DNA of 64,000 nt, taken from positions 105,087 through 169,086 of the forward strand of contig NW_017265153.1 in assembly GCF_001638985.1 (NCBI RefSeq). The letters run 5' to 3'. How positions within the stretch are numbered: the stretch's first letter is position 1; every line of letters starts with the position of its first letter. A program made the translations under genes and the position numbers. The notes under the pieces were generated by a model. That model was not told the DNA's origin. It did no database searches and was given only the letters and a program-made list of their open reading frames with translations. The DNA is from Phycomyces blakesleeanus NRRL 1555(-). Its lineage: Eukaryota > Mucoromycota > Mucoromycetes > Mucorales > Phycomycetaceae. This document shows, piece by piece, positions 1-64,000 of the stretch.

Positions 1-474
1 TGACAAGTGTTGAGTTGCTGTGGTGCAACATTGTCAAAAAATAATAAATGAAAATAGAGTTGCCAACGAGTTCAGAAGGCAAATATATAGAGAGATAGAG
101 ATGAATTACTGTGATAATGCTCGGGTCTATCCAACAGTAAGGAGATATAGTAAAATGTGTATATAAGGGACAAATATAACAAGAAGTATGCTTATAACTA
201 TTGCGAAGAGTTGTTATAAGTCAGTGACGATGAAATAAATGTATAAACAAGTAAAAAAGGGATTTAATCAATTAAATAAAGATAGATAAGGATTCAACTT
301 TATTATTGCTCCATCTGAAGACCTTTATATGTGAGCAATCTATACTACTTTGTTATAAAGTTCTATTAAAGCAGTATCAATGATGAAATACAATGCACAA
401 TGGTATGTCTTGTGCAAGAAGATTAAAGGAAATCCTGCAAAGAGTGTCATACTTCTTTGCAGGATGATGTAAAT
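1..474. other. AT-rich intergenic sequence
   Basis: No reading frame, RNA gene or clear repeat is recognised here. It borders the first LTR-like copy and could include degraded retrotransposon sequence, but nothing visible proves this. Confidence 0.5.
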
Positions 475-1396
475 GAGTATTGATTACTGCTGAATCTGAG
501 AGTAAGACTGAAGGATAAAATAATATCCTCAGATATTCCAGTCTGAGGTATTCGGGATTGTTTATGGGTTAGTATCTCAATAATGGGAAAATTAGATACT
601 GTGAGAGTGTTATTTATTAAAGAGACAAAATAATATTGTTTTTATATTTGCTACTATTCAAATCCCTGTAATTCAAATCCCTGTTGTGTAATGGTTGGTT
701 TACACTGTATGAGTGTGTAGTGTACGTGTGCCTGGTGTGTAACAGTTCTGGAGATTATTAACTTGCCAGGTTCATTAGCAAGAAGGAACCAGTGTTTGGT
801 TGTGGGGTCTGCTCTTCACTCAATTGTGGTGTGTATACCACACAGTCAAACAGATCTTCCTTTATGATATTATCTAATACACAGATCATCATACACATAA
901 TTGATTAATTATTATTATCACCATGACATGGGATATACAAATACATATACATTATATATATGACATCATTATATTTCATTTACATATTTTATTATGCAAA
1001 TACTTAATTGAGAGACTACAACTACGACTATTTAATATTATGAAACATTACCTGAGTATCTGGGTCGGATTACTAAAATATTATCAATAGCATAAATGCT
1101 ATTCTTTACTGAAACTCTTGGACTGATCTGACTGGAGAAGTATTATATCAATTGGTCTTTCCAGATCTTTCCAGAAGAACAATACTCCTGGAAGATGACT
1201 CATCGTGATAAAGATTACTTAAGTACACACTGAATTACGAATTAGAAAAACATATAAATATCAGTAGATAGTTCCGTGTAGAAAAACAATTGAATTTTAT
1301 TATTCTTTACTTTTCTTTTGAAATAAACAACCTACACAAGTTCTCACGAATTCTTTTGTCTATATTATATTTTGCTTTATTTTCTCCCCACAACAG
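475..1396 (+). mobile_element. LTR copy 1, enlarged by an insertion
   Basis: The left end (TGATGTAAATGAGTATTGA) and the right part (AACCTACACAAGTTCTCACGAATTC through CCCCACAACA, in pieces) match the solo LTR at 2426-2959. The copy is about 920 bp instead of 534 bp. Roughly 400 bp of unrelated AT-rich sequence lies inside it between about 570 and 1000. No primer-binding site or coding sequence follows, so it is a remnant. It abuts an inverted copy directly. The ends are approximate. Confidence 0.55.
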
Positions 1397-1861
1397 TTAC
1401 AGTAGTTAAAGTTTTTGAAGTTGTTAAGAAGAATTCAAGATTTGAAAGTGAGAAACAAAGATTTGTAAGAACTTGTATAGAATTTGTTTATAGAAAAAGA
1501 TTTGACATCAAAATTTGATGAGGTTTCTACACTAAACTACTACTGCTATTTATATTGTTTTGGATTGGGAAAATTATATGACTGGGGTCAGGTAATCAAT
1601 CCTATTTGAGCCTTAATCAGAACAATATGATATTTGGATAATTAATATATGATTAATTATATAAATGTGTGTAGTCCCAATAAAGTATTAACATAGAAAG
1701 TAAATATATTTATGAGCTATAATCAATATTGTATATGATAAACCTGTATGTTAAATAATAAAGTAATCAATAGACACATTTGACTAGAATAGCTGAGGTC
1801 TTATATGATTTCCTTCAGACTTATTCTCAATTATAGCAGTAGTCAATACTCATTTACAACA
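1397..1861 (-). mobile_element. LTR copy 3, inverted
   Basis: Read on the minus strand this matches LTR copy 2 along most of its length. It starts near 1861 with the TGTAAATGAGTATTGACTAC motif and contains the shared AAGTCTGAAGGAAAT block, the TAATTAATCAT block and the CCTCATCAAA(C/T)TTTGAT block. It ends next to copy 1. With copy 2 it forms inverted arms separated by about 560 bp. No target duplication was identified. Confidence 0.6.
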
Positions 1862-2425
1862 TTCTTGAAAAATAATATATACTTTAAATAAAATATTAAA
1901 AAATATTTATAATTTTATTAAAAGTAATATTAATTATTTTACAAAGTTCAAGTATATTATTAATTTTTATTTAAATATAATATACTTTTATTTCAAGTTA
2001 TACTTAACAATTTATTTTATAATTATTTATCTATAATAGATAGTGCTGTTAAATGTTCTGAACTATTGTTCTCAAAAAAAGAAATAAGAACAAATCATGT
2101 CTCACATAGTTTTCCTGACATATTCTATTCATATTTCCTCTATGCTACATTAAATAAATAAGCTGTATCTCTATGAAAATATATTTACAATAGCTATAAA
2201 TTATGTACGATATAGATAAGATATACATACATATATTATCTATAAGCTTTGTCTTACTTAATATGAAAAAATATTATAACTTTTATAAATTAAAATTTTG
2301 AGAAAATCATGGTTCTGAAAAAGGCAACTTTGAATCTGTTTCAGATGTTGATTATCAAATATAGCAACTTATAAATGTCTCTATTTTTCTGTTGAGTTCA
2401 GAATATTTAATGATACTATCTAATA
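1862..2425. other. AT-rich spacer between inverted LTR copies
   Basis: Very AT-rich sequence without a recognisable gene. It forms the loop between the inverted LTR arms. I see no retrotransposon coding remnant in it. Confidence 0.5.
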
Positions 2426-2964
2426 TGCTGTAAATGAGTATTGACTACTGCTGTAATTGAGAATAAGTCTGAAGGAAATAGTATAAGACCTCAGCTATTC
2501 TAGTCAAAGGTGTCTACTGATTACTTTATTATTTAACACACAGGTTTAGCATGCATGATAGTGATTGTATTTCATATGATGATATCACTATAATATGAGA
2601 TACATCAGTGGATTATTATAAGCATAATTATAACTCATAAACACATTTACTTTTGATGTTAATACTTCATTGAGACTACACACATTTATATAATTAATCA
2701 TACATTAATTATCCTAATATCACATTGCTCTGATTAAGAATCAGATAAGATTGATTACCTGACCACAGTCATATAATTTTCCTAATCCAAAATAATATAA
2801 ATAGCAGTAGTAGTTCAGTGTAGGAACCTCATCAAACTTTGATACAAAATCTTTTCTCAATAAACAAAACCAACACAAGTTCTCACGAATCTTTGTTCCT
2901 AATCTCAAATCTTCAATTCTTCCTCTTACAACTTTTTAAAAACTTCAACTAACACAACATAATA
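2421..2964 (+). mobile_element. Solo LTR with intact target-site duplication
   Basis: The LTR runs from 2426 (TGCTGTAAATGAG) to 2959 (AACACAACA), 534 bp, with canonical TG and CA termini. It is flanked on both sides by TAATA (2421-2425 and 2960-2964), the 5-bp duplication expected of retrotransposon integrase. No internal region remains, so it is a solo LTR left by recombination. A tRNA-Tyr gene starts 277 bp downstream. Insertion upstream of tRNA genes is known for yeast Ty1 and Ty3 elements. The element's superfamily cannot be assigned from the LTR alone. Confidence 0.8.
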
Positions 2965-3235
2965 TATAAATAGAATATATATTCTTATATTTTTATTTTA
3001 TATTTTTTATTGATTTATTCAGTACTTATTAATCAAAATATCTTTATTATTTTTTGATAATTCTATCATGAATATCTCAAAATGTCTTTATATATAGATA
3101 TACAAGTATATAATTATAAAACAATAGATATTAATAATAATATCTTTATTTACTTAAGGTATATACTTTGCTACCCACTGTATAACCATTAACACTATTC
3201 CTAGTATATTTTGTGTTTTTTCTTAAGCACAACAA

Positions 3236-3318
3236 CCGGCTTTAGCTCAGTTGGTAGAGCGGAGGACTGTAATGAAATTGTAATCCTTAGGTCACTAGTT
3301 CGAATCTGGTAAGCCGGA
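3236..3318 (+). tRNA. tRNA-Tyr (GTA) with a 10-nt intron
   Basis: A complete cloverleaf can be drawn. The acceptor stem CCGGCTT pairs with AAGCCGG, followed by discriminator A. The D arm is GCTC/GAGC, the anticodon stem GAGGA/TCCTT and the T arm ACTAG-TTCGAAT-CTGGT. The anticodon GTA is at 3269-3271. A 10-nt intron (3273-3282) sits one base 3' of the anticodon, the usual eukaryotic place, and tRNA-Tyr is among the commonest intron-containing tRNAs. The internal A box (TAGCTCAGTTGG) and B box (GTTCGAATC) for polymerase III are present. A short T run (ATTTTTT) just downstream fits a terminator. Confidence 0.95.
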
Positions 3319-5013
3319 ATCATTTTTTACTCATTTTCGTGAGTAAGCGGGATTTTGTCGTAGTTTTTTACTAACAATAGCCGATTAAAACAAAGTTTAT
3401 ATTGTCGGACATTATTTTGATGAATCCGTAAAATCTGAAGATGGTTAACCGCAGTATAATGACTCTCCTTTTATGTAAATATAATATAATAGCTACTGCG
3501 GATAATGCGCATTATTAGTTTAGAAAACTATATGACAATTCAATTCATATCAATAAAAAGTATCTTTTATCCTCTCTTTGATTTTACGTATACTCCTTGA
3601 TCCCCAGTGGGTTTGACCTTTTGACTTTGTTATAGTAAAAGGAAGACCAACCCAGATCGGGAACGACAATATATAGCTCGGTGTCGAGCATATTCCTTTT
3701 GAATAAAAGCTTTTCTGCCAGTCTTTTTTAATATTAAAGCAGTATTTTAAGATTCAAGAGAATCTTTAAATGAAACGAACTAAAGAATGCTTACCATGAT
3801 TTGTACTGTATTGTATTGTAATAAAAATAAAATTAATAGTTTTATATTATTTTCTGGGTTTGTTTGATTTTAAATACTGTAATATCCGATCGAGTCGTAG
3901 ATAAACCCAGACACAAAGACTTGTCAGAAGTTAATAAAAATAGTAATTTGAAGATAGTTAATGACATTAATATATTATGACTTAAAATAAGATATATTTT
4001 TTGGATTAAAATGATTTACTTGCAAAAGGATAAAGATCAAAAACAGAATAGCATAAAATATGATGAGCCAAAAAAAAAAAGATGTTTTTCATATAAAGAA
4101 CCATGGTGTAAATTCTTATTTTTTTTTTTATCAATTTATTAATTTTTATGAATTTTTGCTTATACACATTGTTTGTACTTAAGATTGAGACGAACAAATG
4201 TTAGTTTTTAGACAAATAAGGATTATTATATAGAATATTTATATACAAATATCTAAATTCTTACAGATAGAATAGCCAGTCAGAGTTGTTTAATTTTTTT
4301 TTGAATGCCTAGTCTGTTGACATCAATTAATTGACATTATTTTGCCTAATTACTCAATTATAGTAAATGCTCAGATTTATTATGTTACTTTTGTATTACA
4401 AGGTAGTTACAGGCTGTATATGAATATAAAGGTTTCAAAAGTATACTGAGCTACTACTACTCCACCTTTATTTGTTGTTGAAAAAAGGAGGGAACCAATT
4501 TATCTAAGATCAATTTTTTTATGGTAGCATCGTACAATATACAAAGTGAGTTTACTGTTTAGCTTTTTAAGCATTGTCTGTATTTTTAATCACTCAAGAC
4601 AAATGGTTACTATAATAAAAAATAAAGAGATAAACGCAGCAAAATAATATATAGATATACATAATAATGATATTCCATAAACTCTTTGACAGAAATATCC
4701 AAGGATGCGGGCTCTTTGTAACCATGCATTACTACAAAAGGGACTTTCTAAATTAAACAGTAAATATTGCTATTTATTTTAGACGAGAAATTGCTCCCTA
4801 CACCCAAGGTAGCACCAAATTATCAATTACAAATTCGCCATACAGAATATTATAAACTTGTTTATTTTTTTAAAAAAAACAAAAAGCAAAAGCAGATCCT
4901 ACAAAGTGAGGACTGTGTATGTATATCTTAAGGTATACTTAATAAAATGAGAAAAAAAAGTCTGCCTTGGTTTCTCTTTGTGCTTGACTAATTAATATAA
5001 CTATTTGTTAATT
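3319..5013. other. Intergenic region downstream of tRNA-Tyr
   Basis: No supported gene. It contains small inverted repeats: a GGGTTTGACCTTTT arm near 3610 with a degenerate partner near 3650, GCTCG-GTGT-CGAGC near 3678, and CTGGGTTT/AAACCCAG around 3855-3910. A short TTAACCGCAG motif near 3443 also occurs in the dispersed repeats at 25.4 and 44.6 kb. The minus-strand frame at 4006-4197 looks like low-complexity chance. Confidence 0.5.
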
Positions 5014-6493
5014 TCATTTAATACGAAATAGACGCTTGACTGATTTTCTATTTACTCTGTGCTTGGTAGTGGTATGTGTGTCTTCTAATGAGGGAGAGGG
5101 AGAATGAGAGCGAATGGAAGATTGGTATTCGGTGGTATGAATCGAAAACTGATCAGCATCGTGAGGGAAGGTAATGTCATTATCAAAAAGTGAAACATTA
5201 AATAGTGGTTTTTGAGATGCATCTATTAAAGAGGATACTGCGTTGTTGTTGTGATGGTAGTGAAATATAGAGCTAGTATCTCTTGATTGTGAAGCCATGG
5301 GGTTCAGGTCAACCGAAGAGTGACCAATCATAGCCAGCTGATAAAATGCTGAGGTGCTCGATGTGGCAGCTGGGGCCTCTTTTATAAACGAGGTTGCTTT
5401 CCCCGCGAACGAGTCGTTTGTTGATGGTGAAGTAGCAGACTGCTCGGTTCCTTCAATAGAAGACGAGTATTGTGTGGACGGAAGGTCGGGAGATTCTCCG
5501 GTTTTCGGTCCCGACAAAGCGGTGTGGGTATTATGTTGAAGTTGGTGCCGTGAAAGTTCTTGAATTGGCGTGAATGAGCCGTCAGAGGAACTTGAGAGTG
5601 AGGGGAATCCACGAAGCTGCGTTGTGTAAGACTTTACTTTGTCATGATGGCTATATGAAGTAGGGTGAGATATTGGCTGTTGCGATGGGACTGATTCAGG
5701 TTGTGTATCCAAATCATGGTCGATAGAAAAGTGGGATGTTTGGGGTTTAGTTTTTGGTGGGGATTGTTGCTGCTGCTGACTTTTTTTCTTGGTTAGGCTT
5801 TCCTGTAAAACATTTACAGTGGAGAGGGGAGGAACAGGATTGTCTGTCAGAGTTATGTACTCTACTGATTTATCCTCGCCTATAGAATTTTGAAGCGTGG
5901 GTACAGCTGGAAAAACAGGTAATTCTTGGGGTCGAAGCGTGTTGGACCAATCTCGCTGTTTCCTCCGAGCTTCTTCAAAAAGTGTAAACCAGTTATTAGG
6001 AATAGGTGCACGTAGTTGTCTCGTCCAGAGAAATACAGATGGATTCCCATTGCTGTCAAATGCATCAAAAGCGGCGAAATCGCCGGGTATGTATCTTGCT
6101 TCTGACCATCGCATCGAGGATACGTCGGAGCCTGTCATTTTGCACTATATATTAGATGACCTGGCATTATTTTTTAGTGAAAAAAATCTGACTTACGAAG
6201 AATAACGAAACAGCACATGTCGTCGTCCCAGCCTATACAGTCGCTTTAAAGTTAGAGTGTGGTTAGGAGCAATGTTATATATTACCTTGGAATAAACCAA
6301 CAACAATGAGACTGATCTTGAGAATATAAAGGTTACCCTGTATAAGATCGTTGTGATCAATTTGTTGAAGAATTACGTTTGGTGGAGTTAATGCTGAACT
6401 GTGTTCAGTCAATCTTCGTTCAGCGTCGTTGGTAGGTGCCGAGTTTGACCAACGTGCCAGCCGTTGTAACTTGGTTAAGCTCTTGGCTTCCAT
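5014..6493 (-). CDS. Protein of unknown function, 436 aa, three exons
   Basis: Exons (minus): 6493-6337, 6232-6197 and 6131-5014. Introns are GTAACC...TATAG and GTAAGT...GACAG, both with CTAAC/CTAAT-like branch sites. The 36-nt middle exon keeps the frame (phase 1) and encodes WDDDMCCFVIL, which joins a conserved-looking segment with SEARYIPGDFAAFDAFD, FLWTRQLRAPIPNNW and FEEARRKQRDW. That N-terminal ~130 residues looks globular. The remainder is Ser/Thr/Gln/Pro/His-rich low complexity with a basic C-terminal end (KHRVNRKSVKRLF). I do not recognise the family and see no signal peptide or membrane segment. The chosen ATG at 6493 is the first in frame in exon 1; upstream in-frame codons lack an ATG. 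Gene reality is well supported by splice-phase agreement; function is unknown. Confidence 0.7.
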
Positions 6494-9400
6494 AGACTTT
6501 TTTTTAGTAAAAGAAACTGGCAAGGAAAGAAAGAGGGATTCAAGTGAACTATAGGAAAATGAAAGGAGAAAAGGAAAGAGCGCTGATCAAATAGAACTAT
6601 ACTTCTGATCGGTTTTTCTTGCCCATTGAATGTAGTACAAAACACGAGGCATTCTAAAGGTATCATGGCATGTAAATGTGCCATGGCGTTTTTCTTTCTT
6701 TTGTACAACTGCTAGAAAACAGCAGTAGAGATCGCCGCATTCAGATTTGAAAAGCACATCGCTAGCATGATCCTTATACTAAAGCTCAGCCGAGATTTTC
6801 GATTATTTTTAATTCAAAAACCTTGTGTCAAAATGTACAATCTAATTTGTTTACCATTTATTATTTCAAGTCCTTGTACGGTATACTTGATTACAGAATC
6901 CTTGCTGATATTGTCTACAAATATTTGTCTATCAAAAGTACAAAAGGATTGATGGAAAACAAAATTTGGCTTTTATTTTATCCTTACTTTAGATCCTGGG
7001 AACCATGTCATCAACCCTGATTGGTGGATGCCTCTCACAATATCATAAATGGGTATATGTACTATTTAAAGACAATATTCTGCATCCATACAATGTCGAG
7101 CACCTGTATACTGTGTTATGATTGATCAATAGAAAATGTAATCCATATTTTGCTTTTAGAATAAGAAACAAGCCTGTCGATAAAATATAGACTCAAAATT
7201 ACTAGAGTACATATCTAACTATGTGAATTTCCTTAACAAATTTCCTTGCAAAGAAAAAGGTAAAAAATATACATAAATAAATAAATACAAGAAGGACCAC
7301 ACATTAATCAAGCTACACAAACAATAAAACAGTTACAGTACTACGTGTAGTCTTGACTACTGTGCTCGACTTTATATTAATTTCACATAATCATCAAGCT
7401 TTCCGTATTACTTAAAATATAATATCTAACATTTGCAGTAAGTACACAATAGTCAATTTACAATCGTTACAATAGTTTACGACATTAAATATTTTAAGCA
7501 GAAAATTAACAGGCCAAAGAAAAAAAATGGGAACGTAAAAGGAGATTCTAGGAGAGGTTTCTTTCTTTCTTTTCTTTTCAAAAAAAAAAAGCTACATTTT
7601 TCGACCATTTACTTTTATGGATAATCATGTATCTGCTCTATAGCAACTATAATTCTCTTTCTCTTAAAAATACACATTTATATTCGATAATGCATCATGT
7701 ACTTATCTTGTACAACTAAAAATAATTTGCTACCAATGTTCTAATATATAATATGCTTTCATATTAGACATACTGTTTTGTTGAATTTACCACACACTTG
7801 TCGTCTTAGTATACAATTTTGCATCCTTTCACATCATCCAACTCTTGGAACAAATTGGGTATAAACCCTTCAGTTGCATTATTTCTCAACAACCTTTGTT
7901 TCCGTGCTCCATGCGAGCAGACACTAAGAACGTATACCAGTATATTCTGAAGAGATCGCGAGTACCACCCATAAATAAACTAGAAATTTGGGGAATTGCG
8001 ATAAATTTAAGCACCAAGATTTTTATAGAATAAAATAAAAACGATATGCAAAAGTTCAGAAAAGCAATAAAAACAGAGGTTATTGACCTATTTATTCTAA
8101 AGCAGACCCTCTACACTACCCAAGAGCACATTTTCATGAGGGTTAGCATCACTAACTAGGAACATATTTCCTATGGTTATACCTCACCACCACATGAAGT
8201 AATTCGATACTTTTGAGTGTTTTCTTTTGAGTGTTTTCTTATTATTTATACTATATACAGGAGGACTATAACGTAGCCGGACCAATATATTATCAATATA
8301 CTTACAGCCGAAAAGGAGTTTAGCTTAAACGTAGCAAGTTCTAAAGATTCTTTTCAACCTGAAAGTTTAAAAATATTCTGACTGCTTCTCACATCTTACT
8401 TTTACTTTCAATTATTATTTATCTATTGGCATTATGTAACTTTATAAAAAAAAGGGGGAACAAAGAATATCAAAATCTCAATATTATGTATTTTTAAAAA
8501 AAAGCAGAGGTTTGGACAGTAATTTTAAGATATTCAAATATAAAGTTTTTTTTAAGAGATAAGTTTGAGGTTTCTCTTATGAATCATTATAAAAGTATCC
8601 AGACAAAGTGTTAGGAGGATATAGCTTAATTGCACTTTGAACACTGTTTGTGGAATATATCTATATATTTCTGTTGCCTTAAACTTCCGAGGCATCATTA
8701 GTCAGTTGCAATATGGTGGCGCGACTCCTAATATGCTTATAAATGTTCATCAAGTATCAGGTATCGTGAGATCAAGATACAGTGTCCCGGAGAGTTGCCG
8801 TGCGAGACAAAGAATGGGATATTAAAAAAAAGGTGCCTTTATTTTTGAGCCACAATATCAAGAAAATGTATAAATAAAACGTAGACATTCCAATACTATA
8901 CATTCTGTTGTGTTTTATTCCATTTTATGTTGCTTTGATTCGGTATATAGTAGAACACTGACATATATTATGTTTTGAATATTGACTACCGCCAAGTTAA
9001 AAAAGATAGCAGAGAAAATATGTGGTGCTTTGATGTTTCTTCTTCTATATATATACTTGCTAACAATATTCTATGTACTATTTCAAAGGTTAATGTATAT
9101 CTTTTTTATATGTTTAAGCTTACTCCAATAACAACAATTTTTGCATTTAATCAAAAGAGAATAGTATCTTAATTTCAATAATACTAACGATAAATGTTCT
9201 TTAATAAGCTACTACTTGGTTATATATTTAATCGTAAATTCAATATATAAAACAATAAAAAAAAACCAAAAAAAAAAAGATTTTTATTGATTTGCTTTTT
9301 AAAAACAAAGCCTTAGCTCAGGTTGAATACAGCCCATTTATACATATCCAGAAAGTAAGAGTAGAGAGCTTATACAGTATCCTTGCTAATTATGACTCAT

Positions 9401-9650
9401 TCGGTCAATTGAATTTTCCCTGATCTGTGCTTTCCTTAGGGGTTTGTGGGTCAATGTGATTAGATTTATTATTATTATTATTATTTATATGAGGATAAGT
9501 GCAGGTTTAAAGATTTGGTCAGATTCAGAAATTTACCAAAACAGGATAGGCCAGTGACGCCACATCCTTACCATGATTGGTCCGATCCATTTAAAGCCTG
9601 AAAAAATAATAAAACAGGAACATATCCTCTTTGTTTTGACAGCACCCACC
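6494..9650. other. Long intergenic region between divergent genes
   Basis: About 3.1 kb without a gene I can defend. It must hold the promoters of the unknown gene (-) and ALA1 (+). Several 60-65 codon frames (6767-7020, 7845-8033, 8637-8825, 8975-9172) look like chance or decayed sequence. An in-frame upstream ATG for ALA1 lies at 9573. Poly-A/T runs occur near 7580, 8450 and 9260. Confidence 0.5.
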
Positions 9651-12979
<3,329 letters not shown>

Positions 12980-13225
12980 ATATGTTATCAGTAATTACAA
13001 TAAATAAATAATAATAAATATCTGTGTAATAATTTTTTTTTTAAAAAAAAAAAGAAGCCAAATCTGTATATACCATGCGAAAGTTGTTTATCAATGTATT
13101 TATTTCAAAGCATATACGCTTTCCCAGATTAGAAGAGACATCGAAATACATCCAAAAAAAAAGAAAAGAAAAGAAATAAGGAAATAATGATTATGAAGAA
13201 AAATGTTTTCATTGTTTGAACTCGT

Positions 13226-13320
13226 TTAGCTACCCCACCAAGAGAGTAAGCCCAGACCATCCTCTTGAATTGTGCACTACATAAACCATAATTTTGTTTA
13301 ATAAACCACACTTCGTATAC

Positions 13321-13351
<31 letters not shown>

Positions 13352-14217
13352 ATTTGAACTTACTGTTAATGAATAAGGAGGTATTTTTGTAGAGTTTGCT
13401 GCCAAATCGTTACTTGCGGATAAGTCTGCAACTGACTGTCTACGACCTCCAGATACTGCACCATGATGGGTTGTAGGTGTGGTATCTGTAAACAGTCCAT
13501 GTAGGATACGGAATCGTATAGGTTCCTCCACATCCATAAACAATTTTTCTCCATCATAATTCCATACCCAAACTTGTTCTGCTGCATCACTATATTCGCA
13601 GCGTTAAACAAGGAATGATCCAAGAGCTAAACAATTATCTGAAATACTTACAATTCAGATCCGACCTGAAGAGTAGGTGCAGGGATAAGAATGTCATCAA
13701 AGAAACCCATAGTAACTACGAAGAAAGATTTTTTCAGAACTGAATTATCTTACCTTTGAATTGGGTTAATGATTTCCTGCTTTATTACCTCGAACACCGC
13801 TTGGTGAACAGCTTTTGATTTTTCCAGTCAACACTTCTCCCACAAAAGGTTTAAATACTACCAGTCTAAATTTAACTATTTGAATAAATTAGTTTCTGTA
13901 ATGGGCACCCCCAAAAAAAAAGAAGATTAACAATATTGAGCATACCTTTTGTGTAGGTGCATCCATCACCGTAGAGAATGTGTGCTTCCGATACTTCTAT
14001 AATGTCACGTACGCAAATGCACAAGCCAACCTCTTGAACAACCTAATTTAACGAGATTAAGTCAAATGCAAGTCATTATGGCCCATGAGTTTATTTTCTT
14101 TTTTACTTTGTTGGCAAACTTTTCATTCAGCACGCCTGTAATGGCCTCAGTTGTACTCTTTCTAAAGTCATTTGGTACAATCTTCACGGTATCTTCAAGC
14201 TCGGAAAGGAGAAACAT
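13226..14217 (-). CDS. RPC25: RNA polymerase III subunit RPC8/Rpc25, six exons, 211 aa
   Basis: Exons (minus): 14217-14107, 14042-13946, 13875-13789, 13715-13652, 13589-13364 and 13276-13226. All splice sites are GT-AG with matching phases. The product matches the Rpb7-related Pol III stalk subunit, which with Rpc17 binds nascent RNA and helps initiation. Hallmarks in order: MFLLSELEDTVKIVP, NKVVQEVGLCICVRDI, YGDGCTYTKVKFRLVVFKPF, GKIKSCSPSGVRV, MGFFDDILIPAP, EQVWVWNYDGEKLFMDVEE, IRFRI, and the C-terminal GLGLLSWWGS. The length is close to yeast (212) and human (204). Residues about 135-175 form a family-variable Ser/Thr-rich insertion. The last intron contains a 27-nt homopolymer (A on the sense strand). 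Confidence 0.95.
13321..13347 (+). repeat. 27-nt T homopolymer inside the last RPC25 intron
   Basis: A run of 27 T residues on the plus strand reads as poly-A in the RPC25 pre-mRNA, between the donor at 13363 and the acceptor at 13277. It is unlikely to serve as a polypyrimidine tract because it is purine on the sense strand. Confidence 0.85.
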
Positions 14218-14558
14218 GAGCTAATGGTAATAAAGTAGAATAAAAATGAAATAAAAAAAAATGGCCTGCTAAAGAAGTGCTATATTTTTTCGGACAGACA
14301 AATTGTGGCTTCTCCCAATGCACTTTTAAGTAAACTCAATTTGCACAATACAAAAATCGCAGTCCAATCACTCAGCTCATGCAAAGAAGTCGACAGTGCT
14401 TTTTGTATTATTATCGTTTTTGAAAGGTGCTTGATTTATTAGAATTTGACAAGTATTGTACAATATTATAATGAGAGAAAATGAAAAAAAAATATAGGAA
14501 ATCGTTTTTTTTTGCTTATGGCAACTTGCCAAGCAGACCACGGCCACCACTACCACCA
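14218..14558. other. Spacer between RPC25 and the tricalbin gene
   Basis: 341 bp holding the RPC25 promoter and the 3' end of the tricalbin gene, both on the minus strand. AT-rich; I see no further gene. The overlapping plus-strand frames at 14481-14897 are shadows of tricalbin exon 9. Confidence 0.6.
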
Positions 14559-17500
14559 TCAACGGCCTTGTTCGATACGCACATGGATCTCACCTGTGCC
14601 TGCAGGCTTCAAAGCCAACCAACCGTCGAATGGTTGTCCAGCACGAAGGTTATCCCAGAGATCGATTGTAACATCTCCAATATCAACGTCATTGAGAGTG
14701 TTGTGGTCCTTGACCTTGAAGTCGAGGACAGTTTTGCTACTGCTGACACGAGCAGTAAAAGTCTCATTCCATTCAGGGGTAAGAGTCTTCTTGATGTGAC
14801 GAGTCTTTCCGATCATCTTGCTACCAATACGAACACGAGCATAAGGATCGCTAGTTCCTCCACGATCCATGGCCTTGAGGTTACGAGCACCCAATAAGCT
14901 AATACTGATGCTACCACCAACGTTCATGCTACTGTCTAAAAGTGATTAATCAATATTAGTAAGGAGTTCTTTTTTTTTATAAAAAAATATTCTCATTGCT
15001 TTCCCCAGAAAAACTTACCCTCTGAGCGTCTTGTCTGAGAATGTTGAATGGAGTAAGAGTCATTAGAGATACTGGGATCAATAGAAGAATTCTGAGGAGA
15101 CACACTCATGCGTCTAGGCTCAGGCGTAGAAGGAGAGGGCTCACTGGACAGAGGAGATGAAACCTGAGGTGGGGAAGGGATAGAAGGTACAGGAGGTACG
15201 TTATCAGAAGTGTTACTCTTCTTGCTACTGCTACCGCTGCCGAGCTTTCCGATACCACGGATACCACCACCAATAGCCTTGACACCACCACCAAGAACCT
15301 TGACACCACCACCAAGAACCTTTCCACCGGCACCAAGACCGGCACCGACTGCAGCACCAGGAGCAGAAGTGAAAATACGAGTTGTGGCAGAGAAAATGTT
15401 TGTTCCAGTGCGCTTACGAGCCAACAACTGGGGTTGCCACAAGAGACGAACACGGAGCTTGGAATCGCTACCAAGAGAGACCTCGATATCCTTTGCAGCA
15501 AAACTTTCAACCAAGTCACCAGCAAAAGTGATTTCGGCGCGACCGATCAATTCATTCTTGCCAATCTGATCCCAATCAAATACTTCGGCAATCAATACAG
15601 CACCAATACGCTGGAGCTATTATTTAGGTACATGAAAAAAAAAAATTAAGTCAGAACCACTAATCTGTAAAAGCAAAACCTAAGTACATGATGCTTACAA
15701 CAGGAACAGTAAAGACTTCGTTTCTGAATACAGGGTTCAACTCTTTCTTATGGACCTCGGTCTTGTGGAGCTTGACATCATTCATGGAAAAGACGACATA
15801 AGGATCGCTAGTTCCTGAGCGATCAATACCCTTAAGGTTGGTAGCCTTTAAGGCAGTGACAGTCAGGTTACCTTGGTCTAAAGTAAATAAACCAAACAGT
15901 TAATACTGGTTCATAAATTTCATATTTTTTTTTTGAAAAAAAAATGTAATGACTCACTCTCAAGGCTTTCACTGGGGTCTAAAGTAAATTTGACAACAGG
16001 AATAAAGTCAAAGCTGAGACGAATGGTTCCACCGCCTTCAGCTTCGAGTAGCTTATATTCCTTGCTTCCATCATCAGTCTCGGAATCAGCCTTGGCACGA
16101 CGGGCTTGTACGTCACGAACCAGATCGCGGACTGGGCTGACCCAGTAACCAGCGTTAGAATCGTCCTTGTCTTCTTTGACAGGCTTCACACGGACTGTGA
16201 CACGTGAGAAGTCCATCTCTTTTACAAACACATCACCAGTCTCGTTAATGGCCAGTCTGGTACCCTTAGCCTGGGCAGTACGGAACTGGGGATCATTGGA
16301 GTCAATCAAGATATCGATAGTGGCATTGACCTTTTCCTTTAGGCTGACAGTGTGAACAGTAACCTTGAGGATGCCAGATTCATAGGCCAACAAGTTGATT
16401 TGAGAGTTGTCTTGAGTATATTTGATAACCTCTCCATGGACATCCTTCTCAGGGTGGGTATCAACAACAGGCGCGGGTTCTTTGGGGGTATCATCTTCTT
16501 CAGCAGGAGTTTCACCCTCTACAGGCTCCTTGGATTCAGCTTCAGTAACCTCGGCAATCTTGGCAAGCTCAAGTGTAGGAAAGAATGATGCGGAGTAATG
16601 TAAGGTACCCTTGGTTTGTTTACGGTCCATACCCAATAGGTTGACCCATCTATTGGTTTAATATGTATATGTATATGTTAATAAAAAAAAGTTCGTTGCT
16701 TATGGATACTTGTAATCCAAGTAGCTGTTATATATATATGTATATAAACCTGCCTGTCAACAGGTTCGAGGCCTTCATATACAACTTGTTTATTCTCAGT
16801 TGTAACCTCCTTGACGATGTCTTTGAGGAATATTTCGGCAAGGCCAAGGAATTTATCCTTCTGGATGTCATTAAAGTCCATAACTTCGAGAACAAGATCC
16901 TCGCGAATGGAATGAATGGGTACATAGAGAGGAGTGTTCCATACAGGATTCAACTCATCATCAATGTATTCGGTTTGACCACGGACTTGTGTACCAGACA
17001 TGACACGAACATAGGGGTCAGACTTGCCACCGGTCAAAGCTTCGACGTTTTTGATTTCTTCTGCACTAAATACGTTGATGCGTACAACACCAACAGGCTC
17101 GCCTAAAGAACGACAAATAAGTAACCCACACCAGATTCGATTGATAATAGACATAAATTTTACTTACGGTAAGATCCATGACCAAGGCCACCATCGAAAC
17201 CAGTCATGGCGACAGGCTTCCAGATAGCGCCCAAGTGAATTTTGCCAGTACCGTCCTTGAGCTGCCACCAGTCTTGACTGTTCTTGGTGATCTGCTCTTC
17301 CATATCGACCATACGCGACTCAAAGCGACCGATACACTCGTCATCCGAGAATTCCTTGGAGTTCATAACCTCGACAGATAGATTGAGTTGGGTCTTGTCG
17401 GCCACAAATACTTCGACCCATTTGAACCAGCGAGGGTTGACACTACGCTTGAAGACCATGGTGCGCAACTTCTCGACACCATTGACCTTGAAGATAGCAT

Positions 17501-19070
17501 AGGCATCCGTGTCGGATCCACCACCGACCAAGGGAAGACCGAAGCCACCCTTCTTTTCAGCACCAAGTTCCTTGCACTCGTGTAGCATGAAACGCAAGAC
17601 ACCGCTATTGGACTCGGCTGGGGGTGTGACAGTGCCGTCCTCAAGTTTTTCGGGAAGCGAGATTGGGAAGTGACGCAGATCACATTTGATTTCACCGACA
17701 GGCTTGCCACCTCGTGTGACAACAAGAGAAAGACCTTCTGCCTGGGAATCGGCCTCGAGCTGCTTAAGGTCGAATGTGGCCACACCAACGATAGTATCCT
17801 TGCGACCAACGTTGCGGTCCATGACCTGCAAAAAGAGGGGTTCTGTGAGGGTATTGAGAAGCAAAAAGTGGGTTTCGTCCCACTTGGGGTTGGAGGTGTC
17901 TTCGTGAGCGGAAGAACGGCCGACCTCTGTGTTGATGGTATTGCCGATATGGAAGGTGACATACGGATCCAGACTGCCAAACATATCGGATCCCTTGAGG
18001 TTAATAGCCGAGTACAAGGTCAATCCAAGTACGCCATTGGCCGAGTCTAATTGAAATAAGAAAAAAAAAAGAGAAAAGATTAAAATAATAGAAAATTAAG
18101 TTTAGATTTCATCATGTCATGGTTTTTAAGTATTAATTAATCAATTAATGAGACCATTCCACTTTTGTTCGATAGACTTTACCTAAATCAACACCACCTG
18201 CCATCATGCCTGCGACATCGAGCAAATATGCGTTGGGGGCATACATCATCGGTCCGAGTGTGGCATGGACTTGGTCCTGTACAAATGATTGCAATCCGGG
18301 AATACTGTTGATGTCAAAGCCCAAGGTTTCGCCACCAACAGGCTTGAGTACGTAATCAAACATAGGCTTGTCGAGGAAAGAGGCCTCGAGAGTCTTGACG
18401 TGAGGGAATTCATTGAACAACTTGAACTTGAGACGGAGAGTACCACTGAACGCGATATCTTCCAACAGGACTGGCATTTCTACACCGACCATGCCCTTTC
18501 CCACGCGAATGGACAGAACGATCTTGGGGTTGACTTTAGACTGGACTTCGCGTTTAGAGAGATCGAGTACATCATTGGGGACAAAGGACAATTTCCAGTC
18601 CATGCACTATAATTTTTTTTTTGTATTTTTGTATTTTTTAAAGTAACCAAAATAAATAAACAAACATAGAATTAAAATCCACTAAAACCAATCAATCATT
18701 TGGTAGTCTTTTTTTCATTTTTTTTCTTTTCTTTCTTTTGACTTACCACAACATTAGGCTCGGTCTTGGGATATGTCTTGATGCTTTCAATACGAGGTGC
18801 CTTGGTACCAAGGGTGAATGTGCTGAGGCGGATAGAGTCAAGGAATGAGGGTGTGCTTTCAATCAAAATTGCATCAGCAGTGCCGATAATCTGGGCCGAC
18901 AACACAGGCTCGTAGATAAGCCAGAAACGGGCCAAGAAGTGATTGATCCAATCTGCAGACTCGGCGTCTGTCTCAAGACGGCTAACCATCATTTCACGAT
19001 TGATGTCATCTCGTACATTACGTCTAAGACGGCGGATAGATGTTTGGTGATAGGTAGCTATACACACACA

Positions 19071-19113
<43 letters not shown>

Positions 19114-19863
19114 TCAGTTCATTCTGTTGTATTGACTTTAGCACTTTCCCTCCATCTCTTCCATGCAGTGAAATTTCCCGAAATAGACCTTTTCACGTTC
19201 ATATATCGCTTTATCCCCCCTCATGTACTCAAAACTCCTTTTTAAAATAAATAAAAATAAAAATAAAAATAAAAATAAAAACTTACCAAGAAAAGCTCCA
19301 ATAACAAGACAAGCCATCAAACCGCCTCCAAACCGGGTGATTAACCAGGTAAAGACAACAGTAAACAGCATGACGGCTGTGTTATGATACCATTCTCCAT
19401 AATATGCCTCACTGAGGAATTGGGAGACCAGATCTTCTTGGTTCGCGTCACTGAATGTGGGACGGCCAGGACTGTTAAACAGAGCTGCCAATGCTTCAGG
19501 TCCAAAGTTATCCGGGATCTTTGACATGGCTTCCTCGTCGCCAGGATTGGGTAGGTTAGAAAACGCAGTCCATCCAACGCGATACCAGTCTGGAAGTCCC
19601 TTTGGCTGGCTAGAGTAGCTTCCGGGTGGCTCCATTTGCTTTTCAGTAACGAGTTCTTTTGCCTGAGCAGCCTGAATAGTATCAAAGACTTCAGATGTCT
19701 TGGTGGTCTTGAGGTCTGTCTGGAGCTGGGTTGTGGGCAAACTGGGCAAGGGAGTGACATTTGCTTTGGTTTCAGCCTGAGCCTGTTTCTGTGCAGGTGA
19801 AGCTTCAGGCACCACGTTCACAGTAGGAACACTCGAAGGGGAATCGAGTGAAGAAGATGACAT
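14559..19863 (-). CDS. Tricalbin / extended synaptotagmin (SMP plus five C2 domains), nine exons, 1461 aa
   Basis: Exons (minus): 19863-19287, 19057-18747, 18606-18183, 18046-17168, 17102-16754, 16649-15958, 15877-15699, 15616-15019 and 14935-14559. Intron 5 is GC-AG; the others are GT-AG. The N-terminal ~150 residues are hydrophilic. A hydrophobic hairpin follows (VMLFTVVFTWLITRFGGG, LMACLVIGAFLG, about 160-193), then an SMP lipid-transfer domain (about 205-430). C2 domains lie near 438-560, 580-700, 733-850, 1079-1210 and 1345-1440. The Asp-containing calcium loops SDPYV/SDPYA are kept in the third to fifth. A glycine-rich linker with repeated VLGGGVK-like motifs precedes the last C2. Such proteins tether cortical ER to the plasma membrane and move lipids. 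Size and layout fit yeast Tcb1-3. Confidence 0.95.
19073..19111 (+). repeat. (ATA)n microsatellite in tricalbin intron 1
   Basis: About 13 ATA/AAT repeats lie just upstream (in transcript sense) of the exon 2 acceptor. An (AAATA)n run near 19247-19280 sits next to the donor of the same intron. Confidence 0.85.
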
Positions 19864-20124
19864 GTTAAATCAAGAAATAAAAAAAAAGGGGGGAATATAT
19901 GTACTGTAGTTTCAACTATGTATAAGAAAGGATTAAGGATAAATATAAAAGAAATAAATAAAAGCTAAAGAAAGATACAAAAGAGAGAGAGAGAGAAAGA
20001 AAAAGTGAGGTGAAGGAGATGATTATAAGCGGCAATTTAAATAAAGCCAAGACAAAGAAGGGAAGAACAAAAAAAAATTGTACAAAGCAAGACGTGTTTT
20101 TTATATATATATATATATATTATT

Positions 20125-21965
20125 TTATTTATTTAAGCTTTTGTCAGTAGAGAATAATGCTCTGTGTTCGAGGATCATCCACTGCAAACAGTCGATACTA
20201 TTCTGTAATTCAGTCAAATATATATTAGCGCGTTTAAGAGCCTCTTCCTGAGTGGTGAATTGGTCGGTGGCAGAAGCTGGTTGATGATGAATAAGGTTAG
20301 GCGCAAACAGAATAGCCAAGTTATTGATGGTCATGCTATTGACGTCTGAATGATCGGCTACTTCACCAAGAAAGCAAAGGACGTATTGTAGCACATTGCG
20401 TTCATATCGAGGCAAACGGCTAATAACTCCTTGCATCTGTCCCACCCGTTCTTGCCTAACCGTAGCTAATAACCGAGTCAGCAAATCTCCTATCTGTCTG
20501 TCTGTCTGTTTTTTTTTTTACTTGATGCGCCGATCCATTAATCGATCTTGTTACCTTTATCCAAACAATGGACATCTCTTGATGTCAGTAGCGGCACCGG
20601 CAACTCCTTTACAAATGTCTTTACAAGGTTTGAAGATATGTGTATATCGTAATTCTTGAGATCCACCGGTATACCTGTATAAGTTTCTTAGAGCAGTTTG
20701 ATCAACTTTAATGACAAAACACTTACGCTTGTTCAGGGCATGTTTCACTTGTTTAAACTCAACACTTGACGGAGACTTGCGGAAAATCCCCTCTTGATCC
20801 ATGCCATGTTGTCTTAAATGCTCAATCATTAAACATAACACAGGCGGTATATAGTCTTCTCCGATATTAACACCCGTTATCCTGTCGATCTCTGCAAGAT
20901 CGTCAAGGGTCCTCCCAAACGCCATAGCTACCTCTGTTGTGTTGCGTCTAGTACCATACTTTCCGGTTGAGCCAAACCCAGTCGTTCCTCTACGTTTATC
21001 CACAGTTGCAGTCGAAGACGAGGCGTTTACAGACGGAAGCTGTAACTCATAATCAATGACTGGTTGAGGCAAATTCAAATTTCTGAGGGGTAGGATAGGG
21101 TCAAGGTTCTCCAGATGGGAAATGTAGAATAGCTTCTCTGCAAACTTTGGACTAAAACGCACCACTTTTCTTCTTTAGTCTTGTAGGTCCTACTCCTTAT
21201 CTGGATCATTTTTACCTCATCAGTCGATTAGCAAAGTCAAAGATGTAACGAAAGGCACCTTCCAAATGAACGACATACAATGCTTTTAGGTTCTTCTTGT
21301 ACCTACACAATACACAAATATAGCAGTTGATGATCAACAAAAAACACAAAAAACATACACACACCCCTTATTTCTTAAAATGAATGGTTATTTCCATTCT
21401 TGAATTACTTTCGATCAAGGGCTCGATACACCTTTAGTAGCCACATCCAAGAAGGCCGATAGTAAGCAGGTGAAGCAAAGAAGGCAAGCACATACTCAGA
21501 TTCCGTTAAAGTATCTCTGATGTCCAACAAATCAATACACATAGCACCAAAGATACATGGAAACATGTAACTCACAGTTTGGTCAGGACATGCCTTACAA
21601 CCAATATTGCAGGGTTAGGATACAGAACGATATATAGATGCAGATTCCTGCAAATGCATGTGAGCCAACTTACGCCAATACAGTATCATAGTCCATCACA
21701 TCTGGATTTGGTAGTTGGCATGCGCAAAGAACAATCACCGGCCTACCTTGGCCATCGAGACCTGGATGAACATGTATGCATGAGCGTTTTATATGACAAA
21801 ATGACCTTTCACCAAGAACCAAAAAAAAAAAAAAACAAGAAAAGAAAAAGAAAACAGAAAACAGATATAAAGCTTCTTCTTCTTTTTTTTTTTTTTACCA
21901 GCTTCGTAAATGACATTGAGTTTGTCTATTGTTGCAAATGCGGGATTCTCTTGTTGAACGCTCAT
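20125..21965 (-). CDS. Sec14 (CRAL-TRIO) plus RhoGAP protein, p50RhoGAP-like, eight exons, 432 aa
   Basis: Exons (minus): 21965-21899, 21761-21674, 21593-21576, 21516-21409, 21302-21216, 21172-20727, 20674-20555 and 20489-20125. All are GT-AG and in phase. The third exon is a microexon of 18 nt. The CRAL-TRIO-like domain (about 1-165) includes GLDGQGRPVIVL, ESEYVLAFFASPAYYRPSW, KKNLKALYVVHLEG and FAEKLFYISHLENL. A Ser/Arg-rich linker is followed by a RhoGAP domain (about 207-410) with AFGRTLDDL, GIFRKSPSS (arginine finger R254), IPVDLKNYDIH, VKELPVPLLT and LAILFAPNLI. It should speed GTP hydrolysis by a Rho/Cdc42 GTPase at membranes. The length matches human ARHGAP1 (439 aa). The ATG is preceded immediately by an in-frame TGA. 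The 43-nt intron 5 is the least certain junction. Confidence 0.9.
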
Positions 21966-21984
21966 TCAATCCTTTTTAATTTTC

Positions 21985-22015
<31 letters not shown>

Positions 22016-23410
22016 TTTCCTTTCTATTCCTCTCTTTGTCTCTCTGTCTGTATTTTCTGACGGAGTAGTTTTTGAAAAGAAAATTCCAAAAAGAGGTTCC
22101 CGGAAATACAGTCACAACGGAAGAAATGTGATATGTTCTCGAGGGAATCAATGGTGCGACCCGGGAATGTTCTGAACGTACAAAGATTGCTACCAATAGT
22201 TTACTTTTTTTTTTTTTTTTTTTTTTTTTAGAATAAGGAAAAGTACACGAGAATTATATTCCTTTCAATAGGCCAAAATGTAGAGCTCTTATACATTTTA
22301 AGAAGAAGAAGAAGAAGAAGAAGAAAAAAAGATGCCTGGGAATAATGTGTTTCATCGAAAATGAGGTGCCATAAAACAGATGTTCTATTTCTTCAAAGAC
22401 TATGGTCTGTAAGAAACACTCATGGTGCTTGCTTATCCTATTATGATTATTATATGAATAAAGCCAGATAATAAGCCAATGATAAGAAAAGGACAAATGA
22501 ATATACATATATTTATATATATGCGATGTGCAAGTTTATTCATAATGTGGATTGTTCCCTTTATAAAATTTCTATTGCTTCTATATAACTGTGTTTCTGT
22601 ACAACAATGCAAAGATGGGAGATAAAGCAAAACAAGAAAGAAAGCATAAATATTCAAATAAATAAGAAATGAATGGCAACACATGGTAATGCAAATCATT
22701 AATGGTCGACACGTATCACAGAAACATCATCTATTATTTTCTCCTTTCGATTGTTCAATTATGCTTCTACAGTCTACCTTACATTATGGTAAACAAAAAG
22801 AACACTTTTTACCAAGATTTCTATTTAATCGACGGTTTAAGGGTTGTTTTAAGGTTAAACCTCGATTAAGTATAGTTTTTACTTATTTAATACATTTAGA
22901 GTGTATTTTCCATTGTTCTGGCTTAAGACGTAAAAAAAAAAAGACACCTTTTCAATATCTCATTTTTGTCTCCCCATGTTTTTTTTTTGCAATGAATGCA
23001 AAACACTTTACCATACCCCTTATACAGTACAGAAACATGATAAAAACATTTCTTTTTTCCAAACAGACATCTTGTGGAAACCTGGCGATAACTTAGTCGG
23101 AAGTTTTATATTATTATTTATCTTCTTGTCATGTCTTTGTCTTGCAAAACGACCCTCCGAAACACAGTCTCTTCGTATTACAATACTTCCAAGCTTGAAT
23201 GATACGAGTAGACCTATCATTTCCTTCACCCATAATATCGCAATTGACTAAGAATGTGCCTGACCTTCAAGACAGTGGCAAGAAGCTCAATTCCATAAGC
23301 AATTTTCAGACTTTAACAGAACCTTTACCTTTAAAGAATTTGGATTGGTATATCTAAATAATATATTTATTTATTTATTTATTTATTTATTTTGGAAATT
23401 AATAGTAGAT
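21966..23410. other. Intergenic region with microsatellites
   Basis: Upstream of the RhoGAP gene lies a (CT)n run (about 21988-22017), a T run of about 25 nt (22205-22229) and an (AAG)n run (22302-22324). Open frames here (for example 22683-23096) have skewed, low-complexity composition and no recognisable domain. No gene is supported. Confidence 0.5.
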
Positions 23411-23545
23411 TTACATTTGGCGCTTGAGTGCTGCTATATGGGTGGCAGAACTTGTCTGAACTTTGCAAGCCATGGCATAGTCGGCAGCAAAGATTGTGTG
23501 GGTGGTAGGCTTTAAGATGTATAAGAATATAGCAAAAATTGCCAT
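23411..23545 (-). CDS. Candidate small membrane protein, 44 aa
   Basis: A single uninterrupted minus-strand frame runs from an ATG at 23545 in a good context (AAACATGGC) to TAA. The first ~20 residues are hydrophobic (MAIFAIFLYILK, then HTIFAADYAMA). The C-terminal half is polar and basic (QTSSATHIAALKRQM). Codon use resembles neighbouring genes, with many GCC, ACC and AAG codons. It could instead be the last exon of a longer transcript, because an AG (TTAAAG) lies at the start of the codon-biased part. I do not recognise the family. Confidence 0.35.
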   Translation of the reverse strand: MAIFAIFLYILKPTTHTIFAADYAMACKVQTSSATHIAALKRQM

Positions 23546-24567
23546 GTTTAAATTTAAAAAAGCGTTATTGTTGTTTGTTAGAGGTGTATCTATAGATTTT
23601 TTTTTTTTGCCAGAATTTATATCGTTCTGGGTAAGCTGTCAATATCTGCTCTATGACTGATTGTTTGTATCTACTCCTCAGTTAATTCTCTTTCACGCAC
23701 GTACTGGGTAAGTCTTCCCGTTTTCTCTCTCTCTTTCTATTTTTTTTTTACACCCATAATCCAGTGGAGGTGCTGACCAGGCCCAAGCTTAAATGTTGGC
23801 TATGTAGGCAGTGTGACGATCGGTCAATGAAAAAATAATGATAATATTAGGACAAAGGAGTTCTTGATTGGTCAAGGCCTTAAAGTCAAATGAAGGACTG
23901 TGGACTAACTCGGCAAGAAATATGTACTTGCTAAATATGAAAGTATATATGTACACTTTATGGTAGCCTAAGAAGATCTGTTATATCACGAGGTTGCTTG
24001 GATTGGTGGGTTGACAGTAAGTAAACAAAACATTGATAGTAATGAACGATTTGTCGCTACATTGCTATTCTTCTTCCATTCACGCGGTGTATTATTACTA
24101 CGAGGCGCAAGTGCAAATATGGGGATGATATTATCACTAGTGATATTGTTATAATCACCTTCTAGTTTATCTGGAGCTCTTATTACTAATTGAATTGAAT
24201 TGAATTGAATTGAATTGAATTGAATTTTTTTTCTGTATTGTTTATTGGAAAGTAAAAGACACTGGTATTCATGAGCCGGAGTGAAGTTGAAGTTGTTGAA
24301 TTGATTGGTAAATTCATATAGACAGCAAAAAAGACGCGATTTCTTATTTGGATTGGCGCATATATTTTTCTTACAAATTATAGGAACGGAGGGAGAAAAT
24401 GCAGAATACAAAAAAAAAATTGTGCATTTTGTGTCTGTACCTCTTTATAACCAACCCACACATATATAACTCTTTTTCTTTTCTTTCCTTTCCCTTCCTT
24501 CCTTACTTCCTTCTTTCTTTCCTTTTTTGTATTTTTTCTTTGATTAATAATCAAATAATTTACTATC
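23546..24567. other. Intergenic region upstream of ATX1
   Basis: Contains a tandem GAATT pentamer repeat (about six copies, 24187-24226) and pyrimidine-rich stretches just before ATX1 (24475-24540). The 141-codon minus-strand frame at 23986-24411 runs through the pentamer repeat and has no recognisable domain, so I do not call it. Confidence 0.5.
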
Positions 24568-24981
24568 ATGGTAAGCATACTATTAGTATTATTATTACCC
24601 TAAAGCTTTGTGAATACGAGACTTTATGTATTAAGCATTCCGTTTGGTAATTAGGCATATACATTCAACGTTGTAATGACTTGTTCCGGCTGCTCCAATG
24701 CCGTTAACCGTGCTCTCTCCAGACTTGAGGGTAATACATAGAAAAACAAAAACAAACAATATCAAATCAACTTTCCTTTTCTTTATTATTAATCATCTTG
24801 TACCTTTTTTTTAAAATTTTTTTTTTAACGACAAATAAACCAATAAATTTAATAATCAATAGGCGTCGAGAAGGTTGATATTAGTCTTGAGAAGCAAGAA
24901 GTCGTCGTAGAGGCCTCAACCCTTACACGCGAACAAGTTCTTGCAGCCATCAAGAAGACCGGAAAGGAAGTCAACGAATAA
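24568..24981 (+). CDS. ATX1: Copper metallochaperone ATX1, three exons, 65 aa
   Basis: Exons: 24568-24570 (only the ATG), 24655-24730 and 24863-24981. Introns: GTAAGC...TTAG, and GTAATA...ATAG. The product is a single heavy-metal-associated domain starting MAYTFNVVMTCSGCSNAV. The copper-binding MTCxGC motif is at residues 9-14 (Cys11, Cys14), with EGVEKVDISLEKQ and EQVLAAIKKTGK after it. Lys61 lies near the position of the loop lysine that contacts copper in yeast Atx1. Atx1 carries Cu(I) in the cytosol to the Golgi copper ATPase (Ccc2 type). The 65-aa length is usual for the family. An intron directly after the start codon is notable and recurs in VPS2. Confidence 0.95.
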
Positions 24982-25151
24982 GCAAGAAATAAAATAAAAT
25001 AAAATAAAACAAAATTAAATTAAATTAAATTAAACCAAAAGATAGTATGAGGGTAAAAGTGAAAGAGACTTTAAAAAAAATAGTAAGGAAAGTATGAAGT
25101 TTGATAGAAACACTATTGAAAAAAAAGAGGTGGCTCTGTAGGTTGCCTAAA

Positions 25152-25170
25152 GGGGGGGGGGGGGGGGGGG
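25152..25170 (+). repeat. 19-nt G homopolymer
   Basis: Nineteen consecutive G residues in otherwise AT-rich DNA, about 170 bp after the ATX1 stop. It could form G-quadruplex structures and is also a place where read errors are likely. Confidence 0.9.
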
Positions 25171-25433
25171 AGTATTCTTGCCTGTCGCTGTTTGCCAGCG
25201 TATGCGGTTAAATATCAGGTTAATTCAATCAAATAAGTACACTGCGTCATATAAAAACCCAATTGTTACTCAGCCTCTGTATCTTTCTTTTACTAAAAAA
25301 AAAAAAGGGGGAGGGGCAAAATTGTCAGTATCTATACTTTGGTAATAATTTGTTATATGTATTCTATAGAAAATTTTACTATGTATGTATATATATATAT
25401 ATATATGGCTGATAGTTATCTAAATCTGCTTCT

Positions 25434-25650
25434 AGCTAACCGCAGCCAACTTTCTCAAATATCAAAGAAAATAAACGCATTTCTTTATGTAAAAGATTTT
25501 TGTTTATTAAATCCCAATCTTCAAAATTTTATACAGTTCCTTTTGGTCCACGGTACATGAATTCCTGTGGCCTGACTAGCGACCATGTTTGCCTTACTAC
25601 GCTTATCATATTCTTGAAACTTGGACATGGTATCATTTTTATAATTCAAA
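25434..25650 (+). repeat. Diverged dispersed repeat, copy 1
   Basis: It shares an ordered set of words with 44586-44800: (G)CTAACCGCAGC(C/T)AACT, TTTATTAA near the middle, TTTTATACAGT, GTGG(C/T)CTG(A/G)CTA and TTGC(C/T)T(C/T)ACTAC. The similarity is patchy, which suggests an old non-autonomous element. An inverted TGCGGTTA lies upstream near 25205. Confidence 0.4.
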
Positions 25651-26308
25651 TTCATACACCAGGGAATTGTACAAAAAGGAAGGGCAACAAAAGAAATAAA
25701 AAAGGAGTGCAATTCATGAGAAAAGTGACGAAATTTTAACATTGTATGAGAGAGAGAAAGACAAAGACAGGGTGACAAGCCAAGATGGTCTTTTTTTTTT
25801 TTTTTTTTTTTTTTGTAAGCTACTGCATTATTTACATAATTCTCTTTTGTAATTATTGCTGTTTTTATTGGTATTGTGTTTAGGTGGTGTAAGAAAAAAA
25901 AGGGTAATTTATATTGATTGCAAATAAAAGAAAAGAAAAGAAAAAGTAGAAATTTGAAATGTATTTATACAAATACAAATATAAAAAGTACAATTCTTTA
26001 AAAATCGACCTTAAAAACAACCCTTAAACTCTGGAAAATCTTGCAGAAAAATATTTAACTAAAAAAATAAATAAATTGCTCTTTGTTCTTTTTTTTTTTA
26101 CCGTAATGTATAACAAGAGTTAAAGAAGTTATTTTGTGGAATAAAATGAGAAGGAAAGTTTGAAACAACAACAACAACAATAATAATAATAATAATAATA
26201 GTAATAGTAATAGTAATAGTAATGCTAAATAAAGAAAAAAGAGCCTTCTTCTTCTACTATTTTTCTTCTTTTTTTCTCTCTCTCTCTCTTTCTTTTGTTA
26301 AGGCACGT

Positions 26309-27561
26309 TCAAGAGTGTCCACTCCAGAAGATGGTGATCTCGCCATCACCTGGGGCTGACATTAGACTGTCTGTGGTCTGTGGATAAGGACGGTTGTTAA
26401 GAGGAGGGTCTGTGAAAGGGTCTTGATTCTGGGGAGGGGGAGGGGGAGAGCGAGAAGAACGAGAGTTAGAAGGAGCAGGTGAAGGTGAAGGTGAAGGCGA
26501 AGGTGAAGGTGAAGGAGATGGTAAAGAGGAAGAAGGTGAAGGAGATGCAGGACTCCTTTGAGTACGGTAGATAGAGCCGCCTGTGTTGGTTTGTTTAAGG
26601 TGAGTTCCGAGAAAATTGTCGTCTTCACGAGTCATCACAGTCCGAACAGACCCATCCCGACTAAGGCCATCATTGACACGAACAGTGTTGACTCGCATGA
26701 TCTGGGGTTTGGCTCGCACGACCTGAATGGCCTGGACAGCAGTAGCGGTCTGTTGGTGGTGGTGGTGCTGAACACTGGACGCTACCGATCCACGGTTGCT
26801 TTCGTCGTCGCCAAAGTCTGAGTGCTGGATACTGAGGAAGTGAGACAGTCGGCTCGAGTCCCGGTTGGATGAGCGCTCGATGTCGAGTTCGTCTGCAAAG
26901 GGGTTGCTGAGGCGCCAGGATTCATGTTTTGCAGGTGCATACTCGGCAGTAGAAGAGTAAACAGAGGATCGTAATTGGTCGTGTAGATGTTGAAGTTGCA
27001 ATTGAGGAGCTTCTTCTGGTCGGTGTTGTTCTTGGGTTACGGCTGGTGGTAAACTCGAGTGATAGGACGGGGGGATGTATGTCACAGGAATCACGCCAGA
27101 CATGGCCTGTCGACTAGACGACTTTTTGGCGTTGCCTTTCTTGTTTCCAAAGAGGGGAAGCTGGAGCGTGCCGGTCTTCCTGAACCGGAGGCCGACGTAG
27201 GTCCCCAGCGCAACAACCAGTGCAACCCCAAGTAAACCTCCTACCAAGCCACCGATCAAAGGTGTATTGCTGTTACCAGACGACGACGAAGAAGAAGAAG
27301 AGGTGCCTAGGAAGTCGCGGGCCATACATTTGGAAGCGGGGCAGATACCGCAGGCGGGCATTGTACTCAGGACACACACTTGGTCAGAGGTGCAGCCTAC
27401 ACAACTGGCCACACATCCGGACGGAGTGCAACTAGTAGAATCTATAAGCAGAATCAGCAACGCTCATCCCACCAGATCCGATCATTACTTGAATCCACAT
27501 CAGCTACGGCCGATGGTACCAGAGCAGCGATGGCCAAGAGTGCGATGGTCGAGAGTTGCAT
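26309..27561 (-). CDS. Opy2-like single-pass membrane protein, two exons, 401 aa
   Basis: Exons (minus): 27561-27489 and 27441-26309, intron GTAATG...TATAG. Residues 1-21 form a signal peptide (MQLSTIALLAIAALVPSAVA). Residues 29-63 hold eight cysteines (29, 34, 38, 41, 47, 55, 58, 63) in the compact spacing of the fungal Opy2 domain. A poly-Ser stalk precedes one membrane segment (about 86-109, LIGGLVGGLLGVALVVALG). The long cytoplasmic tail is Ser/Pro/His/Gln-rich with an (SP)n run and ends DGEITIFWSGHS. Yeast Opy2 anchors Ste50/Ste11 at the membrane in the HOG osmostress pathway. That role is inferred here from the cysteine pattern and topology, not from conserved tail motifs. Confidence 0.7.
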
Positions 27562-28371
27562 TAAATAAGGAATGAGATTGAAGTGAGGGTGTAAAGTGGA
27601 TGTGGATGTGGGATTTACCACTAATGAAAAGAAAGAAAGAAAAAAAAACGAAAGGAATGGAACGATGAGCAAACTTGCACTGAATTGAGAGCAAGTAAGA
27701 AGGAAGGAAAGGTGTGTGAGGAAGAGAGAGAGAGAAAGAAAGAGAAAGATTAAAAATAATAATAATAATAATACAAAAATGTTAAAGAGTGTGATACGAT
27801 GATAGTTTTTTTTTGTTCCGCCTACCGCCTATTTAGGGAAAACCCATGGCCTTCAACCAGAATTGTTAAAGAAGTTGAATTTACTACTCTACCTTATTTT
27901 TTGTACCAATTTTAAACAATTGATTCCAATGAAAAGGAACAACCTAGAATGTACATATACTTACTTACATATTTACATATTTGCATGCACACAAACGCTC
28001 ATTAATTTATGTATGCATGTATGCATGTGTTGATTGGAAACGATACAAAAAAAAAGAAGCCTATTTATTCTATTCGAATTAATAAATACAAAAAAAAAGA
28101 AGGTCAATGTCCCTTTGTCATACATGACAGGGTTTTGACCTAAAAAGTCCTTACAAATGTGCAAAAAAAATAAATGAAAAATGAAAAGAGGAACAAGTAA
28201 AAGCAATAAGAAAAAATAATGGATTTATATATATATATACTTGAAAGATAGATATAGGAGGAAGAAGAGGAAGAGGAAGAGAAAGAGGAAGAGAAGATAT
28301 GCAATAATAAAAACAATGAATAAGAAAAAAGAAATAATATATCAAAACAGAACAGAGCAGAATAGAACAGA
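27562..28371. other. Intergenic region
   Basis: Promoter of the Opy2-like gene and the 3' side of the BTB gene. Purine-rich and (AAT)n runs near 27720-27775, (ATGC)n-like runs near 28010, and (GAAGAG)n-like purine runs near 28258-28300. No gene recognised. Confidence 0.5.
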
Positions 28372-30074
28372 TCAAGTCGATTGTTCATGGACATGTCTGA
28401 CCTCAAAGGACCGTTTTCGTAGCTTTTCATTGTATCGTGAACTAAAGGTCGAACGACTCTGGCCAGAGAATGTCGAAGTGGATCTTGAGTAAGTCGCACG
28501 TCCTTTTAGGGGAGGTTCTTTTGCCCACAATCTTTTTATGTAGCTCGCCAGACGTGACACAAAAGGCTCTGGACAAGAAGAGAGTGGTTGAGGTGAAGGT
28601 TGAAATGGACGACGGCGGGGATGTAGTGCAAAACGTAAATCTCCCGAGGCAGAGAAAAAAGACAAAAAGGATTGCTTGGAATGGTTTGAGGCATGCCAGG
28701 TAGGTACAATGGATCGTGGTGGGACAGTCAACTCTACATATATAAACAAAATAAAGAAAGTTTGTGAGTGGCTTTATTTATTCATTCAATGTAAATAATG
28801 GTAGATAATGGTAGATAATAGAATATTATAGATAATACACCAATTAAAAAAAAATTATTATTATGTTACATACCTTTGGCTAGTTGTTGGAGGATATCAG
28901 AATCAAGATTGTTGAGATGATTGGTCTGTTTGACTTGATCAAACTGGTCTGCAACAAAGCAGAGAATTTGATACTTTGCACCCTGAAGAATCGAGCTGAC
29001 TCGTTCGTGGCTCTGGACTTCCTGCCTTCCCATCAGGTCACGGACGATGCCCTGGTACAATACGCCGGCGTTTGTACAGTCCATTTCGTCTTCGAGAATT
29101 TGGTTGAGGAGGTATTCGAGGAAATCAAACGAATAGGTGACACCATCAATACAGGACAACAGGGCAGGATAGCTGGAGCAGTAAAAATCAAAATGGGTTG
29201 CGATGATCTTTGTTGCCCGTGCTTCGGCAGCAGCCAGGGTGATGTGAAGTGGCTCGCTCCAATTGAAGAGTGGGTCTTTGGTGGCCAGTTGCTTGGCGGC
29301 GCTAAAACAAGCAAACAGAGATTCGATTGCGTTGTGCTGGCCGATACGACTGATGATATCCATGTGAAGAGATTGTGCGAAATGTTTGTCGAATAGTAAT
29401 AGGGTAGCCAATGATTTTTCTGTCCAGAATGCAGCCAGGGCTTTATCTGGATCATGAGTCAAGAGAAGATAGATTTTCTTGTGTATCGCTTCCAAATGTT
29501 CATCATGAGGATACTGGCGTGCAAACTGGAGTACAAGCGGGACAGCTGATGAACATCCTGGACAGTTACACGTCCAATTGTGCAATATCTTGTTCCATTC
29601 GTCTAATAAGGCTTGCTTGAGAAGAGGGATGTCGAGATAGTCTGCTACGAGATAGGTGGTCTGGAGTAGCTTAAGAGATTCTGCTGGCGAGCAGGATAGT
29701 CTTAGTTTATGGTCGTACATGAATTCGAGGGTGGTTTTTATGGACGGAGCATCGGACAGTTCGTGCGGTAAATAGACAGTCGACATCTGGCTCTCTTGGA
29801 AGTCGCCTTCCAACAGGGCAGCAAAGTAGGATGAGTGGGCTACGAGTACGGAGCGATGGCATGGTAAGACCGAGCCGTCCTTTTGGGCGTCTAGGGTTCC
29901 TAGTTGAGGTACACTGCTCATCAATCGTCTGTGAGCTTGAAGGACTGGAATTCGAAAGAGAGACAGGGAAAGATGTCTTGAAACTAAACCGGTGTCTGCA
30001 TTTTGGGTATCTGCGGGATTACCGAGAACCACGGATATGTTTGGTGGGCCATATGATGACGGCCAGACTACCAT
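28372..30074 (-). CDS. BTB/POZ domain protein, two exons, about 520 aa
   Basis: Exons (minus): 30074-28874 and 28733-28372, intron GTATGT...TGTAG, phase 1. A BTB fold is recognisable from about residue 10 to 150: ISVVLGN, then after a family-atypical insertion LPCHRSVLVAHSSYFAAL, GDFQES, LPHEL, TLEFMYDHKL, TYLVADYLDIPLLKQALL. A helical domain continues to about residue 400 and resembles a BACK-like region. The C-terminal exon is basic and proline-rich. Such proteins often serve as substrate adaptors for CUL3 ligases, which is inference here. The start is uncertain: the frame is open further upstream through a (GAA)n repeat that would encode poly-Ser. The segment at about 29990-29925 could be a short intron, although it is open in frame. 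Confidence 0.75.
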
Positions 30075-33000
30075 GTATGATAAAAAGAAGGTATATAAAA
30101 GAAGTTGTATGCGTTTGGTGAGAACAGTCAAAAAAGAAGAAGAAGAAGAAGAAGAAGAAGAAGAAGAAGAAGATAAAGACTTTGTGTACAGATATATAAA
30201 TGTATATATATATTTGCTGAGCAAGCAAAAGCAGTTTGTCTGTTAGGTAGTAGAAATGAACTTAAATTGACAGGGAAAGGTGGTGTGATCAAATGCAGAA
30301 ATTTACTATGAAAATAAGATAAAATTAATATAATAAAAAAGAAAGAAAAGTCTCCTAAATAGCACACCACTTACACACACATTTGTAATTTGCTTTTTTA
30401 ATCCAGCCCACTCAAACCATACATTAATAGAAAACTATGTTTGATCTACAGCTCAAAAGAAAGGCAGTCAGAATACTTATGTTGTTTATATAAAAATACA
30501 TTTTCTCTTATTTCGGTTTTTTTTTTGTTATGTTTTTGGTGGGTAACACATGCCATTTTTAAATTTTGAGTTGTAGATCTACCAGATTTGTTTCAATTCT
30601 TACAGTAAATGTACCTAAGAAAGGAAAAAGAAGAAGATCAAGTATGAAAATTATGTTACATATATACACCTACATGGGTTGGTTACTGAAAATAGACTCC
30701 TTGTATCTCTCCGGTTTATCATCTTTTTGTCTTGACCTTTCTTTTTTATTTTATTTTATTCTATTTTAATCTTTGGTACATACTAATATTAATAATATTA
30801 ATAATAATAGTGGTATTCGGATGGTCTTGTCCGAAATATACATATTTATACTTATTTGAAAACAAAAAAAAAAAACAAATTTCTTGTCTTCATTGCTCTG
30901 TCATGAAAGTTTCTTCTTTTTGATCATTATTATTTAGCTTTAATCATCAGTGTTTCAATCCACTCCGCTTTCAATATGCCAAAATAAGAAAGCCAAGACA
31001 TATTGATATATAACATATGATTTAAAAAAAAATAAAAAATGAAACACCTTATTACACATAATCAGAAGCCAATATATATATATATATATATATAAAAAAT
31101 ATATTCAAATACTCGGAAGTACTGGCAGAGAAATATCTTTTTTTTTTCACAAATTACGAATCATTGTCATCATCTTCCCCTTTTTCTAATTTACCTAAAG
31201 ACAAAGACAAAGCAAGTATTATTGTTCTTGTCATTAAATAGGTCTCAGCCTCTCAAACCTATAGCTCTACAAACACTTGATTATCCTCCAATTCTCTCTC
31301 TTTCTCTCTTTCTTTCTTTCTTTCTTATAAGAAATATTATATATATATATATAGATCTACATTACTCTATTAAATACTAATGGTAGGAAACTTTTTTTTT
31401 ACAGTTACATTGGTATTGTAGAAGCGCCAAGGTGGCAAGGAGTATGCATTAAAAAAAATTAAAGGAAGGAAGGAAGGAACTGAAAGCGGCCCGGAGTGGT
31501 ATTTTAGGAAAGTAAAATATGTCAAAATAATAATAATAAAGAACTAGTGGAGTCGGGTCACGGCAAAAGATTTTCCTATGTAGGGCCACAAATATATTAC
31601 GGTACAATAAGGAGACAAAAACTACCGATATTTGGATTTTTAAAAATAAATAAAACAAGCAAGGAAGCAAGTGGGGGGTGGGATTACTATACCAAGTAAA
31701 AGTATAAGATGGTGAAAACATGCATGGTATTCGGAAAGGACAGTTGAACAAAAATATGCCAAACTTTATAAAATGGCAGGAGATTTAACACAACAAGCAC
31801 AAACAATAAGGTGGGGATCCGAGGGGCGAAGGATGAGGGTGTGCTGTGTTTGACATGATCACTGAGTTTGTATTCTTTCTTTTTTTGAGTGTCAACCCCA
31901 CTAAGTCTATCGGTGTGCGCCATAAAAGCAAAAGAAAAAAAAGGTATGCATTGTATGTCTAGAGTGAGATCAATCGTGTAAGACTGTGAGACGGTAAGAA
32001 CATTCCAACAAGATGAAGAGTAAGTAACATGATCGAAAAACACAAAGGAAAATGGTAGCAATAGATAAAGACCTATAGTTAAATAATTAAAGCTGTGATA
32101 CAGAGGATTCGGGATAGTGAAGATCAAATGAGGTCCAGTCATCCAAACAGACTACTTACCCAGGAATAGAACCAAAAGAACCTTGTACTAAGATGAAAAC
32201 TCAGGGCGAAAACCTGAACCACTCCAGGCAAGAGGATTTAAATGAGTGAAGATTCAGGGCTGCTTCTTGAAAATGAACCATAATAGATCGGACCTTTCAA
32301 GGAAAACAAATCCTATTTATATATTGTAGGTCATCATTAAAAAAGGGATCAGAAAGAAAGAAAGAAAAAAGGCAACCAAATATAGAGAGAACGAAGCTTG
32401 GGTCCTATGGAGGGTTAAAAGACGCATTAGAAGTATCAAATCAAGTGAAAATTAGCGAAAAATAAGAGAGAATTGACCGGAATATCATCCGTGTAAAGTA
32501 AAGAAAAAAAAAACAAGGTTTTTGACCAGAATTTTTGGAGAATATAGAAGAGCAGGAACCTAGACAAGAAAGGACGCCTTGAGAACTATTGCTATCTGAA
32601 CTTGAGCAGAGAACATACCATACGCCATTTAAAGAAAGATATCGCACAAAAAAAAAGAAAGGTTCGAATCTAATCAAGTCTATTATTTTTGAATATAGAC
32701 AACAACTGAAAACATTTACAGTACTCCATAAAGTTAGACGTTTTTTTTTTTTTTTTTTTTTTTTTCAAAAAAAAAAAAGATTCTTTTATATTTTGATCCT
32801 GCTTTTGGTTACAACAGAAAGGAAAGCAAGAAAGCATATACCAGCCAAAACCAAAAAAAAAAATTGCACCTATCAAAAAGATATAGGCAGCTTGTGGTTA
32901 TTTATTTTTATTTTAAAAATAAAAGAGAATGCCTTTTATCTTTACTAGCAATATTGTTAATAAAACAAATTAGAGCTAGTATTGGCTCAAATTAAACGAA

Positions 33001-33584
33001 AATATTGTCAGGAATAAGGAAGAAACTAATCTCTGGTTGTGCAAAATAAGCTAGGCTGTTTAGATGATACTCAGTCCAACCGAAAGACAAGATTGTATAG
33101 TAAATAATAAGATAAATTAGATAGAGAAATTTAAAGTAATTGAATACACCAAGAGCAGGATAAATCAAGATAAAGTGTATAGTGCACTGAATGTTGGGTA
33201 TGTAGCTACCAAAAGAAGAAAAAGAAGAAAAAGACTCTTTTGGTTACGCTGGTTATTTGCACTTTTTCAATTTGTTGATATGATTATATGCGCATGTATG
33301 TATTTAAAATTTACTGATACGCAAGATTAAGGAGGAGAGATTAAAGAAAAGGCAGTAAAGATATAGATTTAATTATTTATTATATGTTAAAACTAAAAAA
33401 AAAAAGAGAAAGAGAGAGAGAGAGAGAGTAGGGTAAGGATAATGTAGAGTAAGACAAGATAAGGTGGGATAAACTGGATAGACTAAGATGAGAAATGGAA
33501 GGAGTAAGAGAGAAGATATGTATATCACTTTAAAGAAGATATGTATATGTATAAAATGAGTCCTTTCTTTCTTCTCATTTTGTT
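30075..33584. other. Long intergenic region
   Basis: About 3.5 kb with no defensible coding gene. Many short homopolymers and dinucleotide runs: (AT)n near 31073-31092, T and A runs near 32742-32778, GA run near 33410-33428. The stretch 31780-32340 is less AT-rich and has few repeats, so an unannotated RNA or long 5' leader of the BTB gene is possible. No family is recognised. Confidence 0.45.
30128..30175 (+). repeat. (AAG)n microsatellite upstream of the BTB gene
   Basis: About 15 AAG repeats lie in the presumed 5' leader of the minus-strand BTB gene. Read in frame with the gene it gives poly-Ser, which artificially lengthens the open frame. Confidence 0.85.
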
Positions 33585-34789
33585 TTACTCTCTTCTCAAG
33601 TTGTTCAGTCTTGCTTGAAGGGCAGCATCGTCCGCCGACAAATCACCGCCCTCTGCTTGGGCCACACGTTCATGCGCCATGGCAGGGGTAGAGGCCACAT
33701 GAATTCCAGTAGGTGTCTCGGACAGCTTTTTATTTTTATTTTATAAAGAGAGTAAAGGATATTAAAGATATGTAATACATAGACACATTTATTAAGCAAA
33801 ACTTTGGACTCTTTTCTTTCTTGTTCACAATCCTTAAATAATAATAATGATAATAAACTTACTTCTTGGTTCATGCTAATTCCAATCTCATCCAAAACTC
33901 GGTTTACAATCTCGTCGCTCTCAGCTTCATCTTCTTCCTCATCCACAACATCATCAATAGCATCTCCCATCATCTCATCCTTCATGTCCATCAGCTCACT
34001 CTCTCGTTCAAACTCCATCATAATGTTTTGAATCTTTGGAAGATTCATTTGACGGTTCATTGAAGACATGGCCTTTGTGGCGCCACGCATAGCCTCTGCC
34101 ATTTGTTGATTCGATCGCAATGTCTACATTATATTATATATAATGTTAACAATAGACATTGACAGCACATATTCTTTCCTTTTCTTTACCTGGATACGAA
34201 GTCCTACTGCTTGAAGTTGAGTTTTCATTTGGTAGAACTTTTGAACATTGCGACGCGTACGAACAAGGTCCTTGGCCATAACTTTACAAGCACCCTATAA
34301 AAACCCCATACAAACACGCACATATATGCATACATTAATATATACATATACATATATATATGTGTGTGTATATATATGTATATACTAGAAAGTTTGGCAT
34401 TCCAAGCAAGCAAGCAAGCAAGCAAACGAACGTATATATATATACACACAGACATATGCGAGCGTGTTTTGTAACCTTAATCTTCGTACCATTTGGTTTG
34501 CTTTGGCAGATTTCTTAATGTCGGCAATCAAGGTTTTTTCTTGGCGTTCAAGTTTGGTTCGTTCACGATCGAGTTCTCGCTGAGCTTTTGTAATTGACCG
34601 CTGATGCTGGCGAAGCATCTCGGCCGGGGTCTTTTTGCGACCAAATAACAATTCCTTATTTACGAGAAGTAATAAAAAAAAATAGTGTTAGTATTACTAT
34701 TGAGCTTGACACATACAAATACACAGGCACACACGTATGCAATTATATATATATATATTATTTCTCTTCATTGTTGTTGTAATTACCAT
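33585..34789 (-). CDS. VPS2: ESCRT-III subunit VPS2/CHMP2, five exons, 224 aa
   Basis: Exons (minus): 34789-34787 (ATG only), 34654-34490, 34294-34190, 34123-33863 and 33725-33585, all GT-AG in phase. The product begins MELLFGRKKTPAEMLRQ. It continues with the basic, coiled-coil ESCRT-III core (RELDRERTKLERQEKTLIAD, KVMAKDLVRTRRN, MNRQMNLPKIQNIMMEFERE), an acidic autoinhibitory stretch (about 160-170) and a C-terminal MIT-interacting motif (ALQARLNNLRRE) that binds Vps4. The length equals yeast Did4/Vps2 and human CHMP2A (about 222-232). It works in membrane scission at endosomes and in multivesicular body formation. Exon 1 contains only the start codon, as in ATX1. Confidence 0.95.
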
Positions 34790-35225
34790 TGAATTCAAGG
34801 AACTTGTAACAAATGAAAAAGGTACAAAGTAAAAGTTAGTTTCGAAATAGAAACCAGAAAAAAAAGGGGGTGTGTGTGTGTATGAAGCGAGGGGAAAGAA
34901 ACTGAAAGCCAAAAAAAAAAAAAAGCTTGGAGAAAGCATTACAGATCTTGGTTAGTCACGTGGCTGAACAGAAATTATGGATAAGGGTTCCTTTTTTTTT
35001 TTACTTTGGTTATTAATTTTATATATATATTCAAAAAAGAAAAACAGAAATATATCATGGATAATGGGTGAAGAACAGTGAATTAAAGAAGAAGAAGAAG
35101 AAGAAGATGCGTATTGTTTTGTGTATATATATATATGTGAATTTGACCTCTTTCTCTCTGTATCTCTTTTTGACTTTTTTGTGGGGGTTTTTTTTATAGT
35201 AAATTAATTAACTAGTTAATTCAAA
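34790..35225. other. Spacer between VPS2 and RPB8
   Basis: 436 bp with the VPS2 promoter and RPB8 3' end. Contains a GT run near 34870, (GAA)n near 35090-35107, short AT runs and a T tract near 35000. No gene recognised. Confidence 0.55.
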
Positions 35226-36215
35226 CTACTTTCTCAGCAAGAGATAGATGTTCTCTCCTACGGTGATGTTCTGCAAATGTCTATAATCACCCTCCAAGCA
35301 CATCAACAATCCACCAAATGAAGCATAGACAGATCTAAGTAAACACAAACATACACACACCAAAACATGTTTTATAAGCACAAAATAATAATTTTAATAG
35401 TTGTAATAATCACAATAACTTTCAACTGAAATACACATACACAAGCATATATATATATATATCTCCACCAAAGAATAAATAAAGAAAGAATAATAAATAA
35501 AAAAAAAGATATACTTACACTCTCTGGCCAACTGACAAGGCAGTGGCACCGTTTCCACTAGCAGCATCATCATAACGGTACACCTTACCAAACATAACAT
35601 ATTCGTACTCATCGCTCAAATCACGCTCTCCAGGTGCACGTTCGCGCCAGCTCTCACGCTTCTCGGGAGCTGTACCGGCACCAGCACCGGCACTTGTCAC
35701 GGCAGATTCAGTCACAGCCTCAAGAGAGAGCGAAGAGGCCAAGACCAAAGAAACCTTGTCGGTAACTTCGAGAGGGTAGATCTCAGAGTTGTAATCCAAT
35801 GTCAAATCCATCTCGTAATTCTCAGAACGGGCAAGCAGACGAGACACTATAAAGAAAGAGAAATGTATAAATATATATATATATATATGCGTGTGTGTAA
35901 AGAGAAGAATGTGTCAACAATTCAATTGAATAGCTTTCTACTGCTTATGCTATTTGTGTTGCTGTTACACTTGTCGTTACGATTGCAGTTATTATTGTCG
36001 TCGTTGTTGTTGTTGTTGTTGCTGTTGCTTATTGATCGCTAATCTATACATGTCTACAATTTCTATTCCTTTTTTCTTCTTTTTTTTGTTCTTTTCATTT
36101 CTCTCTATGGTTTTTCTCTTTTTTTTTTCTTGTTACCTCTGTCAAAGCGCTTGCCATTGGGGTTAATGTCCTTGATGTCAAACAAGTCTTGGAAGAGAAC
36201 GTTATCTTGAGACAT
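35226..36215 (-). CDS. RPB8: RNA polymerase I/II/III shared subunit RPB8 (RPABC3), three exons, 171 aa
   Basis: Exons (minus): 36215-36137, 35846-35519 and 35334-35226, GT-AG with matching phases. The protein starts MSQDNVLFQDLFDIKDINP-GKRFDRV. It contains SRLLARSENYEMDLTLDYNSEIYPL, an Ala/Gly-rich variable loop (about 75-95), EYVMFGKVYRYD, and ends SVYASFGGLLMCLEGDYRHLQNITVGENIYLLLRK, the conserved Rpb8 C-terminus. Rpb8 is a small oligonucleotide-binding-fold subunit common to all three nuclear polymerases. At 171 aa it is longer than yeast (146) because of the loop. It is divergent from CUL4 across a 395-bp spacer. Confidence 0.95.
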
Positions 36216-36610
36216 GGCAAATAAAGGGAGTGTGAAGCCATTAGCAAGAGTTTCCATCCCGATTTTTTTTTATTATGGAAACTTAGCAGTCACTAAATGC
36301 CTTTTTTTTTCTTTTTTCGTCTACAACCCAAGATTCCAAAAAAAAAAAAAAAAAAAAAGAAAAATACGCCTCTTTTGACACACAGAAACACCAGACTACA
36401 GACACAGACAGATAGACAGACAGACAGACACACAAAAGACAGACAGACAGACATACACACACGGACACATACATCTCTTTCTCTTATATTCTTATTGTCT
36501 AAATAATATTATATTACTATAAAGTATAATATAATATAAAGATAGACATATAGAACTTTATCATAGCATATTCATATCATAGTACTTGTACTACAGTACC
36601 GATAATAGTA
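36216..36610. promoter_or_regulatory. Shared upstream region of RPB8 (-) and CUL4 (+)
   Basis: The 395 bp between the two start codons must hold both promoters. It contains an A run (36340-36358) and a (CAGA)n/(GACA)n run (about 36402-36458). AT-rich (ATA)n sequence is near 36500-36540. No specific factor site can be named. Confidence 0.5.
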
Positions 36611-38909
36611 ATGGACTGGCCTCAACAACCAATGAAGAGACCTCGACTAGACAATCCCTTGACAATTAATAATGAACCCTACGATGAAGTCATGAGTGAA
36701 CCTCAAACACCAAGTCTACCTTTTAGTGCATTCTTGTCGAACTCGTTGCATCGTACCCAAAGACTTCCTATCCTATCTGACGAAAAATTGATTGTATATG
36801 ACCTCAAAGGTGAATAATAATAATAATATATAATATTTTATCCTACTTGCTTTTCTATTATTATTATTTTTATATGTGTGTAGACATCTTGTATTATACG
36901 ATGAAAAGGCATTATTTATTTATCTATTTATCTATTGATTGTATTTGTAAATAACAAACGTGCACACACACATATATATATATATAGTCGAAAGACCTGT
37001 ATTACCCAATGGATACGAAGAAAGTGCCTGGGAAAGATTAAAACAAGCCATTCATGCGATTCATAAAAATACCCCTATTAAAGAGAGTCTCGAAGTACTT
37101 TATCAGGTATGTTTGCGAGTAATACAGATCCACGCACAACTACATCCACATATGCACGTATGCGCACATACATATTAAACACATTTGAAAACGACAATGA
37201 CAACAACAGCTGTCAGAAAATCTTTGTCAATATGATTTGGCAGAAGCGCTTTATGGACGTTTGAGACATGAATGTGAAGAATATCTGGAGGCTGAATTTG
37301 ATAAACTTTCAAGGCAAGTATCATACTCTTGTGGATCCTCTTTTATGTATATATTTTATATGTGTAAATGATATATGACATATATATAAAAAAAGTGTAT
37401 CTATAATTAATTGAAACAAATACTGAAAATAATAAAAATAATAATAAAAATCATACATAAATGTATGTATATAATTTGGCATAAGGCAGACATGAGAGCG
37501 AAGGCATGGAATTTCTAGAATTAGTCAATAAGCTCTGGAAAAATCACTGTGATCAGATTGTAAGTGATTGTATTGAAAGAACAATAAAAAAAAAATTTTT
37601 TGTAGCTAGTTACCATTATAAATATACAAGTCAAAATACATACCAACACACGAATGTCTTTATTCTTCGTATTTTTCCACTCTTCTTCTTTATACTCTTA
37701 CCAGCTTCAATTAAAATGTATCTTCCTCCACATGGATCGTATATATCTGAATTCAATGACAAAATCAGCATCGATATGGTAATTAAACTTTACATATTTG
37801 TATGGATAATATACATATAGAATAACACTGTAATGTTACAAACCTCTTCTTTTTTTTTAAAAAAAATTCTTGTAGGAATATGGGAGTTGAATTGTTTTCT
37901 GCCAGTCTTCTCAAACGCAACAATGTCCTTGAAAAGTTGATCCGTAACTTATTGTTGCAAATCCAAGAAGAACGGTGAGTAAAAAAAAACAATTACATAT
38001 ATTGTGTGATTTCAATTAAATTTTTTGCTCTGACAAACCGCAATTTTTTTTTTGATAATATATGTAGTGACCAACAACCGATCAATACCGGATTGTTACA
38101 CTCCAACCTTCGAATGCTCATTGACCTATCATTATATCATACTGTGTTTGAAGGGCGCTTACTTGAAGAATCAAGACGTTATTACAAGGCTGAGGGTGAC
38201 CGACTAATTGAGACCATGAACATGTCTGCCTATCTTATACACGTCTCCACTCGTGTACACCAAGAGTCTGCTATTCGTGTCAAGAGATACTTTGACAAGT
38301 CGTCAAAGTCAGCCCTTACGGCAGCCGTGGAAGAAGAACTGCTGTCAACTCGAGTGAATGCAATTCTTGACAAAAGTAAAAAATCAGCAGACCACCACAT
38401 CTATAAGATCAAACTAACTTTTCTTTCTTATATATATATATATATACATGTATGTATGCAATTAGGCTTCAAGCACTTTATGGAATCGAACAAAGTGGAC
38501 GACCTTTCAATGCTCTATCGTCTACTAGAAAAGGTTGATAAAATTGACATTTGTGTGAAATACTTTGTCAATTATATAAAGGTAAATTTCTTGTATATAA
38601 TAAACGGTAGTCAAGGAAATAAAAAAGAAAGAAAGAGAAAAATAACTATAACTATAAAATTATATAATGATAGCGTAAGGGATCTTCAATATTGAGGGAT
38701 CATTCGGGTGGAAAGGATCCAATTCCTGCTCTTGCTTACTTTAAGCGCAAGACGGACGCGATTGTGGAGCACAGCTTTGAAGAAGATGATCGATTTGTGA
38801 ATGGAATGAAGGACGGGGTGGACTACTTTGTTAACCTTCGACAAAACAATGCAACCGAACTTTTGGCCAGACATACAGATTATGCCCTGAGAAATAACAA
38901 GGTATCGTA

Positions 38910-38944
<35 letters not shown>

Positions 38945-41342
38945 AGGAAATGTTAATTTGATGGTGTTATCTTTATATTTGCTTTAGGTGGATGAAAAAT
39001 CATTGGAACAAAGCATTATATTCTTTAGGTAACAAAGATTTGAATATCTGAAGATTCATAGATCACTAATCGTTTCGCTCTGTTTTATTTTGTTTGTTTG
39101 AATAGAGTATTGCAGAGTATGTTGTTCGATTTCCAAAACAAAATATGAACTAGATCTGATTAAACGAGAGCAGAGCAAAGTTCTATACATGCTCTTGTTT
39201 TATGTCTAGCTTTGTATATTAAACTTTACTACTACTTTGATTATTAATATAATATATATTTAGGTAAAGATATATTTGAGGCTCTCTATAAACGTGACCT
39301 AGCAAAAAGACTCTCGCTTGATGTTATGAACAGAAATGCAGAAAAATTGATGCTAGCAAAAATGAAGAAAGGTAACAACGAATTTTTTTTTTTTAATTAT
39401 TTATATATGATTCCTTCTTTCTTGGATACTAAAACTGTTTTCTTCAATCAATTTTTTGTGCTTCTTAAAAGAGTGTGGAGTTGCTTACACTAGTAAGATG
39501 GAGGGAATGTTAAATGATCTCAAGATTTCCGATGAACTGATGCATGACTTTAGGGTAAGTGTACGATTATGATTATACCAGTCAGCCAGCCAATCAATCA
39601 ATCAATCAATCAATCAATACATAAATACATATTGTCCTGATAAATAACCTCTCGTTTTCGGTTTTATTTTTGCTTTTAAAAATATTTTTAAATATATAAA
39701 ATAGACTAGCATAAATTATGGAGAGACCCAGTCGTTTGAATTCAGAGCCAATATCTTGACAAGTGGATTCTGGCCATCGTACACACCTGTGAAAATCAAT
39801 TTGCCTCAAGAGGTAATAATAATATATATAATAGTAATATTGATAGTAAAGAAATAAATAAATAAATAAATAAATAAATAAAAATCTAATCAAATCAAAT
39901 GGCTTTTTCTTAATAGTTTACACACATCCAAAAACTCTATCAAGATTTCTACTGTACTAAGAATGAACGTCGATGTCTAACATGGCAGAATTCATTGAGT
40001 ATCTGTGAGGTCCTGGCAAACTACCCATTTGTAAATAAATATATATATATATATAAAATTTTATTCTTTTTCTGTTTTTGGTTCCTGAGCTAACCATTCT
40101 TTGCTTCTTTTTCAAATAACTATAATTATTTGTACAATTGTGCGCACATGGATATCTGTTACATGTGCGTTTTATAGGGAGCCAAAGAAATCACCCTGAC
40201 TTTACTTCAGACGGTCGTATTGTTATTGTTCAATGACCCAACAACTCCAAGCCTTTCATTTTCGGATATTCTTTTGGAAACCAAACTTGGTATGTCCTTT
40301 AAAGTAATAATACAATTTTTTGATTTTTAAATTTTTAATTTTTTTTTTTTTGATGATTTTGATTGTTTAACAAGATGAGCTTGAACTGCGGCGTACTCTG
40401 AAATCCTTGGCGTGTGGGCCACACAAACTGTTGGTCAAGACACCCAACGGCTTGGATGTGGAACCCACTGATATGTTTACTTTCAACACCGATTTCCAAG
40501 CTGAGCAAACCAAGTTCCAAATGAACACTGACACCCTCAATGAAGTAATTGAGAAAGATTCGTCCTTGGACCAAACAGCCTTTAACAGAGAAGTTCAGGT
40601 AAGAACAGCAGAGTGGCCCGAAAGATAAGAAGAAGAAGAAGAGTGAGATTATACAATGGAAATATAAATGGATAGATAGATATAAAAATAATTAATCCCC
40701 AATATACAAACCCTCCCCACTCCCTATCTGTGTATGCCTGTCTATTTACCGACAATAGAAAGAAAAAAGAAGAATAATTAATTATTGATTTGAAAATGCA
40801 CAAAAAAATTCTACTCTTTTAAAATGTTAATGCTAATGCTAATACCAATATTGATGCGTTTTGTATGTAGATTGACGCAGTTATAGTGCGTATAATGAAG
40901 GACAAGCGTACCTTACGCCACAGTCTACTGATGAATGAGGTGACTCGGCATGTGAGATCCCGGGTGACGGTAAGAGCATAAATCAAGTAGTACCACCAAC
41001 GAATAACCACAAAAAAATCCCCCCTTTATTTTATGTATATATTACTAAAAATGAATTTTGATATGTTTTCTTAGGCTTCTGATGTTAAGAAGAGAGTGGA
41101 AGTATTGATTGAAAAGTATGTACTGATAATTCGATTGACAGTAGGCTAAATTAACCGGCTAGCTGAACCAATTAATCAATTCATTTATTTATTTATTTAT
41201 TTATTTATTATTAATTAATTAATTCATAAATTAAATTGATTGAATGAATGAATGGACTGACTGACTGATTGATTTATATTATTGGAATTATAGGGACTTC
41301 ATTGCACGTACAGAAGATGATGGATATGAATACCTCTGTTAG
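36611..41342 (+). CDS. CUL4: Cullin-4 scaffold of DDB1-type ubiquitin ligases, 20 exons, 768 aa
   Basis: Exons: 36611-36809, 36988-37106, 37210-37313, 37490-37559, 37705-37778, 37876-37974, 38068-38375, 38466-38581, 38674-38901, 38988-39028, 39106-39116, 39264-39371, 39472-39554, 39705-39812, 39917-40030, 40178-40289, 40375-40598, 40871-40969, 41075-41115 and 41294-41342. Intron 3 is GC-AG, and exon 11 is an 11-nt microexon. The N-terminus has a KRPR nuclear signal, then NGYEESAWERLKQAI, and the cullin repeats. The conserved cullin block KDIFEALYKRDLAKRL is followed by TSKMEGMLNDL, ILTSGFWPSY and ELRRTLKSLACG. The neddylation site is in AVIVRIMKDKRTL (K716), followed by the winged-helix tail. 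The length matches human CUL4A (759). It differs from relatives by ending YEYLC rather than Y-x-A. It scaffolds RBX1 and DDB1-DCAF receptors in DNA repair and replication control. Confidence 0.95.
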
Positions 41343-41515
41343 ATCGACTCAATGAATAAACAAGTAGGGATCACAGTCCAGCAAGTTGGGATTCATGTCT
41401 CCCTTTCTCTATCCCCTTTTGCCCTCCTTTTTTTTTCTATAATATTATTTCCCCCCTCTTATATACTATACAATACAATATATTAGTCGATTTGAATTAA
41501 GTTCAAGTAACCGTT

Positions 41516-41546
<31 letters not shown>

Positions 41547-41983
41547 TTAAATATTCATCAGTAATAACGAGGAAAATAATAAAATACAATTAAATCCATC
41601 TATTACTGCTCCTTGTAAACCCGCAAAGGTTAATATTCTTATATATTTATATACCAAGCCGTGGCTTTACAAAGTCTCAAGAAGCCCCAATTCAATTTCT
41701 GTATATAAAGAGAGAGAGAGAAAAAGAGAGGGAAATACATGCTGCCGTCATCATTACTTTTCTCTCTCTCTTGCTTATTTAGAAATAAAAATATGTACTG
41801 CAGCACCTAAACTCAAAACAAGAGAGAGAAAGAGAGAAAATAAAATAAACTAAACTAAAATAATTCTTCTGCTTCTGCTTCTGCTTCTTCTTCTTTTTTT
41901 TTAAAAAAAATTATATATACAAACATATATTCTTCTCTTCTTCTTTAATCCTTTAATTTGGTTTCTAATTGCTCATCGTTCCA
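41343..41983. other. Spacer between CUL4 and the Rho3-like gene
   Basis: 641 bp with the CUL4 3' end and the GTPase promoter. Simple repeats include (AT)n/(GT)n near 41517-41545, GA runs near 41708 and 41820, and a CTT run near 41868-41895 before the start codon. No gene recognised. Confidence 0.55.
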
Positions 41984-43158
41984 ATGATCATCTGTGGAAA
42001 GAATGGTAAACCTATTAGCCGCAAGTTGGTTGTATGCGGCGATGGTGCATGCGGGAAGACATCATTACTCAATGTATTCACTCGAGGATTCTTTCCACAG
42101 GCAAGCATATTATAGCTCTTCATTACAATTATGATTATAATTGACAACCAGTCAAATCTGAATACTAAATATGCAAATATATATATATATATGTATATGT
42201 ATGTATATGTAAACTTGCTCTTCCTCTTTTTTTTGTGTCTTTTAAGTAGGTGTATGAGCCGACGGTGTTTGAAAATTATGTTCAGGACGTTGTAGTGGAT
42301 GGTCAGGAAGTAGAGTTGTCTTTGTGGGATACAGCAGGCAAGTTCAAATCTCGACAAACCCACACACTATCTAAAGAGCCGCCAATTACATAAATAAAGC
42401 CACAATAAGACAGAAAAATGAGAATATGACTAATACTAATACTAATACTAATGATAATTAAATATATATATACATATAGGTCAAGAGGAATTTGACAGGC
42501 TACGATCATTATCTTATGTTGATACCCACGTATTGATGCTTTGCTTTTCGGTCGACAACAGAGACTCTCTTGAAAATATTCACACTCGTTGGCTTGAAGA
42601 AGTTACAGAACACTGTCCCCATTCAAAAATTGTTTTGGTAGCACTAAAATGTGATTTACGAGACGATTCAGCAAACCCTAGACGAGAAAGTCCAATTCTT
42701 TATGATGAAGTAAATAACATATATATATACACAAAGAGAGACAGAGAGAAAGCTGGGTTTATCAATTGATAATGATTACTTTGCTCTTACCAGCTACTAA
42801 TTTTTTGTCTTGTTTTTTTTTACTTTCTCTAATTACCTATCTACCTGGGTGTGCGTGTGTGCTTTAAAGGGTCTGGAGGTTGCACGGAGTATTAATGCAG
42901 TACGGTACCTAGAGTGCTCGGCCAAGCATAATAGGGGGGTTCGAGAATGTTTTGAGCAAGCAGCCCGGGTGGCTATCTCAGGTAACAAAACCTTATTATA
43001 TTGTATTATATTATGTATTGATACAGTTTTATACACATCTATAATACATACAAAAAGAAAAGATTTAGCCGATTAACATCTCATTTGCTTTGATATCTTC
43101 ATTAGTCAAGAAACATCATCAAAAGGATTCAGAGTCAAAGTCATGTATCATTCTCTAA
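41984..43158 (+). CDS. RHO3: Rho3-like small GTPase, five exons, 199 aa
   Basis: Exons: 41984-42100, 42250-42337, 42480-42709, 42870-42981 and 43106-43158. Introns 1 and 2 have GC donors (CAG-GCAAGC and CAG-GCAAGT); introns 3 and 4 are GT-AG. The G1 loop is GDGACGKTS (19-27), the effector region [10 protein letters not shown], the G3 motif [13 protein letters not shown], the G4 motif LKCD as typical of fungal Rho3, and the G5 motif CSAK. A short basic tail ends in the CAAX box CIIL, predicting geranylgeranylation and membrane attachment. Rho3 controls polarised exocytosis and actin in yeasts and hyphal growth in filamentous fungi. Without the GC donors no open product can be built, so those junctions are well supported. 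Confidence 0.92.
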
Positions 43159-43393
43159 GTTTCCTTGTATTGCATTTATCAATCTCTTTTTATTTTTATA
43201 TTTCTTTAAAAAAATGATCTTTTTGTCTTGTCTATTCACTTATTATTATTACTATTACTACTATTCTTATTATTACTATTATTCTTATAATTACTATTAT
43301 AACTATTATCACCATTTTTCTTATATTCATTTCTACAATTTTGTTTCAATAGCCCACCTATCTATCAATTTACTCAATTACACAATTACACAA

Positions 43394-43424
<31 letters not shown>

Positions 43425-43522
43425 CATACATACATACGTGCATGCATACATGCATACATATACATATATTATAATATAATATAATATAATATAATATATA
43501 TTTCAATCAATAGTTCATATTA
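43159..43522. repeat. Microsatellite-rich spacer
   Basis: Contains TTA/CTA-type runs (43238-43315), a (CATA)n tract (about 43395-43460) with GCATG variants, and a (TAATA)n run (43468-43498). No gene. It lies between the convergent Rho3-like gene and the pseudogene. Confidence 0.8.
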
Positions 43523-43815
43523 TTAACTTCCTTCTACACGTTCCTGAATCCTTAACAAGTCAGAAAATATACCGAAGGCAGTTATAGCATCACCACCACT
43601 TGTTCCCTAGATTATTAAACCCTTTGGGAAATTTCGCGTGGTAAATTGAATGAGGTTATCTCCCCCTTGTAGAGCACCAAGGGGGTGGTTAGGATATCGA
43701 TGATATGTACATATATTTAGTTATTGAATATTTATAGGATATACATCACTTTGCTTTGTTTTACATTACTTTTGCTCTCAATTTTCTTTAATCTGCATAA
43801 TAATAGATCCTCAAT

Positions 43816-43867
<52 letters not shown>

Positions 43868-44143
43868 GTATATACTTACTGTTCAAGCCTGACAGTGCTC
43901 TTGCTGTTTTCGAAATCAATTCGTTCAACATACCGCAACACCTTGTTGTATTTTCTGGCTTCTTGTCGGATCATGTTAAAATGATAATCGAGTTTGGTCA
44001 ATATACTCATAAAGACATCTACACTCTCAATTTAGCGCAGTGGCTCAGGAACAAGTTTTCTCACTTTGAGTTGATCAGCCACCTCAGTTCTCACCAGTTG
44101 GCCGCAGATAATAACCTAAAACGAGCAATGTCGTGTTGGGCAA
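43523..44143 (-). pseudogene. HOM6: Homoserine dehydrogenase fragment (C-terminal), decayed
   Basis: Read on the minus strand, two blocks match the C-terminal third of fungal homoserine dehydrogenase. Block 1 (about 44143-43880) reads AQHDIAR, VIICGQLV, KLVPEPLR, SVDVFMSILTKLDYHFN, EARKYNKVLRYVERID and ends at a GTAAGT donor. Block 2 (about 43684-43523) reads HPLGALQGGDNLIQFTTR, FPKGLII, SGGDAITAFGIFSDLL, RIQERV. Lesions: an in-frame TAA at 44034-44032, an in-frame TAG at 43609-43607, a frame disruption near 44113, and no usable AG acceptor before block 2. The 5' two thirds are missing; the fragment ends at an (AATTT)n run near 44150-44175. The retained intron donor argues for a segmental copy, not a processed one. 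A working copy presumably lies elsewhere. Confidence 0.85.
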
Positions 44144-47100
44144 TTCAAAATAAATTAAATTAAATTAAATTAAATGAAGAGAAAGACATATTGTGGTTAG
44201 GCCTGGGGACAAATGATCATACAAGCACAAATTTAACCAAGTGTACCCACGCATCTTCTTCTTCTTCTTTTCTGTATCTTTTGTTTGTTTTTTTTTATTT
44301 GTCTTGTTTATTGAGGAAAATATATGTCCTGTATTTTTCTTTTGGTACACAGGCTTTCACTCATAAACACATATGTATTTTACCTACCTTTCTATTAGTT
44401 TCTCACTGTAAATTTGCGGTTTTAATTTCTTTTTCTGCGTATTATTCCTGAATTAGAGAGCCCGTTATCGAGTGAAAATCTTAAATTTTTGTTCATTATT
44501 ATTGTAAGCGGCGAATCAATTTCCAATGAAAGATCTGTTAGGGATCGATTTACAAAGGATGTAGAGCTGATATGTGTCTCTGAATCTTCCAGTTAACCGC
44601 AGCTAACTCTTCTAAAATCTTAAAAATAATAAAGTGCGCTTTGTTATTGTAGAAAAAGACTCTTCTTTATTAATTTTGCAATTATATTTCATATTTTTAT
44701 ACAGTCTAGTTGGGTCACAGGATTTAAATGTTATGTGGTCTGGCTACACTTTATATTTGCTTCACTACAGACCCCAGAATTTTTACCGTGGAGGGCCATT
44801 TAGTGATGAATTGAAGTGAAAATTTAGAGAATTCCCTGATTTTTGACTTCAAATGCTCACTAAATTTCTAGTAAAGCTCAAGTTTATCCTCCCCATTCTA
44901 AAGCAAAATATATGATAGTAAGGAGTCTCTTCCTCACATTTCTTTAATAGAATAGGCCTCGGAAAGCTAAATTTATTAAGGTTTATTTCCTTTACATCTT
45001 TTAGTATTAATGTTTTCGACTTATAAAGCCTCACAGTTGTGTTTGAGTTTTTATTTATTTTTTTATTGAGTTTTACAAATAATATTTTTCTAGCCGTCTT
45101 GAGATTATCACAACTCAATACTCTCTCTAATATTTGAATAATTTTCAATCCAATAACCTGGAAAAGGTGGATCGCAATTTGTCTCACCAGGTTACTTAAA
45201 GCCAAAAGAAAATATTACTTATTTGATTCGATTTTTAATTTTCTATAATTGAAAAGCTATGATTACCATTGGTGTGCATTTGCATATGCTTGTAGAAATC
45301 TTAAAAAATATCATTTCCAGTGCACTCATATTTAATCGACCATAGAAAAGGTTCATTTATACAAAGGCTCCGTGCTTCAAACTAAAATAGTCTCAAGCGA
45401 ACCAAAGCTAGACTATGAGCCTCAAAGTAATAAGCGGAATCATACTATACAGTACTGTAGCGCATTATATTGTATTACAAAACAAAAGTTATAAATCAAA
45501 GCCTTTAATCCAACAGAGTATTATTTCTAGGTTATTCGTGCATCCAGTTGAGTTCGGTATACAAGCACAAAATATCAAAAGCACTAGATCCTATAAATCG
45601 ATAATTAGTAATCGATAGCGTCTTGCTCCCAAACAAACAAAACCTATACGTTCAGTAGCAGTAGATTGTCTCTTTGCTTTCATATTGTGCCGTCAGTCAG
45701 TCTGAGCAATAACAGAAAAAAATAGTAAATAAGCAGAGCCTTTAAAAGGTGATTTATATATATGTAATAGCCATTTTACTAGCTTGATCTATCTGTGACC
45801 AGGCTAGCACAATTGCAAGCACCACTACTTTTTCATGGTGTATAATGTAACTTATATAAATAATTATAATTATCGATAGAATGGTGTATATTTGAACACA
45901 TATAAATGTAAAGTGTTTCAGGCAGTTGGGTTATTCTGTATTAATTTCTCGGTTGGATTATGATTGGTTTATAAAGTAGTACAAACCAAGGTCGATTGAC
46001 AAACACTAGGCTAGACCCTGTTCTTCTTTTTACTTTTATTTTACTCTAAGAACGATGCTTTAACTTGAGGTACCAACGACTTTCAATAGTCAGACTGTCA
46101 ATCCCTTCATACTGAACCACTGAAAGTACTTTTATTTCAAGAAAGTATTCCTACACTTTGTGTTTATTAACTCAAGACACTGGTGAAAAAGCTAGAAGAA
46201 AAATGGAAGTCTTTCACACAAAAGAAAAGAAAAGATATAAGCAGCAATTTTTTTCGGGGGTGCTTCTTAAACTAATAAAGTCACAGCATGTGAAACAAAC
46301 AAACAAGAAAACAAACAAATAAATATACACAAGACTTTAATTAAAGCTTTATAATCAACACAACTTTACACTTCTTTATTGTAGTTAAACGTCTAGCCGA
46401 TTAATACTTTGTATATCAGTAGTACAGCTAAAATGAACACAGAGGCATATATAGTGTCTCGACAAGTGGCTGTTCAAAAGCATAAGCCTTGTTAACAGAA
46501 TCACAACAGAAAGTAGAATAAAAAAGGGGATGGGGGTCCATAGCAACTGAATAATTTGACATGCATATAGTCCACCAATCGGAAGACATCATTTAAATGT
46601 TTTCATGCTAAAGTAAAGTCTGGACCACTATTGCTACTATGCTCCTCTAAGCCCCATGACACATGTGATGCTGCACGGACAGCACGGACCTTATGTGACA
46701 TAAAAAGAACTAAAACAAAAAAACAAAAAGTAAAACAAGTGCCTGCACAGCACGTCCTTCAGAATGTAAGTGATACTTCTTTAAAACCCAAAACCCATAT
46801 TTTAAGCATAGATATTAAATAAAGAAGTAAAATAGTAATAATATATACATGTTGTCAAGGCTAAAAGATAAAAGAAAACCGAAAAAGGAATAAGAAAAAA
46901 ACCGAATTTTATAATATATTATCAAACTATCATAATAAAAATAATAAAAAAGAACAGCAACTCATGATTGAGACGTCATGAGTTTTATAAAAAAAAAACA
47001 CCTATCCAAACAGAACGCGTCAAAACAACTCTCTTCCACATACCATTAATACTTTATACACTTCTTTACTGCTCTCTCACAAACTGCTTTAATCAACATA

Positions 47101-47329
47101 CACGTTAAAGACGAATCATGACCAATACAAATCCATTTTGCTAGTCAAATCTCAGGCTTTTATCATATGTTAAGCAGTCAGTAGCAAGATATAAGACAAC
47201 ATGTCAAAATCAGTACACAGCAAAAATGAAATACTGAGGTCCAACACTGGTTTGATCATCAATCCATCCAAAGCCTATCCACGCTCAGAAACAAGAGATA
47301 AACTGACAGGACTTACTATATTTCAAGGA
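44144..47329. other. Long intergenic region before the tandem array
   Basis: AT-rich, with one dispersed-repeat copy (44586-44800). Frames such as 44849-45205, 45415-45618 and 46631-46822 show no domain and look like chance or decayed sequence. No gene is supported. Confidence 0.5.
44586..44800 (+). repeat. Diverged dispersed repeat, copy 2
   Basis: Partner of 25434-25650, with shared words in the same order: GTTAACCGCAGCTAACT, TTCTTTATTAA, TTTTTATACAGT, GTGGTCTGGCTACA and TTGCTTCACTACAGACC. An inverted TTGCGGTTTTA lies upstream near 44414. An old non-autonomous element is likely, but termini and target duplications were not found. Confidence 0.4.
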
Positions 47330-50300
47330 GTATATGATATTCATCAAAGACACACATTGTGAAGATTATATTTGTCTAGTCTTTTGACAAACAAGGTCAA
47401 CGATAAAAAATAAGATCTCCATCCAGGCCTACAGGTATATAAAGACTCGTTGATTAATCATTCGCTGCCTTTTATATTTCTGTAGGGACTTTTCAGGCAA
47501 AGTCAAGCAATCAAGAACAGGTTTCCATCCAGGGCCACAGGTACACCAAGACTCGAGGAGCATATGCTCATTGTATTTTGTATGCTTCTAGTGCCTTCCG
47601 TCCAGGTCAAGCATCAGGGATCCGATCAGAGTCCACGGTTATCAGGTATATCAAAACTCTATGAGCAGTTACTCACTTGTTTTTGTATATTTGTAATATC
47701 CATTCCATCCAGGTCAAGCTTCAAGGTTCAGGTCAAGGTCAACGGGTTCAGGTCGAGGTCCACGGTTTCAGGTATATCAAAACTCGATGAGCAGGTACTC
47801 ACTTGTTTTTGTATATTTGTAGTATCCATTCCATCCAGGTCAAGCTTCAAAGCCCACGTCAAAGTCCACGGTTTCAGGTATATCAAAACTCGATGAGCAG
47901 TTACTCACTTGTTTTTGTATATTTGTAGTATCAAATTCCATCCAGGTCAAGCATCAAGGATCCGATCAGAGTCCACGGTTTTCAGGTATATCAAACCTCG
48001 ATGAGCAGTTACTCATTTGTTTTTGTATATTTGTACTATCCATTCCATCCAAGTCAAGCTTCGAGGTTCAAGTCAAGGTCCACGGTTTCAGGTATATCAA
48101 AACTAAATGCGCAGTTACTCACTTGTTTTTCTATATTTGTAGTATCCATTCCGTCCAGGTCAAGCTTCAAGGTTCAGGCCAAGGTCCACGGTTTTCAGAT
48201 CAAGGTCCACGGTTTCAGGTATATCAAAACTCGATGAGCAGGTACTCACTTGTTTTTGTATATTTGTAGTATCCATTCCATCCAGGAAAAGCATCAATGT
48301 TCCGATCTCCCAGCTATGGTTATAGGTATAACAAAACTATATGCGCATTTACTCACTAGCTTTTATATATTACTAGTTTTCAGCCATCTAGGTCAAGTGT
48401 CAAGGTTCCGATTTCCCGGCAATGGGTATAGGTATAACAAATCGTTGTGGGAATATACTCACTAGTTATAATATATTTATAGTGTTCAGCCATCGATGTC
48501 AGGCGTCAAGGTTCCGATCGCCCGTCCATGGTTATAGGTATAAAAACATTATAGGCAAATACTTACTAGCTTTTATCTATTTCTAGTGTCCAGTCATCCA
48601 TGTGAAGCGGCAAGGACCCGATCGCCCGTCAATGGTTATAGGTAAAAAAAACCATTAGGGACATATACACACTAGCTTTTATCTATCTCTAATCTCCAGT
48701 TATCCAGGACAAGCATCATGGTTCCGATCTCCCAGCTATGGTTATAGGTATAACAATACATTATGCGCATTTACTCACTAGCTTTATTATAGTTCAAGTC
48801 TCCAGCCATCCAGGACAAGCATCAAGGTTCCGATCTCCCAGCTATGGCTATAGGTATAACAAAACGTTATGCGCATATACTCACTAGCTTTTATCTATTA
48901 CTAGTGTTCAGTCACCCAGGTCAAGCATCAAGGTTCCAATCTCCCAGCCACGGTTATAGGTATGACAAAACGTTATGCGTATATATTCACAAGGTTTAAT
49001 ATATCTCTAGAGGTCAGTCATCGAGGTCGAGTGTCAAGGTTCCGATCTCCCTGCCATGGTTATAGGTGTAAAAAACATTAGGGACATATACTCACTAGCG
49101 TTAATATATGTCTAGTGTTCAGTCATCCAGGTCAAGCATCTAGGTTCTGATCGCCAGTCCATGGTTATAAGTACAAAAAGCATTATGGGCATATACTCAT
49201 TTTTTTAATCTAGTTCTAGTATCCAGCCATCCAGGTCAAGCATCAAGATTCTGATCGCCCGTGCATGGTGATAGGTGTAACAAAATGTTATGGGCATATA
49301 TTCACTAGCTTTAATATATTTCTAGTGTTCAGCCATCCAGGTCAAGCATCAAGGTTTCGATCGCCAGCCGATGGTTATAAGTGAAAAAAAAAACGTTATC
49401 CCCATATACTCACTAGATTTAATATATTTCTAGTATTCAGCCATCCATGTCAAGCGTCAAGGTTCAGATCGCCCGTCCATGGTCATAAGTATAAAACAAC
49501 GTTATGCCCATATACTCACTAGCTGTAATATACTTCTTATGTTCAGTCGTCCAGGTCAAGCATCAAGGTTATGATCTCCCCGCCATGGTTATAGGTATAA
49601 AAAAACATTATGGGCATATACTCACTAGATTTAATATATCTCCAGTATCCAGCTATCCAGGTCAAGCATCAAGTTTCCGATCTCCCCGCCATGGTTATAG
49701 GTATAAAAAGCATTTTGGGCATATACTCATTATTTTAATCTAGTTCTAGTCTCCGGCCATCCAGGTCGAGCTTCAAGGTGCAGATCTCCCGTTATATGGT
49801 TATAGGTATAACAAAAATCGATGAGCAATCACACTCGGCTTTATTTATTTTTAGTGTTGAATCCATCAAGATCATGCTTCACGGATCCGGATTCAGTCCG
49901 TGGCTATAGGTATACAAAAACTCGATGAGGAATTACTCATTGGATTTTATATATTTCTAGTGTCTACTCATCCACGGCAATTATCAGGATCCGATTTTCA
50001 TGAATTGTTATAGCTAACCAAGTTTCCTTTTAGCCTTTACTTAAAACAAACTATACTCTTTATTTATACTTACTTTTGATGGCAAAGAACGATGATCAAA
50101 TATACATCCATTATGGAAGGTATACAAGTCGTTCTTGGCCATTACTAACCTAGAAGTATATATGACTATTGTTTTTACTCTCCAGGCCAAACAGCAAGAA
50201 TCAAAACTCAAATTTGGGCTACAGGTAAACAAGTCTTCTTGAGCTTTTACTTACTGTCATTTATATATTTCTAGTGTTTTTTTCCTTAAAGTTCAAATAT

Positions 50301-53300
50301 CAAGGATCTGATTTCAAATCAAGGTTACGGGTACACACTTTTCTCTCTGTCTTTACATGCTTTCTTTCGTATTGGCCTAGTGTGTTTACGATCCGGCTAC
50401 ACAATGAAAATTTTGTTTTCCTTCCAGTGCGACAGGTATATACATCTAGTTCGGCCTTTAGTTACTGTTGGCTTTATTTCTCTACTGGCTTCACAGTCCA
50501 AGCCAGCCACCATGGATCCTATATCCGTCCAGTGTTACAAGTATACACTTCTCTTTGGGATTTTACTTACTGTCGGTTTTAATTTTTTACTGTCCTTAAA
50601 GTCAAGGCCAACGACCAATCATCTGATATCCGCCTAGAATTACAGATTTAAAAATGTTATTGGGCCGTTACTTATAATTGTTTTTGTTTCTCTAGTGTCC
50701 TTGCAGTCAAGGGTAACGAGCAAGAACCCGGTCTCCATATTGGGATATAGTGTTACACATCTCTTTGATTTTTGACTTGCTGCAAGCTGTATTTTTTCTC
50801 GTGACTTTACAGTCAAATTCAACGCTCAAGGATCCAGTTTCCATCAAGTTTTACAGGTATACAAATCTGACAAGTGCTTTTATTTAATGTGTCTTTTTTT
50901 TGTCAAGTGCCTTTACTGTCTATGCCAATGATTCCGAATCCGAGCCCTATCCAGAGTGACAGGTATACAAATATGTTTGCGTCTTTACTAACTTTTAGTT
51001 TTATATGTCTAGTGCCTATACGGTTTAGGCCGAAGAACTAGGACTTGATATTCATCCAGACTTGCAGATATATATTTTTTGTTGGGCCGTTGATTATTGG
51101 CTTTTTTTATCCGTCTATTGTTTTTACTGTCAAGGGCAACCATCAAGGATCCGATCTCCATCCAGTATGACAGGTATACACTTTTCTTTGGGTTTCTACT
51201 TATCGCTTGTTTTTTTTTGTCTAGTGTTTTCACCGCCCAGGTCGAAGAACAAGGATTTCTTCTTCATCCACGGTTACAGGTATACAATTCTCTTTTAGCC
51301 TTTGCATAACGCTCGTTTGATTTTTCTAATTTCATTAATGTCTATGCTAAATAATAAGCATCTACTCTCCATCTAAGGCCATAGGTTTAAAAAATATTTT
51401 TAAGTATTATTTTACTATTTATTAATTAATTAATTATTATTTTTTAATTTTACACAGCCAAGGCCAATCGATCCAGGTTTACTGTCCTCTAGGGTAACAA
51501 GTATATGTACATACCTGATCGTTTACTTACTGCTTGTTGTTTCGAGTAATTTTTATTTAGTCAAACTGAATTACCAAAGTTTTACTATCTACCTAGTGCC
51601 CGAGGTATACAGGTCTCATTTAGTACTCACGTATCACTTATTATTCTGTCTAGCGTTTTTATAGTTTAAGCCAGCAATTGGATTTTTAATCTCCATTAAG
51701 GATTAAAGGTATACATGACTATGTGAACCTTTACTTACTAGCTATTATATCTTCTAGTCTTTTTACAGGAAAGGCCCACAATTAATATGAGTTGTCTATC
51801 CGGGGGGGACAGGTATACAAATCCGCCAAAAAATCTACTTACTATATATTTGCATAATGTTTTTACAGCCGAAGCCAACGATCAAAGCTTTGATATTCTT
51901 TTGGGCTCACAGGTATAAAAGTCTCTTTGACTTTTTAGGTACTATCAGTTGTTTTGTTCTAGCCCTTTCTTCTCTGTAGCAAGCGTTCAATGCTCAGCTC
52001 TACATCAAAGGTCGCAGGTATACAAGAATCTTTAAGCAATTTACTAAAAATTAGATTTTCCTAGCGTTTACATAGTCAAGGTGAAATGATCATGTTCTTT
52101 CTATCCGTTCAAGGTTCTAGGTACACACGCACATTTTAGCATTTATTCTTCACTGGTTGAATATTTTTAATCTTTGACAGCCCATGCCGAGAATCAAGGT
52201 TGCACTTCAAAAAATAGGGTTAAGGTATACATGCCTTTTTAAGCATCTACTTACTACTAGTTGCTTTATTCAGACTTTATACAGTCGAGACCAAAGATCA
52301 AGAGCCCGATTTCCGCATATATTTACAGGGATACAAATGGCTTTCTTTACCCATTAACATATTGCTAGCTGTTTGAAGCAGTCTTTTTACAGTTCAATTC
52401 AACAGTCAAGGTTCAAATCCCCGTCAAAAATCACTGATATACTGCCACTTTTTAGTATTTACTTACTGCCAATTGTGTTTCTTTAGTCTACTCGCAGAAA
52501 AGGCCAACAATCAAGATGCCACTCTCCTTCTTGGATGTTAGGTATACCAGTATCTTTGGGTATTTACCTATTACCAGCTTTAGTTCGGTAGTCTTTTCAC
52601 AATTGAGACCAACACCCAAGATTCCATAGTTCATTCAGGGTTACTGGTATATATACCTCTTTGAGCATTTGCTTGGTGTCTGCTATATTTGTCTAGTCTT
52701 TTCATAGTCAAGGCTACTAATTGAGATTCCGCTGCTCATCTGGGGTAAAAGGTATATATGCTTTTTTTTAAATAGTTAATCATTGCTTGTTGAAATTGTC
52801 TAATAATTTTACAGTCAATGCTGATGATCAAGTTTCTGTTATTCGTCGAGGTAACAGCCGTACACCCTCCTTTGAATATCTTTCTGTCATCCATCATATT
52901 TATCTAGACATACCATAGTCCACACCAAGGTTCAAGATTTTAGTCTCCACCCAGGTTCACAGATATTCAAGTATAATTGCCCTTTTAGGACTGCCGGTTG
53001 CTATTGCATATTGCTTTTAATATATAGGTCAAGGGATAAATTTCCTACTCTCAACCATGAGCTACAGGTATCGCCGTTTATTTTGAACATTTATTTATTA
53101 TCGATTATATTTGATTAGTATTTTAAATCCGAGTCCAACGATCAAGCTTCAGCTTTCCGGGAAGGGTTGAAGATATCCATGTATCTTTGATTTTTTTTAA
53201 TATCAACTGAATTTCTCTGGCGTTTGCACATTCAAGTCCATTGATCAAGTCTTTGGTCATTATCAAGTTTCCACTCAACATTATTAGGTAAAGGTATATA

Positions 53301-54053
53301 AGATTCTTAGATTACTTTTTTACAGCCAATGACATTTATCAAGCGTTTTTAGAGTCCTGGTCAACGATCAAGATCCTGCTATTAATTCAACGTCTTAGAT
53401 ATATAAGTGTATTTAAATATTACTTTACTACTGATTCTATCTATTTAATCTTTTTTTTCGTTTTCTTTTTTACATTCTATGCTAGCCCTCACGGCTCTAG
53501 TCTCCATCAAGGCTTATAGACATACAAGGTTTTTTTTTATTGGAATATGTTCTTACTATCAGTTTTAATTTTTCTAGTAATTTCACAGTTCATACCAACG
53601 ATTAGGCGTCCGATTTCCATCCAGGGCTACAGACATACATCTTTATTACACCATTTACTTACAGCCTGTTTTATATGTCCAGAATCTTCACAGCTCATGT
53701 CAACAGTCACGGTTTTGACCTACATCTCCAACCATAGGTATATATATATTTCCGAGAATTTACTTACTATTAGGTGTATTTTTCTAGTGTTTTCATAGTA
53801 AAGACCAACGATTAATATTCCGACATTTTCCTACAGTCATAGACATACAAGTCTCTTTGAGCCTTTAGTTACTTTAAGCTGTATATTCCCATACTTTTTA
53901 CGGCAAAGACCAGCGATCAAGGTTTCACTCTCCATAAAAATCCTCAGGTATACAAAGCTCTTTAAATATTTTCTTACTATCAATTAGATTATTCTAGTGT
54001 TTACACAGTCAAAGCCAAACTATAAAGCCTCTGTTGCCCGTCCAAGTTCTCCA

Positions 54054-54091
<38 letters not shown>

Positions 54092-55560
54092 AGCATCTAC
54101 TTACTGGTTGTTGTTTTTAGTTATCTTGACATAGTCAAAACCAACGATTAAGGTTTCACCATACATCCAGGGTATGAGATACACATGTCTCGTTTAGTAT
54201 TTAGCTATCAACTATTATTTTGTCTAACTTTTTTATATATATATTTTAAGCCAACGATCAAGTTTTGAGTATTTATTCATGATCACAGGTATATATTTCT
54301 TTTTGAACATATACTTATTGTTGGCTTTCTTTTTTTAGTCTATTTACCACCAGGGCGAACGATCAATATTCCGCTGCCCATTTTGGGCTATATGTATACA
54401 TGACTCTTTAAGCAGTTAATACCTGTCGCTTTTATTTGTCTAGTCTTTTAATCGCCAAGTCCAAAATTTATGGCTCTGCTCTACATCATGGGCCGTAGGT
54501 ATACAAGTCTCTTTGTGAATCTATTCACTGATGGTTATAAATACTTATAATTTCACAGTTGGTGTCAAAGATCATTGTTTAACTCTTATTCATATGTTAC
54601 AGGTATAGACTGTTTAGGTGCCCTTGTTTCTTTGAATGATGCTTGTATTTGCTTAATTTTTTTCTCTTCGTAGTTTAGGTCAATTATCATGGCTCTATTC
54701 TTTATTAAGGATTAAAGACATAGGAGGAGTTTTTAAAATTTTCTCACTGAAAATTGTATTAACTAATTTTTTACAGCCGATACCAGGTATCAGTATTCTA
54801 CTCCATTGTGGGCCACAGCTATATTCGTCTTTTTTAATTTTATTTTTTTACTATTTCGACAGCAAAATCCAACGCTAAAAAACTCAGTCTCTATCAAGGG
54901 TTACAGGTATACCAGTTTTCTTCGAATATATTACTACAAATTATTTTTGTATATTATTTTAAACAAACAAGCCCAACGATCAAGATTTCGGGCTCGAGTA
55001 TCATATGCCTGCATATGGATTCGTTTCAATAACTACTTTATGCTGTTTCTATAGGACCTTACAGGCATATTAAATGCTAAACATTGAAACTTTAGTTTTA
55101 GGTATGGATTCTAGGTATACGACAATTTTGGACCACTCAGTACTACTTGTTTTATATAAGAAGTATATGTGTAGTTGAAACCAAATAATTATCATTAAAA
55201 TAATTTGAGCTGGTTAAAGATATAAAAGGCTTTTGAGAAATTCACCGATACTTATATCTTTTTTATGTATTTGATATCAAGGATCAAGTAACAAATTTGT
55301 GCTCCCCGTCATTGTTTAAAGGTATACAAGTATTTTTTAAAAATTTTCTTTTATTAATGTTTTCATTTCAGTAGTGTATTTCCAATTGATTTAAAGGATC
55401 AAGTTTTTGCCTCCATTATAGACTAAACGTATACAGTGCTATTTGAAAATTTAAATAACATAATTTTCTTTCAGCTAGTACTCACTCAAGACAAGGATCA
55501 GAGTTCCACGTTTCCTCATAGGATAGAAGTGAACAAGACTCTCTGATCATTTAACTACTG
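47330..55560 (+). repeat. Giant tandem array, ~106-bp unit, about 75 copies
   Basis: The word (T/A)(C/T)AG-GTATA recurs at steps of 104-108 bp. Measured positions: 47435, 47541, 47646, 47878, 47986, 48092, 48326, 48432, 48538, 48748, 48854, 49066, 49595, 49701, 49806, 49910, 50225, 50331, 50857, 50963, 51173 and 51280. Two steps are about 20 bp longer because of an internal duplication (47646 to 47772 and 48092 to 48219). Three subfamilies succeed each other: 47.4-48.3 kb (ACTC(G)ATGAGCAGTTACTC), 48.3-49.8 kb (CGTTATGCGCATATACTC) and 49.9-55.5 kb (most diverged, TTTACTTACTG). Each unit carries, in order, GTATA(C/A), a (A)CTTACT/ACTCACT word, a pyrimidine tract with CTAG, an (A)CAG, a CAAGG(C)-AACGATCAAGG-like block, and TACAG/TATAG. 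No stable reading frame crosses units. Confidence 0.9.
54055..54090 (+). repeat. (TA)n microsatellite inside the array
   Basis: About 18 TA dinucleotides, apparently grown from the GTATA motif of one array unit. Confidence 0.85.
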
Positions 55561-56280
55561 CCTCTTTTAACTACAACTTGGCCTTACCGTACTCACATTT
55601 GCTACTTATCCTCTGGCTGCAAGGAATCACATAACACTAGCATAACGTTATTACTGCTCATCATCTATCCCAATTAACAACATTAGCAACTCGGCATACT
55701 TTAGCTTATTTGTTAGTTTCGGGTGTGTTTAATTCAGCGACTAGATTATCCACTGTATTGTATATCGCAGACCTTTGGATATATCCTCTCAGTATCCTCC
55801 TCATGCTAATATGAGCCATGAAACTGATCCCACTCAAGCTCTAATATTCAATCATTATAGCTATCACCATCACTTTTGAAGCTCTAGTATCTAAATCAAT
55901 AGCGTATTAATAGTTGAAGGTCAGCTATATATACGTATATGGCTACTAACGAGGCTATCTTCGTCGTCCTCGTGGCCACCCAGGGAATATTCCCCTGAAC
56001 TAGACACCTTATTCGTTATTTATTTAACCTAATAAATCATACATACGCTCAATCAGCGTAGCCAATGCCACACTGGATATCCATATCGAGCGGCCACTTC
56101 CAACTTATTCTTGATATTGAATTTGTTCTTAATCATATAGCAGTTCCATCTACATTAGACATTACAATATTCGAAGCTAAATCAGCTTTGGCTATTCTCT
56201 AGCCTTTTCGCCTTTCAATACATTACCTCCAATACATATTAAAAAAAAATATTATGAATGGTTTCATTCTCTGTGCAAAC
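55561..56280. other. Unassigned sequence after the array
   Basis: No array periodicity and no gene recognised. It is less repetitive than its surroundings, with a short GC-richer patch near 55945-56000. Confidence 0.45.
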
Positions 56281-56640
56281 TTTGATATCTTTGTGTTGGT
56301 GTTGGTATGCCCAAAAAAAGATTTGAATGTGGTAGTTGGCGGTGTCAATCTTGATAGCATTGTGATGTTGTTGGTACGTGTCAAAAAAAGAAAAAGAAAA
56401 TAAATATGTTAAGGTTTCTGGTGTCTGTTTTGGTAGCGTTGTGAAGTTGGTGTCGATTCCAGTAGATTTGTAGTCAATTTAGGCATGGGGGTTTGACTGA
56501 GGATTCCCGAAAGGGATGAGGTAGGTAAAAAAAAATTTCAATGCATCGTTAAAAAGAATTTTTTTTTTATTCTGTTGTGGCTCAGTGAAGGTGATTTTTG
56601 ATAGACAGTCCTCTCTAAAAAGTAAATATTTCATTATTAC
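56281..56640 (+). repeat. Old relative of the 74-bp-repeat element
   Basis: Three degenerate units share the pattern TTG(G/T)TA-GC(A/G)TTGTGA(A/T)GTTG followed by AAAAAAAG. The downstream block matches the end of the element at 61.5-61.7 kb: TTCAA-GCATCGTTAAAAAG, a T run, CAG-TGAAGG and ACAGTCCTCTCT. This marks an older, shorter insertion of the same family. Confidence 0.6.
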
Positions 56641-57300
56641 TTTTATTTCAATACGTTATACTATTCTACACTATAATATAATATATCACTCTATAGGTTT
56701 AAGTATAGGTTGAACAAAAACAAGGAAGAAATACTGACGGGATCGTTGTAGAAAAGGTGCCCTAATCAAAAGAGGTGATGTATCAAAAAAAGGGAAGAAC
56801 GGATATGGATACTGTGAACGTGTGTGTGGTTGTTGGTGGCCGCCTCTCCTCGGAGAATGAATTTGAAGAAGAAAGGAGAACGAAGTGTAGATGAGAGGAG
56901 CGAGAGGAAGAAGCAGAGGAGGCCATATATGAAGTTTAATGAAGATGAATGAAGTATCTCTTTTTACCACATTAAAAACACTTTTCCCATTTTATTATGC
57001 TGACAACTGATTCTCATCCCCATACGCCTAGTCAAATAAATATTATTTGACTCATCCTAACTATTGGAGTGCACATCTATTGTCTCGAGAACGTATCCTC
57101 TTGAAGTAGTTTACTGTCCATCGTTACCACACCTCCATTAAGAATATAAAACCTGTGCTAGATAGTAACCCGGGTGTAAAGACTTTCCAACTTGAATGGC
57201 CCTCCTCGCAGTAGTATTGTAATGAGTTACAATACCTCTTACAAGTACCCTATGTGTTAATACAAGACGCTAAAAGAGGGATTGTGATAAATCCCAAATG
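56641..57300. other. Intergenic sequence
   Basis: The minus-strand frame at 56686-56970 (94 codons) has no recognisable domain. No gene is supported. Confidence 0.4.
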
Positions 57301-57524
57301 AAGAAAGAGGGGGTGTTAGGGAGTTTGTCTACGTCACAATTATTGTTACCATTGGCATGATGGTCGAAACCGAACCCACCACTCCCTACGTTTCAATATC
57401 AACAAGAACGCAAACCTCAAAGTGTAGATTAAATAGTAATATTAATCATGAATAACAGATACAACGCTTCTGGGAATATCATCCTGCACACACATACAAA
57501 CCAATTTACTCTATAACATAAACA
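57301..57524 (+). mobile_element. Possible retrotransposon 3' end: purine tract plus LTR start
   Basis: A purine tract (AAGAAAGAGGGGG, 57301-57313) is followed directly by TGTTAGGGAGTTTG, the arrangement seen at a polypurine tract and 3' LTR. A CA end (CATAAACA) lies near 57524. No second LTR copy or coding remnant was found, so this is weak. Confidence 0.25.
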
Positions 57525-59198
57525 GGTATTGCTGAATTTGATATCTTATATTACATATATTACCATTGTATTGTATTTTATTTTGCTTTGTTTTAATAAT
57601 ATTACTAAACCGTTGATGCAGAATAATTGCCCATAAAACATGTTTGAGCAAGTCTCAAGCACACAGAACAACTTACCTAGTCCCAGTGCTCAGCATCCAG
57701 TTCAGCCCCTTTGATCCTCCCCTGTATCAAATATATGATTTTTTTACGTATATAAAACATGACCGCGGACGGTTAAACGACACCAATGTGAAATATGAAT
57801 GACTCACTATTGATTTAACCTGTGGAATCTGGCAAGCTATTTACCTCAATAGCCGGAACCAAACATTTCTCAAATCGGCATTGGTACTACACCCAAGTTA
57901 CATGCTAAAAACGGTTCCGTTCATATCCTTCAACAATAGATCCTGTCAAGAGTGATCCGTGCACATATTTAATATCAGATATATCAGCTATTATGCACCC
58001 ATACACTCTCTCTCTGGATAAACCTGAAAATATTTGTAGTAAATCTACATTTTATTGGTATTACTGTGTATCTTGGTCCCATGACCCAATCCTACTCAAG
58101 ATTTTCATTTTTCTTCTACACTGATAATGTATTGCCTAGCTTTGTTAGTTTACCTTACTCTTCTTGTATTCACAGAGGGTTTATTTCATTCCTTCAAACC
58201 GCTTAACTTATCCAGATAGTTTATTATATTAAAAGACACCAGTCCCCAGTACACCTACACAATTTTTTTTATCTATTCGTCTCAACCGCAATGTCTCTGA
58301 TAATATTGGGCGTTGAGTGATTGTTCAGGTGCACTAAATCACACCAATGTTCAAATACGATTATATGCAATTTCAGACAACATTATCTCTTTATTATCGT
58401 CTTCTTTTTAGTAATCCACGGCCTATAAATTATTTGCTTAAATCTATAGAAGCTTAAAAGATCTTGAGATCTCGTTTGGATCTCTCTGATGTCAATCCCG
58501 TACGAAGAGCCAAATGTTTTTCTCTTGTGACATCACACAATCGCAGCTCCGTGATTTACTTTTCTAAGATTCATCGGAATTTCTAGAAACAAAAAGGAAG
58601 AAAAAATTGACATGTTATTGCTTGATAAAAGTAGTTGTGCGTATTCTTATTATATAAATATAACTTCTCTGTACATATACAATCCTTGTAATGTATAACG
58701 CCTTAACAAGCTATATATATTATTCAAAAATATAACAGTAAAATAAATAGATAGAGTCATTGAGAGTAAAAATAAAAGTGAAATCGTTTTCAGTCGGCAT
58801 TTATAATTTTTTTTTTTTTTCAAGAAATCAATAATTTACCAAAAAATAAAATTCATACAATTTTACTTTTTTCACCTTCTACTGATTGTATTTACATGCT
58901 TCTTAGTTCTATCGATAGCTAATAAAGAAGAGTAACAGAAAAGTGGTATTAGAGGCGCATTGTCGGTCTTTAGAATTTTTCGGAGTTTGAAGCATGCTAC
59001 GATTAGATGGCCGCCGGGATTTGTTCTAGTGGGCAGGTTGGTAGAAAATTAAAATGAATCGAATATTGCTGTCCAAGTAGAATATAATAACTATATATAT
59101 ATTAGAACAGGAGAAGAAATTGAATTAGTCTACAAAATAATGCATGTCTTTGCTCACATATTCTTCTATGTGACAAAATGATGTCGAAACAAAAAAAA
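57525..59198. other. Intergenic sequence
   Basis: AT-rich, no frame or RNA gene recognised. Short poly-T and poly-A runs only. Confidence 0.45.
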
Positions 59199-59323
59199 TT
59201 GGTGTAGACAGACTAAAAGTTCAAAAAAAAGTGCAAAAGAAGAACAAATTTTAAGTCATATCATTGGGCAAGAGTTTTAATTAATTTTGGTCTTTTTTTG
59301 AGCTTTTAGTCTGTCCACACCAA
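59199..59323. mobile_element. Small hairpin MITE, 125 bp
   Basis: The left end TTGGTGTAGACAGACTAAAAG (in two pieces with TTCAAAAAAAAG) is mirrored by the right end, whose complement reads TTGGTGTGGACAGACTAAAAG, then CTCAAAAAAAG. The arms are about 33 bp with few mismatches around a ~58-bp AT-rich loop. It has no coding capacity. A target duplication is not evident. Confidence 0.65.
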
Positions 59324-59879
59324 GTGATCAAACATCTACCTCTAATTCCGAAAAAAAAATGTGACTACTTCCATATACAATAAAAAAAATAAGAGGTAAA
59401 AATGCTATTGTCTTTAATAAATGCTTATTACAAAAAATATAAAAGTGGAAATATTAAATGATTTTTTTTACTGTTAACTTGGTATTTAAACTATGAAGCA
59501 ATCAAATCTATTGCTTTTTTTAGTTTCTATCACTTGCTTTACCTTGATTAATATAAAAGTCAGATTTTGAAAATTTTTATCTTACTTTATTTTATTGAGA
59601 GTCGCGACTGAAAATAATATGCTTGAATAAAGCAACAACTATTATAGCTTCTTTATTTAATACATTAATCATTTTGTATGATTAGTATAAAAATAAAACA
59701 TTTGTCAGAACTATAAAGATAATACTAATCTATTAATTGTTCTCACATAATGCATGGAATAATTAATCATTCAAAGATATAATCTTACTAAAATATAAAT
59801 CTTTACCAATTTTTTTTTTAAAAAAAATTAAAAGATTCTATCATGATATATAAAACTAAAAAAAAACCCAAACATATAC

Positions 59880-59946
59880 TCTATTGAGAATTGAACGCCG
59901 GACCTTGCTTGAAGTAGTAACAGCGCTAACCACTTAACCTAAATAT
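59880..59946 (-). pseudogene. Degenerate tRNA-like sequence
   Basis: On the minus strand, GGTTAAGTGGTTAGCGC resembles a D arm/A box. GCAAGGTC-CGGCGTTCAATTCTC resembles the variable and T-arm/B box region. A proper acceptor stem and anticodon stem cannot be paired, so this is a tRNA relic or the head of a SINE, not a working tRNA. The identity of the parent tRNA is not clear. Confidence 0.35.
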
Positions 59947-60139
59947 AAGTAAGGTTAAACAAAAATAAAAATGTATATCTCCGACACAAATGTTGGTGCT
60001 TGCAAAATATGACATGGTTACTCTATTGCTCTGTCTAATGGTTTTCATGATATGTCTTTGATGTCACCGTACTTTTATAATATATATTATATTAGTAGCT
60101 AATTTAGTTGAAAAATTAAAATATTACAATAAGCCCAAT

Positions 60140-61690
60140 ATATGTTTCTTTTTTTTTTTTTAAAATATAGGTTTGAGGATTATGTTGTGCATCTATAAAG
60201 AGAGATTACTATGGCAGGACTTTGTGTTAGACAATGGCTGTTTGGTCTAGAACTGGATATTTAAAGATATACTAAAAGTAAGAATTTTTAAAAATTATGT
60301 GTGATAGGATGGGGTCATTTTCATTGAAGAAGGTGTTGAAGGTATAAGTATATAGATATCATGTGCATGCGAAAGTAAAAAGACAGTTCTGAGAATAGTA
60401 GTATATGTCACTTCAGATATAAAAGAATAGAGTATATGGGTTCCGAGTGCTGAAGTTTGATTATATGGTTATTATTTTTATTTTTATTTTTCAGTAGTGA
60501 TAAAATAAGAAAGATAGTATGATTGGTATTGTCGACTTTGAAAGTGGTGCGAAGTTGTTGTTGGTACAGGGTTGAAAAAAGAAAACAATAGAGTGGCGAT
60601 GACTGTCGCCTTTGAGAGCAGTGCGAAGTTGTTGTTAGTACAGGGTTGAAAAAAGAAAACAATAGAGTGGCGATGACTGTCGCCTTTGAACGCAGTGCGA
60701 AGTTGTTGTTAGTACAGGGTTGAAAAAAGAAAACAATAGAGTGGCGATGACTGTCGCCTTTGAGAGCAGTGCGAAGTTGTTGTTAGTACAGGGTTGAAAA
60801 AAGAAAACAATAGAGTGGCAATGACTGTCGCCTTTGAGAGCAGTGCGAAGTTGTTGTTAGTACAGGGTTGAAAAAAGAAAACAATAGAGTGGCGATGACT
60901 GTCGCCTTTGAGAGCAGTGCGAAGTTGTTGTTAGTACAGGGTTGAAAAAAGAAAACAATAGAGTGGCGATGACTGTCGCCTTTGAGAGCAGTGCGAAGTT
61001 GTTGTTAGTACAGGGTTGAAAAAAGAAAACAATAGAGTGGCAATGACTGTCGCCTTTGAGAGCAGTGCGAAGTTGTTGTTAGTACAGGGTTGAAAAAAGA
61101 AAACAATAGAGTGGCGATGACTGTCGCCTTTGAGAGCAGTGCGAAGTTGTTGTTAGTACAGGGTTGAAAAAAGAAAACAATAGAGTGGCGATGACTGTCG
61201 CCTTTGAGAGCAGTGCGAAGTTGTTGTTAGTACAGGGTTGAAAAAAGAAAACAATAGAGTGGCGATGACTGTCGCCTTTGAACGCAGTGCGAAGTTGTTG
61301 TTAGTACAGGGTTGAAAAAAAGAAAACAATAGAGTGGCGATGACTGCCGACTTTGAGAGCAGTGCGAAGTTTATAGGGACACGAAGGCTTGACCAAGGGC
61401 TTATTTTTTGTTAGAGTCGCATATACAGTGAACAGTCGTCAAAAATATAAAATAAAGAGTATTTCATTTTTTATTTTATTTTTCAAAAGAGTGCGCTTCC
61501 TTTTCGTATTGCGTCGCTTTCGGTCCACTTTGAGTTGCAATACAATATGAATGACGATCCCCAACAGGAATGAAGATCCTCGACTGGGATGGCGGAATGT
61601 CGAAAGAAGATTCAAGCCATCGTTAAAAAGATTTTTTTTTGTTTTGGTTACAGCACAGTGAAGGGTTTTGAATACACAGTCCTCTCTCAA
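60140..61690 (+). mobile_element. Dispersed element with internal 74-bp tandem repeats, copy 1
   Basis: A unique 5' part (60140-60515) leads into about 11-12 copies of a 74-bp unit. Each unit starts GAGTGGCGATGACTGTCGCC and continues with GCAGTGCGAAGTTG, TTGTTAGTACAGGG and an A-rich end. Unit starts: 60591, 60665, 60739, 60813, 60887, 60961, 61035, 61109, 61183, 61257 and 61332. A 3' part (to about 61690) ends with CATCGTTAAAAAG, a T run and ACAGTCCTCTCT. No protein is encoded. The unit copies are nearly identical, so the array is young. Confidence 0.85.
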
Positions 61691-62834
61691 CGATTGTAAG
61701 TGAGTACCATACGGTCTTTAAACCTTCGTATGGGTAACAGTATCCCTGTCAATGGACCCTGCTATGATTCTTTCACTTGTGGGTACACAAAGGGTGTCTG
61801 CACCACCGATCAGTAATACCAGTTTACAAAAAAGTGCGTGCTGTCCGAATTGTCGATTAGAACCCTTAGTTTGTAAAAAGATATAAAAAGAAATAGACAA
61901 TATCGTATATATTGTACCAGTGCAGCCAATTGACTGGTAGACAGATCCCCAAGTGTGTGCGTGTGTATTAAAGAGGGAAAAAAGGTAGGTGTAAGAGCTC
62001 ATCTGAAATATACTAACAGATTATATATATATAGTCCTAGAGTAACTTTTAGTATATGAACACAATTCATTTTAAAATAACTTGATAATATATAGATATA
62101 TATCAACTTGGATTAGACTTATAAATAAAAAGAAAATAAGAGATAAAGCGAATTAAAGGAAGTAGAGTGTTAATTGATCCATAAATATCCAGTGGATCAA
62201 ACTGTTATAAAGATGTATTAAACCCCATATTGTTGCTTATAGCTCGGATCGGATTTAATTTTAATCAAAATCTTTTGCAGCCGAAATATATATATTCTTG
62301 CACAGAACTATTTAATAAACTGCTTGAGAAGTATATGGTACAAGCCAAAGATATCTATTTGTTTAAGTTGCTGTTTAAATAGTTTTAAATAAGAGTATAT
62401 TTGAAAAATTGAATAGGAAATAAATGATACAAGCTATAGACATATTTCAGTCGAGTTACTATTTAAAAAATCGCAAAGAAATATATAATTATTGAATATA
62501 ATAGTACCAGCCTTTTTCATTATTAAAATAAAGCCTTTTGGAATTAGATAAAAATAAGATATTGGAATTCATTATATATACTAATATATTAATATGAAAT
62601 ATCAAAAGGCTTGATTATTTGCACGAACAAAGATATAAACCAAAAAACACAAGCTATTAGTTAACTGTAGAGTATCGTGTATAAAGTATCAAAGTGCTTT
62701 GCTTTCTATTTTTGGTTGGTTTATTTTGATTTTCATATGATTCTATACTTTTTTTAGACAAAACAAACAAACTTACTTGGGCGGTTACCCAGGCTTTTTT
62801 TTTACGATAAACCTGTTATTTCATGCATGACCAT
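61691..62834. other. AT-rich spacer between element copies
   Basis: Very AT-rich, no gene recognised. The minus-strand frame at 61718-62002 has no recognisable domain. Confidence 0.5.
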
Positions 62835-62917
62835 CGCATCCGCACTACGGATGCGTTATTGGAATCGCATCCGCACTACGGATGCGTTATTAGAATCGCA
62901 TCCGCACTACGGATGCG
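62835..62917 (+). repeat. Three tandem perfect hairpins, 31-bp spacing
   Basis: Three identical dyads lie at 62835-62855, 62866-62886 and 62897-62917. Each has stem CGCATCCG, loop CACTA and stem CGGATGCG (8 bp perfect). Spacers are TTATTGGAAT and TTATTAGAAT. The stems are GC-rich in AT-rich DNA. Confidence 0.95.
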
Positions 62918-63150
62918 AAAACTTTATCTTTACCTTATTACTTTAGAGAAACCTTTGGATTACCAAATGCATTACCTCAAAACTATAAATGATTATAGTT
63001 TTTGCGATTTGTTAGAAAATAAACTTTTCCTCTCCCATATGACCACTGGTTATGGCACCCCCCACCCACAACGCCCCCTTTTCTCTCACACCTCAACTAC
63101 AGACACAAATATGCCTCGGCTGCATACACACACTTTAAATATATCTACCT

Positions 63151-63273
63151 CAACTACCCACACATCGACTACTCACACATCAACTACTCACACATCGACT
63201 ACTCACACATCGACTATTCACACATCGACTATTCACACATCGACTACTCACACATCGACTACCCACACACACA
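63151..63273 (+). repeat. 15-bp minisatellite (about 8 copies)
   Basis: The unit CACACATCGACTACT varies at one or two positions. Because 15 is a multiple of three, the plus frame reads TTHTS repeatedly. It belongs to an open frame from 62823 to 63296 (157 codons) that also spans the three hairpins. I regard that frame as doubtful coding sequence. Confidence 0.9.
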
Positions 63274-63445
63274 TCTCTCTTATAATAAATTCATAACCTA
63301 TATAAACATATAATAAATAATAAATCATATTTTATTTTAGTTATTTAAAGATATTAAAATAAATAAGATATGCGAGTAGGGAGAGACCAAGTTAATTTGT
63401 TTGAAGTGAAAGGGACAAGAAGAATGAGAGTACAGAGTATAAGAA

Positions 63446-64000
63446 ATATATGTTTCTTTTTTTTAAAAATATAGGTTTGAGGATTATGTTGTGCATCTAT
63501 AAAGAGAGATTACTATGGCAGGACTTTGTGTTAGACAATGACTGTTTGGTCTAGAACTGGATATTTAAAGATATACTAAAAGTAAGAATTTTTAAAAATT
63601 ATGTGTGATAGGATGGGGTCATTTTCATTGAAGAAGGTGTTGAAGGTATAAGTATATAGATATCATGTGCATGCGAAAGTAAAAAGACAGTTCTGAGAAT
63701 AGTAGTATATGTCACTTCAGATATAAAAGAACAGAGTATATGGGTTCCGAGTGCTGAAGTTTGATTATATGGTTATTATTTTTATTTTTATTTTTCAGTA
63801 GTGATAAAATAAGAAAGATAGTATGATTGGTATTGTCGACTTTGAACGCAGTGCGAAGTTGTTGTTGGTACAGGGTTGAAAAAAGAAAAGAATAGAGTGG
63901 CGATGACTGTCGCCTTTGAACGCAGTGCGAAGTTGTTGTTAGTACATGGTTGAAAAAAGAAAAGAATAGAGTGGCGATGACTGTCGCCTTTGAACGCAGT
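63446..64000 (+). mobile_element. Dispersed element with 74-bp repeats, copy 2, cut by window end
   Basis: A direct, nearly identical duplicate of 60140-60700. The unique 5' part matches with only scattered substitutions (for example AATGGCTG versus AATGACTG, AATAGAGT versus AACAGAGT), then the 74-bp units begin and run off the window. Its units share AAAAGAATA where copy 1 has AAAACAATA. Confidence 0.9.

What the first reader, a model, noticed from the sequence alone, without database searches (positions are those of the whole stretch)
47330..55560. An 8.2-kb tandem array with a constant ~106-bp period across strongly diverged units
Seen: about 75 units with steps of 104-108 bp, although units at the right end share only scattered words with those at the left. 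Indels are rare compared with substitutions. A step near 105 bp equals ten DNA turns, and three subfamilies follow one another along the array. Strict spacing in diverged copies suggests length constraint, for example chromatin phasing, a centromere-like or structural role, or an RNA made from repeated modules. I know of no described family to match it, but I cannot search.
Basis: partly seen in the sequence, partly recalled or inferred. Interest (0 to 1): 0.85.

Follow-up and report, generated by a model that had tools for sequence, protein, structure and literature searches.

The report
Layered 106-bp satellite inside dispersed repeat
The array is real, but it is one of about thirty copies of a spread-out non-coding repeat in an unnamed, probably fungal, genome; it is built in age layers, with one end still being remade and the other an old frozen zone, and no special function has been shown.

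Summary
In detail: 77 + strand units fill window 47356-55569, step 105-106 bp, in three successive zones. The array is not unique. A right-zone query matches over its full length at 97-100% in 28 places of this 53.5-Mb genome, window included; diverged copies lie on contig C4. It is the core of a dispersed repeat block enriched near contig ends: 16 of 26 lie within 50 kb of one, though assemblies also break at repeats.
Left plus middle units number 12 to 65 in 18 other copies, with 127/234/338-bp periods in the two copies scanned: this end still turns over. Right-zone units are about 55% alike whatever their distance: one burst, then separate divergence. The block was copied later.
I found no RNA fold, no splice-site protection, no open spliced frame. 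A ~10.5-bp AA/TT signal is marginal. Slower change at conserved columns weakens once clustered, conversion-like changes are removed (z -1.9, -1.8). Indel depletion is only suggestive (p=0.08).
Best reading: an age-layered satellite, renewed at one end, frozen at the other, spread with its flanks by duplication. Protein-binding or length constraint is possible, not shown.

The parts
45129..47355 (+). Left flank of the repeat block, shared by about 30 places; the window copy starts abruptly at 45129
   Evidence: All 12 other copies read across this point continue leftwards; seven further copies start later than 45129. Median divergence between near copies 0.4-2.4% from 46.25 kb on
47356..48217 (+). 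Left (young) zone: ~106-bp and ~127-bp units, 126/214/233-bp higher-order periods
   Evidence: left plus middle units number 12-65 in 18 other copies; 127/234/338-bp periods in L016 and L017
48218..50012 (+). Middle zone: 17 units of 104-108 bp, about 14% from their consensus
50013..55570 (+). Right (old, frozen) zone: about 52 units of ~105 bp, mean pairwise identity 0.546, nearly flat with distance; collinear in the copies read apart from some gaps and truncations
55571..56624 (+). Right flank ending in degenerate 74-bp-type repeats; the window copy breaks at ~56620, L025 and C20:196k continue ~200 bp
59724..61833 (+). Second repeat with a 74-bp satellite (60530-61371); its end module is related to the right end of the array block

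Best explanation
It is an age-layered satellite array that forms the core of a dispersed, non-coding repeat block. Steps inferred from the data: (1) a ~105-bp unit was amplified once into a long head-to-tail array; (2) in what is now the right zone exchange between units became rarer, units diverged to ~55% identity and the register froze; (3) at the left end, next to the conserved flank, unequal exchange and conversion kept making and homogenising units, with 127-bp variants and higher-order repeats; (4) the whole block with its flanks was copied to about 30 places by segmental duplication or ectopic exchange, many near contig ends. The constant step is inherited from step 1 and kept because indels are rarer than substitutions. 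Layers, copy number and collinearity are shown; the order of events and the exchange mechanism are inferred.
For: 77 units. A right-zone query of 849 bases matches full length at 97-100% in 28 places, window included, besides partial and diverged ones. Right-unit identity nearly flat with distance, 0.567 at lag 1 and 0.544 at lag 20; left/middle units decay from 0.803 at lag 1 to 0.750 at lag 8. Left plus middle unit number 12-65 in 18 copies. Higher-order periods. Private substitutions between near copies are clustered (104 gaps of <=5 bp against 32.3 +- 5.2 expected) and lean towards bases common in other units (113 of 495 towards consensus against 68.9 +- 7.7), as exchange between units predicts (one copy, L025, gives 142 of the 495). 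Whole-unit shifts between the window and L071. No fold and no conserved splice sites; no Rfam family at its gathering score.
Against: Column conservation in the right zone varies far more than binomial within one base class (A columns 0.33-0.94, chi2/df 9.1; T columns 4.2), which a purely neutral burst does not predict unless founders differed. Conserved columns change more slowly between near copies and diverged paralogs after trinucleotide control (z -3.6, 0 of 2000; z -2.6, 9 of 2000); this falls to z -1.9 and -1.8 when only isolated changes are counted, still in the same direction. Exchange evidently also touches the right zone, so 'frozen' is relative. Left-flank conservation above that of most of the array is not explained. 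Contig-end enrichment may be an assembly effect.
Confidence: 0.75

Rival explanations
1. The units are binding sites of a sequence-specific DNA-binding protein that tolerates divergence outside a core (about G-R-T-A-T-A-n-A plus single positions such as T39, A50, A66) and needs them at about 105-bp pitch, for example in heterochromatin or end-protection chromatin.
For: Positions of this core are among the best kept in two zones that parted long ago: G1 A4 T5 A6 A8 T39 A50 A66 at 90% or more in alignment A1 of 44 units; A8, A105, A6, T3, T43, T41 on top in 429 distinct left/middle units, though G1 and T5 are only 0.91 and 0.93 there. Between near copies AT at columns 4-5 is polymorphic in 2 of 39 units and TA at 5-6 in 1 of 38, against 76 of 483 and 70 of 521 array-wide. 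Base-class overdispersion. Marginal 10.5-bp AA/TT signal.
Against: The constraint signal is marginal once clustered, conversion-like changes are removed (58 of 2000 and 78 of 2000 permutations). ATA at columns 4-6 changed in 5 of 84 bases between diverged paralogs against 26 of 267 for ATA elsewhere, p=0.38. No helical preference in outlying unit lengths.
Confidence: 0.2
2. Each unit is an intron-plus-miniexon module (AG|GTATA...CTNAC...TAG, 50-51 nt, then ~55 nt) of a many-exon gene.
For: GT at columns 2-3 in 8 of 8 left and 17 of 17 middle units; intron-like layout with T-rich tract; an intron inferred in the window's tricalbin-like gene carries TTACTTAT near its 3' end; the exon-like part is poor in + strand stops: left 0 against 4.2, middle 9 against 27.8 +- 4.0, right 107 against 125.1 +- 7.3 in shuffles.
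Against: GT in only 35 of 52 right units. GT and AG are not the best kept columns in 429 left/middle units (G2 0.95, A50 0.93, G51 0.95) and not clearly protected between copies (GT 6 of 32, AG 5 of 24 and 9 of 29 polymorphic; array-wide GT 84 of 282, AG 63 of 279). Splicing the left and middle zones by the rule (24 introns, 1511 bases) leaves 11, 14 and 11 stops in the three frames, longest open run 229 codons (itself began one base after the A of the ATG). The intron-like part is also poor in stops, and units are near-copies, so stop counts are not independent.
Confidence: 0.05
3. A long RNA made of repeated structured modules.
For: Strand asymmetry: T- and C-rich + strand over 50-55 kb; flank conserved upstream of the array.
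Against: RNAalifold finds no structure on either strand for 52 units; mean single-unit energy -13.5 (+) and -14.0 (-) against -14.2 for shuffles; one column pair exceeds the null maximum slightly (0.327 against 0.305 in 10 shuffles), with 28 of 52 units A-T or T-A there. No Rfam family reaches its gathering score in 45-57 kb.
Confidence: 0.07
4. A large transposable element with an internal satellite, as in some Helitrons and long-TIR elements, moved by transposition rather than duplication.
For: About 30 near-identical dispersed copies; recurrent flanks on both sides.
Against: No common left end: limits differ between copies and in C51 the block runs on into another repeat's end module. No ORF of 150 aa or more in 38.7-62.8 kb. 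Terminal inverted repeats and target duplications were not searched for systematically; none stood out at the junctions read.
Confidence: 0.15

Closest known systems
Alpha-satellite-type layered arrays (higher-order core, single-unit flanks)
   Same: Young homogeneous zone with higher-order periods beside an older zone of diverged single units; an age gradient is described for alpha satellite (PMC7767330, passages read)
   Different: Unit ~105 bp not 171; one-sided layering; about 30 short arrays with several per contig, not one megabase array per chromosome; no CENP-A evidence
Subtelomeric satellite and repeat blocks (e.g. potato and khipu satellites; yeast Y' elements)
   Same: Multicopy blocks near contig ends, spread with flanks; subtelomeric satellites are described in several species (titles and abstract starts listed; Y' recalled)
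   Different: Telomere proximity not shown here: one TTAGGG4 match in the genome, inside contig C28
Satellites with a conserved protein-binding box (CENP-B box)
   Same: Short well-kept core in otherwise diverged units
   Different: The CENP-B box is a 17-bp motif with a known protein (PMC8122249, passages read); resemblance to it was not tested here and no protein is known for this core
Helitron-like elements with internal satellites
   Same: Satellite inside a dispersed element
   Different: No common ends found; comparison recalled from general knowledge, no call

Membership tests
Satellite DNA (complex tandem repeat) | Long head-to-tail arrays of one unit, multicopy | tested here: met
   77 units in the window; 1370 unit matches at E<=0.01 in 22 held loci
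Satellite DNA (complex tandem repeat) | Turnover and homogenisation by exchange | tested here: met
   Left plus middle copy number 12-65 in 18 copies, identity decays with lag; clustered consensus-directed changes
Subtelomeric repeat | Location next to telomeres | tested here: inconclusive
   16 of 26 copies with known contig length within 50 kb of a contig end, expected fraction 0.115 (of 28 full-length places C13 and C5 were dropped, lengths unknown); only one telomere-like match, interior
Centromeric satellite | One array region per chromosome, CENP-A | tested here: inconclusive
   Several copies per contig speak against; chromatin not testable with these tools
Spliced many-exon gene | Conserved GT-AG and an open spliced frame | tested here: not met
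Structured RNA module | Covarying base pairs | tested here: not met
   (52 right-zone units)
DNA transposon or Helitron with internal satellite | Fixed ends, target duplication or AT insertion | tested here: inconclusive
   Left limits differ between copies; right end read in few copies; no systematic search for target duplications

The most novel reading that the evidence does not exclude
The frozen right zone is kept in register by an unknown sequence-specific chromatin protein that binds a GRTATAnA-type core once per ~105 bp; the block would be a mobile, age-layered docking platform, working like a CENP-B-box satellite but near chromosome ends of a fungus.
Probability: 0.15. Interest if true: 0.7.

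Novelty: new member of a known kind. Interest (0 to 1): 0.38.

Why it matters
About 30 nearly identical copies of one array that carries both a live end and a fossil end let satellite turnover be read directly: the old zone marks ancestral register, the left zone shows gains and losses since the copies parted. It is also a warning that a constant step in diverged units can come from ancestry and a low indel rate alone, and that slow-changing columns in satellites can be mimicked by conversion between units.

Tried and rejected
Rejected or weakened: (a) intron-exon units, attractive at first, rejected because splice dinucleotides are no more protected than other columns and the spliced left/middle zones have stops in all three frames; (b) RNA fold; (c) ten-helical-turn phasing: the 17 outlying unit lengths lie at all distances from multiples of 10.5; the AA/TT signal is marginal; the shuffle test used too coarse a grid (it missed the peak) and is replaced; (d) strong purifying selection on columns: seen (in one search weaker for consensus-matching sites alone, rho -0.43 against -0.25 +- 0.08) but much reduced when only isolated changes are counted; (e) strong length constraint: the comparisons looked strong (p=0.004), but one search showed that they mixed in non-orthologous units shifted by whole units; with orthologous units only (units under 82% identity or 85 aligned bases dropped) p=0.08, so the array figures of 74 and 75 are not used; the permutation (36 of 51 units with net length change of 1 or less against 25.9 expected) is not used either, since the aligner can invent compensating gaps and indels cluster in a few units; the between-copy indel ratio (89 events to 648 substitution types) is inflated by homopolymers (41 of 89); (f) a common transposon end. 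The zero rates at columns 1, 2, 104 and 105 are an artefact of local alignment ends; one search leaves the edges out. Five paper searches listed nothing that describes such a repeat; only their capped listings and the passages were seen.

Full report
CHECK. A sequence-only profile built from 44 units finds 77 + strand units at 47356-55569. Right-zone lengths are 104-106 bp in 35 of 52 units. Tandem Repeats Finder reports the unit only in the left and middle parts. Right-zone units differ from their consensus at 31.5% of sites and from each other by 45% on average; there are 83 indel events to 1698 substitutions.

WHERE IT LIES. The window is C20:105087-169086 of an unnamed 53.5-Mb, 60-contig genome. 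Neighbouring genes (AlaX-like, tricalbin-like C2, BTB, cullin) include one with inferred introns; I infer a fungus, and no tool named it. A left-zone query gives 277 matches over many contigs, a lower bound. A right-zone query of 849 bases matches over its full length at 97-100% in 28 places including the window, and more weakly in partial or diverged copies, chiefly on C4. Analyses between near copies use these, or the subset that covers the region.

THE BLOCK. Copies share flanks. To the left the window copy breaks at 45129, where a ~345-bp repeat lies. All 12 other copies read across that point go on; of 18 copies printed further left, 13 share the next stretch, and 11 places match all 621 bases of it. 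Seven other copies begin later than 45129. In C51 the shared stretch runs back into the end module of the 74-bp satellite element. To the right the window copy breaks at ~56620, while L025 and C20:196k continue into sequence related to the end of the second element in the window, 59724-61833. Blocks of this kind therefore adjoin and share modules. Median divergence of near copies from the window: 0.4-2.4% in 46.25-47.25 kb, 0.4-4.0% in 50-54.5 kb, 3.6-10% in 54.5-56.5 kb, the last from 1 to 9 copies. No ORF of 150 aa lies in 38.7-62.8 kb.

LAYERS. In 18 copies the left and middle zones together hold 12 to 65 units (577 units, 429 distinct), with 127-, 234- and 338-bp periods in the two copies scanned, L016 and L017; identity falls with distance from 0.803 to 0.750. 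In the right zone identity is nearly flat with distance, 0.567 to 0.544, yet that zone is collinear between near copies, mostly at 96-98% (L025, L013 and L028 are lower in parts or carry gaps). Three C4 copies (L071-L073) are older: orthologous units differ by 8-11%, and in L071 the register is shifted by whole units over part of the array. So the right zone arose as one burst, largely froze, and was copied as a block.

IS ANYTHING CONSTRAINED? Column conservation among units correlates with slower change between near copies (rho -0.53 against a base-stratified null of -0.19 +- 0.09, 0 of 500), also with trinucleotide control (z -3.6, 0 of 2000). But private changes are clustered and run towards bases common in other units, the mark of exchange between units, which by itself makes uniform columns look slow. 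With isolated changes only: near copies z -1.9, 58 of 2000 (268 changes); C4 paralogs z -1.8, 78 of 2000 (176 changes). Overdispersion of conservation within A and T columns stays unexplained, and positions around GRTATAnA are among the best kept of both old and young units. I regard weak constraint as possible. Indels: 26 to 688 mismatches in orthologous array units against 27 to 426 in eight comparisons of flanks and other repeats, p=0.08.

WHAT IT IS NOT. No RNA structure, no Rfam family at its gathering score. Splice signals are not kept as signals, and a spliced left/middle zone has 11-14 stops in every frame. Outlying unit lengths do not fall on multiples of 10.5 bp; an AA/TT signal near 10.5 bp is marginal in the right zone (8 of 200 shuffles reach it) and a little stronger in the middle (2 of 200), absent in a control (183 of 200). 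A 105-bp repeat has its tenth harmonic there, so this alone does not show helical phasing.

LOCATION. Of 26 near-identical places with known contig length, 16 lie within 50 kb of a contig end (expected 11.5%). Contigs end inside these very repeats (L016, L011), so this may be partly an assembly effect; the only TTAGGG4 match is inside C28.

JUDGEMENT. A new satellite family with unusually clear one-sided age layering, a known kind. The specific claim of enforced spacing is not supported beyond suggestion.

Noticed in passing
L070 (G000:C30:541200-546480): A 4471-bp tandem macro-repeat with GC-rich ~340-bp internal repeats; it shares its end and start modules with the array block. No Rfam match at E<=1.
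   Followed up: partly
G000 contig C4, e.g. 281.9k(-)/287.4k(+), 459k(-)/464k(+), 2320k(-)/2329k(+), 2473k(-)/2478k(+): Relatives of the GC-rich ~340-bp repeat occur on C4 in inverted pairs about 4-9 kb apart, like long terminal inverted repeats made of tandem units.
   Followed up: no
window 60530-61371 and 63834-64000: A 74-bp satellite at 96-97% matches, twice in the window; degenerate relatives form the right end of the array block.
   Followed up: partly
window ~44788-45141: A ~345-bp repeat with partly self-inverse ends (MITE-like) lies where the window copy of the block is cut.
   Followed up: no
window ~56820-57258: A ~440-bp dispersed repeat with about 30 further matches at 71-87% identity.
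   Followed up: no
window 50000-55560 against other copies: CpG sites differ between copies about twice as often as other C and G sites (0.027-0.032 against 0.013-0.015), which would fit cytosine methylation.
   Followed up: no
window 46250-47360: The ~1.1-kb flank left of the array is more alike between near copies than most of the array, and also in the diverged C4 copies (mismatches about 2.6-5.5% against 8-11% in array units); recent exchange or constraint was not resolved.
   Followed up: partly
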